Source of the DNA: Verrucomicrobiota bacterium
GTDB lineage: Bacteria > Verrucomicrobiota > Verrucomicrobiia > Limisphaerales > PALSA-1396
Length of the DNA stretch: 64,000 nucleotides
Reading direction: 5' to 3'
Assembly: GCA_016200005.1 (NCBI GenBank)
Contig: JACQFP010000023.1
Coordinates: 1 to 64,000 of the forward strand
Under the pieces are notes generated by a model. The model worked only from the letters and a program-made list of their open reading frames with translations, did not search any database and was not told where the DNA came from. Numbering within the stretch: position 1 is the stretch's first letter; every line of letters starts with the position of its first letter. The position numbers were made by a program, and so were the translations under genes. Shown piece by piece: positions 1 to 64,000 of the stretch.

Positions 1-872
1 CTTCGAGTTGTAACGCCAACAACACTGGGGCGTTCACCGTGAACGCGATCATTACTGTGGCTCCACCGTCTCCACCACCGGGGCAAGTGACGGTGTATGG
101 GATAGCGAACATCGTGTTGGCGGGACAATTGGCGGTGGCGAGTTCTCGCGGGTCTTCGGCGTGTAATTACGCCTACGACAATGGAACACTCAATTCGCCG
201 GTTAATTTGGGCTTCAATCTGAGCGGCTTGGCGGGACAGGCCATTCAATTTACCAATGTCACGGGCATGGTGAGTTTGGCTGGAGGAATTCCGGATACGC
301 TACCCGATGGGAACTTATCGAACATGGATACGACTACATCGGAATTTGGTCTATCGAGCGTTACGGGGCCAAGCGGGGCACTGGTGGGTGTCTTCCTGAA
401 TGATTTGATTCCGAGCGGGACGGCTCCGCCGGCTCTGGACTTCTCGACGCAGGCCAATAGGGACATTCTTGTCCTAAGCCCTGTCCTTCGCCAAGTCTTC
501 TATATCGGATCGGGCGGAACGAGTTTGGGAAGCACGAAAGGTTTCGTCGTCCCCCAAGGCGCGACGAGGCTTTTCGTGGGAGTATTGGAACAGGCGAGTT
601 GTAATGCCAATAACACAGGCTGGTTCTCCGTTGGTGTGCCAATTCTTCCTCCTCCTCCGCTCCAGATTACCGAATTTAGTTGGAGCGGGGACGCTTTCAG
701 CCTCAATGTGGTGGCAACCGCTGGGAAGTCTTACACGTTGGAGTACAAGGACTCTTTGAGTGAGCTGACGTGGAAGCCGATAATGACCGTCTCTTGCGGA
801 GGGTGCCTACTAACTCTGACTGATCCTTCAGCCACAATGCCACAGCGGTTTTACCGTGTGCGTGTGGACTAA
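1..872 (+). CDS. Exported repeat protein, 3' part only
   Basis: The reading frame is open from base 3, so the gene starts left of the window; the GTG at 39 is internal. The visible part has a repeated beta-rich domain. The fragment SSCNANNTGAFTV at the very start recurs as ASCNANNTGWFSV near base 597, so at least two tandem copies of a domain of about 190 residues exist. Each copy ends in a proline-rich linker (APPSPPPG, LPPPPLQ). The last 70 residues form the C-terminal module often seen on exported Verrucomicrobia proteins (TLEYKDSL, a TDPSAT-like motif, FYRVRVD). Such proteins are usually surface or secreted. The function is unknown and no catalytic motif is visible. Confidence 0.75.
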   Translation, partial: SSCNANNTGAFTVNAIITVAPPSPPPGQVTVYGIANIVLAGQLAVASSRGSSACNYAYDNGTLNSPVNLGFNLSGLAGQAIQFTNVTGMVSLAGGIPDTLPDGNLSNMDTTTSEFGLSSVTGPSGALVGVFLNDLIPSGTAPPALDFSTQANRDILVLSPVLRQVFYIGSGGTSLGSTKGFVVPQGATRLFVGVLEQASCNANNTGWFSVGVPILPPPPLQITEFSWSGDAFSLNVVATAGKSYTLEYKDSLSELTWKPIMTVSCGGCLLTLTDPSATMPQRFYRVRVD

Positions 873-1093
873 TTCGATCACGACAGATCACCGAAGTCAT
901 TATTTTGAAAGCAACGCCCTCACGCGTCGTGTCCCAACTACACATCAACCCTGCAATCGCTCGCTTCAGACTCTTAGCTAACGTGTTGTTAACGTGGTCA
1001 GAATTCCATAAACACGCTCGATTCATCGGCGCCGTGGTTCCACGGCAGTGCGGACGAGCCCCAGCTAAAGCGGCGTCGCGCACAATCCGGAGC

Positions 1094-1297
1094 CTACTTC
1101 GCCATCACCATTTCGAGGGTTTCCTCCTGCCGGTGGGGCGCAGCTTCTTCATCCTCGATGGATGGGCCGGGTGACGGATGTTTCAATAGTTCAGGGGTGT
1201 GGTCGAGGACCGCTTCCTCTGACTTGTGGAATTTTACGCTGACAATTTTGCTGATCCCCTGCTCTTCCATCGTCACGCCATAGAGCACGTCGGCCAA
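1094..1297 (-). pseudogene. Duplicated 3' end of smc (67 codons plus stop)
   Basis: The stretch encodes LADVLYGVTMEEQGISKIVS and continues to ETLEMVMAK-stop. It matches the last 67 residues of the intact smc gene at 2039-2242 with no insertion or deletion. By hand count about 181 of 204 bases agree (near 89 percent), and most amino-acid changes are conservative. The homology stops sharply near 1303. The frame stays open upstream to an ATG at 1387 (MATKVNQWQFV...), giving a 97-residue hybrid ORF whose first 30 residues I do not recognise. The ATPase head needs its N-terminal half, so this fragment cannot act as SMC. It forms one side of the direct repeat around vapBC. Confidence 0.85.
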
Positions 1298-1405
1298 ACC
1301 GAGCAAGTCTCCGTCCGTTTCCAAAAAATTGTAGTGAAGCCTTCCATCCATCAGAACGAATTGCCATTGGTTGACTTTCGTGGCCATATCGACAAGAGTT
1401 CCTCC

Positions 1406-1633
1406 ATGAAGATATCGAGGAAAGGTCAGGTCACGATTCCGTCGAACATGCGTCGAAAACATGGATTGCTGCCGAGGCGCAACGTGGAGTTTGTGGACCA
1501 ACCCAACGGCGTGCTGCTGATCAAAGCCGGCCGGGTCTCGACTGGCAGGCGCGTCCTGGCCAGATTGCTTGCGGGCGGCCGAATCAAAGGGCGCACGCAA
1601 GATTGGCTTCGCCTGACGCGGGGAACGGCATGA
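1406..1633 (+). CDS. vapB: AbrB/SpoVT-like antitoxin (VapB type)
   Basis: The product has 75 residues. The N-terminus MKISRKGQVTIPSNMRRKHG is a swapped-hairpin AbrB (SpoVT/MazE) DNA-binding motif, as in VapB antitoxins. These neutralise the partner PIN ribonuclease with their C-terminus and repress their own operon with the N-terminal fold. The ATG at 1406 is chosen because the motif begins there; an upstream in-frame start at 1226 lies in the antisense of the smc remnant. The stop overlaps the vapC start as ATGA (1630-1633), which suggests translational coupling. The C-terminal half (GRRVLARLLAGGRIKGRTQDWLRL) is arginine-rich. Autoregulation is inferred from the family. Confidence 0.85.
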   Translation: MKISRKGQVTIPSNMRRKHGLLPRRNVEFVDQPNGVLLIKAGRVSTGRRVLARLLAGGRIKGRTQDWLRLTRGTA

Positions 1634-2022
1634 TCTTGGTGGACACCAGCGTCATCGCCGACATTCTTACAAAGGACCCCGATTGGTTCGACTGGTCGAG
1701 CAAGCAGTTGGAGAGGTGGGCAAATCAAGGGCCGGTCTGTTACAACGCAATCATCTTCGCTGAACTGGCGGTCAAATTCGACACGCAAAAGGAATTGGAG
1801 CACCGGCTCTCTGCCTTCACCTGTCTGCCTCTGTCACTGAAGGCGGCGTTTCAGGCTGCCAAGGCATTTGAGAAATATCGACGCGCGGGTGGCAAGAAAG
1901 CGCTCCCCTTGCCCGATTTCTTCATCGGCGCACACGCCTACGTCGCGCATGTGCCGCTGCTCACCCGCAACCCGCGGCGCGTCCGCAGCTTCTTTCCTTC
2001 GGTGCGGCTTATTACGCCGTAA
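1630..2022 (+). CDS. vapC: PIN-domain ribonuclease toxin (VapC type)
   Basis: The product has 130 residues, a normal VapC length. PIN domains use acidic residues to hold Mg2+ or Mn2+ and cut RNA; VapC toxins typically cut tRNA or rRNA. Visible acidic positions are D5 (MILVDTS), E45 (IIFAELAV) and D96 (PDFFIGAHA), followed by LLTRNPRRVRSFFP, the usual end of the fold. The start at 1630 overlaps the vapB stop by four bases. The gene looks intact. The pair lies between two diverged copies of the smc 3' end, so it was probably acquired. The RNA target cannot be told from sequence. Confidence 0.88.
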   Translation: MILVDTSVIADILTKDPDWFDWSSKQLERWANQGPVCYNAIIFAELAVKFDTQKELEHRLSAFTCLPLSLKAAFQAAKAFEKYRRAGGKKALPLPDFFIGAHAYVAHVPLLTRNPRRVRSFFPSVRLITP

Positions 2023-2038
2023 CGTCGGCACGGATCAC

Positions 2039-5000
2039 TTACTTCGCCATCACCATTTCGAGGGTTTCCGCCGGCCGGTGCGGTGCATCTTCTTCCTCCT
2101 CAATGGAGGGTCGGGGTGCCGGTTGTTCCAACAGTTCCGGCGTGTGGTCGAGGACCGCTTCCTCAGTCTTATGGAATTTAACGCTGACAATTTTGCTGAT
2201 CCCCTGCTCTTCCATCGTTACGCCATAGAGCACGTCGGCCATGCCGATGGTCCGTTTGTTGTGAGTAATGATGACGAACTGCGAATGAACCAGAAAACGT
2301 TGCAGCACGCGGATGAAACGGTTGATGTTGGATTCATCCAACGGCGCATCCAATTCGTCGAGCACGCAAAACGGACTCGGTTTGACCTGGTAAATGGCGA
2401 ACAAGAGCGCCACCGCCGTCATGGTCTGCTCTCCGCCGGAAAGAAGCGAGATCGTCTGCAACTGCTTGCCGGGCGGTCGCGCCACAATGTCGATGCCGCT
2501 TTCCAGCACATCTCCTTCGTCCACCAGAATCAGGTCCGCCTTCCCGCCGCCGAACACCTCGGTGAACATCGCGCGAAAATTGTCCCGGATTTTGTGGAAG
2601 GTGTCCGTGAACATTTCCTGCGTCTGCAGGTTGATCCGGTTGATCACTTCCAATAGTTGCGCTTTGGCTGCAACCAAATCATCGTTTTGTTTGGTAAGGA
2701 ATTGGTAACGCTGTTCAGTTTCTTCATACTCCTCAATGGCAACCAGATTTACCGGCCCGATTTCCTCGATCCGCTGTTGCAACTTGGTGACCTGCTCTGC
2801 CACGGCATTCCAATCGGTCGAAGCGCCGCTGGCGGCCATTTCTTCCGGCGTGAGGGTTTGCACCTTGGCCGGGCCTTCGTCCGCAAACGTGATGGTGATA
2901 CACTCACTGCGCACATCGTCCAGCTTGACATGGTATTGCTGCTGGATGCGGTCGCGGAGATTCTGCACCGACATGTTTTTCTGCGCCAACTCCACGTCAA
3001 GCGCCCCGCGCTTCTGCTGGAGTTCCGTCAAACGCCGTCGTTGTTCGCGCAAATTCTCTTCGTGGGTTGAGACCCCGCTCTCTTGCACATCGCGACGGCC
3101 AATAAGCTCCGCCACCTGCGCGTTCACTTGTTCCCGCTCGTGTTGCAACGCCACTATTCTTTGACGCGAATCCGCCATCTCAACTTCGGCTTGTGTCTTA
3201 CGGTTAATGAAGGAGGAAATCTCGCTGCGTCGTTGTTCCACCAACTGTTTCAACTCGGCAATGCGTTGTTCGAGGGGTTGTTGCTGAGAACGGAACGAGG
3301 CACACAACTGTTCCTCCGTAGCCAGTGCCACACGCGCCTCCGTCAGCGCGGCATTGGCCGCTTCCCGCTGTTGACGCAAACGCTCCAACCCGGCATTCAA
3401 ATCCGTCAGTTGCTGTTGCAGCGCGTGTTCGCGGGATTCGTGTTCACCAATTTGCGTTGCGAGGGTGGCGCGCTTTTGCGTCCCTTCCCGCTCGTGTTCC
3501 GACAGACTTTGAATCTCGTAAACGACCGTGTCGATTTTCTGGTGCAAGACGCGTTGGGAATTTTGCAACGCGTTGAATTCGCCCTGGTGCGTGGCAATCG
3601 CGACTTCCTGGGTGCGCAGTTCCGTTTGCTCCTGTTGTAAACTCGCCTGCAACTGTGTCTGTTCGCTCAACAAGGTTCCTTTGTTGCGGCTGGCTTCGTT
3701 AATCTGTTCCTGCAGTTGTGAAAGGTGCGATTGCAGCTCGGCGATTTGGTTTTTACGTCCGAGAATCGATGCCGGAGTTTTGACAGTACCGTTGCTGGAA
3801 CCGCCGGTAAACACTCCGTGACTACTCAACAGCTCGCCATTCAGCGTGACATAGTGAAATTCGCCCTTGGTCTCACGCCAGGCAGTCGTGGCGGCGCCCA
3901 GATCGCGAACAATCCGCGTCACCCCGAGCAGTCGTTCCAAAAGCGGCTGGAGCGGCCGGTCGGCTTCTACCACGTTGATCGCCGGGATGGGGTGTGACCC
4001 ATTCGCCATCAAGTCGAAGGACGGTGGTTTCGCTTCCGGGACTGGCGAATCGGCGCCGTGATCCCCATTCCTCAGCAACTCCAACGGCGCGATGCTGGCC
4101 CGTCCCTTATTGTTGGCGGTAAGCTCGGCAATAATCTGTCTGGCAGCGTCCGTTTGCTCGGTAAGCACCAATTGCAAATGATGGCCCAGCGCCGTTTCAA
4201 CAGCGGTGACGAATTGGTCCGGAACGCGGATCTTGTCCGCCAGCGAACCGAGCACCGACTGCGACTGCTTGAGTGCGGCCAGCGCCCCGGCGCTGAATCC
4301 TTCGTGGGTTTCTCGCAACTGATCGAGAACTTTCAGATGCGAGCGTTTCTCGGCCTGTTGTTGGAGAAGATCATCCAGTTGTTGCGTGGCTGCTTTGAGT
4401 TCCTCCTCAATTTCGCGCAATCGCTTCTGGCGTTCTTCCACCGTGCCGCGCTGCGTTTGGACGCCCATTTTTTCCGCCTCCACATTCACGGCGAATTCAT
4501 GCAGGCGGATTTCCAATCGGGTGCGCTCCTCTTCCAATTGAATTTTCTCCGACGAAAGTTTCTCCAGTCGGACGACGTTGCCCTGCTTTTGCAGATCGAG
4601 CGCATTGATTTCATTGCGAACGCGGGTCAATTGTTGAGCGGCGGCGAAAGAGTCCGACTGCAATTTCCGTAATTGTTCCTGGTGCGCTCGCAAATCTTTT
4701 TCCAAGGCCTGCAACGCCTCCTGTTTTGCTTCCAGTGTTGCTCGGTGACTTTCGAGCGTTGCGGCGGAAGCTGTCAAGCGCTCTGAGACGGAGGCTAATT
4801 CCTGTTCCGCCGCCGAACACCGTTCCTCCGCCTGAGAAATATCACTCAACGCTTTGGCGTTTTGCGACTCGAATTCGTGAAGGCGCTCCTGATTAAACTG
4901 AATCCGGCCTTCGTGCTTTTCAATCTGGCTCTTCAATTCCAGCCCGTGCTGTTGGGATTGGCTGATTTCGTGTTCCAACGTCGCCAGTTGTTCGCGCAAT

Positions 5001-5830
5001 TGCGCGATCTCGTTTTCGCCGCGCAGCACATTTTCGGAACAGGTTTCAGTTTCTAGGCGCAATTTTTCCACCGCTGACTGCCGCTCGTTGATCTCCGCTT
5101 GCAACACGTCGAAATGATGCCGCGCCAGTTGCGTGTCGAGATGTTGCAACTCGAGGTTGAGTTGCTTGTAACGGCGCGCCTTGCCCGCCTGCCGTTGCAG
5201 CGAACCGATCTGCCGCTTCACTTCGCGGATGAGGTCGGCAATGCGCAAGAGATTTTGATCGGTGTATTCGAGTTTGCGCAGCGCTTCCCTTTTTTGGGAT
5301 TTGAATTTGGTGATGCCCGCGGCTTCTTCAAAGATCATCCGGCGATCTTCGGGCTTGCTGGACAGAATCTGTGTGATGTTCCCTTGCGCCATGATGCTGT
5401 AACTGGTGCGTCCCACTCCCGTACCCATGAACAGTTGCTGGACGTCTTTCAGCCGGCACGGCGTTTTGTTGATGAAGTATTCACTGCCACCATCACGAAA
5501 GACGCGCCGGGTTAACGTCACTTCGTTGTAGGCCAGCTCGACGCCGGCGGCGACCAGGTTTTCCGCATCGACGCCGCCAATCGTGAGCGACACCTCCGCC
5601 ATGCCGAGCGGTTTGCGTCCATCCGTGCCGTTGAAGATCACGTCAGCCATCTCGCCGCCGCGCAGCGCTTTGGCCGATTGCTCGCCCAAAACCCAGCGAA
5701 TGGCGTCGGACACATTCGATTTGCCGCACCCGTTTGGACCGACAATCGCGGTCACGCCCGGTTGGAAGTTGAGGGAAGTCTTGTCCGCAAAGGACTTGAA
5801 TCCCAATACCGTTAGGTTCTTTAGATACAT
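2039..5830 (-). CDS. smc: Chromosome segregation protein SMC
   Basis: The 1263-residue product is a full-length SMC, the ATPase that, usually with ScpA and ScpB, compacts and segregates the chromosome. Walker A (GPNGCGKS) is at residues 31-38. Long coiled-coil arms follow, with a hinge around 510-680 (FSAGALAAL to VFTGGSSNG). The C-terminal head has the ABC signature LSGGEQ (1130-1135) and Walker B VLDELDAPLD (from 1156). The N-terminal MYLKNLTVLGFKSFADKT is typical and fixes the start. scpA and scpB are not adjacent. The last 67 codons are duplicated at 1094-1297, so the present C-terminus may have been replaced by a donor copy, but the enzyme looks complete. Confidence 0.97.
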   Translation of the reverse strand: MYLKNLTVLGFKSFADKTSLNFQPGVTAIVGPNGCGKSNVSDAIRWVLGEQSAKALRGGEMADVIFNGTDGRKPLGMAEVSLTIGGVDAENLVAAGVELAYNEVTLTRRVFRDGGSEYFINKTPCRLKDVQQLFMGTGVGRTSYSIMAQGNITQILSSKPEDRRMIFEEAAGITKFKSQKREALRKLEYTDQNLLRIADLIREVKRQIGSLQRQAGKARRYKQLNLELQHLDTQLARHHFDVLQAEINERQSAVEKLRLETETCSENVLRGENEIAQLREQLATLEHEISQSQQHGLELKSQIEKHEGRIQFNQERLHEFESQNAKALSDISQAEERCSAAEQELASVSERLTASAATLESHRATLEAKQEALQALEKDLRAHQEQLRKLQSDSFAAAQQLTRVRNEINALDLQKQGNVVRLEKLSSEKIQLEEERTRLEIRLHEFAVNVEAEKMGVQTQRGTVEERQKRLREIEEELKAATQQLDDLLQQQAEKRSHLKVLDQLRETHEGFSAGALAALKQSQSVLGSLADKIRVPDQFVTAVETALGHHLQLVLTEQTDAARQIIAELTANNKGRASIAPLELLRNGDHGADSPVPEAKPPSFDLMANGSHPIPAINVVEADRPLQPLLERLLGVTRIVRDLGAATTAWRETKGEFHYVTLNGELLSSHGVFTGGSSNGTVKTPASILGRKNQIAELQSHLSQLQEQINEASRNKGTLLSEQTQLQASLQQEQTELRTQEVAIATHQGEFNALQNSQRVLHQKIDTVVYEIQSLSEHEREGTQKRATLATQIGEHESREHALQQQLTDLNAGLERLRQQREAANAALTEARVALATEEQLCASFRSQQQPLEQRIAELKQLVEQRRSEISSFINRKTQAEVEMADSRQRIVALQHEREQVNAQVAELIGRRDVQESGVSTHEENLREQRRRLTELQQKRGALDVELAQKNMSVQNLRDRIQQQYHVKLDDVRSECITITFADEGPAKVQTLTPEEMAASGASTDWNAVAEQVTKLQQRIEEIGPVNLVAIEEYEETEQRYQFLTKQNDDLVAAKAQLLEVINRINLQTQEMFTDTFHKIRDNFRAMFTEVFGGGKADLILVDEGDVLESGIDIVARPPGKQLQTISLLSGGEQTMTAVALLFAIYQVKPSPFCVLDELDAPLDESNINRFIRVLQRFLVHSQFVIITHNKRTIGMADVLYGVTMEEQGISKIVSVKFHKTEEAVLDHTPELLEQPAPRPSIEEEEDAPHRPAETLEMVMAK

Positions 5831-6058
5831 GATTTAACCCGAATTTTGATTAAATGACCAAAAACGCCCCCCTCTGTAAAGCGAAAAAACCACAATATAA
5901 AGGGGCATGCCACCGTCGGAGCACAAGTAATTGGTGAGGAACCGAGATTTGATTTGTGCCCACCGTTCTACGCTACCAGCCTGCAATTCTGTCTGAGAAC
6001 GACCTTTGTCTGAGTTTCCTGTTTCCCATACGCCTCACGGAAAAACTTTACAAAGGTT

Positions 6059-7618
6059 ATGTCGAGCCATTCTTATCACAGCCTTTGTCCGAGCGCTAGT
6101 GTGAATTTAAGAAAAATTAAAACTCTCTTGGCGGTGCTTCCATGCTTGATGCCTGGCATTGGCTCGCCAGCAGCGGTTGTGAACTACGCGACGTCAACCG
6201 TGTTGCCGCCGAAACCCAACCGCGAATTTCGTGGCGCCTGGGTCGCCAGCGTGTCGAACATTGACTGGCCTTCTCAACCCGGATTGTCCACGGCGCAACA
6301 GAAGGCCGAGCTGGTCGCCATCTTGAATCGGGCGGCTCAGTTGCATTTGAATGCGATCATCCTCCAGGTGCGGCCAGCGTGCGACGCGCTTTACTCGTCT
6401 CAACTGGAACCGTGGTCGGAATATCTCACCGGCACCATGGGCAGGCCGCCGTCGCCTTATTATGATCCGCTGGACTTTGCGGTGGCGGAAGCACACAAGC
6501 GCGGATTGGAATTGCACGCCTGGTTCAATCCTTTTCGAGCGCGCCAGTCCGGAGCCAAGTCCCTTGTCTCAGCGAAGCACATCAGCCGGACGCGTCCCGA
6601 ACTCGTCCGCCAGTATGGAAAACTTCTCTGGCTCGATCCGGGCGAACGCGAAGTGCAGGATCACTCGCTACGCGTTGTGATGGATGTGGTGAAGCGATAC
6701 GACATCGACGGCGTGCACTTCGACGATTATTTTTACCCGGAGCGCGGTTCGACAGCCGGGGACTCAGATTTTCCAGACGACAGAAGTTGGAGACGCTTTG
6801 GCACCGGAGGGAGGTTGAGTCGGGAAGATTGGCGGCGTGAAAATGTCAACACGTTCATCCAGCGCGTGTATCAATCCACCAAGGCAACGAAGCCTTGGGT
6901 GAAGTTCGGCATCAGCCCTTTTGGAATTTGGCGGCCAAAGAATCCTGCTCAAATTCGCGGCAAGGATGCTTATGCCGAGCTTTACGCCGACTCGCGCAAG
7001 TGGCTGGCCAACGGTTGGGTGGATTATTTCGCGCCGCAACTTTACTGGGCGATTCAGCCGCCGGAGCAGAGTTACCCCGTGCTCTTGAAGTGGTGGGCCG
7101 AACAGAACCCCAAAGGGCGACATCTTTGGCCGGGCATGGATGCAACGAAGGTCGGTGGCAAGTGGACGGCTGAGGAAATCGTCAAGCAAGTTCGGTTGAC
7201 GCGCAAACAAACCAGGGCCTCGGGGGAGATATTCTGGGACATGAAGAGTCTCATGGAGAATCGCGGACGGCTTGCCAGCACGCTCGAAAATGATTTGTTT
7301 GCGCAGCCGGCGCTTGTCCCGGCCTCGCCCTGGCTGGACAGACAGCGGCCCGGGAAACCGAAACTTTACATCGCCAACCACGGCAGCACTGGCGCGGCAG
7401 CACTCACCTGGGCAGACGCGACCACGAATAAAGTTTGGTTGTGGGTCGTGCAGACCAGAAAAGGCGGCTCCTGGAGCACCGTTGTTTTGCCGGGTAACCA
7501 GACTTCGCGCTCGCTCGATCGAGCGTCAACGGAGATGATCGCCGTTTCCGCCGTCAATCGTTACGGCAACCTCAGCTACGCGAGTGTGTTGGAGCGCAAG
7601 GTCAACCCGGCCAAATGA
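6059..7618 (+). CDS. GHL10 (DUF187, YngK-like) glycoside hydrolase-like protein
   Basis: The product has 519 residues. An N-terminal hydrophobic stretch (about residues 20-40, ending near SPAAVVNY) looks like a signal peptide. The GHL10 domain starts at REFRGAWVASVSNIDWPS, followed by AIILQVRPACDALY, HAWFNPFRAR and DGVHFDDYFYP, which mark a TIM-barrel glycosidase-like fold. The family is thought to act on cell-wall or extracellular glycans, but a reaction is rarely proven. The last 90 residues form a beta-sandwich-like region. Starts upstream of the signal (59, or codons further in) are uncertain. It stands alone between smc (divergent) and rnpB (convergent). Confidence 0.85.
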   Translation: MSSHSYHSLCPSASVNLRKIKTLLAVLPCLMPGIGSPAAVVNYATSTVLPPKPNREFRGAWVASVSNIDWPSQPGLSTAQQKAELVAILNRAAQLHLNAIILQVRPACDALYSSQLEPWSEYLTGTMGRPPSPYYDPLDFAVAEAHKRGLELHAWFNPFRARQSGAKSLVSAKHISRTRPELVRQYGKLLWLDPGEREVQDHSLRVVMDVVKRYDIDGVHFDDYFYPERGSTAGDSDFPDDRSWRRFGTGGRLSREDWRRENVNTFIQRVYQSTKATKPWVKFGISPFGIWRPKNPAQIRGKDAYAELYADSRKWLANGWVDYFAPQLYWAIQPPEQSYPVLLKWWAEQNPKGRHLWPGMDATKVGGKWTAEEIVKQVRLTRKQTRASGEIFWDMKSLMENRGRLASTLENDLFAQPALVPASPWLDRQRPGKPKLYIANHGSTGAAALTWADATTNKVWLWVVQTRKGGSWSTVVLPGNQTSRSLDRASTEMIAVSAVNRYGNLSYASVLERKVNPAK

Positions 7619-7642
7619 GCACGACCAGTTGAAAGTGATTTT

Positions 7643-8058
7643 GGAAGGGCTATAAGCCGAATTTTGTCTTCGCCCTTACGAGCGGAGAGAATCATTTGTC
7701 TCAGCAGCCGATACCCGAAACCTGTTCCGCCAAAGCGGGACGCGGAGCGGGCCGCTCCTCGGTTTCCTATTTGGCCTTGCACCCGATGGGGTTTTCCGTG
7801 CCTCCGCGCTTACGCTTGGAGCGGTGCGCTCTTACCGCACCTTTTCACCCTTACCCTCTGAAATCTCAGATTTGAAATCTCAAATTTCAAAGTCGGCGGT
7901 CTAAGTTTCTGTGGCACTTTCCGTCGAACCCCGACAATTCTGTCGCGGTCCGCCCGCGTGTATCCCCTGCCCTGCGGCAAGGGTTACGCGGCATCGCGCC
8001 CTGCGGTGTTCGGACTTTCCTCCCCCGGCTTGCGCCGGAAGCGATTCTCCGCCCTTCC
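7643..8058 (-). ncRNA. rnpB: RNase P RNA, bacterial class A
   Basis: On the minus strand the conserved P4-region string GGAGGAAAGTCCGAACAC occurs near the 5' end, and the 3' end carries GACAAAATTCGGCTTATAG. The terminal helix P1 can be drawn exactly: GGAAGGGC (8058-8051) pairs with GCCCTTCC (complement of 7643-7650), and this sets both ends. The RNA is the catalytic part of the enzyme that trims the 5' leader of tRNA precursors. At about 416 bases it is slightly long. Part of the excess is a heptamer-repeat insertion at 7860-7895, roughly 165-200 bases from the 5' end, where helix P12 would be. Confidence 0.93.
7860..7895. repeat. Heptanucleotide repeats inside rnpB
   Basis: On the plus strand consecutive seven-base units read GAAATCT, CAGATTT, GAAATCT, CAAATTT, CAAAGTC. 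They are low-complexity and unlike the G+C-rich RNA around them. Alternate units are partly complementary, so the insert can fold into an extra hairpin. Similar heptamer runs occur in proA (20866-20893) and in the ATP-grasp-like gene (22457-22491, 22627-22654). Confidence 0.75.
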
Positions 8059-8202
8059 AAAACCGAGAGAATGTTAACCGCTAAGTTGAAGGAAAACAAG
8101 CAGCAGTTGGATCACGAAAGTCTAACGGTTTCGCGTCTTAACCTTAATCTCTCTTGATCTTCGGCTCTGCCCGGCGGGATTAAGAGCAAGAAGCGGAAAG
8201 AA

Positions 8203-8931
8203 TTACTCCGCCGCAGCCAGTTCCATATCGCGCGTGTAGTAAAGAATCCGACCGCAATTGATACAGGTCACGATTTCCTGCTCCGCCTGACAGGACACGA
8301 GCACCTGGGCAGGCAGTTTCATGTGGCAACCGCCGCAGACTCCGTGTTGCACTCCAACCACCACGTTTTCGCCGCGATGTTTGAGCAACCGCTCGTAGCG
8401 TGCTCTGGCGATGTCATCAATCGCCGCCACAAGTTCGGCGCGACCGGACTCCACTTCCGCCAGTTCCTTGCGCAACGATTCCTCGCGCGCTGACAGAGCG
8501 ATTATTTGCGCATCAACCAACTTTTTTGTTTCGTTTCCTTTCTGCGATGCCGCCGTCACTCCGTTTTGCGCCGCTTCACCCTGCTCCATCAAATCAAGTT
8601 GTTGATCTTCAAGCTTGGTAATGTCCTTCCTGCACATTTCAATCTCGTGCGCCAACGCCTTGAACTCGTCGTTCTTCTTGGTTTGAAATTGTTGGAGGGA
8701 ATATTTCTCGATCAATTGCTTTCGCGCATCAACCTCCAGTTCCAGTTTTTTGCGTTCGGTATCAATCAGTTTTCCACGCAGTTTGGCGGCTTCCAAACCG
8801 GATTGCGCAGAGGCTGCCCGGGCATTCAGGCTTTGACGCTCCGGTTCGAGGCGGGCCAGCTCGTTTTTCAGGCGAATGATTTTGAGGTCGCGGTTCTGAA
8901 GGATGAGCAGTTTTTCGATCGTTTCAAGCAT
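8203..8931 (-). CDS. Coiled-coil protein with C4 zinc ribbon (zf-RING_7, CT398-like)
   Basis: The product has 242 residues. Residues 1-170 are a long charged coiled coil (LKIIRLKNELARLEPERQ and similar heptads). The C-terminus holds two CxxC knuckles, CGGC and CINC, about 24 residues apart, forming a C4 zinc ribbon. This matches the family typified by chlamydial CT398, proposed as an adaptor in secretion or envelope complexes; the molecular role is not settled. The start has MLETIEKLLILQNRD, the family N-terminus. It lies upstream of rnpB on the same strand, about 145 bases away, so the two could be co-transcribed. This is inference. Confidence 0.85.
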   Translation of the reverse strand: MLETIEKLLILQNRDLKIIRLKNELARLEPERQSLNARAASAQSGLEAAKLRGKLIDTERKKLELEVDARKQLIEKYSLQQFQTKKNDEFKALAHEIEMCRKDITKLEDQQLDLMEQGEAAQNGVTAASQKGNETKKLVDAQIIALSAREESLRKELAEVESGRAELVAAIDDIARARYERLLKHRGENVVVGVQHGVCGGCHMKLPAQVLVSCQAEQEIVTCINCGRILYYTRDMELAAAE

Positions 8932-9097
8932 GGTGACGTCGTTTCGTTTTTCTTGGGAAACGTTACCGACCCTTTCCTTTCAAGTCAATGCGCTGGAACG
9001 GCAATCTTTCCAGCGCGACAATCCTTGCAGAATTATCCCTTGAAACCCGGCGTGGCTGCCTCCACATTGCGATTGAACGTTTAGCGTAGAAACCAAT

Positions 9098-9129
9098 CAA
9101 ATCGAGAAGTCACCAAATCGAGAAGTCAC
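9098..9129. repeat. Perfect tandem 16-mer upstream of htrA
   Basis: The unit CAAATCGAGAAGTCAC occurs twice, at 9098-9113 and 9114-9129, in the leader 27 bases before the htrA start codon. It could be a slippage product or a paired binding site; nothing in the sequence decides this. Confidence 0.6.
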
Positions 9130-9155
9130 GACGGTGGGGCAGTTAACATATCAAT

Positions 9156-10610
<1,455 letters not shown>

Positions 10611-10630
10611 CCTCCCCGCCATCCGAGAGA

Positions 10631-10662
10631 GTGCGCCAGGTCTGTTCGACTGGCGCATTTTT
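10631..10662 (+). terminator. Rho-independent terminator after htrA
   Basis: GTGCGCCAG and CTGGCGCAT form a stem with a loop of about 9 bases, followed by a run of five T. It lies 20 bases after the htrA stop codon. Confidence 0.75.
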
Positions 10663-10741
10663 GTGTACCGGTTCGCTCACACTCTGTCAACGCGCCAGTT
10701 TGCCAGTTGCAGTTTGAATCTCACTCGGTTACTTAACAGCC

Positions 10742-11800
10742 ATGCGATTCATCGGCAGCGTCATCGAAAAACTACAACGTCACCCCAAACGCATCGTTTT
10801 TCCGGAAGGCACTGAACCGCGCGTTCTGCAGGCCGCCCGTCAGTTTTATTCGCTGCGGCTCGGCGCGCCGATTCTCCTGGGCGACCGCACGACCATCAAG
10901 GAGGCCGCGGAAAAACTGAACGTTTCCCTGGAAGGCCTTCGCATCATCAATCCGGCCGAAAGCGAAGACCTGGATAATTTTGCGCGCCGTTTTGAGAAAT
11001 TGCGACGCAACAAGGGCCTCAAGGCACAAGAGGCGCGCGAAGCCATGCTCCTACCCAATTACTATGGGGCGATGATGGTAGCGATGCATCAAGTGGATGG
11101 ATTGGTTTCTGGCACGAACGAATTTACGGGCAGCGTGCTTCGCCCGCTCTTCCAAATTATCAAAGTCGCTCCGCAAGCCACCACCGCGTCCAGTTGCATG
11201 GTGATGGAGGTAGAAGACACACGGTTCGGCGAAAAGGGGACTCTGTTCCTGGCGGATTGTGGCGTCATTCCTGAACCAACCGTTGATCAACTCGCGGACA
11301 TCGCGGTTTCAACAGCGCAACTCGCGAGGCAGTTGCTCGACATCCGGCCGCGGGTTGCCTTGTTGTCCTTTTCCACCAAAGGCAGCGCGACGCATCCGAC
11401 GATCGGCAAAGTGCAGGCCGCGACCGCACTCGCCCGCCAAAAGGCGCAACAAAAAATGCTGGAAGCCGATTTCGATGGCGAACTGCAAGTGGACGCCGCG
11501 TTGATTCCGGAAATCGCGGCGCGCAAGCTCCCCGAAAGCCTCGTAGCCGGTCGCGCGAACATCCTCATCTTCCCCGACCTGAATTCCGGCAACATCGCCA
11601 GCAAGCTCGTGCAACACGTCGCCCGGGCCAACGCCTACGGCCAGATTCTGCTGGGGTTGGACCGGCCGGCGGCCGACGTTTCGCGCGGCTCCAACGCCCA
11701 CGATATCCTCGGCGTGGCGGCGATTGTCGGTTTGCAGGCCATCGACTACAACAAGCTCTATCCCCATGCCGGCCAGAATCTGCCGGGCGAGAACTCATGA
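10742..11800 (+). CDS. pta: Phosphate acetyltransferase, catalytic domain only
   Basis: The 352-residue product interconverts acetyl-CoA and acetyl phosphate. The whole length is a PTA_PTB domain: KRIVFPEGTEPRVLQAA at the start, VDGLVSGTNEFTGSVLRP, SSCMVMEV, LLSFSTKGSATHP and ANILIFPDLNSGNI in order. The short form usually runs from about 320 to 350 residues, so it is complete. It lacks the N-terminal P-loop regulatory region of long Pta proteins; that region is encoded separately by the next gene, 57 bases downstream. No ackA is in the window. The ATG at 10742 is supported by family length. Confidence 0.94.
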   Translation: MRFIGSVIEKLQRHPKRIVFPEGTEPRVLQAARQFYSLRLGAPILLGDRTTIKEAAEKLNVSLEGLRIINPAESEDLDNFARRFEKLRRNKGLKAQEAREAMLLPNYYGAMMVAMHQVDGLVSGTNEFTGSVLRPLFQIIKVAPQATTASSCMVMEVEDTRFGEKGTLFLADCGVIPEPTVDQLADIAVSTAQLARQLLDIRPRVALLSFSTKGSATHPTIGKVQAATALARQKAQQKMLEADFDGELQVDAALIPEIAARKLPESLVAGRANILIFPDLNSGNIASKLVQHVARANAYGQILLGLDRPAADVSRGSNAHDILGVAAIVGLQAIDYNKLYPHAGQNLPGENS

Positions 11801-11857
11801 ATGACGTGAAGGCACTCGCCCATTGTTATCCTCTTTTGGTTTTTAATTTGTGATGCA

Positions 11858-12952
11858 ATGAACTCCGTCACCCCGCGCGTCTTCATTGCCGCCACTCGCC
11901 AGAACGACGGCAAGACCACCACCTCAATCGGTCTTTTGGCCGCGATGCAAAAGGTTTATCCGCGGATCGGCTATATCAAACCGGTTGGCCAGCGGTTCGT
12001 CGAAATCGACGAACAGAAAATTGATGAAGACTCGGTGCTGATGGACAGGGTCTTCCGTCTCAACTGCCCGTTGGTGGACATGAGCCCTATTGCCGTCGAG
12101 CCGGATTTCACCCGCAAATATCTCGAATCCGCCAATTATGATGTGCTGGTGAAAAGAATTCAGAAAGCCTTCGACCGCGTCGCCTGGGAAAAAGATTTCG
12201 TGCTCTGCGAAGGCTCCGGCCACGCCGGAGTTGGATCGGTGTTTGACTTGTCCAATGCGCGCGTCGCCAAAATTCTGGGGGCGAAAGTCATCATTGTTTC
12301 GCAAGGTGGCATCGGCAAACCAATTGACGAAGTCTGCCTTAACCAGGCGCTCTTCGAGAAGGAAGGCGTCGAAATCATCGGCGTCATTTGCAACAAGGTT
12401 TTGCCCAACAAAGTGGATTCAGTCGGCGACTTCGTCCGACGCGGTTTGAAACGCAAGGGACTGGAGTTGCTCGGCGTTATCCCGCATCAACGGATCCTGT
12501 GCAGCCCCACGCTCGACCTGATCCTCGAAGAATTGCACGCGGAAATGCTGAATGATTCCGATCAGCTTCATAATCTCGTGGACGATGTCGTGGTCGGCGC
12601 GATGGGAGTTTACAACGCGCTGCGTTTCTTCAAGCGCGGCGTGTTACTCATCACTCCTGGAGATCGCGAGGACATCATGCTGGCGGTCGCCACCAACCTC
12701 ATCAACCAAAGCGACGAAAAGATGGCCGGCGTGGTGTTGACCGGCAATCTCCGTCCCGGGCACAGCGTTCTTAAAGCCATTCGCGAAATGCCCTTCCCCG
12801 TGCTGTTGGCGAAGGAGGACAGTTACGAAGTTGCGTCGAAAGTTCACGACCTCACCGTGAAGACACGACCGGGCGATTCCGAAAAAATCTCACTGATTCG
12901 CGATATCGTTGCGCAAAACGTGGACGTGGATCGAATCCTGAGCGCGCTCTAG
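11858..12952 (+). CDS. BioD-like P-loop and DRTGG protein (Pta N-terminal homologue)
   Basis: The 364-residue product begins with a dethiobiotin-synthetase-like P-loop (RQNDGKTTT, Lys19), then GYIKPVGQRF, FVLCEGSGHAG and VICNKVLPNK. Residues from about 210 form a DRTGG domain, including LLITPGDREDIMLAV. These two domains in this order make the N-terminal half of long Pta enzymes such as that of E. coli, where they affect assembly and allosteric control. Here they are a separate gene directly after the catalytic pta. A regulatory partnership is therefore likely but inferred. It is not BioD, because the substrate region differs and no biotin genes are nearby. Confidence 0.85.
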   Translation: MNSVTPRVFIAATRQNDGKTTTSIGLLAAMQKVYPRIGYIKPVGQRFVEIDEQKIDEDSVLMDRVFRLNCPLVDMSPIAVEPDFTRKYLESANYDVLVKRIQKAFDRVAWEKDFVLCEGSGHAGVGSVFDLSNARVAKILGAKVIIVSQGGIGKPIDEVCLNQALFEKEGVEIIGVICNKVLPNKVDSVGDFVRRGLKRKGLELLGVIPHQRILCSPTLDLILEELHAEMLNDSDQLHNLVDDVVVGAMGVYNALRFFKRGVLLITPGDREDIMLAVATNLINQSDEKMAGVVLTGNLRPGHSVLKAIREMPFPVLLAKEDSYEVASKVHDLTVKTRPGDSEKISLIRDIVAQNVDVDRILSAL

Positions 12953-12982
12953 CTCCTATACGAAAGAAACTGTGACTCTGCC

Positions 12983-14086
12983 ATGTCGATCCTTGCTTCC
13001 CTAAATCCTTCACTCAAGACGCTCCCGGTGTACCAACCGGGCCGGCCCATTGAAGAGGTCGCTCGCGAGTTGGGGCTGCCAGCCGCCGACATTATCAAAC
13101 TGGCTTCCAACGAAAATCCTCTTGGACCATCTCCTCTGGCGCTGGCGGCAATGCAAAAGGCGCTGACCCAAATCAATCTCTATCCGGACGGCAATGCTTT
13201 TTACCTGAAGCAAAAACTGGCGGCCAAGCTGGCAGTCGAGCCGAAGAATCTCATCCTCGGCACAGGTTCAAACGAGATCATCGAGTTCATCGGTCACGCG
13301 TTGATGAAACCGGGCGTGGACGTGATCGTCTCGCAATATTGTTTTGCGGTTTATCCCATCGTCACCTTCCTCTTTGGCGCAAATTTGATTACTGTTCCCG
13401 CTCGCGACTACGGTCACGACTTGCGCGCCATGCAAGCGGCCATCACACCGCGGACCAGGGTCATCTTTGTGGCGAATCCGAACAACCCCACCGGCACCCT
13501 CGCACCCTCGGACGAGATCATGAGCTTCATCAACGAAGTGCCGGAGGATGTTCTGGTGGTGCTGGACGAAGCGTATATTGATTTCCTGGAAGAACCCTTG
13601 GATTTGTTGCCGATGATTCGGGGAGGTAAAAAGCCGAATCTGATTCTGATGCGGACTTTCTCCAAGATTTACGGGCTGGCCGGACTGCGGATTGGTTACG
13701 GCATCGGTCATCCGGAATTGATGGCCGCGCTCGAAAAAATCCGTCAGCCGTTCAACCTTAATTCGCTCGCGCAAGCCGCCGCGATTGCGGCCCTTGATGA
13801 TACCCAGCATCTGCGCGCAACGCGGCTCAACAACCAGACCGGACTCAAATTCTTCGAGAAGGCGTTTCAGGAAATGAAACTCGAATCTGTGCCGTCGGCT
13901 GCCAACTTCATTCTCGTGCGCGTGGGCGACGGCCAACGAGTTTTCAATGAATTGCAGCAGCAGGGTGTGATTGTCCGTCCGATGGGCGGCTATCAACTGC
14001 CAGAGTGGGTTCGCATTTCCATCGGCACGGCTGAGGAAAACGTCCGTTGCCTGGCGGCATTGAATAGGGCCTTAAAATCAAACTGA
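12983..14086 (+). CDS. hisC: Histidinol-phosphate aminotransferase
   Basis: The 367-residue product is a PLP enzyme of the HisC group. It transfers an amino group from glutamate to imidazole acetol phosphate in histidine synthesis. Features are ASNENPLGPSP (from 41), the NPNNPTGT substrate loop (165-172), VVLDEAYIDF with the PLP-contacting Asp and Tyr, and the Schiff-base lysine K228 in RTFSKIYGLAGLRIGYG. Length and start are normal. It follows the BioD-like gene by 30 bases; no other his gene is close. HisC paralogues can act on aromatic amino acids, so the exact substrate is a family-level assignment. Confidence 0.92.
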   Translation: MSILASLNPSLKTLPVYQPGRPIEEVARELGLPAADIIKLASNENPLGPSPLALAAMQKALTQINLYPDGNAFYLKQKLAAKLAVEPKNLILGTGSNEIIEFIGHALMKPGVDVIVSQYCFAVYPIVTFLFGANLITVPARDYGHDLRAMQAAITPRTRVIFVANPNNPTGTLAPSDEIMSFINEVPEDVLVVLDEAYIDFLEEPLDLLPMIRGGKKPNLILMRTFSKIYGLAGLRIGYGIGHPELMAALEKIRQPFNLNSLAQAAAIAALDDTQHLRATRLNNQTGLKFFEKAFQEMKLESVPSAANFILVRVGDGQRVFNELQQQGVIVRPMGGYQLPEWVRISIGTAEENVRCLAALNRALKSN

Positions 14087-14156
14087 AACCGCCCGCACTG
14101 CCAGAGCGACGCCGTAAATCCATTGACCGCTCCCGAAGAAGGATTACTCTAAAATC

Positions 14157-14414
14157 ATGTTGAAGGAAACCTATCGTTACATTACTGCGAAACCGGGTGT
14201 GCGTTCCGGACACGCAATTGTCGAAGGCACGCGGATTGGCGTTCATGACGTCGTTGGACTTCTCCAGAATGGAGAGACCGTGGACAGCATTGTTGTGAAT
14301 TGTTTCCCCGATTTGACCAAGGCGCAGGTCTATGAATGTCTCGCTTACTACGAGGATCATCGGGGGGAGATTGATTTGTTAGTGGCCAGACAGATGGCGT
14401 CGCCGGATGTATGA
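14157..14414 (+). CDS. DUF433 antitoxin
   Basis: The 85-residue product matches DUF433: PGVRSGHAIVEGTRIGVHDV, then ETVDSIVVNCFPDLTKAQVYECLAYYEDHR. DUF433 proteins have a winged-helix-like DNA-binding fold and are antitoxins to DUF5615 PIN-like toxins. The stop codon overlaps the start of the next reading frame as ATGA (14411-14414), the usual coupling in these pairs. The partner is frame-shifted here, so this may be an antitoxin without an active toxin. Confidence 0.88.
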   Translation: MLKETYRYITAKPGVRSGHAIVEGTRIGVHDVVGLLQNGETVDSIVVNCFPDLTKAQVYECLAYYEDHRGEIDLLVARQMASPDV

Positions 14415-14735
14415 ACTTCCTGCTCGATCATGACACACCCGACAACATAGTTTATTCCCTCCAGAAACTCGGTCATCAAATAGAGCTCCTGCGTGATGCG
14501 CTCCCAGTGGACGCCAGCGACGCCGAGGTTTTCGCTCACGCGCAAGAGGAAGGAAGGAAGGATCGTCATTACATGCAATCGCGATGATTATCTCGCGTTG
14601 GCGAAATCTCGACCGCATTGCGGACTCATCATTTTGATCCGGAGAAAAAGCCGCGTGGCTGAACGCACTGCCTTGATCCGCTTCCTCGACAAAGCAGGCG
14701 AGACCGGCATCTCCAATAACATCAATTTCGCTTGA
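14411..14735 (+). pseudogene. DUF5615 PIN-like toxin, frameshifted at a GGAA repeat
   Basis: The frame from 14411 gives MNFLLDHDTPDNIVYSLQKL... and stops after 58 residues. A second frame then encodes GRIVITCNRDDYLALAKS... to 14735, which is the expected C-terminal half of a DUF5615 protein. The break falls in (GGAA)3GG at 14548-14561. Removing one GGAA unit joins the halves as EEGRIVITCNRDD and gives a normal 106-residue toxin. The first acidic residue (D7) and the later NRDD are then both present. The toxin is therefore off by a four-base slip that could be reversible, or a sequencing error. Confidence 0.85.
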
Positions 14736-14886
14736 ATTTATCCGCGCTACCAGCGCTCAACTCATAAACGCCGTCCGGCAGCGAAGCTCAACTCCAATCG
14801 CTATCCGCCGCTGAATTATTGGATTGAAATACACCGAGAACTGAATACTTATTCTGGCGACGGTAAACATTTATCAGTAAACCAAC

Positions 14887-16164
14887 GTGAAACCAACTGA
14901 TCTGCGAGGCATCCTGCAATACATCCCGCGCTTCCGCGAAAAGACGTTCATCATCAGCGTCGATGGCGCCATTGTCACCGACGAAAACTTCGCCAACATC
15001 CTGCTCGATGTGGCGGTGCTACGCTCGTTGAACATCCGCGTCGTGCTGGTCCACGGCGCTTCCGCCCAGATCAAGTCGCTCGCCGAGCAGCAAAAGATCA
15101 CACCCTCCGACCTGGACGGCAGCGGCGTTACTGACGCGGAAACGTTGAAACTGGCGTTGACCGCCGCGAATCGTTTGACACACGAGTTACTTGAAGGTCT
15201 CTCGGCCAACGATCTGCGCGCGGCCTGCACCAACGCCATCATCGCTCACCCGATGGGGATTCTTCAGGGTGTTGATCATTTGTTCACCGGCAAGGTCGAG
15301 CGCGTTGACGTTGAATTGCTTCAAACGCTGTTGGCGCAGGGAATTATTCCCATCGTCCCGCCTCTGGGATTTGATGGGGACGGGAAGACTTACCGAGTGA
15401 ATTCAGACAGTGTGGCGGTCGCCGTCGCGGATGCCTTGAAAGCCACCAAGTTGATTTTCATCACGACCCAGGACGGCATTCTCTATCAAGGCCAGCTCAT
15501 CCGGCAGATGTTGGTGGCCGACTTGAATGAACTGCTCAAGAAAAATCATTTTGCACCGGAGATGGTTTCCAAAGCGCGGCATGCCGCCGCCGCGTGCAAT
15601 CTCGGCATTCAACGGGTCCATATCATCAATGGACGCGTGGATGAAGGGCTGCTCGCGGAGGTTTTTTCCAACGAAGGCATCGGCACGCTGATCTACGCCA
15701 ACGAATATCAACAGATTCGCCGAGCGTTGAAGAAAGACATACGCAGCATTTTGCTGCTGACGAAAAATTCGGTCGCTACCGACGAATTAGTGAAGCGCAC
15801 CCGCGCCGCCCTCGAGAAACAATTGAACGATTACTACATTTTTGAAATCGACAAGAATCCCGTCGCCTGCGTCGCGCTGCACATTTATCCCGAACAAAAC
15901 AAGGGCGAATTGGCCTACCTTTACGTCAACCCTTCGCACGAGAATCAAGGTATTGGTCGCAAACTGATTCAGTTTGTCGAGAACAAGGCGCGGGAGAGCG
16001 GCTTGAGCGAACTGCTCACGCTTTCCACCCAGGCGTTCACCTATTTTCAATCGAAGGGAGGATTCATTGAAGGCACACCGGAAGATTTGCCAGCGGCCCG
16101 GCGCGAGAAGTACGAGCAGAGCGGAAGAAAATCCAAAGTACTGCTGAAAAAACTGAAAATCTGA
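14887..16164 (+). CDS. argA: N-acetylglutamate synthase (amino-acid kinase plus GNAT)
   Basis: The 425-residue product makes N-acetylglutamate from glutamate and acetyl-CoA, the first step of arginine synthesis. The amino-acid-kinase-like domain covers about 1-285 (FIISVDGAIVTDENF, VVLVHGASAQIKSL, FITTQDGILYQ). The GNAT acetyltransferase domain covers about 290-425, with the acetyl-CoA loop NQGIGRKL. The domain order and size match ArgA. The start is GTG at 14887, chosen because KPTDLRGILQYIPRFREKTF is the family N-terminus. The next gene begins 2 bases after its stop, suggesting an operon. Confidence 0.93.
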   Translation: MKPTDLRGILQYIPRFREKTFIISVDGAIVTDENFANILLDVAVLRSLNIRVVLVHGASAQIKSLAEQQKITPSDLDGSGVTDAETLKLALTAANRLTHELLEGLSANDLRAACTNAIIAHPMGILQGVDHLFTGKVERVDVELLQTLLAQGIIPIVPPLGFDGDGKTYRVNSDSVAVAVADALKATKLIFITTQDGILYQGQLIRQMLVADLNELLKKNHFAPEMVSKARHAAAACNLGIQRVHIINGRVDEGLLAEVFSNEGIGTLIYANEYQQIRRALKKDIRSILLLTKNSVATDELVKRTRAALEKQLNDYYIFEIDKNPVACVALHIYPEQNKGELAYLYVNPSHENQGIGRKLIQFVENKARESGLSELLTLSTQAFTYFQSKGGFIEGTPEDLPAARREKYEQSGRKSKVLLKKLKI

Positions 16165-16166
16165 TT

Positions 16167-16826
16167 GTGCCAAGCGATGCTTTGCAGGTTGATTATTACG
16201 CCAAACGGGTTCGGGAGTACGAAAGAATCTACGACAAACCCGAACGGCAGCCCGATCTGGAAGCTTTGCGGAATCTCACACGACAGACTGTGCGCGGGCA
16301 CGATGTGCTTGAAGTCGTTTGCGGAACTGGCTACTGGACCCGGGTAGCCGCAAGCACTGCCGTATCAATCGTGGCCACGGACATCAACGAGGAGGTGCTT
16401 GCGCTTGCCCGCACGAAAGATTACTTCGACTGCAAGGTTTCGTTTCAGAACCTTGACGCCTTTCAGCTCTCTCAACTCACCAACAGCCGGTTCACAGCGG
16501 GAATGGCATTTGCGTGGTGGTCGCATCTGCGAAAGGCGGACATCAGAAACTTTCTCGAACAGTTTCACGCCACTTTGGCTCCTGGAGCATTGGCGATCTT
16601 CATGGACAACCGGTTTGTTTCCGGGAGCAGCACGCCCATCAGCCGAACGGATCGCGACGGCAATACTTATCAATGTCGGCGGCTGACGGACGGCACTGAA
16701 TACGAAGTGCTCAAGAATTTTCCGAATGAGAAAGAAGTGCGAACGGCTTTGACCGGTCTGGCGTGCGAAGTTCGCTGGGTCGAGCTGCAATATTATTGGT
16801 TTTTAACCTATCGGACGAAACCATGA
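16167..16826 (+). CDS. Class I SAM-dependent methyltransferase
   Basis: The 219-residue product has methyltransferase motif I at VLEVVCGTGYWTRVAA, the acidic end of strand beta-2 at VATDINEEVLALA, and a post-I region FQNLDAFQL. The fold binds S-adenosylmethionine; the acceptor is unknown. The start is GTG at 16167, just after the argA stop. The stop overlaps the next gene as ATGA (16823-16826). The cluster argA-methyltransferase-L,D-transpeptidase is probably one transcript, but no shared pathway is obvious. Confidence 0.8.
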   Translation: MPSDALQVDYYAKRVREYERIYDKPERQPDLEALRNLTRQTVRGHDVLEVVCGTGYWTRVAASTAVSIVATDINEEVLALARTKDYFDCKVSFQNLDAFQLSQLTNSRFTAGMAFAWWSHLRKADIRNFLEQFHATLAPGALAIFMDNRFVSGSSTPISRTDRDGNTYQCRRLTDGTEYEVLKNFPNEKEVRTALTGLACEVRWVELQYYWFLTYRTKP

Positions 16827-17377
16827 ATGCCCCGCCGGAATTCTTACAGGCGTGCAAACGGAACGGCATTGTTTCGACCCGCTTCATACTGGTTGTGAGT
16901 GTCGCAAAACAAACTGTTTCATTCTTCGACAAATTCTGTGGCTTGTCCCTCCTTCCGCGAGCAACCAAGTACAAACTCCTAAAGTCATTCCCCTGCTCCA
17001 CCTCGCGTTTTGGCATCGGCCAGGTTGCTGATACAAATTGCACACCACTGGGTCTGCATCGCGTCGCGGAGAAAATCGGCGGCGGCTGGCCGGTCGGCAC
17101 CGTTTTTCGCAGCCGCAAAGCCGTCGGATTCACCTGGCGCGGATTGCCGCTGGCGAAGATCACCAATCGGATTTTGTGGTTGGAGGGTTTGGAGACTGGG
17201 TTTAATCGCGGCGGCAATGTGGATTCACACTCCCGGTATATTTACATCCACGGCACCGGTGAAGAGCCAACCCTGGGCCGGCCCGCTTCCCACGGTTGCA
17301 TTCATCTGGCTGCACAAGATTTGCTGCCGTTGTTCGACAAGATGCCAGTTGGCACGCTGGTTTGGATCACGCGCTGA
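16823..17377 (+). CDS. L,D-transpeptidase (YkuD/ErfK family)
   Basis: The 184-residue product carries the YkuD signature HGTGEEPTLGRPASHGCIHL, with catalytic Cys159 after His157. These enzymes link peptidoglycan peptides through meso-diaminopimelate or attach lipoproteins to it. The ATG at 16823 is taken because it overlaps the upstream stop as ATGA; an earlier in-frame ATG at 16763 would lie inside the methyltransferase. No signal peptide is visible, which is odd for a periplasmic enzyme, so a cytoplasmic or non-classical location is possible. Confidence 0.85.
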   Translation: MNAPPEFLQACKRNGIVSTRFILVVSVAKQTVSFFDKFCGLSLLPRATKYKLLKSFPCSTSRFGIGQVADTNCTPLGLHRVAEKIGGGWPVGTVFRSRKAVGFTWRGLPLAKITNRILWLEGLETGFNRGGNVDSHSRYIYIHGTGEEPTLGRPASHGCIHLAAQDLLPLFDKMPVGTLVWITR

Positions 17378-17507
17378 AATCGTTTTCGATCGGCAGATGT
17401 TGGGAGACTCAGCATTCTGGTCATGTTGTGCACGGCCAATCGCCAGGGAATCAGCTTGAATAAACCCGGTTAAATGCCAACCTCGTTGTGCATTGTTGGC
17501 GTAAAGC

Positions 17508-19910
17508 ATGAACACACAGATCTCTCTCCTTTCCACGTTCATGCAGTTCTGCCTTCTCAAATCTGGTCAGCACTCTTCACTCAGGTGGCCGCGTGCCGAC
17601 TTGTTGAAGCGCGCGATCTGGCTGGCACTCGCTGGGACGATGATGTTGATGCGAACAGCAGTTGCGCAACCCAACGACAACTTTGGAAGCGCGACTTTGA
17701 TTGCGGGCAGTTCCGGCGCGGCTTCTGTCTCAAACACGAACGCCACCAAGGAAGTTGGTGAGCCGCATCACGCTGGCAATGCAGGCGGGCACTCCGTCTG
17801 GTTTCGGTGGGACGCGACTAATGCCACGCCCGTGACGTTTGAAACCATCGGTAGCAGCTTTGATACGCTGCTGGCGATTTATACCGGCTCGACCGTCAGC
17901 AACCTCACGGAGGTCGTCAGCAACAACGACATTTTCGGTACCAATCGATGGAGTCGCGCGAAATTCACGCCGGTGTCCGGCACGACATATTGGATCGCGG
18001 TCGATGGTTACAATGGCGACAGCGGAAACGTTTATCTCCACTGGGTGCAACGCGCCGGTGTGCCGGACATGCTCGTTTGGGGACCTTCGCTCAATCCAGT
18101 CATCAGCATCGAAACTTTCTCCACGTCGTCGTGCGCGGTGGTCGAGGGGTTGATCCAGCCCGGTACGCGCAAATTGATCAGGTTCGCAACCGAATCCAGA
18201 AACTACGGCAGCGCCGATCTCGTGCTCGGCAATCCCACCGGCAACCCGCTTTTCGAATACAGCGCCTGTCACGGTCATTACCATTTCCATGATTACGTGG
18301 CGCACCGCTTGAAAAGCGACAGTACCGTCGTCGCCGTCGGTTTGAAGGTCGGGCACTGCCTGCTCGATTCGATTCGCTGGGACACGAACGCAAATGGAAG
18401 CGCCATTTACAACTGTGGCAATCAAGGTATTCAGAAAGGTTGGGGCGACATTTACCGGTCTTCGCTCGACGGGCAATGGGTGGACATCACAGGCGTGCCC
18501 GCAGGAGATTATACTTTGGAACTCGAAATCAACCCCGATCGCATTCTGGACGAGTCCAACTACAGCAACAACGTGACGCAGGTCCCTTTCACGATCCCGG
18601 ACACGACGAAGCCCCAACTGGCTTCCCTCTCGCCGACCAACGGCGCCACCGGCGTTTCTCCCGCTAACACGACGACGGCCATCATCGTGGACGGAACAAG
18701 CCAGGTGGCGACGAACACGGTGCAATTATTTTATGACGATATCCTCGTCGTGCCGCTGATCACGCAAAATGCCGGCTGGACCACCATCGCTTACACCCGC
18801 GCTGGTCTCCTCGACCCGTTGTCCGCGCACACGACCAAATTGATCTTTGCCGATAATGGCAGCACCCCGACATATCAAACCAACATCGCCACGTTCACCA
18901 TCGGGGGGTGGTTGAACAAGTATCTGCCACCTCCGCTTTATCTGGAAACGTTCGACTTCGTGGCGGAAGGCGCATTGCCCGCGGGCTGGTCGGTCACAAA
19001 TCACACGGACACTGACGTCGCAGGATATAACCTGGCCAGCGATCATTCGGACGCCTACAAGGATTGGGTCGTCATCACCCTCGCCAGATTGGTGACGCAG
19101 TTTCCTGCCGACCGGCGCATTCCGGGTGCGCTCAATGTTGTGAATGGCCAGGTGCTTGACGGCCTCATCCACACTAATTTCATCTACGCCGCGTCCGATC
19201 CGCGCACCAACAGCCAGATTCAATACCTCTTCTCGCCGGATTTTAATCTGACCGGCCAATCCGATATCTGGATTTCGTATCACAGCATTTACACGCAGAA
19301 CCAGGATAGCATTGGCGCCTTGGAATATTCTATCGACGGCGGCACCACCTGGCTGCCCGTCGTTTACATGCTCGACGGGCCGGACGTCATCTTGAATACA
19401 AATGGGACCGTCAACGCCGTCAAAACCCTCACGAACGTTTACTCCGATGTCGCGGTTTATTTTGACCCGAGTCCTGGCCAGAACGTAGGCGGGAACTACG
19501 GCGCTTTCATCGCTGCTCCGATTGCCCAGGCGCTCGCTCCGTTCATCAGTTCCCGCGTGAATGACGATCAGGCGGAATCCAAGCGCGTCGAATTATTCCG
19601 GTTGGCCGCCGCAGACAATCAACCCAAGGTCCGATTTCGCTTCGCGCAGGCTGGTACCGACAGTTGGTATTGGGGCATCGACGACTTCGGAATTTACAGT
19701 ATCACCGACCAGTCACCCCGGATCACGGGCATCGCCAGATCGGGAAATGACATCAGCATTTCCTGGAACGGGGAAATCGTCAGCCGTCTGCAAAAGGCGA
19801 CGAGTTTGTCAAACCCGCTTTGGCAAAATGTGCCAGGCACCCTTGGCTTAAGCAATTTTAGTGAACCCATTGGTCTGGGCGAAACCTACTATCGCCTCCT
19901 CAAGCAGTAA
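17508..19910 (+). CDS. Exported multidomain protein with a lysyl oxidase domain
   Basis: The product has 800 residues. After a signal-like stretch (about 33-53, ending TAVAQ), residues 55-180 form a beta-sandwich common in exported Verrucomicrobia proteins. Residues 185-360 match lysyl oxidase: SACHGHYHFHDY carries copper-ligand positions H255, H257 and H259; GLKVGHCLLD carries K280; DIYRSSLDGQWVDITGVPAG carries Y316. K280 and Y316 align with the lysine and tyrosine that form the LTQ cofactor in animal LOX, with almost the same spacing (36 against 35). An Ig-like domain (about 365-465), a jelly-roll-like region and the C-terminal sorting-like module follow. LOX enzymes oxidise amines to aldehydes; the bacterial substrate is unknown. 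Confidence 0.8.
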   Translation: MNTQISLLSTFMQFCLLKSGQHSSLRWPRADLLKRAIWLALAGTMMLMRTAVAQPNDNFGSATLIAGSSGAASVSNTNATKEVGEPHHAGNAGGHSVWFRWDATNATPVTFETIGSSFDTLLAIYTGSTVSNLTEVVSNNDIFGTNRWSRAKFTPVSGTTYWIAVDGYNGDSGNVYLHWVQRAGVPDMLVWGPSLNPVISIETFSTSSCAVVEGLIQPGTRKLIRFATESRNYGSADLVLGNPTGNPLFEYSACHGHYHFHDYVAHRLKSDSTVVAVGLKVGHCLLDSIRWDTNANGSAIYNCGNQGIQKGWGDIYRSSLDGQWVDITGVPAGDYTLELEINPDRILDESNYSNNVTQVPFTIPDTTKPQLASLSPTNGATGVSPANTTTAIIVDGTSQVATNTVQLFYDDILVVPLITQNAGWTTIAYTRAGLLDPLSAHTTKLIFADNGSTPTYQTNIATFTIGGWLNKYLPPPLYLETFDFVAEGALPAGWSVTNHTDTDVAGYNLASDHSDAYKDWVVITLARLVTQFPADRRIPGALNVVNGQVLDGLIHTNFIYAASDPRTNSQIQYLFSPDFNLTGQSDIWISYHSIYTQNQDSIGALEYSIDGGTTWLPVVYMLDGPDVILNTNGTVNAVKTLTNVYSDVAVYFDPSPGQNVGGNYGAFIAAPIAQALAPFISSRVNDDQAESKRVELFRLAAADNQPKVRFRFAQAGTDSWYWGIDDFGIYSITDQSPRITGIARSGNDISISWNGEIVSRLQKATSLSNPLWQNVPGTLGLSNFSEPIGLGETYYRLLKQ

Positions 19911-19962
19911 TGGGCAGGCATTTCGCCCTTTTAACTTTCGAGTTTTGGCTTATTTTCCTGCC

Positions 19963-21255
<1,293 letters not shown>

Positions 21256-21293
21256 GAAGGAGCCGGCAAAAGGAGGCTCTTACTAAACTCAAA

Positions 21294-21503
21294 ATGATTT
21301 CCAAAGATTCAATCGGTATTACGTCAGTTGAACCGCTCGAAAATGATCGAGCCAGCGCGTGCGCGGATTTCGTTCGCCGCCAGATGCCCGAAACCGGCCT
21401 GTTCGCCGGCCACGAGTGGCGCATCTCCCCTGCCCCGTTTCCGCGCGGCGAGGAACTGGCGAAGGACATCGAAACCCGCGAGCGCATGCGTCCGCAATTT
21501 TGA
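21294..21503 (+). pseudogene. Duplicated 5' end of the ATP-grasp-like gene
   Basis: The frame starts ATGATTTCC and encodes 69 residues, including GLFAGHEWRISPAPF and GEELAKD. The intact gene at 22029 starts TTGATTTCC and has GLFAGHEWRISPAPF and GPELAKD at the same distance. The two then part company near the string GCAATT (about 21495 against 22210), where this copy meets a stop. It is a truncated, diverged copy of the first 60-65 codons in direct orientation. A separate function as a small peptide cannot be excluded, since an AGGAGG lies at 21271-21276. Confidence 0.75.
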
Positions 21504-21542
21504 GTGCTTGCATCATCGACAGACTGAATCTACGCTAAGACC

Positions 21543-21761
21543 ATGATCGTCATCCGGTTTTCAGATGCCAAAACCAAAAAAAGGGCCATTGGCTTTCTGG
21601 TCGGTCGTTTCCCTGGCAAAACCTGGGCAACGGGTGAAGTCGCAGTTCCAAATGAGGCTTTGGCGGAGCTGGCCGCGGAGGGTTTTCAATTCAAGGTAGA
21701 AGGACCGGCCACCTATGAGCGTCTGGTGTCGCTTCGAGATATTGCTGCCGCTGCGGTTTAA
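21543..21761 (+). CDS. Small protein of an uncharacterised two-gene cassette
   Basis: The 72-residue product (MIVIRFSDAKTKKRAIGFLV... GKTWATGEVAVPNEAL... VEGPATYERLVSLRD) matches no characterised family known to me. It has a mixed alpha/beta pattern and no signal peptide. It overlaps the next gene by 47 bases or less, depending on that gene's start. The pair lies between two copies of the 5' end of the ATP-grasp-like gene, as vapBC does at smc, so a toxin-antitoxin-like role is a fair guess but only that. Confidence 0.6.
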   Translation: MIVIRFSDAKTKKRAIGFLVGRFPGKTWATGEVAVPNEALAELAAEGFQFKVEGPATYERLVSLRDIAAAAV

Positions 21762-22032
21762 TGACGGCAGCGTCGTTCCGCGCAAACTTATCGCGGAGAC
21801 GATCGGCGAACTGGAAAACCAATTCGGCGCTGCAACTTGGGAAACCCAGGTCTTGCATGGCAGTTGGCGGCATGAAGGAATGACCTACCATGACGAATTG
21901 GTGAGAAATTTTGTGGATACCGAGGGCAACCGCTCCAACCGCGCGTTCTTCAAGCAATACAAAGGCAAGCTGAAGACTCGCTTTCGACAAATTGACATTT
22001 GGCTGACCGTTCATCCCATTGAAACGATTTGA
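21715..22032 (+). CDS. Partner protein of the uncharacterised cassette
   Basis: The product has up to 105 residues from ATG 21715; a TTG at 21742 would also fit. The core reads FEILLPLRFNDGSVVPRKLI..., WETQVLHGSWRHEGMTYHDELVRNFVDTEGNR, then FKQYKGKLKTRFRQIDIWLTVHPIE. It looks like a compact alpha/beta protein with conserved aromatic and charged positions. I know of no assigned function. Its stop codon overlaps the TTG start of the following gene (TTGA, 22029-22032), so translation of that gene may now depend on this cassette. Confidence 0.65.
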   Translation: MSVWCRFEILLPLRFNDGSVVPRKLIAETIGELENQFGAATWETQVLHGSWRHEGMTYHDELVRNFVDTEGNRSNRAFFKQYKGKLKTRFRQIDIWLTVHPIETI

Positions 22033-23378
22033 TTTCCGTGACCGCTGACTCCTCCGGCATCTCTGCCAATCATGGCCGTCTCATCCGCGATTCGTTGCCG
22101 CCGAGCGGTCTGTTCGCCGGCCACGAGTGGCGTATCTCCCCTGCCCCATTTTCACTCGGACCGGAACTGGCGAAGGATTTACAGACGCTCGGCCGTGTCT
22201 TGTTGCAATTCAATCGTGCGGTGAATCTGCTCTATCGTCACAGTGTCGAGGGCAAACAACCCGGCTGGATTGCAACCCTGCTCGATCAGGGCAAACCCAG
22301 CGAACTGATAGCTTTGCAACGCTCCGCGGCAATGAGAAATGAACTGCCGCGTGTCATCCGTCCCGATCTGCTGATCACCGATACCGGCGTCAGCGTCACT
22401 GAACTGGACAGTGTGCCGGGCGGCATTGGACTCACGGCGTGGCTGAATCAGACGTATTCCAAATCCGAAATCCGAAATCCGAAATCCGAGACCCTAGGCG
22501 GCCCGGATGGAATGTTGAAAGGCTTTGCGAGCATCTTTGGCGACGCGCCCAAGGTCCACATTATCGTTTCCGAGGAAGCCGCGACGTATCGGCCCGAAAT
22601 GGAATGGCTGGCTGGACAGCTTGGCAATTCAAAATTCAAAATTCAAAATTCACAGTTCACGGATTTTTCAACCGGCGACGCGGTGTATCGCTTCTTTGAA
22701 CTTTTCGACCTGCAGAATGTTCCGAGTTCCACAAAGCTTTTTGAACTGGCGGAACAGAAAAGAATCCGGCTTACGCCGCCACCCAAACCGCTGTTTGAAG
22801 AAAAGATGTTGTTCGCCTTGTTGTGGAATCGAAACCTGCGCGGCTTTTGGCGGCAGGAGTTGGGCGAGGGTTTCTTCAACCGACTCCTCCGACTGGTTCC
22901 CTACACGTGGATTGTTGATCCCGCTCCCCTGCCCCCGCACGCCGCCATCCCGGAACTCAACCTCACTGACTGGCAGCAACTCAAAACCCTTTCGCAACGG
23001 GAACGGGAATTGATTCTGAAGGTGTCCGGTTTTTCCGCGCACGCCTGGGGCGCGCGCGGCGTTTATCTGGGCAACGACCTCTCGCAGGCTGAATGGGCGG
23101 CCGCTGTGGACCGGGCGCTCGAACATTTCGACCATTCGCCGTATATCCTGCAACGCTACCACAAGCCAAAACTCGTCGATGCCCAGTGGTATGATTTCAA
23201 CCAGACGCAATTGATCCCTATGCAAGGACGCGCGCGACTTTGTCCCTACTACTTTGTCTCCGGTGACGGCGACGCGGCACGGGCCACCCTGGGCGGCGTG
23301 CTGGCGACCATCTGCCCGGCGGACAAAAAGATCATCCACGGCATGACGGAAGCGATTTTTGCGCCTTGTTCGAATTAG
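22029..23378 (+). CDS. ATP-grasp-like protein of unknown function
   Basis: The 449-residue product has LLITDTGVSVTELDSVPGGIG, which resembles the acidic end of circularly permuted ATP-grasp enzymes, and later ILKVSGFSAHAWGARGVYLG and PYILQRYHKPKLV, like an ATP-binding lysine and lid. A carboxylate-amine ligase-like role is inferred only. The start is TTG at 22029, overlapping the upstream stop; GTG 22038 is the alternative. Two heptamer runs (22457-22491 and 22627-22654) lie inside the frame and encode SKSEIRNPKSE and NSKFKIQNSQF. Its first codons are duplicated at 21294-21503. Confidence 0.6.
   Translation: MISVTADSSGISANHGRLIRDSLPPSGLFAGHEWRISPAPFSLGPELAKDLQTLGRVLLQFNRAVNLLYRHSVEGKQPGWIATLLDQGKPSELIALQRSAAMRNELPRVIRPDLLITDTGVSVTELDSVPGGIGLTAWLNQTYSKSEIRNPKSETLGGPDGMLKGFASIFGDAPKVHIIVSEEAATYRPEMEWLAGQLGNSKFKIQNSQFTDFSTGDAVYRFFELFDLQNVPSSTKLFELAEQKRIRLTPPPKPLFEEKMLFALLWNRNLRGFWRQELGEGFFNRLLRLVPYTWIVDPAPLPPHAAIPELNLTDWQQLKTLSQRERELILKVSGFSAHAWGARGVYLGNDLSQAEWAAAVDRALEHFDHSPYILQRYHKPKLVDAQWYDFNQTQLIPMQGRARLCPYYFVSGDGDAARATLGGVLATICPADKKIIHGMTEAIFAPCSN
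22457..22491. repeat. TCCGAAA heptamers inside the ATP-grasp-like gene
   Basis: TCCGAAA occurs three times in tandem (22464-22484) with degenerate units on each side (TTCCAAA before, TCCGAGA after). It is translated as part of the 449-residue protein. Confidence 0.85.
22627..22654. repeat. ATTCAAA heptamers inside the ATP-grasp-like gene
   Basis: ATTCAAA occurs three times followed by ATTCACA and a degenerate GTTCACG. This is a second seven-base repeat tract in the same gene, about 140 bases after the first. Confidence 0.85.
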
Positions 23379-23687
23379 AGCGTTTGAATACTCCAACGGG
23401 CGGTTGCGGTCGGCCTCCACGCCTGCCGTAAAGTCGGGGCATCTCGCCGGCCGGACATCAAGCGCGGAGCTCACATCGCGCTTGGCCGTCTCCTGCGTCT
23501 TCCAGAATTCAAACCTTCATCCGGACGGCAGGATGCTGCCCAATACGTCAGGCGGGACGCTCGACGTCACGAGGATGTGGGCGAGGATGGGACGGAAACG
23601 AAATGGCTTAACGAGGCGAGCCAAAAAATGTCCATTAAAAGACAATCTACGCGGAGCACTGCATGGTTTGTGCGATAAGCTGCCGGC
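23379..23687. other. Intergenic stretch without a recognised gene
   Basis: Open frames exist on both strands but none shows a domain or start signal I can support. One frame near 23560-23670 reads RRHEDVGEDGTETKWLNEASQK and ends at a TAA, which may be a decayed coding remnant. No RNA gene or clear palindrome is seen. Confidence 0.4.
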
Positions 23688-23909
23688 GTGCATAAAGAAA
23701 CTCTAGTGGGGTTCATCAAACTCTCCGGCACTTCGCTGTTGGAGTTCGAGCAAACCGCCCCCCAACTGAAGCCAGGTACGGCTGAGGTGGCGCTCTCCGC
23801 TCTGCTGCCGCGATGGATCGTGCCGGTGGAGAGCAGCGATGCGGCGATCGTAACCGCCGTTTGGAGTTTCAGTCCCCTGGAAAACGCCTTGCCGTCGGCA
23901 TCAGTATGA
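23688..23909 (+). CDS. Possible small protein coupled to resB
   Basis: A GTG-started frame of 73 residues (HKETLVGFIKLSGTSLLEFEQ... SALLPRWIVPVESSDAAIVTAVWSF). Its stop overlaps the resB start as ATGA (23906-23909), exactly as resB overlaps hemA. That junction is the main reason to think it is translated. No family is recognised and there is no clear signal peptide. It could instead be a chance frame over the resB leader. Confidence 0.35.
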   Translation: MHKETLVGFIKLSGTSLLEFEQTAPQLKPGTAEVALSALLPRWIVPVESSDAAIVTAVWSFSPLENALPSASV

Positions 23910-25150
23910 CTGAGACAACACCATCGCTTCCGCCAGTTCAGCCGCCCACGCGCAAGTCGCCGGCTGCAGCGCTGTTTGACCTGCTGGCATCCGTGAAGTT
24001 CGCTGTGGCCGTGGTGATCGTGATTGCCATCGTTTGCGGGGTGGCCACCTTCCTGCCGCAAGGGACCGAGGCAGCAGCTTACCTGCAGAAGAATCCGTCT
24101 GCCGCGGCGCGGATGCAATGGCTGTCAAGACTGGGTTTGACGCACGTCTTTTATTCCTGGTGGTTCATCGCCTTATTGTGCCTCCTGGCATCATCGGTCG
24201 CCGTCTGCAGCACTCGCAGATTCGCCACGGTGCGGCGAACGAACGGATTCGCGCAACGCCGGGCGCTCGGCTCAATGCTCACTCACATCAGCATCCTGCT
24301 CATTCTCGCGGGTGGCGTGATTCGCGGAGTCTGGGGTGAAAAAGGTTACCTGGCTCTGCGTGAAGGTGAAACGGCCGCGCAATTTGAGATTGAAAAAGGA
24401 TTTCACATACTGCCGTTCGCCGTCACGTTGGCAAACTTCGAAATCGAAACCGATCAGCCACGGGTCGCAATTGCTTCACGCGACTCGAGACATCCAGCGT
24501 TGGATGACGGCGGCCAGCTTGTCGTGGAATGGCCGGAGCGCAAGTTGGCCGTGAGCGTTCCAACGCAACTCAATGTTGAGCATGCGGTGGCTCCGCCCGA
24601 CGAGCCGGCAACGCCGAACAACACCTTTCGCGTCACCGTTCTCAAATATATTCCCGACTTCGCCAGCGACACCGCCACCCGCGAGGTGACCAGTCGCTCC
24701 ACTGAAGCGAACAACCCGGCGATTCTCGTGGCGGTGAATGGACCGGGTTATCAAAACCACGCGTGGGTGTTCGCTAAGTTTCCGGATTTCACGATGCACA
24801 CGCAGGGTGACAACAAACCCAGCCCACTGCGTTTGGTTTATTTGGCTAAGGCCACAGCCGCACCACGTCTACCGCAAGGAGCGGTCAAGAATTTTAAGAG
24901 CACGCTGAACTTGATCGAAAATGGAAAGAATTCTCAAACCAGAACGGTGGCGGTCAACCAGCCGCTGAAATTCAAGGGCTACAGCTTTTATCAGACCGGT
25001 TACAACCCGCAGGATTTATCGTGGTCGTCGTTTCAGGTGGTGCGTGATCCGGGCGTGCCCGTGGTGTATGCGGGGTTCGTGTTCCTGATCAGCGGCCTGT
25101 TCATCGTCTTCTATCTCAACCCATGGATCGAAGCGAGGAGGACTGCATGA
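23906..25150 (+). CDS. resB: ResB/Ccs1-like cytochrome c biogenesis protein
   Basis: The 414-residue product is the ResB half of System II cytochrome c maturation, which with CcsA/ResC carries haem across the membrane and attaches it to CXXCH motifs. Transmembrane segments lie near residues 28-50 (VKFAVAVVIVIAIVCGVATF), 80-102 and 120-140, with a last one near the C-terminus (YAGFVFLISGLFIVFYLNPW). The large periplasmic part between them includes LKFKGYSFYQTGYNPQDLSW, a family motif. The ATG at 23906 starts MTETTPSLPP; an earlier in-frame start at 23813 is disfavoured. The stop overlaps hemA as ATGA. Confidence 0.9.
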   Translation: MTETTPSLPPVQPPTRKSPAAALFDLLASVKFAVAVVIVIAIVCGVATFLPQGTEAAAYLQKNPSAAARMQWLSRLGLTHVFYSWWFIALLCLLASSVAVCSTRRFATVRRTNGFAQRRALGSMLTHISILLILAGGVIRGVWGEKGYLALREGETAAQFEIEKGFHILPFAVTLANFEIETDQPRVAIASRDSRHPALDDGGQLVVEWPERKLAVSVPTQLNVEHAVAPPDEPATPNNTFRVTVLKYIPDFASDTATREVTSRSTEANNPAILVAVNGPGYQNHAWVFAKFPDFTMHTQGDNKPSPLRLVYLAKATAAPRLPQGAVKNFKSTLNLIENGKNSQTRTVAVNQPLKFKGYSFYQTGYNPQDLSWSSFQVVRDPGVPVVYAGFVFLISGLFIVFYLNPWIEARRTA

Positions 25151-26295
25151 AGATCTTTGTCGCGGGCATAAGTTACAAAACCGCGCCGGTCGAATTACGC
25201 GAGCAACTGGCAGTGACGCCCTCCCGGCTGCGCTGCGCCGGCTGTCGTTTGAAAATCGGCGGCGCGCTGACCGAGACGGTCGTGCTTTCAACTTGCAACC
25301 GGGTGGAAATCTACGGCGTCAGCGAGAAAGTCAACGGCAACATTGCGCCGCTCTTCCGTCATCTGGCGGCGCGCGAACTCGATGTCGTTCCCTATCTCTA
25401 TGTGCGCGAGGGCGCGGATGCCATCCGCCACTTGTTCTCAGTTTCCAGTGGCATGGATTCGATGGTGCTCGGTGAAACGGAGATCACCGGTCAGGTCAAG
25501 AATGCCTACCAAACCGCGCACGAAGCGAAGCTCACCGGACGCGTGATGAACCGCCTGTTCCAAAAGGCGCTGCAAACGGCCAAGGAAATTCGCTCGCGCA
25601 CCAGCATCGGCCGCGGGGCAACTTCGGTGGGCAGCGTTGCGGTGGAATTGGCGGAAAAAATCTTCGATCGGAATCTCTCCGAACGGACAGTGATGATCAT
25701 CGGCGCAGGCAAGATGGGTGAGGCTTGTGTTCGACACCTGGCCAAGAAGGGCGCGCGTTCAGTGCTGGTGTCGAACCGGTCATTCGAGCGCGCGCAAACT
25801 CTGGCGGCGGAATTTGGCGGGCGCGCGATCCCGCTGGACGAAAAACTTCAAGCGTTGGCGGAAGCCGACATTGTCGTGAGTTCCACGGGATGCCCGCAAA
25901 CGATCTTGAATCGGGAGGACGTCGAGAAAGTGATGCCACTGCGCCGCAATCGACCACTGGTCCTGATTGACATTGCCGTGCCGCGGGACATTGACCCGGA
26001 CGTGCAGCTTATCCCGAACGTTTATCTCTACAACATCGACGATCTGGACGCCATCGTGCGCGAAAACGTGAAGCATCGCGAAAAGGAATTCGTCCACTGC
26101 CGCGCCATCATCGAGAAAGAAACCGCTGCCGTCATGTCAAAGCTTTTACCGGTCTCGCCCCGTGGAGTAGTTGGCACTGGGCGTGGCTCAGGAGCGGGTT
26201 GTTTTACTCCACGGGGCGAGAAGGAATTTTATGAACCATGCATTCAACCTGACCCTCATTGGGTATTTTACGGCGCTGCTGCTTGCCGCAGCTAA
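25147..26295 (+). CDS. hemA: Glutamyl-tRNA reductase, altered C-terminus
   Basis: The 382-residue product reduces glutamyl-tRNA to glutamate semialdehyde, the start of haem synthesis in most bacteria. The catalytic Cys50 (STCNRVEIYGV), the LGETEITGQVK loop and the NADPH-binding IIGAGKMGE are present. After EFVHCRAIIEKETAAVMSKL the sequence leaves the family: the last 45 residues (LPVSPRGVVGTGRGSGAG...) are encoded by a palindromic insertion and by the start of ccsA. The helical dimerisation domain of typical HemA, about 90 residues, is missing. The position between resB and ccsA suggests coordinated haem supply and cytochrome maturation. Confidence 0.92.
   Translation: MKIFVAGISYKTAPVELREQLAVTPSRLRCAGCRLKIGGALTETVVLSTCNRVEIYGVSEKVNGNIAPLFRHLAARELDVVPYLYVREGADAIRHLFSVSSGMDSMVLGETEITGQVKNAYQTAHEAKLTGRVMNRLFQKALQTAKEIRSRTSIGRGATSVGSVAVELAEKIFDRNLSERTVMIIGAGKMGEACVRHLAKKGARSVLVSNRSFERAQTLAAEFGGRAIPLDEKLQALAEADIVVSSTGCPQTILNREDVEKVMPLRRNRPLVLIDIAVPRDIDPDVQLIPNVYLYNIDDLDAIVRENVKHREKEFVHCRAIIEKETAAVMSKLLPVSPRGVVGTGRGSGAGCFTPRGEKEFYEPCIQPDPHWVFYGAAACRS
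26153..26221. repeat. 17-bp perfect inverted repeat at the hemA-ccsA junction
   Basis: TCTCGCCCCGTGGAGTA (26153-26169) is complemented exactly by 26205-26221, leaving a 35-base loop. The right arm ends at the AAGGA ribosome-binding site of ccsA (26221-26225). The element encodes the aberrant C-terminus of HemA. It may be a small mobile palindrome or a regulatory hairpin; there is no T-run, so a terminator is unlikely. Confidence 0.8.
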
Positions 26296-27028
26296 CCTGT
26301 TTACCAGAGAGCAGCGCCGGTTCGCGACCGCTGCAACCTGGGTTTTAACCGCGGGCGCAATCGCGCAGACAACGTACCTGGTGCTGCGCTGGGTCGCCGC
26401 CGGGCGCGCGCCGTTCAGCAACATGTTCGAGTCGCTGGTGCTGTTCGTCTGGGCAGTGGTCGTGATCTATCTCGCCTTGCAGATGCGTCATAAAATCCCC
26501 GTGCTCGGCGCGACCACGGCGTTGCTGGCGGTGCTGACCCTGGCTTACGCGAGCACCTTTGAAATGAAAATCGACCCGCTGATGCCCGCACTCCGAAGCA
26601 ACTGGCTTACGGTGCATGTGTTCACTTGTTTCCTGGGTTACGGTGGCGTGGCTCTGGCTTTTCTCTCGAGCCTCGTCTATTTGATTGTGACCCGAAACGG
26701 CAGCACCGCGCGGCCGCAAATCGCGCAAGCGCTGGAGTTGGTCACGGAGAAAACAATCTCTTTCGGCTTTTTGTTCATCACAGTGGGAATCATTTCCGGC
26801 GCCGTCTGGGCCAACTCCGCTTGGGGAACTTATTGGAGCTGGGACCCGAAGGAAACGTGGTCGCTCATCACCTGGTTCATTTACGCCGTGTTTTTGCATT
26901 GCCGATTCATGCGCGGTTGGCGTGGTAAACGAGCGGCCTGGATATCAGTCATCGGGTTCGCCTCGATCGTGTTCACCTATTTCGGCGTGAACTACCTGCT
27001 CAGCGGCCTCCACAGTTATGCGAATTGA
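26231..27028 (+). CDS. ccsA: CcsA/ResC cytochrome c assembly protein
   Basis: The 265-residue product is an integral membrane protein with about eight transmembrane helices. It contains the tryptophan-rich haem-handling motif WGTYWSWDPKETWSLITWF (about residues 197-215) that defines the family, and conserved histidines (LTVHVFTC, VFLHCRF). With ResB it delivers haem to apocytochromes outside the cytoplasmic membrane. The ATG at 26231 has AAGGA six bases upstream; the in-frame start at 26171 lies in the palindrome. It is the last gene of the resB-hemA-ccsA run, next to the multihaem cytochrome genes it should serve. Confidence 0.93.
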   Translation: MNHAFNLTLIGYFTALLLAAANLFTREQRRFATAATWVLTAGAIAQTTYLVLRWVAAGRAPFSNMFESLVLFVWAVVVIYLALQMRHKIPVLGATTALLAVLTLAYASTFEMKIDPLMPALRSNWLTVHVFTCFLGYGGVALAFLSSLVYLIVTRNGSTARPQIAQALELVTEKTISFGFLFITVGIISGAVWANSAWGTYWSWDPKETWSLITWFIYAVFLHCRFMRGWRGKRAAWISVIGFASIVFTYFGVNYLLSGLHSYAN

Positions 27029-27442
27029 CACAACCGTCATAACTGCGTCGAGGGAAGCGCACTTCTCGTTTGAAGCGTCGTCAGAAACCGATGGTTCTTT
27101 TGCCCGGAGCGAACCGCGTCTTGGAGGCGATGCGGGAAGAACAATAACAGATCAACGAAGTAACAAGCACGTGTTGGTCTTTGAAAACCACACCGGCTCC
27201 AACCGCGCGTTGTGGCCGGGATTCTGCAAACGATGGTCAAGGTATTGCGACCGGATTTGGCGGGAGTGGTACGGCAAAAAATGGTTTGCTTTAAGCAATA
27301 GGCGGAGAGACTTGAAATCCATTTATTCTAATGTTCAGCCAATGATGAGCAGGGACAACATTTTAACTAATTAGAAGAAATGCAAACATGTGTGGCTAAT
27401 TACGAGCAGGATGAACCCTCAAACCCTCAACCGTCCAAGAAT
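27029..27442. other. Leader region before the nine-haem cytochrome
   Basis: No gene is supported. A weak plus-strand frame near 27075-27150 reads LKRRQKPMVLLPGANRVLEAMREEQ-stop, which could be a decayed gene end. The last 120 bases are A+T-rich, with TTTAAGCAAT and TTATTCTAAT, and would suit a promoter and leader for the cytochrome gene. An in-frame ATG at 27380 is less likely than 27443 because a signal peptide follows the latter. Confidence 0.4.
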
Positions 27443-29830
27443 ATGAAAATAAATACTGCGATCAAAATTGCGCCAACCTGCCTGATGGCAGTTGTGCTGA
27501 TGGCCGTGGGCGCCGTCACTACTGTGCGCGCGGCGGGACCGGCCCTCCAAGGCCAGGTGACCTTGCGCCCGCTCACTCCCCAAGATGTCAAAGACTACGG
27601 GCTGACAAATGCGCAGGGCGCGAGCGGTTTGTCCGCCGTGGGCGTGGGCCAGCCGGCTTATCTCGAAGCCTTGGTGAACGGCAGCAAAACCACAATTGTG
27701 ACCGCCGGCGTAACCAACGTCTTCCTTAACGGCGTACCCGACGCAGACATCACCAACGTCTCCTGGGTTTTAACTGGTAAACCGGGTGGGTCTGCGGCAG
27801 CGCTCACCGCCAGCCCACTTGGCACCAACGTGCCGACCTACAGGATGGCAGATCGTTTCAACAGTTCAGGCGCTTCCGTGTATAAAGTGGCTGGACGCAC
27901 GCTGCTTCTCCCCGACGTCGCGGGGCAATACACCGTGACCGTCACCATCCAGACTGGCAACAGCGGGAGCACAAATCTAACGCAGAATATCACGGCCGGT
28001 ACGTATATGGGTGTCAACACGTGCGCCCTTTGCCATAGTGGCGGCGTAATCGCGCCTGATAAGTACCATCCCTGGTCGGAAACTCTTCATGCCACATTTT
28101 TCACCAAAGCCATTGATGGCCTGAAGAGCGACCATTACAGCAAGAACTGCATCAAGTGTCACACCGTCGGCTATGATGACAACACCAACGCGGTCAACGG
28201 TGGGTTTGACGACATTGCTGCGCAGGAGGGATGGACGTTCCCGACCAATCTGGTGGCCGGTAATTGGGCGAGCATGCAGACCAATTATCCGGATGTTGCC
28301 AACCTAGCCAATATCCAATGCGAGAACTGCCACGGGCCGGGCAGCGAGCACGCGAAGGCCCTCGGCAATAAGAATGTTTCAAACTGGCCAAGAATCGGAC
28401 GCAGCTTCATCGCGGGCAATTGCGGCCAGTGCCACGACAGCAAGAACAACCATGTCAAGGTCGCCGAATGGAACAATTCCAAACACGCTGTCGCGACGCG
28501 CACCCCTTCCGGCCCAACCCGCGCAGCCTGCGCCCGCTGCCACACCGGCCAAGGCTTTGCTAGTTACACAGACACTTTGGGCACCACCAACGTCTGGACC
28601 GGCACCGACATCGCCAACACAGATTACACCGCGATTACTTGCGCGACGTGCCACGATCCGCACGATGTTACCAACCCGCATCAATTGCGCGCCGGCCAAA
28701 ATATCACGCTCGGAAACGGCGCTTCGGTCACGAATGCCGGCTTGGGTGGCTTCTGCATGAACTGCCATCAGAGCCGCACGGGTTCGGTGACCAACAGCTT
28801 GGTAAAATATCCGTTGGGCCAACCCACTTTTGCCGGGGGCTCCAGCAGCTTTGGTCCGCACGACAATCCGGCGGCTGACATGCTCGAGGGGGTCAACGGC
28901 TACACTTATGGCAAAGCCATTCCCAGTGCCGCCCACCGCTATGCGGTCACCAACACTTGCGTCGGCTGCCACATGCAAACCGTGGCCTCGACCGATCCGG
29001 CCTTCCTGCAAGCGGGTGGCCATACCTTCAGCATGACCTACGAGGTCCTCACCGGCGGTGTGACGAACACCTTGGATAAGGTGGACGTGTGCGTCAAATG
29101 CCACGGTCCGATCACCTCGTTCGATATGGTGCGGCAGGATTACAATAACGACGGCGTCATCGAGGGCGTCCAGACCGAAGTTCAGAAACTGCTCAACAAA
29201 CTCTCCACGCTGTTGCCGAGTTCGACTTACCGGGCGGATGGGAATTACGTCGCGGATGGCCTGGTAAAGAGTCCATCGGTCAAAACAAACTGGCCGGCGA
29301 AATTCCTGCAAGCCGCTTGGAACTTCCAGTTCGTCAACAATGACTTGAGCAAGGGCGTCCACAACGCGCCCTACGCCACCGGTCTGCTCATGGCCTCCAT
29401 TGGCGATCTGACGGGCGACGCCAACAATGACGGTTTGGCCGATTGGTGGCAGATCCAATACTTTGGCTCGACTACCAACTCGCTTGCCTCGCCCTATGCC
29501 GTTGCGTCTTCCGACGGCCTGCCCAACTGGCTGAAATATAACCTGGGCCTGAATCCGTTGATACCCGGTGCCACCATTCCCGGTGGGTTTGTCTGGGGAC
29601 CGAGCCTGACAAATCCGCAAGGCACCAACACCGTCGAAATCTACACGGCCGCTGAAGTGACGTTTAACACGGTGGTAGGCACGACCTACCAGATTCAGTC
29701 CATTGCGTCACTAGGCGACACCTGGCAAAACGTGGGCGGCTCGATCGCAGGCACCGGTGGGTCGATCAGCTATGTGACCCCGACGCGGCAAGTTCCGCAG
29801 CAGTTCTTCCGCGTGGTGCACACACCGTAG
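27443..29830 (+). CDS. Exported nine-haem cytochrome c
   Basis: The 795-residue product has a signal peptide (about 1-30, LMAVVLMAVGAVTTVRA). Residues 30-180 are a beta-rich N-terminal domain. Nine CXXCH haem sites follow, in order CALCH, CIKCH, CENCH, CGQCH, CARCH, CATCH, CMNCH, CVGCH and CVKCH, with spacing like cytochrome c554 and related multihaem proteins. The C-terminus has a thrombospondin-3/dockerin-like acidic stretch (DANNDGLADWW) and a Verrucomicrobia C-terminal module ending QQFFRVVHTP, which suggests a secreted or surface place. It most likely carries electrons; no substrate-binding motif is identified. A strong terminator follows at 29870-29902. Confidence 0.9.
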   Translation: MKINTAIKIAPTCLMAVVLMAVGAVTTVRAAGPALQGQVTLRPLTPQDVKDYGLTNAQGASGLSAVGVGQPAYLEALVNGSKTTIVTAGVTNVFLNGVPDADITNVSWVLTGKPGGSAAALTASPLGTNVPTYRMADRFNSSGASVYKVAGRTLLLPDVAGQYTVTVTIQTGNSGSTNLTQNITAGTYMGVNTCALCHSGGVIAPDKYHPWSETLHATFFTKAIDGLKSDHYSKNCIKCHTVGYDDNTNAVNGGFDDIAAQEGWTFPTNLVAGNWASMQTNYPDVANLANIQCENCHGPGSEHAKALGNKNVSNWPRIGRSFIAGNCGQCHDSKNNHVKVAEWNNSKHAVATRTPSGPTRAACARCHTGQGFASYTDTLGTTNVWTGTDIANTDYTAITCATCHDPHDVTNPHQLRAGQNITLGNGASVTNAGLGGFCMNCHQSRTGSVTNSLVKYPLGQPTFAGGSSSFGPHDNPAADMLEGVNGYTYGKAIPSAAHRYAVTNTCVGCHMQTVASTDPAFLQAGGHTFSMTYEVLTGGVTNTLDKVDVCVKCHGPITSFDMVRQDYNNDGVIEGVQTEVQKLLNKLSTLLPSSTYRADGNYVADGLVKSPSVKTNWPAKFLQAAWNFQFVNNDLSKGVHNAPYATGLLMASIGDLTGDANNDGLADWWQIQYFGSTTNSLASPYAVASSDGLPNWLKYNLGLNPLIPGATIPGGFVWGPSLTNPQGTNTVEIYTAAEVTFNTVVGTTYQIQSIASLGDTWQNVGGSIAGTGGSISYVTPTRQVPQQFFRVVHTP

Positions 29831-29869
29831 TCTGCGTGTGAGCTAGAAACTTGATTGCCAAGTTCAGTC

Positions 29870-29902
29870 AACCCCTCCGCGATTGCGCGGAGGGGTTTTT
29901 GT
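29870..29902 (+). terminator. Rho-independent terminator after the first nine-haem cytochrome
   Basis: AACCCCTCCGCG and CGCGGAGGGGTT form a 12-bp G+C-rich stem with a 3-4 base loop, then TTTT. It ends the transcript 40 bases after the stop codon. Confidence 0.9.
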
Positions 29903-30103
29903 TTGGTGTGAAGGATCAACTGGATGCTCGCGATCAGAAGGATGGATGGGGCGATTCCCAAGAAACGATCTGGATAGGAATACGCAAGACCCGTTCCCGA
30001 CCTACGTCCACCGTCTCCCGATCGGATCGGGAGGAGGAAGGGTGCGGGGCTATCCGGAATAATGTTGGCAAACAGTTTCGTGCGCCGGTTCAGTGGGTCG
30101 ATG

Positions 30104-31051
30104 TCAACGGCCCGCTTCCTTGAGTTGCCGGAACGCCTCGATTTGAGCCGCGGACCTGGCCGCAATCTGCTTGAGCTTTGCCGTTTGCTCGGACTGAACC
30201 TGCTGAAGGTGTTTCAGTGCGGCTTGTCGCTCGGCTTCCGAGCCACCGTTCTGCGCCTGGCTGAGGCGCTCTTGGGCCTCCTTGACCTGAATCTCCATGG
30301 CTGCCACCGCCGACTTGAAATCATTCACCGACGCCGTACGGAGAATCCGAGTCCCTTCCTCCAGCGACACGGCAGCGAAATTGGGGATTGTCCGCTTGAC
30401 CTCCTCGATGGCGGCGGCATCGGTTGGAGGCGTGTTCGCGGGAGGTGGCGCCGCTTGTTTCGCTCTGGCGACGTGTTCAATGGCGCGGGTCAAATCGAAT
30501 TCGAGAGCTTGTTCCCACTCCGGGGCCAGTTCGGGTAGCGATTCCTTTCGACCCTCCTGGGCGACGGCGAGTCCAAAGTAACAAGCGTCACCTTTGTCCA
30601 GGTTAAAAGGTTTAAAGCCATCCGCCGCAGCCGCTACTGCGGCTGCACTGATCTCCGACCGGGAGTTATAGCGGATCACGTCAAGCTTGCCGTCAGCCTC
30701 TCGCTCGTACGCGAACAGCAATTGATCCAGCCTTCCCGCGAAAGCCTGCACGGCAGCAGATACGCTCGCGGGATCCAGCAAAGCGTAGAACCGGATTTCG
30801 ACGGGAGATTCCAATCGCTTCAGAACGCTCTTGGTACTGTAGGACAGCGCAATAGTTTGTTGACCGCCTGCCTCGCCACTGGCGTCCGCAGCGTCCCGTT
30901 TTGTGGTGCGATAATAAAACCAAACCGCGCCAACCACCAAACCGATCAAACAGAAAACCAGCACGAGAATAATGATCCTAGCGCTGCCGTGTTCCCTTGC
31001 GTGCGCTTCCGGCGTGCAACCCAACGCTTTTGTTGTTGCTTGTGTCATCAT
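30104..31051 (-). CDS. Membrane-anchored GldG-like (ABC_transp_aux) protein
   Basis: The 315-residue product has one transmembrane helix near 25-47 (IIILVLVFCLIGLVVGAVWF). Residues about 65-200 (IALSYSTKSVLKRLESPVEIRFYALL, LDKGDACYFGLAVAQEGR, LEFDLTRAI) resemble the periplasmic ABC_transp_aux domain of GldG-type proteins. The rest is an alanine/glutamine-rich coiled coil (AMEIQVKEAQERLSQAQ). GldG normally works with a GldA ATPase and GldF permease, and neither is here. It is the only minus-strand gene in the cytochrome region. Its function is unknown. Confidence 0.7.
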   Translation of the reverse strand: MMTQATTKALGCTPEAHAREHGSARIIILVLVFCLIGLVVGAVWFYYRTTKRDAADASGEAGGQQTIALSYSTKSVLKRLESPVEIRFYALLDPASVSAAVQAFAGRLDQLLFAYEREADGKLDVIRYNSRSEISAAAVAAAADGFKPFNLDKGDACYFGLAVAQEGRKESLPELAPEWEQALEFDLTRAIEHVARAKQAAPPPANTPPTDAAAIEEVKRTIPNFAAVSLEEGTRILRTASVNDFKSAVAAMEIQVKEAQERLSQAQNGGSEAERQAALKHLQQVQSEQTAKLKQIAARSAAQIEAFRQLKEAGR

Positions 31052-31205
31052 CTGCCTTCCATTTTTGTCTAGCCTTCCGGTTCAGTTTGTCACAGTTTAA
31101 TGGTGCCGACGAGGAAAACTTTGTCCGGCCAACTCGACGCTGCGTTTCCCTTGCTTCGGATAAAGCAAGCAAGGTTGAAATTACGACAATATCGGTATAG
31201 CCCTC

Positions 31206-33050
31206 ATGCTATCGCGATGTAGCCTTTGCATTAAATTTATGGTCATCCGAGTCCAGTTCGGAAAGCGCGCCGCTACAGTGCCAGTGCCGTTGACAGACCC
31301 CCCGGCTGTCGCGGTAAACCGACGGCTCAGCCGATGCCCGCAATCGGCGCTGGCCAATCAGTTACTTTGTTTGGTTCTCGCGGCAGCGGGTTTGTTAGTG
31401 ACCAGCCTATCGGCAGGCGCACAAGATGTTCAACATTTGAGCATCATCCAGCCGGGGGGGTTGCCGGGGCTGCCGATCATGACGGGGATTGAACTCGTCA
31501 CCAACGGCGTGCGTGTAACCTGGGATGGCCCTTCCGGTTATTACCAACTGTTCCAGAAACTGAAGTTGAAAGATGCAACGTGGCAGCCGCTCGACGGGCG
31601 CACCAACCTGATTAGAAGCGCCATTGTCGCCAGCACTTCCAGCAATGCTTTCTTCCGGGTCTTGGGCCCATCGCCGAAATACGCCGGCGCGGAGACTTGC
31701 ACGGAATGCCACGGAGAAGTCCACGACACGGTGATCAATACGCGGCATGCGCGCGCCTTCGAGACGCTCAAACAGGCCCATGAGGACAAGAATTCCAGTT
31801 GCCTGCCGTGTCACACTGTGGGTTACCAGTTGCCGAGTGGATTCACCAACGAGATGGCGACTCCGCAGCTTGCCGGCGTTCAATGCGAAAGCTGTCACGG
31901 TCCGGCCGCCAACCACGCCGCCAATCCAGACGATCCGGTCACCCGACCGCGCGTCGAACTGGCCGCCACCATGTGCGGTGGATGTCATAATGCGCGTTTT
32001 GTTCCTGCTACAGCGGCAGCATCACATCCTCCCTACTACGAAGATTGGAACACCTCGGGCCATCGCGCCGTGTTGGATGAGTTGAAGGAAGATTTTGCGG
32101 GCGGCCTTGGCCAATCCGTTTTCATCCCGAGTTGCGGTCGCTGCCACTCCGGGACCGTCCGGGAAACGCTCCTGGAGAATCAACCCCTGCCCGCCGCTCA
32201 TGAGGCCAGTGCAGTTGGAATTGCCTGCGCCACCTGCCACGAGCCGCACGAGAGCCACGTCTGGACGAACGTGATCGCCGGCATCGTTTACACCAACCAG
32301 CTTCGTGAGGCGTTGTCCTCGACCAATGATTTCTTCCTGACAACCTCGGACAATTTCACGAACAAGTACGATCCGAACATCAATCTATGCGCCCAGTGCC
32401 ACAATCACCGCGGCGCTTCCTGGACAAGTTCCAGCCGCGCCCCGCATCACTCGCCGCAGTATAACATGTTGCTCGGGACGGTGGGCGTGCTGCCAGACGG
32501 TGTCAGCGGCGGACCTGCAGCGCATGCCGGAACTGAATTCGTTGAGGATGAGTCGGGCCGGATGTTCCTCGTCACCAACCAATGTGTCACGTGTCACATG
32601 CAAAGAAAGGAATTCCAATCCGGTCCACCGCAAGTCGCGGCCGTCAGCGGCCACAAGTTTAATGTGACTTCCTATGACGCCTGCGCTGGTTGCCACGGAA
32701 GTGATGCTAATGCCCAGGGGTTGGTTACTCTTGTCAGGGGATTTGTCTCGAGCCAGATCCAGCAGGTGAAGGCCAGACTGGATTATTGGGCGTTGAACAA
32801 GGCGCCGGATGTCCTGCGGACCAATTACGGTGTGCTGTCGTGGGAATACAGCGTTCCGGGTGACTTGTCGGTGGGCACCAACAGCCCGCCCGCCAACCTG
32901 CAAAGCCTGATTGCAACCAACATTATGAAGGCGCGTTTCAATCTGTATCTCGTGAAGTACGACGGCAGTTACGGCGTTCACAACGGCCCGCATACCTTTA
33001 ATCTATTGGAGGCCGCCAGCAACTGGGTTGAGCAGGAGTTGAACAAATGA
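31206..33050 (+). CDS. Second exported nine-haem cytochrome c
   Basis: The frame of 614 residues has a hydrophobic export segment only at about residues 48-70 (LLCLVLAAAGLLVTSLSAGAQ), so the true start may be later than 31206; 31239 is one option. Nine CXXCH sites are present: CTECH, CLPCH, CESCH, CGGCH, CGRCH, CATCH, CAQCH, CVTCH, CAGCH. Their order and local sequence (CHTVGY/CHTVGYQ, CENCHGPG/CESCHGPA, CATCHDPH/CATCHEPH) parallel the protein at 27443-29830, so the two are paralogues. This one lacks the long C-terminal module. It starts a run of three genes with gaps of 23 and 17 bases. Confidence 0.88.
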   Translation: MLSRCSLCIKFMVIRVQFGKRAATVPVPLTDPPAVAVNRRLSRCPQSALANQLLCLVLAAAGLLVTSLSAGAQDVQHLSIIQPGGLPGLPIMTGIELVTNGVRVTWDGPSGYYQLFQKLKLKDATWQPLDGRTNLIRSAIVASTSSNAFFRVLGPSPKYAGAETCTECHGEVHDTVINTRHARAFETLKQAHEDKNSSCLPCHTVGYQLPSGFTNEMATPQLAGVQCESCHGPAANHAANPDDPVTRPRVELAATMCGGCHNARFVPATAAASHPPYYEDWNTSGHRAVLDELKEDFAGGLGQSVFIPSCGRCHSGTVRETLLENQPLPAAHEASAVGIACATCHEPHESHVWTNVIAGIVYTNQLREALSSTNDFFLTTSDNFTNKYDPNINLCAQCHNHRGASWTSSSRAPHHSPQYNMLLGTVGVLPDGVSGGPAAHAGTEFVEDESGRMFLVTNQCVTCHMQRKEFQSGPPQVAAVSGHKFNVTSYDACAGCHGSDANAQGLVTLVRGFVSSQIQQVKARLDYWALNKAPDVLRTNYGVLSWEYSVPGDLSVGTNSPPANLQSLIATNIMKARFNLYLVKYDGSYGVHNGPHTFNLLEAASNWVEQELNK

Positions 33051-33073
33051 TTTGAACGACAACTACAGACTGA

Positions 33074-33934
33074 ATGATCAATCGTAGAATACACGCACTT
33101 GGAAAGCTCTCCAAAGAATGGGGACCGGCGATATTAATCATGGCTGGCTCGATGGTGCTGCTCCTCGGAGTGATTTCCTGCCGCACCGTGAACCGCGCCG
33201 TGGTAGTGCTACCCAATGTTCCCGGCGCAAAATACATTGGCTCGAAGGAATGCGAGCAGTGCCACGAGGAAATTTACCGGGGGTTTGCCACCGCCGACCA
33301 CTCGCGGCTGATCGCTCAAGGGCCGAATGCAATCAACGCCGGGTGTGAATCCTGCCACGGGCCGGCCAGTCTGCACTCGGAATCCGGCGGCGAAGTCAAA
33401 CCGCCCTACAGTTTCACTCCGGGACGGCCCCAGGCGAGCAGTTACGGGGCGCGCCTCGCCGTACCGACTGCGCGCGCGACTGAAACGGTTTGCTTCCAAT
33501 GCCACGCCGATGTGCGCGGCCAGTTTAATCTCCCCAGTCACCATCCCGTGCCGGAGGGCAAGTTGAGTTGCCGCGACTGTCATTCGCCGCACAAAGGATC
33601 CATTCACTTCGGTGGCGGCACCGCAAAACTTTCGGAAAACGAAAGTTGCCTGCGCTGCCATGCCGCCCAAGGTGGTCTCCATGTGTTCGAGCACGAAGCC
33701 CTGCGCGAGGGCTGCACCATCTGTCACACCGCCCATGGCTCCGTCAACGCGAAGATGTTGACCGTGCGTGACGCGAACCTCTGCATGAAATGCCATTTTC
33801 AACAGGTGAGTGGCGGGAAGATTTTGATCGGCGGCTCCGACCACACGTTGCGGGTTCAACAAGCCACTTGCTGGTCGGCGGGATGTCACGAAGCGGTTCA
33901 CGGTTCAAGGGTGAGTTCGTCTTTGCGCTTCTAA
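33074..33934 (+). CDS. MtrA/DmsE-like multihaem cytochrome (eight haem sites)
   Basis: The 286-residue product has an N-terminal membrane segment ending in LLLGVISC, a possible lipobox. Haem motifs are CEQCH, CESCH, CFQCH, CRDCH, CLRCH, CTICH, CMKCH and a final CWSAGCH, a CX4CH site. The pattern YIGSKECEQCHEEIYRGF, then repeated CRDCHSPHKGS and CTICHTAHGS, is that of the DmsE/MtrA family of periplasmic decahaem cytochromes, which insert into an MtrB barrel. This one has eight sites, so it is shorter than MtrA. The neighbouring barrel gene starts 17 bases downstream, which supports a conduit role. Confidence 0.85.
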   Translation: MINRRIHALGKLSKEWGPAILIMAGSMVLLLGVISCRTVNRAVVVLPNVPGAKYIGSKECEQCHEEIYRGFATADHSRLIAQGPNAINAGCESCHGPASLHSESGGEVKPPYSFTPGRPQASSYGARLAVPTARATETVCFQCHADVRGQFNLPSHHPVPEGKLSCRDCHSPHKGSIHFGGGTAKLSENESCLRCHAAQGGLHVFEHEALREGCTICHTAHGSVNAKMLTVRDANLCMKCHFQQVSGGKILIGGSDHTLRVQQATCWSAGCHEAVHGSRVSSSLRF

Positions 33935-33951
33935 CCACCAACTACAGCCCA

Positions 33952-36072
33952 ATGAAAACGACTACGCTAATCGCCAATATGAGAGTTCGGTGGCTGTGGC
34001 CCCCCTTGCTCGTTGCGTGGGTCGTCGTCTCTCGCCTTACCGCTGCGGAAACAAACGCGCCGGCCAAAGCGGCGCCGCCGCTAACCCCACAGGAAATCTT
34101 TGAGGGAGGGAAGGAAACGTACAACAATTGGATCGAATTGTCCGCCGGCGGGTTCTTTACCAGCGGCGACAAGGCCCAGTTCCAGCAACGGCACCGAGCT
34201 TGGGGTGGACCATTCGGCGGCATCGAGGATTTCCATTACCAAGCCACCGTGGCCACCAACACCACTCTGTCCGTGGATGGACGGGCACTATTCGACAATG
34301 ACGATTACAAGCTAAAGCTGGACTTGACGCGTGAGAAACTCGGCTACCTGCGGTTCTCCTACAACGAATTCCGCACCTGGTACAACGGCGATGGCGGCTT
34401 CGACCCGCCCTCGAACATGTGGTATCCGTTGTCGGGAAATGCCCTGGCGCTGGATCGCGGCGAAATCTCATTCGCAGGTGGACTGACGCTGGAAAAAGTG
34501 CCGACGGTGACTTTCAAATACACTCACACGTTTCGCGATGGCGACAAGAGTTCCACCATCTGGGGTACCACCCATCCAGGAGGTGGTCCGGCACGAGGAC
34601 TCAGTCCGTCATTTTATGATATCAACGAGCACAGCGATATCTTTCAACTCGACGTCGCCCATCGAATCCTGAAAACCGATTTCGGTGTGGGACTGCGTTA
34701 TGAGTCCGGCAAACTGGACGACGCGCTGAAGATAGATCAATCGCCGGGTGAACCCATCGACCGAAAGATCACGGATCGGACCGGCACCAGCTACGACCTG
34801 TTCAATGCCCACGCTTTTACGGAAACCTGGATCAAGAAGAACCTATTCTTCTCTTCGGGTTTCTCCTTCTCAGACCTGGACAATGATTTTTCCGGCAGCC
34901 GCATTTATGGTTCGGACTTCGACGTCAGCTACGCGCCCAACGCCGCCAATGGCGCCGGTTACTTCGGCTTGAACGGCGGAGCACGGATGCAGGAATACGT
35001 GATGAATCTGAACCTCCTGGCCATCCCGTTGCCGAATTTTTCCAGCGCGTTGTCCTTGCGTGTGCAGAAGGAGGATGTGGATGCGGACGTCCGCGGGTTT
35101 GAGACCTTGGGCGACAATCCCGCCACGCCCTTCAGTGGCAACAGCGAGCGCGATCTTATCGATGTGCGGGAACGACTGGATTTGCGTTACACCGGCGTCA
35201 CGAACTGGGTGTTCTACGGCCGCGGGGAATGGACGCAAGGGGACGGGAATTTGAAGGAGAATGGCGGCTTCGGTCCCGTCAATGGCGTGGGTGTGGCGCC
35301 AATCCAACGTGAGACCGAGGATAGCCGTTTCTTCCAGAAATACAGTCTCGGTGCCACCTGGTATGCGGCCCGGCAAATCACTTTGGACGCCGGCGGCTAC
35401 TACAAGATCAACCATTACGATTACGATCATCTGGTGGATGACACGCCCAACAACAGCCCCAATCGCTACCCGGCCTATCTGGTGATGCAAAACTTCGAGA
35501 CCTACGACGGCAACCTGCGGCTCACCCTGAGGCCCTGGCAGAACGTAACCATGATCAGCCGCTACGAGTTCCAGTCGTCCACCATCCATACCAAACCGGA
35601 TTCTACTTCAGGCCTTGGCGAGGTTGAATCCTCGGAGATGACCAGTCACATTTTCGCGCAGAATATCAGTTGGTCACCCTGGTCCCGCTTATACCTCCAG
35701 GCCGGTCTCAACTATGTCTTGAGCGAAACAAGAACGCCCGTATCGAAATTCACCCAGGCGATTCTCAACGCCCAGAACAACTATTGGACACTGAACTTTT
35801 CTTCCGGGTTGGTCTTGGACGACAAGACCACACTGAACGCCAGCTATTTCTATTACCGGGCAGACAACTACCACGATAATTCGAGTGTCGGTGTACCTTA
35901 CGGCGCCGGAGCGGAAGAACATGGCATTACCGCGACGCTCATGCGACAGCTTACCAAGAACCTTCGCCTGAATCTGAGGTACGGATACTTCCGTTACAAA
36001 GACGAGCCATCCAACGGCAACATGAATTACGACGCACATCTGGTGTTTTCGAGTTTGCAATATCGCTTTTGA
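33952..36072 (+). CDS. MtrB/PioB-like outer-membrane beta-barrel
   Basis: The 706-residue product has a signal peptide (about 1-28, VAWVVVSRLTAAE). The rest is alternating amphipathic strands with long polar loops, typical of a large barrel (LKLDLTREKLGYLRFSYNEFRTWYN, TVTFKYTHTFRDG). It ends in LQYRF, a normal outer-membrane targeting signal with terminal Phe. Length and pattern match MtrB/PioB porins that sheath an MtrA cytochrome. The N-terminal CXXC of Shewanella MtrB is absent. The ATG at 33952 replaces an earlier in-frame start inside the cytochrome gene. It probably forms the pore through which electrons pass to outside acceptors or donors. Confidence 0.82.
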   Translation: MKTTTLIANMRVRWLWPPLLVAWVVVSRLTAAETNAPAKAAPPLTPQEIFEGGKETYNNWIELSAGGFFTSGDKAQFQQRHRAWGGPFGGIEDFHYQATVATNTTLSVDGRALFDNDDYKLKLDLTREKLGYLRFSYNEFRTWYNGDGGFDPPSNMWYPLSGNALALDRGEISFAGGLTLEKVPTVTFKYTHTFRDGDKSSTIWGTTHPGGGPARGLSPSFYDINEHSDIFQLDVAHRILKTDFGVGLRYESGKLDDALKIDQSPGEPIDRKITDRTGTSYDLFNAHAFTETWIKKNLFFSSGFSFSDLDNDFSGSRIYGSDFDVSYAPNAANGAGYFGLNGGARMQEYVMNLNLLAIPLPNFSSALSLRVQKEDVDADVRGFETLGDNPATPFSGNSERDLIDVRERLDLRYTGVTNWVFYGRGEWTQGDGNLKENGGFGPVNGVGVAPIQRETEDSRFFQKYSLGATWYAARQITLDAGGYYKINHYDYDHLVDDTPNNSPNRYPAYLVMQNFETYDGNLRLTLRPWQNVTMISRYEFQSSTIHTKPDSTSGLGEVESSEMTSHIFAQNISWSPWSRLYLQAGLNYVLSETRTPVSKFTQAILNAQNNYWTLNFSSGLVLDDKTTLNASYFYYRADNYHDNSSVGVPYGAGAEEHGITATLMRQLTKNLRLNLRYGYFRYKDEPSNGNMNYDAHLVFSSLQYRF

Positions 36073-36334
36073 CCCGGCCGTACTGGGAAAGACAGTTTCG
36101 GTTTTCCACTATCCACAATTCGCGCGTTGCTGACGCCAAAATATGGCAAGCAATCGGCAAATTCTGTGGAGCCTCAACCTGCCGGAGCTTCCATTCTTAA
36201 ACCGGAAGATTATGGAAGGAACAGTGTCATGCAGGAGCGCGGGTAGAGGAGGAGACCTTCTGTTCGCCAACCGCCTTTGCTGCCTGTTCCTTCCGAATAC
36301 AAAGTGCTCAACCAACAGATACTGAATACGAACA

Positions 36335-36661
36335 ATGAAAAAAACCATGCTACTGACCTTGACGATTCTGGCTGGCGCGCTCATGTGTGCGCGCGGTGCA
36401 GAAGTGAAAGAAAACTGGGAGAAGGCTTGCGCCAAGTGCCACGGCCCGGATGGCAAAGGCCAGACCAAAATGGGGCAGAAACTCTCCATTAAGGACCTCA
36501 CCGATGCGAAAGTGCAGGCCGAACTCAAGGATGACTTGGCCTTCAAGTCGATCAAGGAAGGAATCAAAGACGGCGACAAAACCAGGATGAAACCGGCCGA
36601 AGGCATCAACGACGATGACATAAAGGCCCTGGTTGCCTATGTGCGGACTTTCAAGAAATGA
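36335..36661 (+). CDS. Small monohaem cytochrome c
   Basis: The 108-residue product has a signal peptide (1-21, LTILAGALMCARG) and a class I cytochrome c fold. The haem site is CAKCH with DGKGQTKMG after it. The probable axial methionine is in TRMKPAEGI, and the last helix reads IKALVAYVRTF. It would be a soluble periplasmic electron shuttle between the inner membrane and the multihaem proteins. It starts 262 bases after the barrel gene, so it may have its own promoter. That gap shows no other feature. Confidence 0.9.
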   Translation: MKKTMLLTLTILAGALMCARGAEVKENWEKACAKCHGPDGKGQTKMGQKLSIKDLTDAKVQAELKDDLAFKSIKEGIKDGDKTRMKPAEGINDDDIKALVAYVRTFKK

Positions 36662-36712
36662 TCTGAACTGACCGTGACCAACTCACCAGCTCACGAGACA
36701 GTGAGCCGGCTC

Positions 36713-36751
36713 CCGCGCCAACAGGAGAGAAACTGTTCACTGTTGGCGCGG
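36713..36751. terminator. Inverted repeat between convergent genes
   Basis: CCGCGCCAACAG (36713-36724) pairs perfectly with 36740-36751 across a 15-base loop. It lies between the convergent cytochrome gene and the uronate-isomerase-like gene, overlapping the last codons of the latter. There is no long T-run, so bidirectional termination is only likely. Confidence 0.5.
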
Positions 36752-38080
36752 CTTCATTTGGAGCAGCGTTTGCGGAGTTTCAAAGAGAATCGCCCGCGCA
36801 ATCGTCAGTGAGTCGTCACGCGAATATTGTCCTTGCTCGATCTTCTCAGCCAGCACGCCCGCCAGTTGCTTGCGCACCAGTAGCGCCTTGCCATAACACC
36901 ACTCCACACAGTAGGCATCCGAAAAGAATCCGATCTGTTTATTCAGCGGCAGCATGTCTAACCGCTCGGCCATCACCTGTCGAATCACGTCCGGAAAGAA
37001 GTTGTGCCACCAATAACCCGCGAGGCTGAAGTTTGGTAACTCGCGCGCCAAGGTGCAGAGCGATTGATTCGCGTGGCGGCTGGAAAGAAAACATTGAAAG
37101 CGCAATTTTGGATGGCGACCGATGATCGCAGCCAGTTGACTGATGGTCCGTTGCGAAAGCCTGCTGCCCGTTTCGAACGGCAATGGCTCCGCACCCAGAC
37201 TGAACTGGAAAACAATTTTGTCGCCGTGTTTTTCCAGTTCGGTGAGGAATGCTTCGTTGATGTAAGAGGCATAAACGTCGCGTTCGGCCGGGCCGGCCTG
37301 ACTGCGTCGCGCCAGCGCAGATGCCATTTCCGCATCGCTCATCATTTCGTAGTCAATGTCCGTGGAAAGGTGCGTGGCGGTGGCGATGATCTGCGAGTAA
37401 GGGATGACGCTCACGTAATGTTTCACCGCGGCGCGAACGTCGTCGAGCGAACGAATCATGCGTTCTGTCGGTGGACGCGAGCCCGCGCTGATCGGCGAGG
37501 GATTGTTTGGCGTCCGGCCCCAGCAACGTTCCAATTCGTAAAGCGCCGTGTCGAACTCACCCCATTGGCAGCGCGTGAAAAACCCCCATTCGAGCGCATA
37601 CTGCAAATGGTCGTCATCCTCCCCTGCCCCGCGCCGCGCAATCTCCGTTCCCGTTCGCCGGATGTTCAATCGATCCAGAATGGCGTGATGCCAGGCACGG
37701 TCATCCGCCCGCTCACGAATCAAGTCGTCGAGCTTTCGCCAGTTATCAGCGGTGATCGGATCGCGCCAATTGTAAAGGTCGGCGAGAATCAAGCGCACCA
37801 CCCAGAAAGAACTGGTGTTTCGGATGAGCGGAAGAAAAGGTAGTGCTTCCCGAATCCGCTCATGCGCTTCGGCCTCAGCCGGCCATCGCGGAAACTGCGT
37901 CAACCGCGCGCCGCTGGGACAGCCCGCCGCGTAGAGATCGCTCACCACCATGTGATAGAGCAGCACATCGTGTAGTCCGCGCGCGCCCAGCCTGCCGCCG
38001 ACCAGATGCGTGTGGATGTCAAGCATGGGAATTCCGGCGAGTGCTTCCTCCAATTCGCGCGTCGAGCTTCGGATGTTCAT
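36737..38080 (-). CDS. Uronate-isomerase-like amidohydrolase
   Basis: The 447-residue product has the amidohydrolase metal motif MLDIHTHL near residue 20 and a second His-rich region (SSRHANQSLCTLAREL, AGYWWHNFFPDVIRQVMAERLD) characteristic of glucuronate/uronate isomerase relatives. The late FFSDAYCVEWCYGK matches their Asp loop. These enzymes isomerise hexuronates or related sugar acids; here the substrate is unknown. The ATG at 38080 overlaps the upstream pfkB-type stop as ATGA. The operon with a sugar kinase and a ribulose-phosphate 3-epimerase points to sugar-acid catabolism feeding the pentose phosphate pathway (inference). Confidence 0.75.
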   Translation of the reverse strand: MNIRSSTRELEEALAGIPMLDIHTHLVGGRLGARGLHDVLLYHMVVSDLYAAGCPSGARLTQFPRWPAEAEAHERIREALPFLPLIRNTSSFWVVRLILADLYNWRDPITADNWRKLDDLIRERADDRAWHHAILDRLNIRRTGTEIARRGAGEDDDHLQYALEWGFFTRCQWGEFDTALYELERCWGRTPNNPSPISAGSRPPTERMIRSLDDVRAAVKHYVSVIPYSQIIATATHLSTDIDYEMMSDAEMASALARRSQAGPAERDVYASYINEAFLTELEKHGDKIVFQFSLGAEPLPFETGSRLSQRTISQLAAIIGRHPKLRFQCFLSSRHANQSLCTLARELPNFSLAGYWWHNFFPDVIRQVMAERLDMLPLNKQIGFFSDAYCVEWCYGKALLVRKQLAGVLAEKIEQGQYSRDDSLTIARAILFETPQTLLQMKPRQQ

Positions 38081-38997
38081 TGTGATTGTTGTTTCAGAAA
38101 TCTCTTCACCAACGTCAACGTGGGAATGCCGTCTTGGCCGCCGCGCCCAGTTGCTTTCAGCGCCGCTGCGGCTGAAGCAAACCGAATCCGCTCGCTCAAC
38201 TCCATTCCTCGCGCCAGCGCCATCGCGTAAGCGCCGTGAAACACATCGCCGCAACCAGTCGTGTCTTGCGCTTTGACTTGGAATGCCGGCGCATGTTTGG
38301 GAAGTTCACCTGATTGATCCAGATAAAAGCACCCCTTCACTCCGCACGTGACGCTCACGACCCGCCGCCGTTCGTTCCACAATCGCGAAACGGCGACGGC
38401 GGGGCTGACAGTTCCGGTGAATTTGCAGGCAAAAGCTTCTGACAGAATCAAGTGATCCACCAACGCGAGCAGTTCGCCAAATCGCGGCGCATCGGCATGT
38501 TCAAAGTCGGCCACAACCGGAATCCCGGCAGCGCGGGCGATGCGCGCGGCGCGAATCATTCCTTGGATTCCAAAATTGTCCACGAACAAAACCCGCGCCG
38601 AAAGAATAACACCTCTGGACGGAGACTTATCACTAGCGCCAGCAACGCCGTCAGTTTGAAAAAAAATATTTCTCGTCTTCCGCCGCTCATCCACGACGAT
38701 GACTGACTGAACCGGCCGGGCGACCTTTCGTCGAATTGCCTGGCTCACATCGACCCCTTCCCGACTCAGGCAGTCGAGGACGTATCGCGAGTTCTCGTCA
38801 TCACCCAGAACTCCGGCATAAACGCACCGCGCGCCCAGCCGCGACGCGGCCACCAGCGCCGTCGCCGTCAACCCGCCGCAATGCCGCTCGCGCTGCAGCA
38901 CGCGCGTCTTCACATCCGCCGGCGGCCAGGCGGGCACGTAAAGCACTTCGTCCACGGCCGTGCAGCCCAGACCCAGGATGTCGATTCGCGATTTCAC
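38077..38997 (-). CDS. PfkB-family sugar kinase
   Basis: The 306-residue product begins DILGLGCTAVDEVLYVP and has the GG motif HCGGLTATALVAASRLG. The C-terminal signature DTTGCGDVFHGAYA holds the catalytic base Asp. PfkB kinases phosphorylate sugars or nucleosides with ATP. The substrate is not predictable, but the neighbours suggest a keto-sugar or sugar acid. It begins 7 bases after the rpe stop and overlaps the next gene by four bases. Confidence 0.88.
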   Translation of the reverse strand: MKSRIDILGLGCTAVDEVLYVPAWPPADVKTRVLQRERHCGGLTATALVAASRLGARCVYAGVLGDDENSRYVLDCLSREGVDVSQAIRRKVARPVQSVIVVDERRKTRNIFFQTDGVAGASDKSPSRGVILSARVLFVDNFGIQGMIRAARIARAAGIPVVADFEHADAPRFGELLALVDHLILSEAFACKFTGTVSPAVAVSRLWNERRRVVSVTCGVKGCFYLDQSGELPKHAPAFQVKAQDTTGCGDVFHGAYAMALARGMELSERIRFASAAAALKATGRGGQDGIPTLTLVKRFLKQQSQ

Positions 38998-39004
38998 GTG
39001 AAGA

Positions 39005-39646
39005 TCAAAGACCGGCCAGCCATTGTCGCATTGCCGCCGGGTCTTCCTTGAACATCAGTGAGCCGGGCACAATAAAATCCGCTCCGACAGCCTTGAGCAA
39101 CGGCACCGTCTCGCGCCGAATCCCGCCGTCGGCTTCGATCACTGTGTTCAGTTTTCGCGTCGTGATGATCTCGCGAGCCTTACGGATTTTACCAGGCACC
39201 GTGGCGTCCATTGAAGCCCCTTTGATGCCCATCGCGGTACCGACGATGGTCACGATGTCCAGTTCGCTCCAATATGTTTCGAGCAGTTCGATTGGTTCGT
39301 TGATGAGCAATGACACGCCGGCTTGCTTGCCTTTCAATTTGATGGCCTTCAACACTTCCCCGGGATTCTTCGCTGAATCAAAACAACAGATCACAACATC
39401 CGCGCCCGCTTCGATAAATGGATCAACCCATTCCAAAGGCTCGGTGACCATGAGATGAACTTCAAACGGCAATCGGGTATGAGGCCGGAGTTGTTTCACC
39501 AGGTCGGGAAAGAACAGCAGGTTGTTCACGTAATGACCGTCGGCCACGTCGATGTGAAACCGCTCGGAGAACGGCTCGACGCGTTTCATGTCTGCGGTCA
39601 GATTTCCGAGGTCGGCAGACCAGAGGGAAGTGGAACATTTCAGCAT
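39005..39646 (-). CDS. rpe: Ribulose-phosphate 3-epimerase family protein
   Basis: The 213-residue product is a TIM barrel with family blocks CSTSLWSADLGNL, HIDVADGHYVNNL, VHLMVTEPLEWV and VIEADGGIRRETVPLL, then ADFIVPGSLMF. The first Asp and the DGGI Asp would be the acid-base pair. RPE interconverts ribulose 5-phosphate and xylulose 5-phosphate. Differences from canonical Rpe (CFDSAKNPGEV in place of the usual HxE block) leave room for a related epimerase such as one for another ketose phosphate. It leads a three-gene operon with pfkB-type and uronate-isomerase-like genes. Confidence 0.85.
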   Translation of the reverse strand: MLKCSTSLWSADLGNLTADMKRVEPFSERFHIDVADGHYVNNLLFFPDLVKQLRPHTRLPFEVHLMVTEPLEWVDPFIEAGADVVICCFDSAKNPGEVLKAIKLKGKQAGVSLLINEPIELLETYWSELDIVTIVGTAMGIKGASMDATVPGKIRKAREIITTRKLNTVIEADGGIRRETVPLLKAVGADFIVPGSLMFKEDPAAMRQWLAGL

Positions 39647-39746
39647 GGCGGTTAGTTAGCCACAGACATCGTGCGGAGGAAATCAGATTTTAAGGGACAC
39701 TCATGCGGTCGCAGCGAAATCGAGGTCACTCAAATAAAGGAGCTTT

Positions 39747-39903
39747 CCCCCTCACCCCGGCCCTCTCCCGTCGGGAGAGGGAGAATTGTATCCGGCTTCA
39801 CAAAAAGATCGGCCCGCTGGATTTGCCGGCTGCGCATTCGAATAAACAAGGCGTGCGATGGCTGTCCCCTCTCCCAGCGGGAGAGGGTCAGGGTGAGGGA
39901 GGA
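39747..39903. repeat. Inverted pair of palindromic CCCTCACCC/GGGAGAGGG elements
   Basis: Copy A (39747-39785) reads CCCCTCACCCCGGCCCTCTC and continues CCGTCGGGAGAGGGAGAA. Copy B (39863-39903) is nearly its reverse complement, ending GGGAGAGGGTCAGGGTGAGG. About 77 bases lie between. Each copy is itself a hairpin, and the two together can form a larger one. It sits in the 265-base gap between the hydrolase and rpe genes. The same motif occurs inside the coding region at 42855-42918. No ORF is inside, so it is like a REP pair or a small non-autonomous mobile element. Confidence 0.8.
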
Positions 39904-39911
39904 CGACTGCT

Positions 39912-40715
39912 TTAAAAATGCATTTTCAAAAACCCTTCAATGTATTGCTGCACCTCCAGCTCGTGACGTTCCAAACTCATGGACTTCGATGTCAGTTCCT
40001 TGAACTCCGCGTTGGGGATCGCCCGCGCGAGGATTTCACCATACTCGAAAGGATGAATCGGGTCTTGTCGGTTCGCGAGAACCAGCGTCGGCACACGAAT
40101 CTTTCCCAACTCACCAACATCACGACTTGGCGCGTCATTCGGGATACGCTCCAGCTTCACCACGGTTTCCTCGGCGCGCGGATGATTAAACTGGGTCAAC
40201 AGAGAATTGGCCGTGTCGGGAAACCTGCTCCGAATATTTTGATACGTCTCTGTCTGGACGAACATTTCGTGCCCTCGTTTAGCGCCGTGCGCGCGAATTA
40301 ACTGCGCGATTTGGGAAAAGACGGCGACGTTCTCCGGGTTCGGACGATCCACCCACGCCGGACGCGACAGAATCAAACCCATCACCCGCTCTGGAAATCG
40401 CAGAACAAAATTCTGCGCGACGGCTGCGCCCATCGAAATGCCGCCGACGATGGCGTGTTGGATTTGCAGATGATCCATCAGCGCGCGCAGGTCATTAGCG
40501 AACGTGGCGATGCTGATCTTTTCCGGATCGCCCACTGGCCATGTTTCACCGTGCGCGCGGCAATCAAGTGTGATCAATCGAATGCCGGGAGGCGGGTGAA
40601 ACAGTCCGAAAGTCTGGTTCACATCGCCGCCCAGCCCATGCTGAAAAAAGAACGGCGTGCCGTTGCCTATGTCAAGGTAGTGGAAATTCAAACCGTCGTG
40701 TTCAAAAATTGCCAT
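39912..40715 (-). CDS. Alpha/beta hydrolase
   Basis: The 267-residue product has the oxyanion region FFQHGLGGDVNQTF, the nucleophile elbow GGISMGAA (Ser), an Asp in LVLANRQDPIHP and a late His in LERHELEVQQYI. This is a complete catalytic triad arrangement. No signal peptide is present, so it is cytoplasmic. The substrate is unknown. Its first 41 codons and about 65 bases of leader are duplicated at 41695-41866, beyond a PIN toxin module that is read divergently from a start only 71 bases away. Confidence 0.88.
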   Translation of the reverse strand: MAIFEHDGLNFHYLDIGNGTPFFFQHGLGGDVNQTFGLFHPPPGIRLITLDCRAHGETWPVGDPEKISIATFANDLRALMDHLQIQHAIVGGISMGAAVAQNFVLRFPERVMGLILSRPAWVDRPNPENVAVFSQIAQLIRAHGAKRGHEMFVQTETYQNIRSRFPDTANSLLTQFNHPRAEETVVKLERIPNDAPSRDVGELGKIRVPTLVLANRQDPIHPFEYGEILARAIPNAEFKELTSKSMSLERHELEVQQYIEGFLKMHF

Positions 40716-40785
40716 GCTTCAGGTTAGCAAACCAACCGCGTCTGAGGCGGGGCAAGACAAAACCATCTGCCGTTAGCTTTTAAGC

Positions 40786-41205
40786 GTGGGTTCAATCCAA
40801 CCCGTGGAAAACCTGCGGCCTGTCGAACCCAGCGGCATTTCGCGGGCAGAATGGGAAACATGGGATCAAACGGTTTCCCTTTCCCACGGGGCAAGCTGGA
40901 TGGAAGAGACGCTCCGCGCGACTGCCTCACACGACAAAACGGACGCCCCACACGCGCTCGGCTTGGGTAAAACCAGCAAGCATGTGATTGACGCATTCAT
41001 TGACCAGTGCCATATTCGCGCTGTGAAAACAAGCAAGCTCGCAACGTCCGAAGCGCAACAAAAATCTTCGGGAATGAAGTTGGTGGAAAAACATCGTCCA
41101 CGCATGAGCCGCTTGACTGATGCGGAACGTCAGAAGCTCATGGCCCGCGGGCTTCGGATTATTTATGGCAACTCCTCCGCTGCGAAGGCCACTCATCGCG
41201 GTTGA
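40786..41205 (+). CDS. Probable antitoxin partner of the PIN protein
   Basis: The frame allows up to 139 residues from GTG 40786; ATG 40900 (MEETLRATASHD) would give 101. The C-terminus SRLTDAERQKLMARGLRIIYG is helical and resembles antitoxins that precede PIN toxins. It overlaps the PIN gene by 41 bases. No DNA-binding domain is certain. The first GTG lies at the very edge of the duplicated hydrolase leader. Family assignment rests mainly on position. Confidence 0.55.
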   Translation: MGSIQPVENLRPVEPSGISRAEWETWDQTVSLSHGASWMEETLRATASHDKTDAPHALGLGKTSKHVIDAFIDQCHIRAVKTSKLATSEAQQKSSGMKLVEKHRPRMSRLTDAERQKLMARGLRIIYGNSSAAKATHRG

Positions 41206-41677
41206 CACGAACGTCCCTCTCGACCTTGCCGATCGCAAGGAGCACATTCTTGATGCGCTGGAGGTTCTCCGCCGACGGCTGAAGCCAGGACGCATGTTGG
41301 TCACTCCTACTGTTTTTCAAGAACTGGTGTATCTCGCCGAAGAATGTGACGCTACCACCGACGCTGACCAGGCTACGCGGGCCTTGCTGGGTTTGAGTGG
41401 ATGGGGACTCGAATTGGTCAATCTCGTTCCGGTCGAACATGGCATCGTCGAACGGATTGCTGACAAATTCCAGGATTCGAGGCTGCTGCCTGCCGAAGAG
41501 TATAACGATGGACTCATTCTGGCTGAGGCGGCTTTGTTGGGATGCGCCATTCTTCTGAGTGGCGACGCTCACTTGCGAGGATTGGATTTTCAACGCGCGG
41601 CCTTGGAGTTGAAGGCGTTCGACGTGGATATGCCAGTAATCGCCACGCCCCGCGAAATTACCGCCAAGTTCTTTTGA
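41165..41677 (+). CDS. PIN-domain protein (probable toxin)
   Basis: The 170-residue product has PIN acidic residues D14 (IAVDTNVPLD), E53 (FQELVYLAEE), D115 (YNDGLILAEAAL) and D134 (LLSGDAHLRGL). It should be a metal-dependent ribonuclease. It is longer than many VapC proteins. The ATG at 41165 overlaps the preceding gene. It looks intact. Together with its partner it sits between the alpha/beta hydrolase and a diverged copy of that gene's 5' end. Confidence 0.82.
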   Translation: MATPPLRRPLIAVDTNVPLDLADRKEHILDALEVLRRRLKPGRMLVTPTVFQELVYLAEECDATTDADQATRALLGLSGWGLELVNLVPVEHGIVERIADKFQDSRLLPAEEYNDGLILAEAALLGCAILLSGDAHLRGLDFQRAALELKAFDVDMPVIATPREITAKFF

Positions 41678-41694
41678 ACGCAGCCAATTCAAAT

Positions 41695-41866
41695 GTCTGG
41701 TTCACATCGCCGCCCCATCCATGCTGAAAAAAGAACGGCGTGCCACTGCCTTTGTCGAGGAAGTGGAAACTCAAACCTTCGTGTTCAAGAACAGCCATGC
41801 TTGATGTTAGCAAAACAACCGTGCCTGAGGCGGGGCAAGACAACACCATCTGCCGTTGGCTTTTAC
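41695..41866 (-). pseudogene. Duplicated 5' end and leader of the alpha/beta hydrolase gene
   Basis: On the minus strand an ATG at 41798 begins MAVLEHEGLSFHFLDKGSGT and continues to DVNQTF, matching the hydrolase start MAIFEHDGLNFHYLDIGNGT to DVNQTF. Similarity also covers the upstream leader (cctgaggcggggcaagacaa). The matching blocks are about 40612-40783 and 41695-41866, direct orientation, roughly 85-90 percent by eye. After QTF the frame runs into unrelated sequence (ELAAFKRTWR) and stops near 41658. Confidence 0.82.
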
Positions 41867-41884
41867 GGGATGGCTTTGGTGGTT

Positions 41885-42178
41885 TTAGTCTGCGTTTGGC
41901 GTATCATCTCTAATCCGCTTCAAGTTCTTAAACACAACCCACGCTCCGACTCCAGAGAGAACCGCCAGTGCTGGCAGTAGCATAAACATGAGAGCCCGAT
42001 AAGCCTCCAGCAATCTGGCGTAGCCGTCGGCTGAAAATACGATCTGGTCGCCTGCCATTTTCCGGAATTTCAGGTATGGAGGTATCGTGCCTATCAGAGA
42101 TAAGAGTAACGCCAAGGACATAAATGCCAGACCAGAGGCTGCCCATATCATTTCGGTCTTGGGGCGTAATTTGAACAT
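41885..42178 (-). CDS. Small membrane protein with two transmembrane helices
   Basis: The 97-residue product has helices near 11-33 (WAASGLAFMSLALLLSLIGTI) and 62-84 (ALMFMLLPALAVLSGVGAWVV), separated by a polar loop. The ends are charged. I do not recognise a family. A hydrophobic pattern and a clean ATG suggest a real gene. It stands between the hydrolase remnant and the RuBisCO-like operon. Confidence 0.55.
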   Translation of the reverse strand: MFKLRPKTEMIWAASGLAFMSLALLLSLIGTIPPYLKFRKMAGDQIVFSADGYARLLEAYRALMFMLLPALAVLSGVGAWVVFKNLKRIRDDTPNAD

Positions 42179-42281
42179 AGTGTCTCGCGCAGCCTAAACA
42201 TTGATGATCCCGCCGCCGGTAAATATATCAACTGACATGAATGCGCAAGAGGCATTCGCATCGACAAAAATATTCGCATTT

Positions 42282-43262
42282 TCATTTCATGATCTCCGTT
42301 TTGCCACGTAGAAACGCGACCCCCTCTGGCACTTCCTTTTCCTCCATCCCGTGCAAGATCAAAGGGCCGCTGAATCCAACGCCGTCGAGGAGTGAGAGAT
42401 AGAGGTCGTAGTCCAATAAGCCTTTGCCCGCCGCCACGTTTCCCATTTCACCATCGCGACTCAAGTCTTTGGCGTGGGCGATGACGATGTTCGGGCCTAG
42501 AAAATCGAACGCCTCGGTCAAAATCCCCTTCATGCGCGGCAGTTCACCGGCGTGGAACAGGTTGGCGCCGTCCATCACAACTTTCAGATTCGGCGATTTC
42601 AGTTCGTCGAGCAACTGGCGTCCCTTGCGCGCCGAATCCACCACGTTGCTGACTTCCGGTTCGAACGCCAGCGTGACGTCGTTGGTTTGGGCCACCGGCA
42701 GCACGTCGCTCAAGCTCGCAAGCAACTCGCGCCAGGCTTCCGGTGAATCGTTGTCGGGATGCCGACGCCACATGTCCTCAGGGTCGCGGGTGCCGGTGCA
42801 GAGCGTGATAACCGGCGACTGTTGACTGTGGCTCTCTTTCCAACCAACCGAACGCCCCCTCACCCCGCCCCTCTCCCCCTCGGAGGGGGAGAGGGTGACC
42901 GGAGGTCGGGTGAGGGGTTGGTTTATCTCTTTGCTGATTTCCATCCGCGACGGACTCGACGTGCCCAATTGGCGCGCCGCCGTGATCAACACCTTCAATC
43001 GCCGCAGCCCATCGCGTCGCTTTTGGAGATCAGGATGGATGAGGTTGCATGTGCCGGAGACGGCGGACATCGTCAGCCGGCGGGTTGCCAGCTCGCGACG
43101 GATTTGATCCGTAAGCGCGGCATCAATCTGCTCCGGCAACGTGGGCAGGCCGACACAGGAGAAGTTGAATTGGATGCAGTCAAGGCCGTGGTGGACCACG
43201 GCGTCCAGCGTTTCACCGAGCGTCGGTCGAACAAAAGTCTTGGCGAAGATTCCAAGCTGCAT
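42282..43262 (-). CDS. Sugar-phosphate isomerase/epimerase-type TIM barrel with a 48-residue insertion
   Basis: The 326-residue product is an AP-endonuclease-2-type TIM barrel: MQLGIFAKTFVRPTLGETLDA, LAFEPEVSNVVDS, LKVVMDGANLFH, IVIAHAKDLSRDG and a final LILHGMEEKEV supply the usual metal-binding Glu, Asp and His. It may isomerise or decarboxylate a keto-sugar acid. Between QLGTS and VITLCTGTRDP lies an inserted stretch (42813-42956) that carries a palindrome but keeps the frame. The start overlaps the upstream Gfo stop by one base. It is the last gene of the RuBisCO-like operon. Confidence 0.8.
   Translation of the reverse strand: MQLGIFAKTFVRPTLGETLDAVVHHGLDCIQFNFSCVGLPTLPEQIDAALTDQIRRELATRRLTMSAVSGTCNLIHPDLQKRRDGLRRLKVLITAARQLGTSSPSRMEISKEINQPLTRPPVTLSPSEGERGGVRGRSVGWKESHSQQSPVITLCTGTRDPEDMWRRHPDNDSPEAWRELLASLSDVLPVAQTNDVTLAFEPEVSNVVDSARKGRQLLDELKSPNLKVVMDGANLFHAGELPRMKGILTEAFDFLGPNIVIAHAKDLSRDGEMGNVAAGKGLLDYDLYLSLLDGVGFSGPLILHGMEEKEVPEGVAFLRGKTEIMK
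42813..42956. repeat. 144-base in-frame insertion with a palindromic element
   Basis: The core at 42855-42918 reads CCCCTCACCCCGCCCCTCTC, with GGAGGGGGAGAGGGTGACC and GGTGAGGGG following. It is the same family as the intergenic pair at 39747-39903. The stretch is 48 codons exactly and separates QLGTS from VITLCTG, which are adjacent in my recollection of related proteins. Confidence 0.75.
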
Positions 43263-44335
43263 CAGACGCCTCCGGTCACATGGGCCAGTTGAACGCTCTT
43301 GCCGATTTCGACTGAACGGGCGATGGCAACCATCGCCCGCATTGCGGCGACGCCGTCGTCGATGTTCGCGCCGTGTTGCGGGGCGCTGTGCAGAATCGTG
43401 TCGGCAAACCCTTCGATCTGTCGCTTGTAAGTGTGCGCATCCTCGCCTAGCGGACGATGATACTGCCCGTCCTTTGCGGAAAAACATTCCACGACACTCG
43501 ATTTGTGAAACCAAGGCAGATAGATCTTGCCGTTCACGCTGCCTTGTTCTCCATAAACCTGGAAGCCTTCTTCAAAATCGCCGCGCACCGGAATGGTTAA
43601 ATCGAGATGCCCCAGCGCTCCGTTCGCGAATTCCACTTCCACAAACCAGCAAAACGCGCCGAACTTTTCCGCCAGCCGCGCTCGAACGCTGACCAGTTCG
43701 CCACCCAGAAGACGCGCTGTGTCCACGAGATGGCTGGCGTGCGTGAGAATGAAATAACGCCGCTTGTCCGCTTTGGGATTTCCTTCGGGCCGCCGCGCTT
43801 GCGAACTGGTCAACGGAATTGGCTGGAGATTGTCGGTCATGGTGTAGCGATAGGTGGAATCGCAATACCACGCCTTGAACGCCATCATCTGACCGAGTTC
43901 CTCTCGAATGAAGCGCTGAGCGAAGGCGATGCCGGGATCGAAGCGTCGATTGTTCCCGATTTGAAAAACCAGTTTGGTTTCACGCAAACCCTGCCGCAAC
44001 GATTCACACTCTTCAATCGCCACGCCCAAAGGTTTCTCCACGAGGACGTGTTTGCCCACGGCAATCGCCTGAAGACTGAGCGGCACGTGGAATTGATCGG
44101 CAACCGCGATGACGACCGCCTCCACTTGTGGGTCGGCCAGCATCTCATCAAACTTGGAGTATGCCACGCGCGGTTCGTGAATGGCCGTCATCTTCTCGCG
44201 CAAGTCATCGGCCAGATCGCATACGGCGTACAACTCCGCATTGCGCGCTTTGCGAATGGCGTCAAAATGGGCAATCTGTGAAATGGGGCCGCAGCCGAGG
44301 ACACCGACCCGCAGGAGACGAGATTCTTTTTTCAT
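43262..44335 (-). CDS. Gfo/Idh/MocA-family oxidoreductase
   Basis: The 357-residue product has the Rossmann motif VGVLGCGPISQIAHFDA and the catalytic EKPLG (about residue 98), followed by the alpha/beta C-terminal domain. Such enzymes oxidise or reduce sugars, inositols or their derivatives with NAD(P). There is no signal peptide, so it acts in the cytoplasm. Its start overlaps the RuBisCO-like stop as ATGA and its stop overlaps the next start by one base, so the three are one translational unit. Confidence 0.9.
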   Translation of the reverse strand: MKKESRLLRVGVLGCGPISQIAHFDAIRKARNAELYAVCDLADDLREKMTAIHEPRVAYSKFDEMLADPQVEAVVIAVADQFHVPLSLQAIAVGKHVLVEKPLGVAIEECESLRQGLRETKLVFQIGNNRRFDPGIAFAQRFIREELGQMMAFKAWYCDSTYRYTMTDNLQPIPLTSSQARRPEGNPKADKRRYFILTHASHLVDTARLLGGELVSVRARLAEKFGAFCWFVEVEFANGALGHLDLTIPVRGDFEEGFQVYGEQGSVNGKIYLPWFHKSSVVECFSAKDGQYHRPLGEDAHTYKRQIEGFADTILHSAPQHGANIDDGVAAMRAMVAIARSVEIGKSVQLAHVTGGV

Positions 44336-45762
44336 CGCGCTTCTGCAGGATACCGTTGGCGCAACGCTTCGCGCAATGTTTTGAGTTGCTTCCGTTCGGC
44401 CAGCGCAATCAAGGCCGGAAGATGCTCCTCCATTGGCACGTCGCGCAATTCACCGGAGCGATGGACTTCAAGGGCCTGCATCATCGCTTCCGCGCCAAGT
44501 TTCGGATCGGTTTTGCCGGCGGCGTTTTTGATCGAGTTGATCGCCGAACCGGCGAGGAACAAAACATTCTCCGCCATGCCGCGCTTTTCCACGTCGGCGA
44601 GGTTGATGCCGATGTTGCCCTGGTCCAATCCGCCGGCGCGGGCGATCATTGTCGGTTTGATGCCGGGCAACGGGCGCGTGAGTGTCGCCTCGGACGCTTC
44701 CCATTCGAGACCGTAAGGCTTGAGAAACGGTTCACCCGGCTTCACGGGTGCGGTCTGGCGAAAGTCAATGCCGTCGAGCCGCGCCAGCAGATCAATCACC
44801 TCGCGCCAGATGCCGCCACGCGTCTTGACGCCGATGCCCGCGTTGTGACCGTAGATCGCAGGCGGATTCTTCATGTGTCTGGTGGCCTCGCGCACCATGC
44901 GCACGGTGCCGCCGGCGAACGTTTCGCTGAACATCACACCAGTCGCGCCCGCTTCAATCACGGCATGGACGGTTTCGAGAATTTCATTCGGCGCCCCGCT
45001 GATGTGCGGAGCGAAGATGAGTCCGCGTCCGCCCCGTTTGTCACGCGCACGTTGAATGGCTGCCACAGCCTGACGCGTGCGTTCCTTCGCCGGTGAGTAA
45101 TCGAGCCGGGGATAAAGATTCTCGTCCTCCTTCACAAACAAAAACAGCGGACACGCCGCTGCCTCTTCGACCAACACGCCAACCTCCTCCGGCGTGATGC
45201 CAGCCGTTGGCTTGAGAATGGTGCCGAACGCAGGTTCTGCGGGAGCAAAACCGGTCAGCTTGCGAACGCCTTGAGGCCCATAAGCCGGGCCGGGAAATGT
45301 GCGGATGACTTTCTCCGGAATTTGCAACGCGACCAAGCGCACGTCCTGAACCTCGTACACATCAAAGATGATCGCCCCGGCGATGGTGTGAAGAATGTCG
45401 CATGACGTCAGATGACCATCCGGCTGCAACAACATTTTCAACGGAAAGGCGATGTGCAACAAACCGAGGCGCCCCGTGGCATCAAACGCATCGACGCCGA
45501 CAGTTTTGGCGGTGCATTGCTCCAACAATGAACCGGGCGGGATGTGCTTCGTTCCACTCGTCGCGTGGTAACTGATTTCCTTGGCCGCGTGATCAAGACT
45601 CCAACTCCGAAGCGCGAAGAAATAAGTTGTGACGATGAAGTCAACATCCATCGGCGGTGGTTTGGCGGCCAACCGTTCGGTGATTATTGCCCGCAAGAGC
45701 ACTTCGCGAGCGTCGGCATCGTGCCAGAGTGAGTTGAGAGTCGCTGAGTCAATGGCGCTCAT
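44332..45762 (-). CDS. RuBisCO-like protein (form IV-type)
   Basis: The 476-residue product is homologous to the RuBisCO large subunit. FGTILKPTAGIT gives K184 (equivalent to K175 of spinach), but the second lysine (K177) is T186. FVKEDENL gives K211, E212, D213 and E214, the carbamylation and metal site with one D-to-E change. GHNAGIG gives H306 (H294) and TAPVKPGE gives K341 (K334). The phosphate-loop serine (S379) is replaced by Ala in ARAGGLDQG. It is therefore a RuBisCO-like protein and not a CO2-fixing enzyme. Relatives act in methionine salvage or sugar-acid (for example apionate) breakdown; the operon favours the latter. Confidence 0.85.
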   Translation of the reverse strand: MSAIDSATLNSLWHDADAREVLLRAIITERLAAKPPPMDVDFIVTTYFFALRSWSLDHAAKEISYHATSGTKHIPPGSLLEQCTAKTVGVDAFDATGRLGLLHIAFPLKMLLQPDGHLTSCDILHTIAGAIIFDVYEVQDVRLVALQIPEKVIRTFPGPAYGPQGVRKLTGFAPAEPAFGTILKPTAGITPEEVGVLVEEAAACPLFLFVKEDENLYPRLDYSPAKERTRQAVAAIQRARDKRGGRGLIFAPHISGAPNEILETVHAVIEAGATGVMFSETFAGGTVRMVREATRHMKNPPAIYGHNAGIGVKTRGGIWREVIDLLARLDGIDFRQTAPVKPGEPFLKPYGLEWEASEATLTRPLPGIKPTMIARAGGLDQGNIGINLADVEKRGMAENVLFLAGSAINSIKNAAGKTDPKLGAEAMMQALEVHRSGELRDVPMEEHLPALIALAERKQLKTLREALRQRYPAEAR

Positions 45763-45785
45763 TGAAAATAACACCGTCGGCAATC

Positions 45786-46469
45786 TTACTTCAACGGCCG
45801 CAGCTTGATGTTCTTGAACCAACACGGGCTGCCGTGGTCCTGCAAACCGATGTAACCTTTGCGCGGATGGTTCTTGTAGGCGATGTCGAACTTGTGCTCG
45901 CGGCCGTCGGGACGCCGGTTGGGTTGCGTGAACTCGTCCATATTCATGTGCGTGACGTGCTCGCCGTTCAACACAACGTCGATCAGGCTCTTGTTGCAGG
46001 TGATCTCGATATGATTCCACTCGCCGACCGGCTTCATCGCGTTCTTCGTCGGCTTCACGAGATCATAAATCGCGCCGGTGTCGTGATAGCCCGCACCGGA
46101 TGTGTCGTCGATGGCGACTTCCATTCCGTTCCAACCAACGTCCTTGCCGGGCAAGGGCGTGAGCGAAAACGTGTGAACAAAGATTCCACTGTTGCAGCCT
46201 TTGCTGATCTTGAAGTCGAGCGAGAGAACAAAGATCTCCCACTGTTGCGTGTGCACCAGCATGTAATGTCCGGCCTTGTGCGGATTGAGCGCGCCCTCTT
46301 CGACCGGTGTGCGGGGTGGCGTACGGTTGCTGTTCATCCAACCGGATTGTGTCTTGCCATCAAAAAGTAGAATCCAACCTGCGCGTTTTTCGTGGTCCGT
46401 CAATTCGTTGTCAGCGCCAAATAGGGTTGAGGCAAGCGCAAGGAGGATTGCAACGGTTGATGTTCTCAT
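45786..46469 (-). CDS. Exported DUF1080 protein (3-keto-disaccharide hydrolase family)
   Basis: The 227-residue product has a signal peptide (STVAILLALASTLFGA) and a concanavalin-like domain with WILLFDGKTQSGWM, NSGIFVHTF, GWNGMEVAIDD and GYIGLQDHGSPCWFKNIKLRP, all DUF1080 hallmarks. Members hydrolyse 3-keto-glycosides or bind glycans outside the cytoplasm. Its start overlaps the stop of the exported Gfo gene as ATGA. The pairing with an oxidoreductase fits oxidation of a glycoside at C3 followed by cleavage (inference). Confidence 0.88.
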   Translation of the reverse strand: MRTSTVAILLALASTLFGADNELTDHEKRAGWILLFDGKTQSGWMNSNRTPPRTPVEEGALNPHKAGHYMLVHTQQWEIFVLSLDFKISKGCNSGIFVHTFSLTPLPGKDVGWNGMEVAIDDTSGAGYHDTGAIYDLVKPTKNAMKPVGEWNHIEITCNKSLIDVVLNGEHVTHMNMDEFTQPNRRPDGREHKFDIAYKNHPRKGYIGLQDHGSPCWFKNIKLRPLK

Positions 46470-47749
46470 GCCGCCACGACTTCTTCCTTTTTCGCATCCC
46501 AAAGCATCGTCTTGTTCTGACGATACGATTCCACGGCGAGTTTTATCGCCACCATCGTGGATGCGCCGAGATCCACATTGCAATGGAGCGTGCCGTTGCC
46601 GCGCAGCACATCAATGAAGTTGCCTTCCAAGTCGCGGCGCGGTTTGAGCGGGATGCGGACTTCTTCCTTGCCGTCGTTCTTCGCTTTGAACTCTGCGCCG
46701 AAATCGCCGTTGAAACGCAGGAATGGTTCGCCGCCGAGTTCCATCGTGCCGTACTTCCCGTAGATGCGGTCAGGAATGCCGGCGTCATTGGTGAGCGTGC
46801 TGACCAGGAAGAGCGACCACTCGCTCGGATAATCCGCGGTCATCAGGAACGTGTCGGGAATGTCGCGGCCGTCCTTCTCGATGTAGAGGCCGCCGCTGGC
46901 GTTGACGCGGCGCGGATATTCGCCGTCCGGCCCGGCGATTGCGATGAGCAACGGCGCAAGCTTGTGATAAAGCAAATCCGTGGCGACGCCGCCGTTGTAG
47001 GGCCAGTATTTGCGAAAGCGAAAAAAGTGTTCGGGATTCCACGGAATCTTCGGTGCGAGTCCCCACTTGTGACCGAGCCACATGTCCCAATCAATGTAAT
47101 CCTCGCCGGTTTTATGCGGGCCGGCGGACGAATCAATCGTTTGATGTGTGTTGAACAGGCAGACGCGCGCGTTGCGATTGTAGCTGCCGTGTGCCCACGT
47201 CACTTTGCCGATGCGCCCGGCCTGGATCGCTTCACGCGCCTGCCAGAAACTGTCGTTGGCCGTTCCGTTTGGGCCGACTTGCAGGATTTTCTTGGTGCGC
47301 TTCACGGCTTCGCGCAATTCAATCGCCTGCGCGACGGTATGGGTCATCGGCTTTTCGACATAGACGTGCTTGCCGGCTTCCATCGCATCGATGGAAATCT
47401 TCGCGTGCCAATGATCGGGTGTGGCGATGAGCACCGCGTCAATATCTTTTCGTTCCAGAAGTTTCCGGTAATCGAGATAGCCGTCGCCTACGCAAATGCT
47501 TTTGGCCCGCGTGACCCGACGCTGGTAAACATCGGAGACCGCCAGCACCTTGATATTGTCCGGCTCGCTCCGTTTCACGAGGCTGTTCACGTGCCCCGTG
47601 CCTTGACCACCACAGCCAATGACACCGAAGCCGAGACGGTCATTCGCACCTAATACAGTCTGGGGCGTCAAACCGCCGATCACCAGAACCCCGGCGGAAG
47701 CTGCGGAAGTTTTCAGAAAATCGCGTCGAGTAAGGTTGCTGGCACTCAT
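46466..47749 (-). CDS. Tat-exported Gfo/Idh/MocA oxidoreductase
   Basis: The 427-residue product starts with a twin-arginine signal (TRRDFLKTSAASAGVLVIGG). The Rossmann motif is GFGVIGCGGQGTGHVNSL, then VLIATPDHWHAKISIDAM and the catalytic EKPMTHT. The C-terminal half is the usual Gfo sheet with WPYNGGVATDLLYHKLAPL. Export with a folded cofactor is normal for this subgroup in Verrucomicrobia and Planctomycetes. It could oxidise sugars at C3, supplying the DUF1080 protein encoded next. It begins one base after the upstream gene's stop. Confidence 0.9.
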   Translation of the reverse strand: MSASNLTRRDFLKTSAASAGVLVIGGLTPQTVLGANDRLGFGVIGCGGQGTGHVNSLVKRSEPDNIKVLAVSDVYQRRVTRAKSICVGDGYLDYRKLLERKDIDAVLIATPDHWHAKISIDAMEAGKHVYVEKPMTHTVAQAIELREAVKRTKKILQVGPNGTANDSFWQAREAIQAGRIGKVTWAHGSYNRNARVCLFNTHQTIDSSAGPHKTGEDYIDWDMWLGHKWGLAPKIPWNPEHFFRFRKYWPYNGGVATDLLYHKLAPLLIAIAGPDGEYPRRVNASGGLYIEKDGRDIPDTFLMTADYPSEWSLFLVSTLTNDAGIPDRIYGKYGTMELGGEPFLRFNGDFGAEFKAKNDGKEEVRIPLKPRRDLEGNFIDVLRGNGTLHCNVDLGASTMVAIKLAVESYRQNKTMLWDAKKEEVVAA

Positions 47750-47750
47750 T

Positions 47751-50216
47751 TCACGGTTGGGTAAACAGTGCGCGATGAACCGGCGCGGGGTAAGGCACAT
47801 GCGGCCCTTTGGCCACGTACCAAAGAATGCGGTTGAGTTCATCTTCCGGCGCGAGATCATATTCGCTGAAGTTCATCCGACTGGATTCTTTCGCGAAGGG
47901 AGATTTCGCCGTGTTCTTTGCATACAAATCGACCTTGGGCGTCAACATGGTGTAGGGAGTCGCTATGGGCGCGGGACGAAAGCAATTGAACATTGGGGTC
48001 GCGCCCGCGTCGTACTGCGTCAACGGCGGCAGACCGAGGATCAATTCCATCGTGCGGATCATGCTGGCGGTCGTGTAGAGCGTGCTATCGACAATGTGCC
48101 GCTTGCAATATGGACTGATGACCAGACCGACGGTACGATGCGCGTCCACGTGATCGGGACCATTCTGCGCATCGTCCTCAGTGACGAAGATGGCCATCTC
48201 CTTCCAGAATTTGCTGCGCGTCGCCGCTTCCACGATCTTGCCGAGCCCAATGTCGTTGCTCGCCACGCAGGCGTCCGGTGTAAACTCGCCGGGTCGAGTG
48301 CCGCGCGTATGGTTTTCGCCCAGGGACATGATCATGAAGCGCGGCAGATCGCCGCTCTTTTCCGCGGCCTGCAAATCCTTGATCCACCAGTCCACCCGGT
48401 CCTTGTCGCGTCCAGGACCCCAAGTCCCACGATTGATTGAGGGAACACGTTGCGCGCCTTCACCGTAGTTTTTGAAACTCACCCCGTGGCGGCGGCACAA
48501 GTCCCAGAGATAACCGGCGGCGGGATTTTCCATTTCTTCGTTGCCATGCATGCGACCGTGCTTGGAGTAGGAGAGAATCCAGGACCGCTGATTGTAATCT
48601 GTGGCGATGGCGGCGTCGCACCAACTGTGTCCGTCCACGCTGACCTCGCCATTGCAATAAAAATTGTCGAGCAAGACGTAATCGCGCGCGAGTTGATGAT
48701 GGTTCGGGGTCACATTCTCGCCATACATGGTGAGCTTGGGATCGCCGTTGCCGGCGGGTTTGCCGTCGCTGTCCTTGAAATCGCCAAAGACCTGATCGTA
48801 GGTGCGGTTCTCTTTGATGATGTAGAGGACGTATTTGATGGGACAGGGTTCACCAACCTGGGTGGGAATGACACTGTGACTCCGCATCGGCGCGCGATGC
48901 AACGCCTCGGGTGTGTAAGGTGAATTGCGTCGGACCTGTTCCGTATAAGTCGCCATTTGCGCCGAACCGGGTTTGGCGATGAACGAAATGGAGCCTTCAA
49001 ACGTGTCGCCGATATAATCAAACGCCGGTGGTTTGTGCAGGCGGTCGGGTTCTTTCGTCCGGGCTGGCACGTTGGCGCGCGACTTCAGCCCTTTGCCGTT
49101 CGCGACCAGAAGTGTGCGATTGTCCGGACTGACGGCGAGTGCGCTCGGATACCAGCCGACGGGAATGAAGCCATCGGCGACTGACGTTTTTTCGTCGGTG
49201 ATATTGACAACCATCACGTTGTTGTTGTCCGAATTGGCGATGAACAAAGTCTTGCCATCCGGCGAAACGGCGACGGCGGACGGCGTGCTGCCTTCCGGCG
49301 ATTGCGGGTAGAGCGAAGTGGAAATGATTTCGCGCGTCCCGGCCCACAACGGGCGCGCCGGGCTGGCCGGAAGGCCGGGGTTTTCCAATGCTTTTGTCAT
49401 GATGACGTGCACCGTGTTGTCGCCGGCGCAGGCGACGAACAATCGGCCGTCCGGCGCCAGCGTCATGTCGTTGGGTCGGAGACCGACGGTGATGTCGCGC
49501 TCGCGCCGGTTCTTTTCCGTGTCAATAATGCTCAAGCTCCGACTTCCCCAGTTGCTCACGTAAAGGTAACGCTTGTCGGCACCCATCGCGCACGAGTGTG
49601 GGTATTGGCCGACGGGAATCGTCATCTCCAACGCGAGCGTGTCGGGATTGACCACCCAGATTTCGTGATTGCCCTGATTGCACACATAGAGTTTGCCAGT
49701 CGAGGGATGGACAGCGATGGAGCCAAGAAAAGTTCCCACCGCATCGGGCGATGGTTTCACCGTCATGTTCGTGGTGGCTTTGCCGTCTGCGTATTTGAAG
49801 GCGTGAATACTACCGGAATCTCCACCCGACACGAAAATCCGTTTGCCATCCTTGCTGAAGGCCAGACCATTCCACGCCACCGGCAACGGCACAAATTGCG
49901 CCACGCGTTTGCCTTCAAGATCGATCAGCGTCAAGCCAACGTTGATGAAACCGGCGCTCACTGCCACGAGCATTTTCTGGTCGGGCGAGATCATCATTTT
50001 GAGTGGCATGTCGCCCAACAGGACATGCTTGCCCGCTGGCGACACGCCCCAGCCATTGAACAAAAGATTCTCGTCTGGTTTCAGACCGGGCCGCTGCCGC
50101 AAGTCGGCGCTGTTGACGTCCTCGTTCGCCTTGCGTGTGTTCGATTGCCCTTGAGTGTTAAGCGCAATCATGGTGATAGACAGCGAAACGGCGAGTATGA
50201 GTGATGTTTGTTTCAT
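47751..50216 (-). CDS. Exported beta-propeller and phosphoesterase fusion protein
   Basis: The 821-residue product has a signal peptide (about 1-23) and two parts. Residues about 50-400 are YVTN/YncE-type beta-propeller blades (GKLYVCNQGNHEIWVVNPDT, KRYLYVSNWGSRSLSIIDT, GKTLFIANSDNNNVMVVN). Residues about 455-780 are an alkaline-phosphatase-like phosphoesterase (YVLYIIKENRTYDQVFGDF, GHSWCDAAIATDYNQRSW, FVTEDDAQNGPDHVDAHR), with metal-binding Asp and His residues. The combination is known in several phyla and probably cleaves phosphate esters outside the cell. It is the first gene of the six-gene operon running to 42282. Confidence 0.88.
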   Translation of the reverse strand: MKQTSLILAVSLSITMIALNTQGQSNTRKANEDVNSADLRQRPGLKPDENLLFNGWGVSPAGKHVLLGDMPLKMMISPDQKMLVAVSAGFINVGLTLIDLEGKRVAQFVPLPVAWNGLAFSKDGKRIFVSGGDSGSIHAFKYADGKATTNMTVKPSPDAVGTFLGSIAVHPSTGKLYVCNQGNHEIWVVNPDTLALEMTIPVGQYPHSCAMGADKRYLYVSNWGSRSLSIIDTEKNRRERDITVGLRPNDMTLAPDGRLFVACAGDNTVHVIMTKALENPGLPASPARPLWAGTREIISTSLYPQSPEGSTPSAVAVSPDGKTLFIANSDNNNVMVVNITDEKTSVADGFIPVGWYPSALAVSPDNRTLLVANGKGLKSRANVPARTKEPDRLHKPPAFDYIGDTFEGSISFIAKPGSAQMATYTEQVRRNSPYTPEALHRAPMRSHSVIPTQVGEPCPIKYVLYIIKENRTYDQVFGDFKDSDGKPAGNGDPKLTMYGENVTPNHHQLARDYVLLDNFYCNGEVSVDGHSWCDAAIATDYNQRSWILSYSKHGRMHGNEEMENPAAGYLWDLCRRHGVSFKNYGEGAQRVPSINRGTWGPGRDKDRVDWWIKDLQAAEKSGDLPRFMIMSLGENHTRGTRPGEFTPDACVASNDIGLGKIVEAATRSKFWKEMAIFVTEDDAQNGPDHVDAHRTVGLVISPYCKRHIVDSTLYTTASMIRTMELILGLPPLTQYDAGATPMFNCFRPAPIATPYTMLTPKVDLYAKNTAKSPFAKESSRMNFSEYDLAPEDELNRILWYVAKGPHVPYPAPVHRALFTQP

Positions 50217-50336
50217 AATAGGAACATTTTGTCGGCAATTAAATGGGCACTGTCACTGTTGTAGCGAGTTGCAAACGCGCGTCAAGCCGCAAGGGAGCAG
50301 GCTTGAATCAGAAGGGAGGGTCAGGTGAGTTCTGGT

Positions 50337-52907
50337 TCAAACTCCCTGAATTCGCTTTTCGTGTCCGGCCCATTCCTTTTCGCGCAGCAGGAACTTCTGG
50401 ATTTTGCCCGAACTGGTTCGCGGCAACGAGGGACGAAACTCAATGGCCGTTGGGATTTTGAAGCTGGCGAGTTTGCCGCGGCAGAATTTGATTAATTCCC
50501 GTTCGCTGGCCTTGACGCCGTCTTTGATTACGACAAAAGCCTTGGCCGTTTCCCCCAATTTTTGATGCGGCACGCCAACCACGGCCACTTCCGCCACCGC
50601 CGGATGGGTATAGAGCGTTTGCTCAATCTCGTTGGAGGAAACATTCTCGCCGCCTGTGATGATGATATCGCGCAACCGGTCGTGAAGCTCGATGTAACCA
50701 TCAGGATGCACCACGGCCAGATCGCCGCTGTGAAACCAGCCACCCCGGAAATCCTTGGCAGTGGCCTCGGGTTCTTTGTAGTAACCCTTCATCACGGTAG
50801 CCCCGCGCATGATAACTTCACCGATGGTTTGACCGTCGGATCGTACGTCGCGCAGGTTTTCGTCCACCACGCGCACCGGATCGCCGATGACGCGCGGAAC
50901 GCCCTGGCGGGACAAAAGATTCGCCTGTTGGGAAACCGAGTGCTCTTTCCAGTGAGCCTGAGCTTCGCAGACCGTGTAAGCTCCGTAAGTCTCGGTCAGC
51001 CCGTAACCGTGGATGACGCGAGCACCCAGTTCTTGCAAGTGTTGGATGAGGCTGGGAGAAGGTTGCGCGCCGCCGATCACCACCGTCAACGGCTGACGTA
51101 AAGTTTTCGGGCGATCGGCGTGATTGATCAACGCGGCCATGACGTTGGGGGCGCCGGACAAATGGGTCACTCCTTCATTGAGGATCAGCTGCCAGGCCCG
51201 GCCAGCGTCAAATCTGCGCTGGCAAATATGCGTGCCGCCAATGGCCGACACCGCCCACGTAAAACACCATCCATTGCAATGAAACATCGGCAGGGTCCAA
51301 AGATACTTTGTCTGCGGCGTAAGGCCGTCCTCGATGATTTCGCCCAACGCGTGCAAGTAAGCCCCCCGATGCACCACCATCACGCCTTTGGGCTTGCCGG
51401 TCGTGCCACTGGTGTAGTTCAGGCTGATGAGTTCGTCTTCATCCTTGAGAAGCCACGCCAGTGGCTTGGGATTCCCCCGGCGAAGAAATTCTTCGTATTC
51501 AATTTCACCGAGCGGTTTGGCGCCGCGTGTGTCGATGATGTCCACCACCTGCTTGAACTTTTCCAGATTGCTTAGAATGGGCCGCACGGTATTGCTGAAC
51601 TCCGAATCGACAAATAGAAACTTGCTGCCCGAATGGCCGAGAATGTATGCGATTTCTCCCGAACCGAGTCGGAAATTGATCGGCACCAATACACCACCGG
51701 CCAGCGGCACTCCGAAGTGAGCTTCCAACATGGCAGGCACGTTGGAACAAATGAAAGCCACCCGGTCTCCCGGTTCGAGGTCGGCATTGCGCAAGGCGGA
51801 CGCCAGCCGGTTTACTCGTTGCTGCAAATCGCCGTAGGTCCAGGATTGCGCGTTATATTTGACGGCCATCTTGTCGCGGTACACCAGCGCGCTGCGTTCC
51901 AGGAATTTCAACGGCGTGAGCAAGCCTTGCGGCGCACTGTGGTCGTTATTCGGATGCGCCAAGGACGTCTCAGCAGAGTGAGTGACCACGTTGTTGCGAG
52001 CGCGCTCCGATGGTGCGCGCTGACTCGCCGACGCCGGGAAGGGAGCTTTCTTGACCAGATCGACAAATGCCCGTGCCGCCGCCGACAGTTCTTTTCCGCG
52101 TCGCGAAATCAAGCCAATCTCGCGAAACAATTTTGGTTCGCGGACCGGCACCGCCACCACGTTGTCCCGCAGGACGCAGGCCACCAGTTGCGGGAGCAGC
52201 ATGACGCCCAAGCCGGCCTGCACCAAAGAGATGGCGGTTTCCTGCTCGCTGCATTCACAGACAATTTGTGGCTCGAACCCGGCAACCCGGCAGAAAGCAT
52301 TGGTGCGTTCCTGATGCACGCCACGAATGACGACGAACTGGTCGCGTTGAAGCTGACGCAACTCCAGGCTCTTCTTATCCGCCAATGAATGCTCGCCTGG
52401 CAAAACGGCAAAGAACGGTTCGTTCCAGATTTCCCGCGCTTCGAAGAGTTGGTTGTTGCAGGGAAGCTGCAAGAAGCCCAGCTCGGTGCTGGAGTCCTCC
52501 ACCAAGGCCGCCACGCCGAGCGAAGTTTCCTCCTGCAACACCAGATTGACGCACGGGTATTCGCGGCGAAAGCTTCGAAAAATATCCGCCAACCAATAAG
52601 TGCCGAGTGCGGGAATAAAAGCGATGGTCAATTTTCCGGCGCGCAACTCAGACACTTCTACAACGGATTGTTTCATCGACTCCGCCATGCCGAGCAGGGC
52701 TTGCGCCTTCTCAAAGAGAATTTCGCCGGCGGGGGTCAGAACCGTTTGCCGCTGGCCACGGATCAACAAGTTCGTGCCGAATTCTTTTTCCAGGTTCTGG
52801 ATTTGCAAACTGAGTGCAGGGGTGGCCAGATTCAACCGGCGGGCGGCGCGCGTAAAACTTTGTTCCCGCGCCACTTCGACGAAGTAACGTAACTGGTAGA
52901 GTTCCAT
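50337..52907 (-). CDS. LysR-type regulator fused to an acyl-CoA synthetase
   Basis: A single open frame of 856 residues. Residues 1-60 are a LysR winged helix (LRYFVEVAREQSFTRAARRLN), and 88-285 a LysR substrate-binding domain (KLTIAFIPALGTYWLADIFR, GLGVMLLPQLVA). A polar linker (about 286-330) leads into a complete AMP-forming acyl-CoA synthetase: YTSGTTGKPKGV at 498-509, HGYGLTETYG, GWFHSGDLAVVHPDGYIEL, and the C-terminal catalytic Lys835 in SSGKIQK. There is no stop between the halves. The linker contains a GTG (about 51987) that could start a separate synthetase. The substrate is likely a fatty or aromatic acid. Confidence 0.9.
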   Translation of the reverse strand: MELYQLRYFVEVAREQSFTRAARRLNLATPALSLQIQNLEKEFGTNLLIRGQRQTVLTPAGEILFEKAQALLGMAESMKQSVVEVSELRAGKLTIAFIPALGTYWLADIFRSFRREYPCVNLVLQEETSLGVAALVEDSSTELGFLQLPCNNQLFEAREIWNEPFFAVLPGEHSLADKKSLELRQLQRDQFVVIRGVHQERTNAFCRVAGFEPQIVCECSEQETAISLVQAGLGVMLLPQLVACVLRDNVVAVPVREPKLFREIGLISRRGKELSAAARAFVDLVKKAPFPASASQRAPSERARNNVVTHSAETSLAHPNNDHSAPQGLLTPLKFLERSALVYRDKMAVKYNAQSWTYGDLQQRVNRLASALRNADLEPGDRVAFICSNVPAMLEAHFGVPLAGGVLVPINFRLGSGEIAYILGHSGSKFLFVDSEFSNTVRPILSNLEKFKQVVDIIDTRGAKPLGEIEYEEFLRRGNPKPLAWLLKDEDELISLNYTSGTTGKPKGVMVVHRGAYLHALGEIIEDGLTPQTKYLWTLPMFHCNGWCFTWAVSAIGGTHICQRRFDAGRAWQLILNEGVTHLSGAPNVMAALINHADRPKTLRQPLTVVIGGAQPSPSLIQHLQELGARVIHGYGLTETYGAYTVCEAQAHWKEHSVSQQANLLSRQGVPRVIGDPVRVVDENLRDVRSDGQTIGEVIMRGATVMKGYYKEPEATAKDFRGGWFHSGDLAVVHPDGYIELHDRLRDIIITGGENVSSNEIEQTLYTHPAVAEVAVVGVPHQKLGETAKAFVVIKDGVKASERELIKFCRGKLASFKIPTAIEFRPSLPRTSSGKIQKFLLREKEWAGHEKRIQGV

Positions 52908-53115
52908 GTGCAGGAAAGCATTTCAGAATTCCGGTCAACAAACAAGCTTCATCACGCTGAGTTCGCCGACTTGGAGGGTCTCGAAAATTGACGAAAAACA
53001 ACATTGGCAATCGAGTTTCTGGACGGCTAGACTCCTGTCTCCAAGAATCTATAGTCCGGTTTTTCAACGCCGACTGGTCTGTATGCAGTTTGAGCTGCGG
53101 CTCGATAAATGATTT

Positions 53116-53481
53116 ATGAATCAACGTATCTTGGTGGTGGACGATGAAGCGCCCACCCGCGAATTACTTTCCCTCTACTTCAAAAAGCGCGGCTACGATG
53201 TGAGCACGGCCAGCACCGCCGAGGACACCCTGCGCCTCGTCAACGAAATGCCGCTGCAGCTCGTGATTCTCGATCTCAACCTCGGCGATTCCAACGGCCT
53301 GGACCTGCTGGCGCCGATTCAAAAGGCCCATCCTCAGATTCCGATCATCATCTTTTCGGGTATCGGTCTGGATGAAGAATCGTTGGCGCTGGCGCGCCAA
53401 AAAGGGGCGACCGGTTACATTCACAAAACCCAACCCCTCACGGAGATGCTCGCCGAAGTGCAACGGGCGCTCCAGAGCTGA
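53116..53481 (+). CDS. Stand-alone response-regulator receiver domain
   Basis: The 121-residue product is a CheY-like fold: acidic pair D9-D10 (VVDDE), phospho-acceptor D53 (VILDLNLGD), Ser81 in place of the usual Thr (IIIFSGIG) and the conserved K104 (YIHKTQPL). There is no output domain. It may pass phosphate to a partner or bind to it. No histidine kinase is nearby. It is divergent from the LysR fusion gene across 208 bases. Confidence 0.92.
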   Translation: MNQRILVVDDEAPTRELLSLYFKKRGYDVSTASTAEDTLRLVNEMPLQLVILDLNLGDSNGLDLLAPIQKAHPQIPIIIFSGIGLDEESLALARQKGATGYIHKTQPLTEMLAEVQRALQS

Positions 53482-53541
53482 ACGGTCGTCTTCAAGTCGG
53501 GGGCGTCTTCGGCGAATTCCAAGGCAGACGTTTTTCCCCGT

Positions 53542-55239
53542 TCACTTTTTCAACAACGGTTCGGGAATGGCCGCTCCGTCTTTGCGCGGATCGGAAGCGC
53601 CATAATTCACGCCCGCTGAAAAATCCCGCATCACCGCCTGGCCGCCGCCCACCGTCTGGCTGAAGCTGCCTTTCACCTGAACCTGATGCCCTTTGGCCGT
53701 CAGCGCTTCGATGACTCTCGCCAGAATACGCGACTCCACGGCAACGTCACAACCCTCGAACGAACCTTTGCTGAAGCGGGGCGCTTCCAACGCCGACTGA
53801 AGGTTCATCTTGTGGTCCGCCACGTTGGAAACAAACTGCGCGTGGGCCTGTGATTGATTCCATCCTCCCATGATGCCGAACGCGATGCGCAGGTCGCCCT
53901 TCGCCATCATTGCCGGAATAATTGTGTGCAACGGCCGTTTGTGTCCGACGAGATGATTCGGACTTTTGGGATCGAGCGAGAACAGGCCACCCCGGTTTTG
54001 CAGCACAAAGCCGCATTGATCCGGCACGAGACCTGAACCGAACGAACCGTAATTGCTTTGGATCAGCGAAACAATGTTCCCGTCCCGATCCACTGCGCAG
54101 AGGTAAGTTGTTTCGTTGCCCGCTGCGGGCGGAGTTCCCGCCTCGACGTGGCAATTCGCTTTGTCCATGTCGATGAGTTTAGCGCGCTGCCGGCCGTACT
54201 CCTTGGATAGAATGCCCGCGACAGGAATTTTGCTGAACTTCGGATCGGCCACGTAGCGCAGCATGTCGGCATAGGCCAGTTTCTTGGCTTCAATCATCAC
54301 GTGCAAATCCGTGACGGAGTTGTGTCCATATTCGGCGAGCGGAAAATTTTCCATCAGGTTCAGCATCGTGAGGGCGGCGATCCCCTGGCCGTTCGGCGGT
54401 ATTTCATAAACTGTCCAGCCGTGGTAGGTGGTGGAAATCGGTTCGACCCATTCACATGAATATTTAGCGAGGTCGTCGGCGTCAATTGTTCCCCCCTGGC
54501 GTATTGAATACTCGACCAGGTGCCGGGCGGTCTCGCCTTGGTAAAACCCATCGCGACCCTTCGCCGCGATCCGTCGGTAAGACTTAGCCAGGTCCTCATT
54601 GCGATAGATTTCGCCCAGCCGCGGCGGGCGGCCATTCGGCAAGTAGGTGCGCGTCGCGTTTTCATCCTTGCGCAACAAACTTTCGCCACCGGCCCAGTAT
54701 TCCGCGTCCAGTTCAGTGACCGGAAAACCCTTTTCCGCAAAGTGGATGGCCGGCGCGAGCACGTCCGCCAGTTTCTTTTTGCCAAAGCGACGGTTCAACT
54801 TTTCCAAACCTTCCACCGCGCCTGGCACCGTCACCGAATGAATTCCCTTCGACGGCATCGCTGCAAAACCCTTGCTCTTCAAAAACTCGATGCTCAATCC
54901 TTGCGCCGCCCAGCCGCTCGCGTTCAAGCCGTAAACCTTTCCACTCTTCGCCTCATACACGATTGCGAACAAGTCACCGCCAATGCCGCACATCATCGGC
55001 GCCACGACGCCCATCGTGGCGTTGGCAGCAATGGCCGCATCAATGGCATTGCCGCCCTCCGCGAGTATGGTGGCGCCGGCCTGCGACGCCAACGGATGCT
55101 CTGATGCGACGATGCCGCCGCGCGACACGGCCATCGAGCGCGCCTGGGTGCGATCCTGCGCTTCGGTTGGTTCGGCGATGAGGCTTTGCATGGTCACGAT
55201 GATGACGAGAATCCAGTGTGATTTGGCTGACGGGTTCAC
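53542..55239 (-). CDS. ggt: Gamma-glutamyltransferase
   Basis: The 565-residue product has a signal peptide (about 7-27, ILVIIVTMQSLIAEPTEA) and a complete GGT fold. It transfers gamma-glutamyl groups from glutathione or hydrolyses them in the periplasm. The nucleophile, freed by self-cleavage, should be Thr377 in GNETTYLCAVD. Upstream are GGNAIDAAIAANATMGVVAP and MCGIGGDLF; downstream are QSNYGSFGSG and GGGQAVM. The size is normal. It is convergent with the receiver gene. Confidence 0.94.
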   Translation of the reverse strand: MNPSAKSHWILVIIVTMQSLIAEPTEAQDRTQARSMAVSRGGIVASEHPLASQAGATILAEGGNAIDAAIAANATMGVVAPMMCGIGGDLFAIVYEAKSGKVYGLNASGWAAQGLSIEFLKSKGFAAMPSKGIHSVTVPGAVEGLEKLNRRFGKKKLADVLAPAIHFAEKGFPVTELDAEYWAGGESLLRKDENATRTYLPNGRPPRLGEIYRNEDLAKSYRRIAAKGRDGFYQGETARHLVEYSIRQGGTIDADDLAKYSCEWVEPISTTYHGWTVYEIPPNGQGIAALTMLNLMENFPLAEYGHNSVTDLHVMIEAKKLAYADMLRYVADPKFSKIPVAGILSKEYGRQRAKLIDMDKANCHVEAGTPPAAGNETTYLCAVDRDGNIVSLIQSNYGSFGSGLVPDQCGFVLQNRGGLFSLDPKSPNHLVGHKRPLHTIIPAMMAKGDLRIAFGIMGGWNQSQAHAQFVSNVADHKMNLQSALEAPRFSKGSFEGCDVAVESRILARVIEALTAKGHQVQVKGSFSQTVGGGQAVMRDFSAGVNYGASDPRKDGAAIPEPLLKK

Positions 55240-55345
55240 GAGTGCACACTCTACTGCATTCGCTAATGGAAAAAAAACAAAAAATCCGTGCAGACCAAAT
55301 GTTCTTATTCATAGACATTCTGGATTTGGATGGCGCTGCGTTGAT

Positions 55346-56725
55346 CTACGTTGCCTTGAACTCCGCCACCAGCGCCTGCAAGGTCGCCTTGGCATCGCCA
55401 AAGAGCATCCGCGTGTTCTCCTTGTAGAACAGGAGATTCTCGATGCCAGCGAAACCCGGCGCCATGGAGCGCTTGAGCACAATCACCGTTCGCGCGCGAT
55501 CGACTTCAACGATCGGCATGCCGTAGATCGGGCTGTCTTTTTGTTCGCGCGCGGCCGGATTCACCACGTCGTTCGCACCAATCACCACGCACACATCCAC
55601 GGTGTCGATGATACGGTTGACGGCTTCCATATCGTAGAGTTGGTCGTACGGCACGTTGGCTTCGGCCAGCAGCACGTTCATGTGGCCCGGCATGCGACCG
55701 GCCACCGGATGAATGGCGTAACGAATCTCGGCGCCGTTTTTTTCCAACAACTCGGCCAGCTCGCGCACGGCATGTTGCGCCTGCGCCACCGCCAGGCCGT
55801 AGCCAGGCACAAACACGACGGAACGCGCGCCTTCCAGAATCGCAAAGCTTTCTTCAGCCGTGATCGGTTTGAGTTCACCTTCCACCTTTTGTGCGGACTT
55901 GGCGGCAACAGTGCCAAATGCGCCAAAGAGGACGTTGGTGAAACTGCGGTTCATGGCGCGGCACATGATGACGGAGAGAATGAAACCCGATGACCCATCG
56001 AGCGCGCCGGCCGTGATGAGCAGTTTGTTGTCGAGCACGAAACCCATCGCGACCGCCGAGAGTCCGGCATACGAGTTGAGCAGCGAAATGACCGTCGGCA
56101 TGTCCGCGCCGCCGATGGGCAGGATCAACAGCACGCCGAACGTCAGCGCAAGAGCGATGATGATCGGGAAAAGCCATTGCCAGGCCGGATTCAGCACCAA
56201 CACGACTGCGCAGGCGACCGCGACGCCGAGCAATGAGAGGTTCAACACGTTTTGATTCCGATACGTGACGGGTCGCGTCGGAAGAATTTCCTGCAGCTTG
56301 CCCGCCGCCATCAGACTGCCGGTGAACGTCAGGAATCCCAGCAGGACTTCGGCGCTGATGGCGATGATCCGGAGCGGCGTCAGTTCTCCTCCGCCTTCTC
56401 CGAGCCAGAGATAATATTTCGCCGTGCCGACCAACCCGGCGGCCAATCCGCCGAACGCGTGGGAAAGGGCCGTTCGTTGCGGCACAGCCGTCAACGGCAC
56501 GCGCGAAAGCGGGATGCCAATCGCCGTGCCAATCACGACCGCAATGGCCATGTGACCGAAGTTCACAATGCCGGGCGTCTCCAGCGTGCCGATAACCGCC
56601 AGCAACATGGCCGTCACTCCGGCCAGCACCCCGCGGCGGGCGGTCTCCGGTTTGTTCATCCACTTCAACGCAAAGACGAACAGCGCCGTCGCAATCAAAT
56701 ACGCGAATTGAATCGAATAGTTCAC
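55346..56725 (-). CDS. pntB: NAD(P) transhydrogenase subunit beta
   Basis: The 459-residue product has about eight or nine transmembrane helices and a C-terminal NADP-binding domain III (VFVPGYGLAVAQAQHAVRELA, HPVAGRMPGHMNVLLAEA, VVIGANDVVNPAA, GIENLLFYKENTRMLFGDAK). Transhydrogenase uses the proton gradient to move hydride from NADH to NADP+. The GTG at 56725 overlaps the upstream stop as GTGA. Earlier in-frame starts lie inside pntA2. It is the last gene of the three-gene pnt operon. Confidence 0.95.
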   Translation of the reverse strand: MNYSIQFAYLIATALFVFALKWMNKPETARRGVLAGVTAMLLAVIGTLETPGIVNFGHMAIAVVIGTAIGIPLSRVPLTAVPQRTALSHAFGGLAAGLVGTAKYYLWLGEGGGELTPLRIIAISAEVLLGFLTFTGSLMAAGKLQEILPTRPVTYRNQNVLNLSLLGVAVACAVVLVLNPAWQWLFPIIIALALTFGVLLILPIGGADMPTVISLLNSYAGLSAVAMGFVLDNKLLITAGALDGSSGFILSVIMCRAMNRSFTNVLFGAFGTVAAKSAQKVEGELKPITAEESFAILEGARSVVFVPGYGLAVAQAQHAVRELAELLEKNGAEIRYAIHPVAGRMPGHMNVLLAEANVPYDQLYDMEAVNRIIDTVDVCVVIGANDVVNPAAREQKDSPIYGMPIVEVDRARTVIVLKRSMAPGFAGIENLLFYKENTRMLFGDAKATLQALVAEFKAT

Positions 56726-57279
56726 TTCGGTTTCGGGTCGTCTTTCTTCCTGAACATTTTCAACATGCGGTCGGTGATCAGGAATCCGCTCACGATGTTC
56801 GTCACTGACGCCACGACCGCAATCAGGCCCAGCACATGGATGAACGTGGGATGTTGCGGCCCGGCGACGAGGATCGCGCCCACGACGGCAATGGCTGAGA
56901 TCGCATTGGTCAACGACATGAGCGGTGTGTGTAATAGTCGCGAGACCCGCCGGATGACCTCGATACCGACGAACGTCGCCAGCATGAACACGAACAGCGC
57001 GGAAACGCTGTCGAAGTTCGTTCCACTGGCGTGTGTCGCCTGTGGCGGTTTCGCAACCGGCGCCGCCGCTGCGGCGAGGGATTGCCCGAACGTCAGGAGA
57101 ACGGCGAACAGCACCACGCAACCGGCCATGCTGCTCCTGACCACCGGGGTGGCGAGTTCCAGCAGCAGCCGCCGGCGGGAGGAGGCGGGCATCACATTTC
57201 GCTTTTCGCGCAATTCCGCCTCCTCATGTCGGCGGCTACCAAAGCACTGAGGTTTCTTTGCCAGACGATTTGCACTCAC
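56722..57279 (-). CDS. pntAb: NAD(P) transhydrogenase subunit alpha, membrane part
   Basis: The 185-residue frame (156 if it starts at ATG 57192) holds domain II of the alpha subunit, with helices around FVFMLATFVGIEVI, AISAIAVVGAILVAG and IVSGFLITDRMLKMF, and the conserved LHTPLMSLTNAISAIAVVGA. Family members are usually near 100 residues. The extra N-terminus here includes a hydrophobic segment (SMAGCVVLFAVLLTFGQSLAA) that looks like a signal peptide or an added helix. The first ATG overlaps the pntAa stop as ATGA. Confidence 0.9.
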   Translation of the reverse strand: MSANRLAKKPQCFGSRRHEEAELREKRNVMPASSRRRLLLELATPVVRSSMAGCVVLFAVLLTFGQSLAAAAAPVAKPPQATHASGTNFDSVSALFVFMLATFVGIEVIRRVSRLLHTPLMSLTNAISAIAVVGAILVAGPQHPTFIHVLGLIAVVASVTNIVSGFLITDRMLKMFRKKDDPKPK

Positions 57280-58406
57280 AACTTCTCCTTGAGTTTGGGG
57301 TTGCAGATTTCTCCCGCGTGCGTGACGAGGCAGCCTTGAATGATTTCATCGTCGAGCTTGAGCACAAATTGTTTCGTGACCTTGTCCCAAAACTCCTCGA
57401 TCAGATTGGTCAGGTTCGTGGAATAAACCTGACTAGCGTGCGCGGGAACACGGCCCGGCAGATTCGGCAGCCCTACAATCTTCACTCCATGGCGGTCGGC
57501 GACTTCGCCCAAAGCCGCGCCTTCGACATTACCGCCGCTTTCGATGGCGAGGTCAACGATCACGCTGCCCGGTTTCATGGCCGCCACCATGTCGGCGGTC
57601 ACAATCACCGGCGCTTTACGACCGAAGACCTGTGCTGTCGTGATGACGACATCCGCATCGGCGCAAAACTTTTTCATTCCGTCGCGTTGTTTTTGAAGTT
57701 GATCTTCGGTCAACGGTTTCGCATAGCCTTCTTTCGTTTGACCGGTTTCACCAATATCGATTTTCAAAAACCTCGCGCCGAGTGATTTGATCTGTTCTTC
57801 GACCTCGGGTCGGGTGTCGTAAGCATCGACCCGCGCCCCAAGTCGTTTCGCAGTGGCGATGGCTTGCAACCCGGCCACGCCGGCACCGATGACCAGGACG
57901 CGCGCAGGCGAAATTGTGCCGGCAGCCGTCATCATCATCGGAAAAATCCTGTTCGCATGGTTGGCTGCCACAATTACCGCCACGTAGCCGGCCAGATTTG
58001 CCTGGGAGGTGAGTGCGTCCATCTTTTGCGCGCGGGTGATGCGCGGAATCATTTCCATGCTGATGGTGCTGACGCCGCGCGCGGCGAGCCTGCGCAGCAA
58101 TTCCGTCTCGTTGAACGGCTGAAGAAAGCTGATGTGGATGCAACCTCTTTTCAAAAGCTCCAGTTCCGCCATCGGCGGCTTGCGCACGCGCAAAACCATA
58201 TCCGCCGCTGCGAGCAGACCGGTGCGATCGTGAAAAACATTGGCGCCCGCCGCCGTGAATTCCGCATCCGTGAAACCACTCCCCTGCCCCATGCCCACTT
58301 CGACTTCGACCTGCGCCCCAAGTTTGACCAGGCGCGCGACGTTGGCGGGCGTCATGGCCACGCGCGTTTCGCCGGGATCGGTTTCTTTCGGTATGCAGAT
58401 CGTCAT
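57276..58406 (-). CDS. pntAa: NAD(P) transhydrogenase subunit alpha, NAD-binding part
   Basis: The 376-residue product is domain I of transhydrogenase, homologous to alanine dehydrogenase. It binds NADH in the cytoplasm. Blocks include KETDPGETRVAMTP, the RQD-type loop SMEMIPRITRAQKMDALTSQANLAGY, the nucleotide motif VLVIGAGVAGLQAIATAKRLGA and YDTRPEVEEQIKSLGA. The ATG at 58406 is chosen over one five codons upstream because MTICIPKE is the usual start. The genes pntAa, pntAb and pntB all overlap by four bases. Confidence 0.95.
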   Translation of the reverse strand: MTICIPKETDPGETRVAMTPANVARLVKLGAQVEVEVGMGQGSGFTDAEFTAAGANVFHDRTGLLAAADMVLRVRKPPMAELELLKRGCIHISFLQPFNETELLRRLAARGVSTISMEMIPRITRAQKMDALTSQANLAGYVAVIVAANHANRIFPMMMTAAGTISPARVLVIGAGVAGLQAIATAKRLGARVDAYDTRPEVEEQIKSLGARFLKIDIGETGQTKEGYAKPLTEDQLQKQRDGMKKFCADADVVITTAQVFGRKAPVIVTADMVAAMKPGSVIVDLAIESGGNVEGAALGEVADRHGVKIVGLPNLPGRVPAHASQVYSTNLTNLIEEFWDKVTKQFVLKLDDEIIQGCLVTHAGEICNPKLKEKL

Positions 58407-58604
58407 GCCTGTTCTGCGCAAGGTTGATTGGAATGTGACGTCAGGTTACGGGTTGAGTTTAAGGTTTCAAGACCAATCATGCCCAGTGGCAGGATCGATT
58501 GACAGAGGCATGGCCGACGCTAGAGTCGCGTCGCCCGAGGGAAACCGAGCCAGGCGATTGGCCGGCCTGCTCAATCACCAGGTATCAACTGAATTTAGAA
58601 TGCT

Positions 58605-59996
58605 ATGATTAAACTACGCCTTACTGGCATCGCGTCGGTAACTGCCATTGCGTTTGTTGCGCTCAATGTTTTCTCTTTGAGCGCTCACGCTGCCGAAACA
58701 AATTCACCGTCGTCTTCCAAACACAGTTCCATCGAGCGGATGACGTTGCCACGTTTGAAAACGACTCACGAAGAGGTGCTGCGGTTTCAGAGCGCTCGTA
58801 AATCCCCTCCCCCGCTGCCGGGGTTGCACGACTATCGCGCCATCCTGCACGCGCACGCAGAGGATTCTACGCACACCGGCGGCACGCGCCCTGAAATGCT
58901 TGCCGACGCGAAGAAGGCCGGCGTGAACGCCATTTTGCTGACCGATCATTACCGTCCACCACGCGACTTCATTAAGGAAAGCTGGCACGGTTTCCACGAA
59001 GGAGTGTTGTTCATTCCCGGTTCGGAGATCAGGGGATTTCTCATCTACCCCATGGAATCGGCCATGGACAAGATGGAACAATCCACACCGGAGTTCGTGA
59101 AGTCGATAGCCGCCGGTGACGGTTTGATCTTTCTTTCTCACGTCGAAGAACGGCGCGGTCATTCGATGGAAGACCTGACCGGGCAGGAAATTTACAATCG
59201 CCATTACGATGCCAAGAAGGACATGGCGTCGCTGATCGCGCTCGTCACGAAGATGACCGAACCGAAATCGCTCGCGGAATTGGAGGAAGGATTGCGCCTC
59301 TACCCCGACGAAATGCTGGCGTTTCAAAACGACTATCCGCAGGTGTACATCGACAAATGGGATGCCGAAACCCAAAAGCGCCGGCTCACGGGTGTCGCCG
59401 CCAATGACTGTCATCACAACCAGGTGTTCATCGTGAAAATGGTGGATGAGAAAACGGTGCTGATCGGCACCATCGTTGATACGGACGAACAGATGCGCAA
59501 AGTCAGTGCCAGCGCGCGGCCCGGTATATTGGAGATGACCAAGAATCGAAAACCCGGCGATGTTCTGGCGCGGCTTGATTTCGATCCATACTATCGTTCG
59601 TTTCGGAATGCCACCACCCACATTCTGGCTCCCGAATTGACGGAGGCCGCTATTCGCGCCGCGCTCAAGGCGGGTCACGCTTACGTGAGCCACGATTGGA
59701 TGTGCGATGCGAACGGCTTTTCCTTTGAAGCAGTTCAAAAAGACGCTTCAAGTCAATCCAGTCGCGTGCTAATGGGCGATGAAGTCAAGTTCGCCGAGGG
59801 GATGAAACTCATCGCGCGGTTTCCGCTGGCGTGCAAAACCCGCCTGTTCAAGGATGGCAAGGTGATTTCCGCGAAGCAACAATCAGTCCTGGAGCAAACG
59901 GTGGATGGGGCGGGCGTTTATCGCGTCGAGGGTTGGCTGACGGTGGATGGCGAAGATCGCGTTTGGATTTACTCCAATCCCATTTACGTCCGTTGA
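58605..59996 (+). CDS. Exported PHP-domain protein
   Basis: The 463-residue product has a signal peptide (about 1-30, ending LSAHAAE). The PHP motifs are LHAHAEDSTHTGGTRPEMLADAKKAGVNAILLTDH, SEIRGF, FLSHVEERRG and NDCHHNQ, with metal-binding His and Asp residues. PHP domains hydrolyse phosphoesters or phosphates. Residues after about 380 make a small beta domain. An exported PHP protein is common in this phylum, but its substrate is not known. It precedes the hydrolase gene by 3 bases. Confidence 0.82.
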   Translation: MIKLRLTGIASVTAIAFVALNVFSLSAHAAETNSPSSSKHSSIERMTLPRLKTTHEEVLRFQSARKSPPPLPGLHDYRAILHAHAEDSTHTGGTRPEMLADAKKAGVNAILLTDHYRPPRDFIKESWHGFHEGVLFIPGSEIRGFLIYPMESAMDKMEQSTPEFVKSIAAGDGLIFLSHVEERRGHSMEDLTGQEIYNRHYDAKKDMASLIALVTKMTEPKSLAELEEGLRLYPDEMLAFQNDYPQVYIDKWDAETQKRRLTGVAANDCHHNQVFIVKMVDEKTVLIGTIVDTDEQMRKVSASARPGILEMTKNRKPGDVLARLDFDPYYRSFRNATTHILAPELTEAAIRAALKAGHAYVSHDWMCDANGFSFEAVQKDASSQSSRVLMGDEVKFAEGMKLIARFPLACKTRLFKDGKVISAKQQSVLEQTVDGAGVYRVEGWLTVDGEDRVWIYSNPIYVR

Positions 59997-59999
59997 CTT

Positions 60000-60932
60000 A
60001 TGAAAAACACCTCGATTCTTGGCCAATCATTGTCGCGAATCATTCAAGCCGCGATGTTCGCTGCAATCACCACCTCCCTGATCGCGGCTGCGAAGGATTC
60101 CGATATGGAAAAACTTGTTGAACACGGTTACGCGACGAACAACGGCGTGAAAATTCATTATGCCGCGATGGGCAAAGGGCCGCTCATCGTCATGATCCAC
60201 GGCTTTCCGGATTACTGGTACACATGGCGACACCAAATGACGGCGCTCGCGCCAGACTACCGTGTCGTGGCCATCGACCAGCGCGGTTACAACCTGAGCG
60301 ACAAACCGAAGGGCGTCGATAACTACAGCATGAGCCTCCTCGTGTCGGATGTGGTTGCCGTCATCAAACACCTCGGTCAGGAGAAAGCCATCATTGTCGG
60401 CCATGATTGGGGCGGCGCGGTGGCGTGGGGCTTTGCGATGCGCCACCCGGAGATGACTGACAAACTCATCATCCTCAACCTGCCGCACTTTCGCGGCCTG
60501 TCGCGCGAGCTGGCAAATAATCCGAAGCAACAGAAGAACAGCGCCTATGCCCGCCGCTTTCAACAGGAAGGCGCGGAGAAGGATTTGACCGCTGAGAAAT
60601 TGGCCGAGTGGGTCACCGATCCAGATGCCCGGGCGAAATACGTCGAAGCTTTTCGCCGTTCGGATTTCGAAGCGATGCTGAATTACTACAAACGTAATTA
60701 TCCCAAAGAGCCGTACGTGGCAGACACCTCGCCGGTGGTCAAAGTCAAACCTCCGGTGTTGATGATTCACGGCCTCGATGACTGGGCGTTGTTGCCCGGC
60801 GCTTTGAATGGCACTTGGGACTGGTTGGAAAAAGACTTGACGCTGGTGACGATTCCCGGCGCCGGGCACTTCGTGCAACAGGACGCCACCGACATGGTCA
60901 ATCGAACCATGAAAATGTGGCTGGCGCGTTAG
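60000..60932 (+). CDS. Epoxide-hydrolase-like alpha/beta hydrolase, exported
   Basis: The 310-residue product has an N-terminal hydrophobic segment (about 10-31, [15 protein letters not shown]). The oxyanion block is [11 protein letters not shown]. The nucleophile is D136 in VGHDWGG, the acid is in [11 protein letters not shown] and the His in GAGHFVQQD. An Asp nucleophile with tyrosines in the lid region (for example YYKRNYP) fits epoxide hydrolases or haloalkane dehalogenases; epoxide hydrolase is preferred. It lies 3 bases after the PHP gene and 19 before the aldehyde dehydrogenase, so the three may form an operon. Confidence 0.85.
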
Positions 60933-60951
60933 GCGCAAGTCTGTCAAAGAA

Positions 60952-62490
60952 GTGTCTGTGGACGCTACCGATACCCAAATACTCCGCATGGCGACGCGGG
61001 AGATCATCTCCATCAATCCCGCGACGATGACGGAGGTCGGACGCGCGCCGATGCTTTCCGACTTGGAGGTCAACGTAGCGGTTGAGAACGCCCGCAGCGC
61101 GCAACCGTCCTGGGCCGCGCACTCGTTCGAGGAACGTGCCAAACATGTTCTCAAGGCGAAGGACCTCCTGCTGGATCGACAGGATGAGGTTTGCGAATTG
61201 ATTTCGCGCGAAACCGGCAAGCCGTTGGTCGAAGCGATGGCGAGTGAAGTCCTGCCGGTGGCGAATTTGATGGACTATTTCGCGCGGGAATCGGCGAAGC
61301 TTCTGCGCGATGAACAATTCACCTTGTCCGTCTTCCGCAACAAAAAATCCCGCATCAGCTTTCATCCTTACGGCGTGGTGGGGATCATCTCGCCGTGGAA
61401 CTATCCGCTTTCGATACCGATGGGCGAAGTCGTGATGGGGTTGATGGCTGGCAATGCGGTGTTGCTCAAGCCATCCGAGTACACACCAATGGTCGGTTTG
61501 AAAATCGGCGAGCTGTTTCGCGCGGCCGGCCTGCCAGACGGAGTCTTGCAAGTCTTGACCGGCGACGGCAGCACGGGCGCAGCGCTGGTAGATTCAGCAA
61601 TCGACAAGATATTTTTCACCGGCAGCGTGCGCACCGGCAAGATCATTGCAGAGGCCGCGGCTCGGCGGCTCATGCCGTTCGTTCTGGAATTGGGCGGCAA
61701 GGACGCGATGATTGTTTGCGGCGACGCGCCGTTCAAGCGCGCGGTCAACGGCGCGGTTTGGGGAGCATTCACCAACTGCGGACAGACGTGCGCTTCCGTC
61801 GAACGGCTCTATGTGGCCGAGTACATCGCCGATAAGTTCATCAACGCCGTGGTTGAAAAAACCAAGGCATTGCGCGTCGGCATCGACGGCGAACAGCAGC
61901 AGGACGTGGGTTCGCTCACCAATGCCCGACAACTGCGCATCGTGACGGAGCACGTCAACGACGCCGTTGCCAAAGGCGCGCGCGTGCTCACGGGCGGCAG
62001 GCGGATTGAATCGTTGCCCGGCTACTTTTTTGAGCCGACCGTTCTCCTCAACGTCAACGATTCCATGCGCGTGATGCAGGAGGAAACCTTCGGCCCGGTG
62101 CTGCCCATCGTCGTTGTCAAGGATGATGCCGAGGCGATCCGGGAAGCGAACCGTTCCAATTACGGTCTGCTGGCCAGCGTCTGGACGAAGGACACGAACC
62201 GCGGCAAAAAAATCGCCGAGCAAGTGCAAGCGGGCACGGTCATCATCAACGATGTGATTTACACGCACGGGGCAGCGGAGACGCCGTGGTTCGGTGTGAA
62301 GGAGAGCGGATATGGCGTCACCCATTCCAAGCACGGCCTGCGCGAATTCGTCCAAATGAAGCACATCAACTGGGACGTGTTCCCGATGAAATCAAATCCC
62401 TGGTGGTTTCCCTACTCGGCCAAGAAACGCCGTGATTTCAAACTGCTCGCCAAGGTTCTCCACAAATGGGGACTGAAGAAGTGGATTTGA
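60952..62490 (+). CDS. Aldehyde dehydrogenase
   Basis: The 512-residue product has the NAD-dependent aldehyde dehydrogenase blocks ISPWNYPLSIPMGEV, K173 (LLKPSEYTP), FFTGSVRTGK, the general base E246 (LELGGKD) and catalytic Cys280 (NCGQTCASVE). The last 30 residues are tryptophan- and lysine-rich (WWFPYSAKKRRDF... WGLKKWI), which may attach it to the membrane as in fatty-aldehyde dehydrogenases. The GTG at 60952 or ATG 60988 could start it. It is more than one subfamily away from a firm substrate; a fatty or succinic aldehyde is possible. Confidence 0.92.
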   Translation: MSVDATDTQILRMATREIISINPATMTEVGRAPMLSDLEVNVAVENARSAQPSWAAHSFEERAKHVLKAKDLLLDRQDEVCELISRETGKPLVEAMASEVLPVANLMDYFARESAKLLRDEQFTLSVFRNKKSRISFHPYGVVGIISPWNYPLSIPMGEVVMGLMAGNAVLLKPSEYTPMVGLKIGELFRAAGLPDGVLQVLTGDGSTGAALVDSAIDKIFFTGSVRTGKIIAEAAARRLMPFVLELGGKDAMIVCGDAPFKRAVNGAVWGAFTNCGQTCASVERLYVAEYIADKFINAVVEKTKALRVGIDGEQQQDVGSLTNARQLRIVTEHVNDAVAKGARVLTGGRRIESLPGYFFEPTVLLNVNDSMRVMQEETFGPVLPIVVVKDDAEAIREANRSNYGLLASVWTKDTNRGKKIAEQVQAGTVIINDVIYTHGAAETPWFGVKESGYGVTHSKHGLREFVQMKHINWDVFPMKSNPWWFPYSAKKRRDFKLLAKVLHKWGLKKWI

Positions 62491-62580
62491 GTTTGGGCGC
62501 GGCGACTTGAGTAAATGACTTCGACGAGGACGGCTAAGCAAAGAGAGAACTGTCAACGCCCCACTCCGTCGCCATTTCAG

Positions 62581-63741
62581 TCACAAACCCTCTGAGCGAT
62601 CAATAATTTGTTGCGCCACTCCCATTAATTGGTTGGCGAGTTCCCTCTCCAAGCCAGCGATCTGGGCCTGAACTTTGTTCTGGAACGAGCGAAGTTGATT
62701 CAACGCCGCCGTTGAGTTGCCGCGATCAAACGAATCAACTGCGTTGATCAAAGTTGCGATCATGGGGCGTCTGTTCTTGTCAGCCAAATCCGCCTGCTCA
62801 ACCAGCAGAATCAAAATCTCCACGGCCTGTCCAAGCGTGATGATATTCAACATTACCGAGGCCGTCGTTGAATCGGAGCCATCACTCACAACCAACGAAA
62901 TCTGACGCGTTCCTATATCAAGGATATTAGTTGCGACAAGCGTTGTTGCTAGGAGGTTCGTGTCATCAAGCCATGTGAACTGTAGCTGATCATTGTCCGC
63001 ATCCTTAGATTCGGAGCCATCCAAGACGACACTTGTACTCTGGTTGTTCGGCGCAATCACAATCAAATTTGTGAGGCCAGGGAACTCCGCAAGCGGAGAA
63101 ACAACAATCGCAGCTTCGGGCACGTGGTTGCCTTCTATAAGGAATGCAGGGCGGATGTCGTTGGGCCAGATATGCCAAAAGCCGGTTGGCGGACCATTTG
63201 TTGACCAACGTGATGCGACGTAACCCGAATCCGGAGGCCTGTCCTGTCCACAGTAAAGAAGCGGTGAGCTAGCGAACGGCCATAAATAATAGCCAACGTC
63301 CGCTGCTGTTGCTTCGAAGAGCAACCAATAATTCTGCCCTCCTTGCACGATTCCATTAAGAGCGTAGGAATAATTGCCGACCGTTGGCCCGACGTCTTGC
63401 GGAATCCCAAACCAAATGACCTCCTGGCCTGGGCTTAAACGATCATCGCGAACGATGGAGAGCTTGTAATTATTCGCATTTGCGATTTCGGACTTCGCTA
63501 AAGGCAAGATCATTCTTTTGAGTTTGATCTCACCGCTGCCACTGACTTGGAACCTGGCGCCTTCAGAGTAAGTGTAGCTAAAGGATTTTCCTACATAATA
63601 CAAAGCGCAGTTGAGACTATTCGTTCCATCATAATTGCTGGCCAACACCTTTGAAGCGCCCGCACTGGGGCTTTGAAGTAACACCGCTAAGCTAATCAGC
63701 AGCCAGATCATTCCAACTTTTAACTTGGTTACGCGTCTCAT
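62581..63741 (-). CDS. Exported protein with choice-of-anchor-like and PKD-like domains
   Basis: The 386-residue product has a signal peptide (about 8-29, MIWLLISLAVLLQSPSAGA). Residues 30-205 resemble the choice-of-anchor R type sandwich (VLASNYDGTNSLNC..., QGGQNYWLLFEATAADVGYYLW). Residues about 210-300 resemble a PKD/Ig-like domain (SVVLDGSESKDADNDQLQFTWLDD). The last 80 residues are helical (LVEQADLADKNRRPMIATLINAVDSF). It is probably anchored at the cell surface. The 90-base gap to the aldehyde dehydrogenase shows nothing. Confidence 0.75.
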   Translation of the reverse strand: MRRVTKLKVGMIWLLISLAVLLQSPSAGASKVLASNYDGTNSLNCALYYVGKSFSYTYSEGARFQVSGSGEIKLKRMILPLAKSEIANANNYKLSIVRDDRLSPGQEVIWFGIPQDVGPTVGNYSYALNGIVQGGQNYWLLFEATAADVGYYLWPFASSPLLYCGQDRPPDSGYVASRWSTNGPPTGFWHIWPNDIRPAFLIEGNHVPEAAIVVSPLAEFPGLTNLIVIAPNNQSTSVVLDGSESKDADNDQLQFTWLDDTNLLATTLVATNILDIGTRQISLVVSDGSDSTTASVMLNIITLGQAVEILILLVEQADLADKNRRPMIATLINAVDSFDRGNSTAALNQLRSFQNKVQAQIAGLERELANQLMGVAQQIIDRSEGL

Positions 63742-63802
63742 AATCTCGTACCTACTCGTCGCCAGCTCACGAGGACGCTCGCCCCACCGGCGGATTTCGT
63801 CG

Positions 63803-64000
63803 TCACTTCGCCGCTTGCTTCTCCTCGGTGATTTCTTTGCCGGTCTTGGGATCGACGCGGACGTTCAGGGTTTCCGTATCGTCGGTGTAGAAGAAGAAAC
63901 CCTGCATCATTTCGTTGTGCGTTTGCGGGCCGTTCTTGACCACCACCTTGGGATCGGGATTGAAAGGATTGAACGCCGAGTTGTCGAAGTGCGAGCTGCA
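63803..64000 (-). CDS. Secreted protein of the HFDNS type, 3' fragment
   Basis: Only the last 65 codons lie in the window; the gene continues to the right. The frame reads CSSHFDNSAFNPFNPDPKVV, then QTHNEMMQGFFFYTDDTETL, and ends EEKQAAK-stop. The pattern HxDNSxxNPxNPDP followed by a late EMM..FF is typical of the C-terminus of copper type II ascorbate-dependent monooxygenase-like or redoxin-linked exported proteins in Verrucomicrobia and Planctomycetes. The catalytic part is outside the window, so the function cannot be assigned. Confidence 0.6.
   Translation of the reverse strand, partial: CSSHFDNSAFNPFNPDPKVVVKNGPQTHNEMMQGFFFYTDDTETLNVRVDPKTGKEITEEKQAAK

Follow-up and report, generated by a model that had tools for sequence, protein, structure and literature searches.

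A single open reading frame in the window (the whole 64,000-nucleotide stretch of Verrucomicrobiota DNA that was analysed) encodes a complete LysR-type regulator followed by a complete AMP-forming acyl-CoA synthetase, and the same fusion was found in one further genome, G098, which belongs to another family of the same order. Comparison of the two proteins makes it very probable that regulator and enzyme are genuinely, though rarely, combined in one chain, and that no sequencing error is involved. Our preferred reading, to which we would give a probability of roughly one half, is that the protein would act as an acid-responsive one-component LysR regulator into which an ATP-dependent acid processor or second sensor is built, the ligase being coupled to the regulator; we favour it because both modules are complete, share one frame and, having a single origin, appear to have been kept fused over a long divergence.

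Domain layout and a second, diverged fusion

The original prediction described a complete DNA-binding and effector domain running without a stop into a complete AMP-forming ligase, and a Pfam profile search bore this out, as four complete domains, each scoring over its curated cut-off, share one frame (Table 1). The AMP-binding match takes in positions 1-384 of the 384 in its profile, and the AMP-binding_C match positions 1-76 of 76. The large subdomain carries the motifs YTSGTTGKPKG, PMFHCNGW and YGLTE, while WFHSGD lies at about residues 724-729, beyond the end of the AMP-binding match, and the lysine of SGKIQK (K835) is invariant across a 35-row alignment; we take the first and third of these to be A3 and A5, WFHSGD to be A7 and K835 to be the A10 lysine. 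Both subdomains, these motifs and the A10 lysine are the features of the ANL superfamily, and an N-terminal HTH_1 followed by LysR_substrate, both over their Pfam cut-offs, is the layout of a LysR-type regulator, except that the usual LysR protein ends after the effector domain at about 300 amino acids. The protein is a complete LysR plus a ligase, hence our use of the term LysR fusion, and is not a plain LysR regulator.

The best PDB match of the ligase half is ttLC-FACS (1ult, E 2.3e-83), and the LysR half is matched over most of its length by 7w06, the best, and by BenM chains, which come second (E 8e-27). The ligase passes the cut-off of NCBIfam PRK06187 (490.5 bits against 476) and falls short of that of PRK08162 (650.2 bits against 677). 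Judged by these similarities, the LysR half is BenM-like and the ligase is related to the PRK08162/PRK06187 groups, and the two are separated by a variable linker about 30-40 residues long. In an AlphaFold model of the fusion the ligase half was mostly confident and the LysR half mostly had pLDDT <50, because the 35-row input alignment contains no LysR relatives, and with the LysR half so poorly modelled the model is therefore uninformative on the linker and on contacts between the halves.

Table 1. Positions in the window of the LysR fusion, its parts and the adjoining intergenic region
Feature	Position	Strand	Remarks
LysR-acyl-CoA synthetase fusion, 856 aa, single ORF	50337..52907	-	ATG at 52907, stop at 50337
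HTH_1 DNA-binding domain, aa 4-62	52722..52898	-	Pfam PF00126, E 1.8e-22
LysR effector-binding domain LysR_substrate, aa 88-287	52047..52646	-	Pfam PF03466, E 2.5e-45
Linker joining LysR and ligase halves, about aa 293-325	51933..52031	-	
Internal GTG, codon 307, candidate ligase start	51987..51989	-	not conserved in G098
AMP-binding (ANL) large subdomain, aa 336-710	50778..51902	-	Pfam PF00501, E 6.2e-83
Hinge codon, aa 746 (Arg)	50670..50672	-	assigned as R+2 from DltA
AMP-binding_C small subdomain, aa 760-835	50403..50630	-	Pfam PF13193, E 7.1e-23
Intergenic region, fusion to divergent receiver-domain gene; candidate operator region	52908..53115	.	

A search for the same domain order in other genomes found it once, at full length, in G098. 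This second fusion (852 amino acids, counted from the matching ATG) aligns with residues 1-856 of the window protein at 60% identity (E 0) with no stop, and so supports the claim that the two halves form a single polypeptide. The best kept part is the HTH (residues 1-62), at 76% identity between the two, compared with 59% for the effector domain and 60% for the ligase, the LysR halves overall being 64% identical. Conservation extends to both termini, where the closing residues RIQGV are also kept, and the linkers are of similar length with sequences that cannot be aligned. Conserved halves joined by a diverged linker are what would be expected if the protein is a real one with a tether, rather than the product of an accidental run-on. 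The source genome is a draft of 87 contigs, so that a missed stop, a frameshift or a chimeric assembly had to be considered, but such an artefact is extremely improbable given an independent full-length homologue that is also without stops. A lost stop or frameshift as the source of the fusion was rejected on this homologue, and one near 51918-52040, which had been raised as a means by which the original prediction could fail, is now very unlikely.

The other such means was translation of the synthetase only from an internal GTG near 51987. This GTG exists, as codon 307, but it has no counterpart in G098; the purine-rich GGAG upstream of it ends 15 nucleotides ahead of it. The other in-frame starts in codons 281-350 of the window fusion are TTG 316, 329 and 333, GTG 342 and ATG 347, and those of G098 in the same range are GTG 282, TTG 296 and GTG 300 only, with no internal start codon conserved between the two fusions over these codons. 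GTG 282 of G098 has AAGG five bases upstream, is still within the LysR domain and lacks a window counterpart. The ligase half may also be translated separately, at some level.

The A8 hinge and rates of change in the ligase half

Both fusions keep 44 of the 45 near-invariant ligase columns (those with 95% conservation or more among 125 relatives), which makes binding of ATP and an acid by the ligase half plausible. The one column that has changed is the same in both: residue 746, the hinge lysine of A8, is lysine in 125 of 125 relatives, arginine in the window fusion (R746) and histidine in G098. Its position was found by counting from the preceding R744, by comparison with DltA, where the numbering is Arg397/Asp399 (PMC4176424), and the hinge is placed in a GRxD-type motif at the start of A8 in the account of it in PMC11253843. 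As these two sources describe the hinge, the small subdomain turns some 140 degrees about it in passing from adenylation to thioesterification (PMC4176424, PMC11253843), and Asp, in DltA (PMC4176424), and Gly also work as hinge in other ANL enzymes. The hinge lysine is not defining for the whole ANL superfamily, and arginine at the hinge may well work. The rest of A8 is kept in the window protein, and G098 has two further A8 residues, D752 and R755, that are unseen in the 125 relatives. The original prediction had included formation of the CoA ester at the promoter that the protein controls, and this would be the less safe half of that guess, because the hinge lysine is replaced in both fusions and A8 has changed further in G098.

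In relative-rate tests on the ligase half, G098-specific changes outnumbered window-specific ones for 12 of 13 outgroups, with P < 0.05 in 10 of the 13 (uncorrected, and from outgroups that are not independent). With the outgroup L002, which is the second ligase of the window genome, there was no rate difference (43 window-specific changes against 41 G098-specific). The LysR half showed no significant difference with any of five outgroups (P 0.21 to 1). When the test was carried out by subdomain with six outgroups each, P < 0.05 was reached in three for the large subdomain and in one for the small; as the large subdomain is also affected, the G098 excess is therefore not confined to A8-A10. 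Branch lengths in trees agree with the rate tests (ligase 0.28 for the window and 0.64 for G098; LysR 0.24 and 0.31).

These results bear on a reading in which the ligase would perform adenylation only, making and holding an acyl-adenylate and forming the CoA ester inefficiently, while the bound adenylate would signal to the DNA-binding half in the manner of BirA. BirA is a biotin ligase of unrelated fold with its own HTH, in which the adenylate is the signal. It is also the precedent for such an arrangement, likened to the fusion in being an enzyme that represses transcription as well (as BirA is introduced in PMC6978683). The sole near-invariant column lost, in both fusions, is the lysine that serves as pivot in the turn towards the thioester step, the near-invariant adenylation columns stay while G098 adds D752 and R755, and the ligase half has changed more in G098 with most outgroups when the LysR half has not done so significantly. 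We nevertheless consider this reading unlikely, as K to R is a conservative change, Asp and Gly hinges function elsewhere among ANL enzymes, the window protein keeps the remainder of A8, and the rate difference is absent with L002 and reaches significance for the small subdomain in only one of six outgroups. A bolder form of it, in which the fusion would found a new class of one-component regulator that combines a LysR effector domain with a synthetase turned acyl-adenylate sensor, held in adenylation by the altered A8 hinge, is equally improbable. Were it true, the promoter would respond to an acid plus ATP, that is energy state, at once, and the two members would represent two stages of the conversion, with the window protein nearly intact and that of G098 further advanced.

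The faster ligase half and altered A8 of G098 would also be seen if the ligase were a vestigial passenger, decaying beside a LysR half that alone matters. This is very unlikely, since 44 of the 45 near-invariant columns are kept in both fusions and both protein ends, RIQGV included, are conserved, and since decay would probably have introduced stops.

Rarity and origin of the fusion

A strict search of 320 genomes of the order found the fusion in two, the window genome and G098, and this count is a lower bound. No third fusion was found in 384 genomes drawn from the class or 387 drawn from the phylum, with the best few candidates scored per genome, or in 288 and 197 genomes drawn from two other orders. 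The draws overlap and, since only the best few candidates in each genome were scored, the fusion counts are to be read as lower bounds; E-value limits of 1e-70 to 1e-135 applied in all of them, limits which a G098-like fusion (E 0) passes, except for a search of 58 relatives, for which none of the matches listed spans both halves. Contig ends in incomplete drafts can cut a fusion, an example being a ligase piece at the start of contig G036:C317. A contig scan with peptides of the window protein gave at least 80 loci, and those listed all match from residue 268 onward with no fusion among them, though these window-derived patterns would miss G098-like sequences.

Neither a genus mate of the window genome (G001, 82% complete) nor a genome of G098's own genus (G099, 95% complete) gave a fusion match at E 1e-70, and the fusion is therefore dispensable. 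When SMC was used for comparison, 85 other genomes of the order outscored G098 against the window, and the fusion has therefore been lost many times or been transferred. Vertical inheritance alone was rejected on this ranking, which comes from one gene, and on the patchy distribution. For G001 the SMC match (G001:C48:891-4511) was itself broken into four parts spread across 3.6 kb, for which errors of sequencing or assembly may be responsible.

A quick tree was built from 82 ligases (taken from 127 at one row per locus, out of 139 matches of which 135 were long enough), and in it the ligase halves of the two fusions are sisters (SH-aLRT 100), 0.92 changes per site apart. The LysR halves also group as sisters (100/100) in a tree of seven LysR rows, from which duplicates had been removed and of which one is partial. 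Together the two trees point to one fusion event. The nearest sequence to the fusion ligases is a stand-alone ligase of Brasilonema sp. CT11, a separate 536-aa ORF (support 92), and the fusion ligases stand well apart from the clade of this class's ligases, in which the window genome's second ligase is found. The ligase of the fusion was probably acquired from outside. The match to a ligase of Nostoc sp. HK-01 (AP018320.1 197727-200437), 58% identical to the window ligase half, falls into two pieces that carry the annotation AMP-binding enzyme, and a transposase in this stretch has apparently been inserted.

In a plasmid collection, 20 of at least 5000 records matching the window protein cover at least 80% of it in one place, and 15 records do so for the G098 protein. 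The five cases checked contain no fusion, all having separate genes: Rhizobium gallicum pRgalIE4872d encodes a LysR of 299 aa and, 143 nucleotides away on the same strand, a ligase of 519 aa, in surroundings that by eye include an enoyl-CoA hydratase, dehydrogenases, a hydrolase and a thiolase-like protein; the gene table of a Variovorax replicon has a LysR and AMP-ligase pair with one opposite-strand gene in between; and Rhizobium sp. CIAT894 and two Comamonas replicons have LysR and ligase as separate genes by annotation. Such unfused neighbour pairs are likely, by analogy, to show the pre-fusion state, and their identity over both pieces is only 30-33%, so that they are therefore analogues of that state and not its ancestor. 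A tblastn search (E 1e-5) for LysR near stand-alone ligase loci found none at the 80 loci listed, and an ORF-based search gave weak LysR matches at two ligase loci among those listed (L100 and L077); with no LysR beside the listed loci, the ligase family is therefore not generally LysR-linked. Near four of the closest LysR relatives in the order (L138-L141) there was no ligase at E 1e-3 within 11.5-16 kb.

The unfused pairs also accord with a simple tether, in which a regulator and a metabolic ligase, neither of them out of the ordinary, would have been joined for co-production with no allostery, and the two halves might indeed be made together without signalling to each other. A linker whose length is roughly kept and whose sequence is not, and a ligase with all near-invariant columns but one intact, would suit this explanation too. 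It leaves unexplained why the same hinge column has changed in both fusions, and it may be argued that a metabolic enzyme would be oddly placed on a regulator bound to DNA, and so we regard it as doubtful.

Proposed working, related systems and genomic setting

LysR-type regulators bind DNA as oligomers in a ligand-dependent manner. CysB is described as a tetramer in PMC11329422. In our preferred reading, that of an acid-responsive regulator with a coupled ligase, the LysR half would bind DNA as an oligomer and bring two or four ligase modules to the promoter, where the effector domain would bind a small organic acid or a derivative of one, and the ligase would bind this acid, or one related to it, together with ATP, converting it to the acyl-adenylate and the acyl-CoA. 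Ligase occupancy or product would set the state of the regulator, either because the ligase would supply or remove the effector beside the effector pocket, or by tethered allostery between ligase and regulator. The unfused LysR and ligase neighbours seen elsewhere speak for this reading, as do FadD1, DsfR and BzdR as precedents for ligases or other enzymes turned regulators; the patchy distribution, the ligase family's lack of a general tie to LysR, and the lack of common neighbours on the G098 contig or of a convincing common upstream motif speak against it. The proposal that the protein is a trigger enzyme, made in the original prediction, fits this domain content, in which catalytic and gene-control domains are predicted in one chain.

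Few kinds of bacterial regulator are as common as the LysR type, whose members, to our knowledge, nearly always have two domains only. This agrees with a 2010 survey, which in its passages on domain order places HTH_1 upstream of LysR_substrate in every case and mentions no enzyme joined to it (PMC2937223). The fusion has HTH_1 and LysR_substrate in the usual order in common with BenM/CatM, whereas the LysR structures that it matches best are chains of about 290-330 residues without a ligase, which the fusion adds. With the PRK08162/PRK06187 ANL synthetases and ttLC-FACS its ligase shares the 44 columns, and it differs from them by the change of the hinge lysine and by the N-terminal LysR. That no well-described protein has this domain order, as had been remarked of the sequence at the outset, is consistent with searches of the full text of open-licence PMC papers, in which no LysR-ligase fusion was found. 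Regulators fused to enzymes are a known kind of protein, to which we assign the LysR fusion.

Like the fusion, MocR/GabR regulators, in the descriptions consulted, have a DNA-binding domain (a wHTH) connected by a linker to an enzyme-derived domain, in their case aminotransferase-like, and a further example is BzdR, of which BoxR is kin. In BzdR an HTH-XRE domain is connected by a linker to a C-terminal domain resembling shikimate kinase (PMC3602430). The fusion differs from both in its enzyme family and in that its regulator half has its own effector domain, giving two ligand modules. The evolutionary script set out for BzdR in PMC3602430, where a DNA-binding domain was fused to an enzyme whose activity was later lost, is by analogy the nearest one for the fusion. 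Recruitment of enzymes as sensors has been studied with BzdR by building chimeras (PMC3602430), and a natural fusion of LysR to an adenylate-forming ligase offers a direct test of how enzymes become sensors; the pair of fusions may offer a natural before and after comparison, because the ligase half of one looks less changed than that of the other. The fusion also links to recent claims of acyl-CoA ligases as transcription factors, as FadD1 of P. aeruginosa and DsfR of B. cenocepacia are reported to sense fatty acids in this role (PMC12754631, DsfR as described there). They resemble the fusion, as we read it, in that a ligase both senses a fatty acid and acts on promoters, but they differ from it in that no LysR domain is described in the account of them there, which places DNA binding in a part of the AMP-binding domain that resembles a leucine zipper (PMC12754631).

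The gene divergent from the fusion (53116-53481, + strand) encodes a 121-aa response-regulator receiver domain without an output domain. Palindromes and T-N11-A sites were listed for the regions upstream of both fusions, and no convincing LysR box or motif common to the two was found. The best window palindrome (6-1-6, at 53105-53117) overlaps the start codon of the divergent gene and has no equal in the G098 upstream list; judged from the breadth of the search, without shuffles, it is likely a chance match, and a conserved operator was rejected on these two grounds. A conserved neighbourhood was also rejected, as the fusion alone, of 48 window ORFs, matches the 11.3 kb G098 contig (tblastn, E 1e-10). 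In the genus mate G001, the only one of these ORFs with a match in the 20 kb surrounding ggt, at the same limit, was ggt itself. Ten window proteins were scanned, including two oxidoreductases, a RuBisCO-like protein, a beta-propeller/phosphoesterase protein, a gamma-glutamyltransferase, the lone receiver domain and an aldehyde dehydrogenase; no acid-catabolic cluster was seen among the ten, which give no pointer to the substrate.

The RuBisCO-large-chain-like protein (44332-46020, - strand; PF00016, E 1.3e-12) is encoded in a run with Gfo/Idh/MocA oxidoreductases, a xylose-isomerase-like protein and a PfkB kinase, which is possibly a sugar-phosphate or salvage cluster. The gene at 47751-50216 (- strand) encodes an 821-aa protein with beta-propeller matches (SGL, Lactonase and YNCE) and a phosphoesterase match, which we take to be of a known annotated type.
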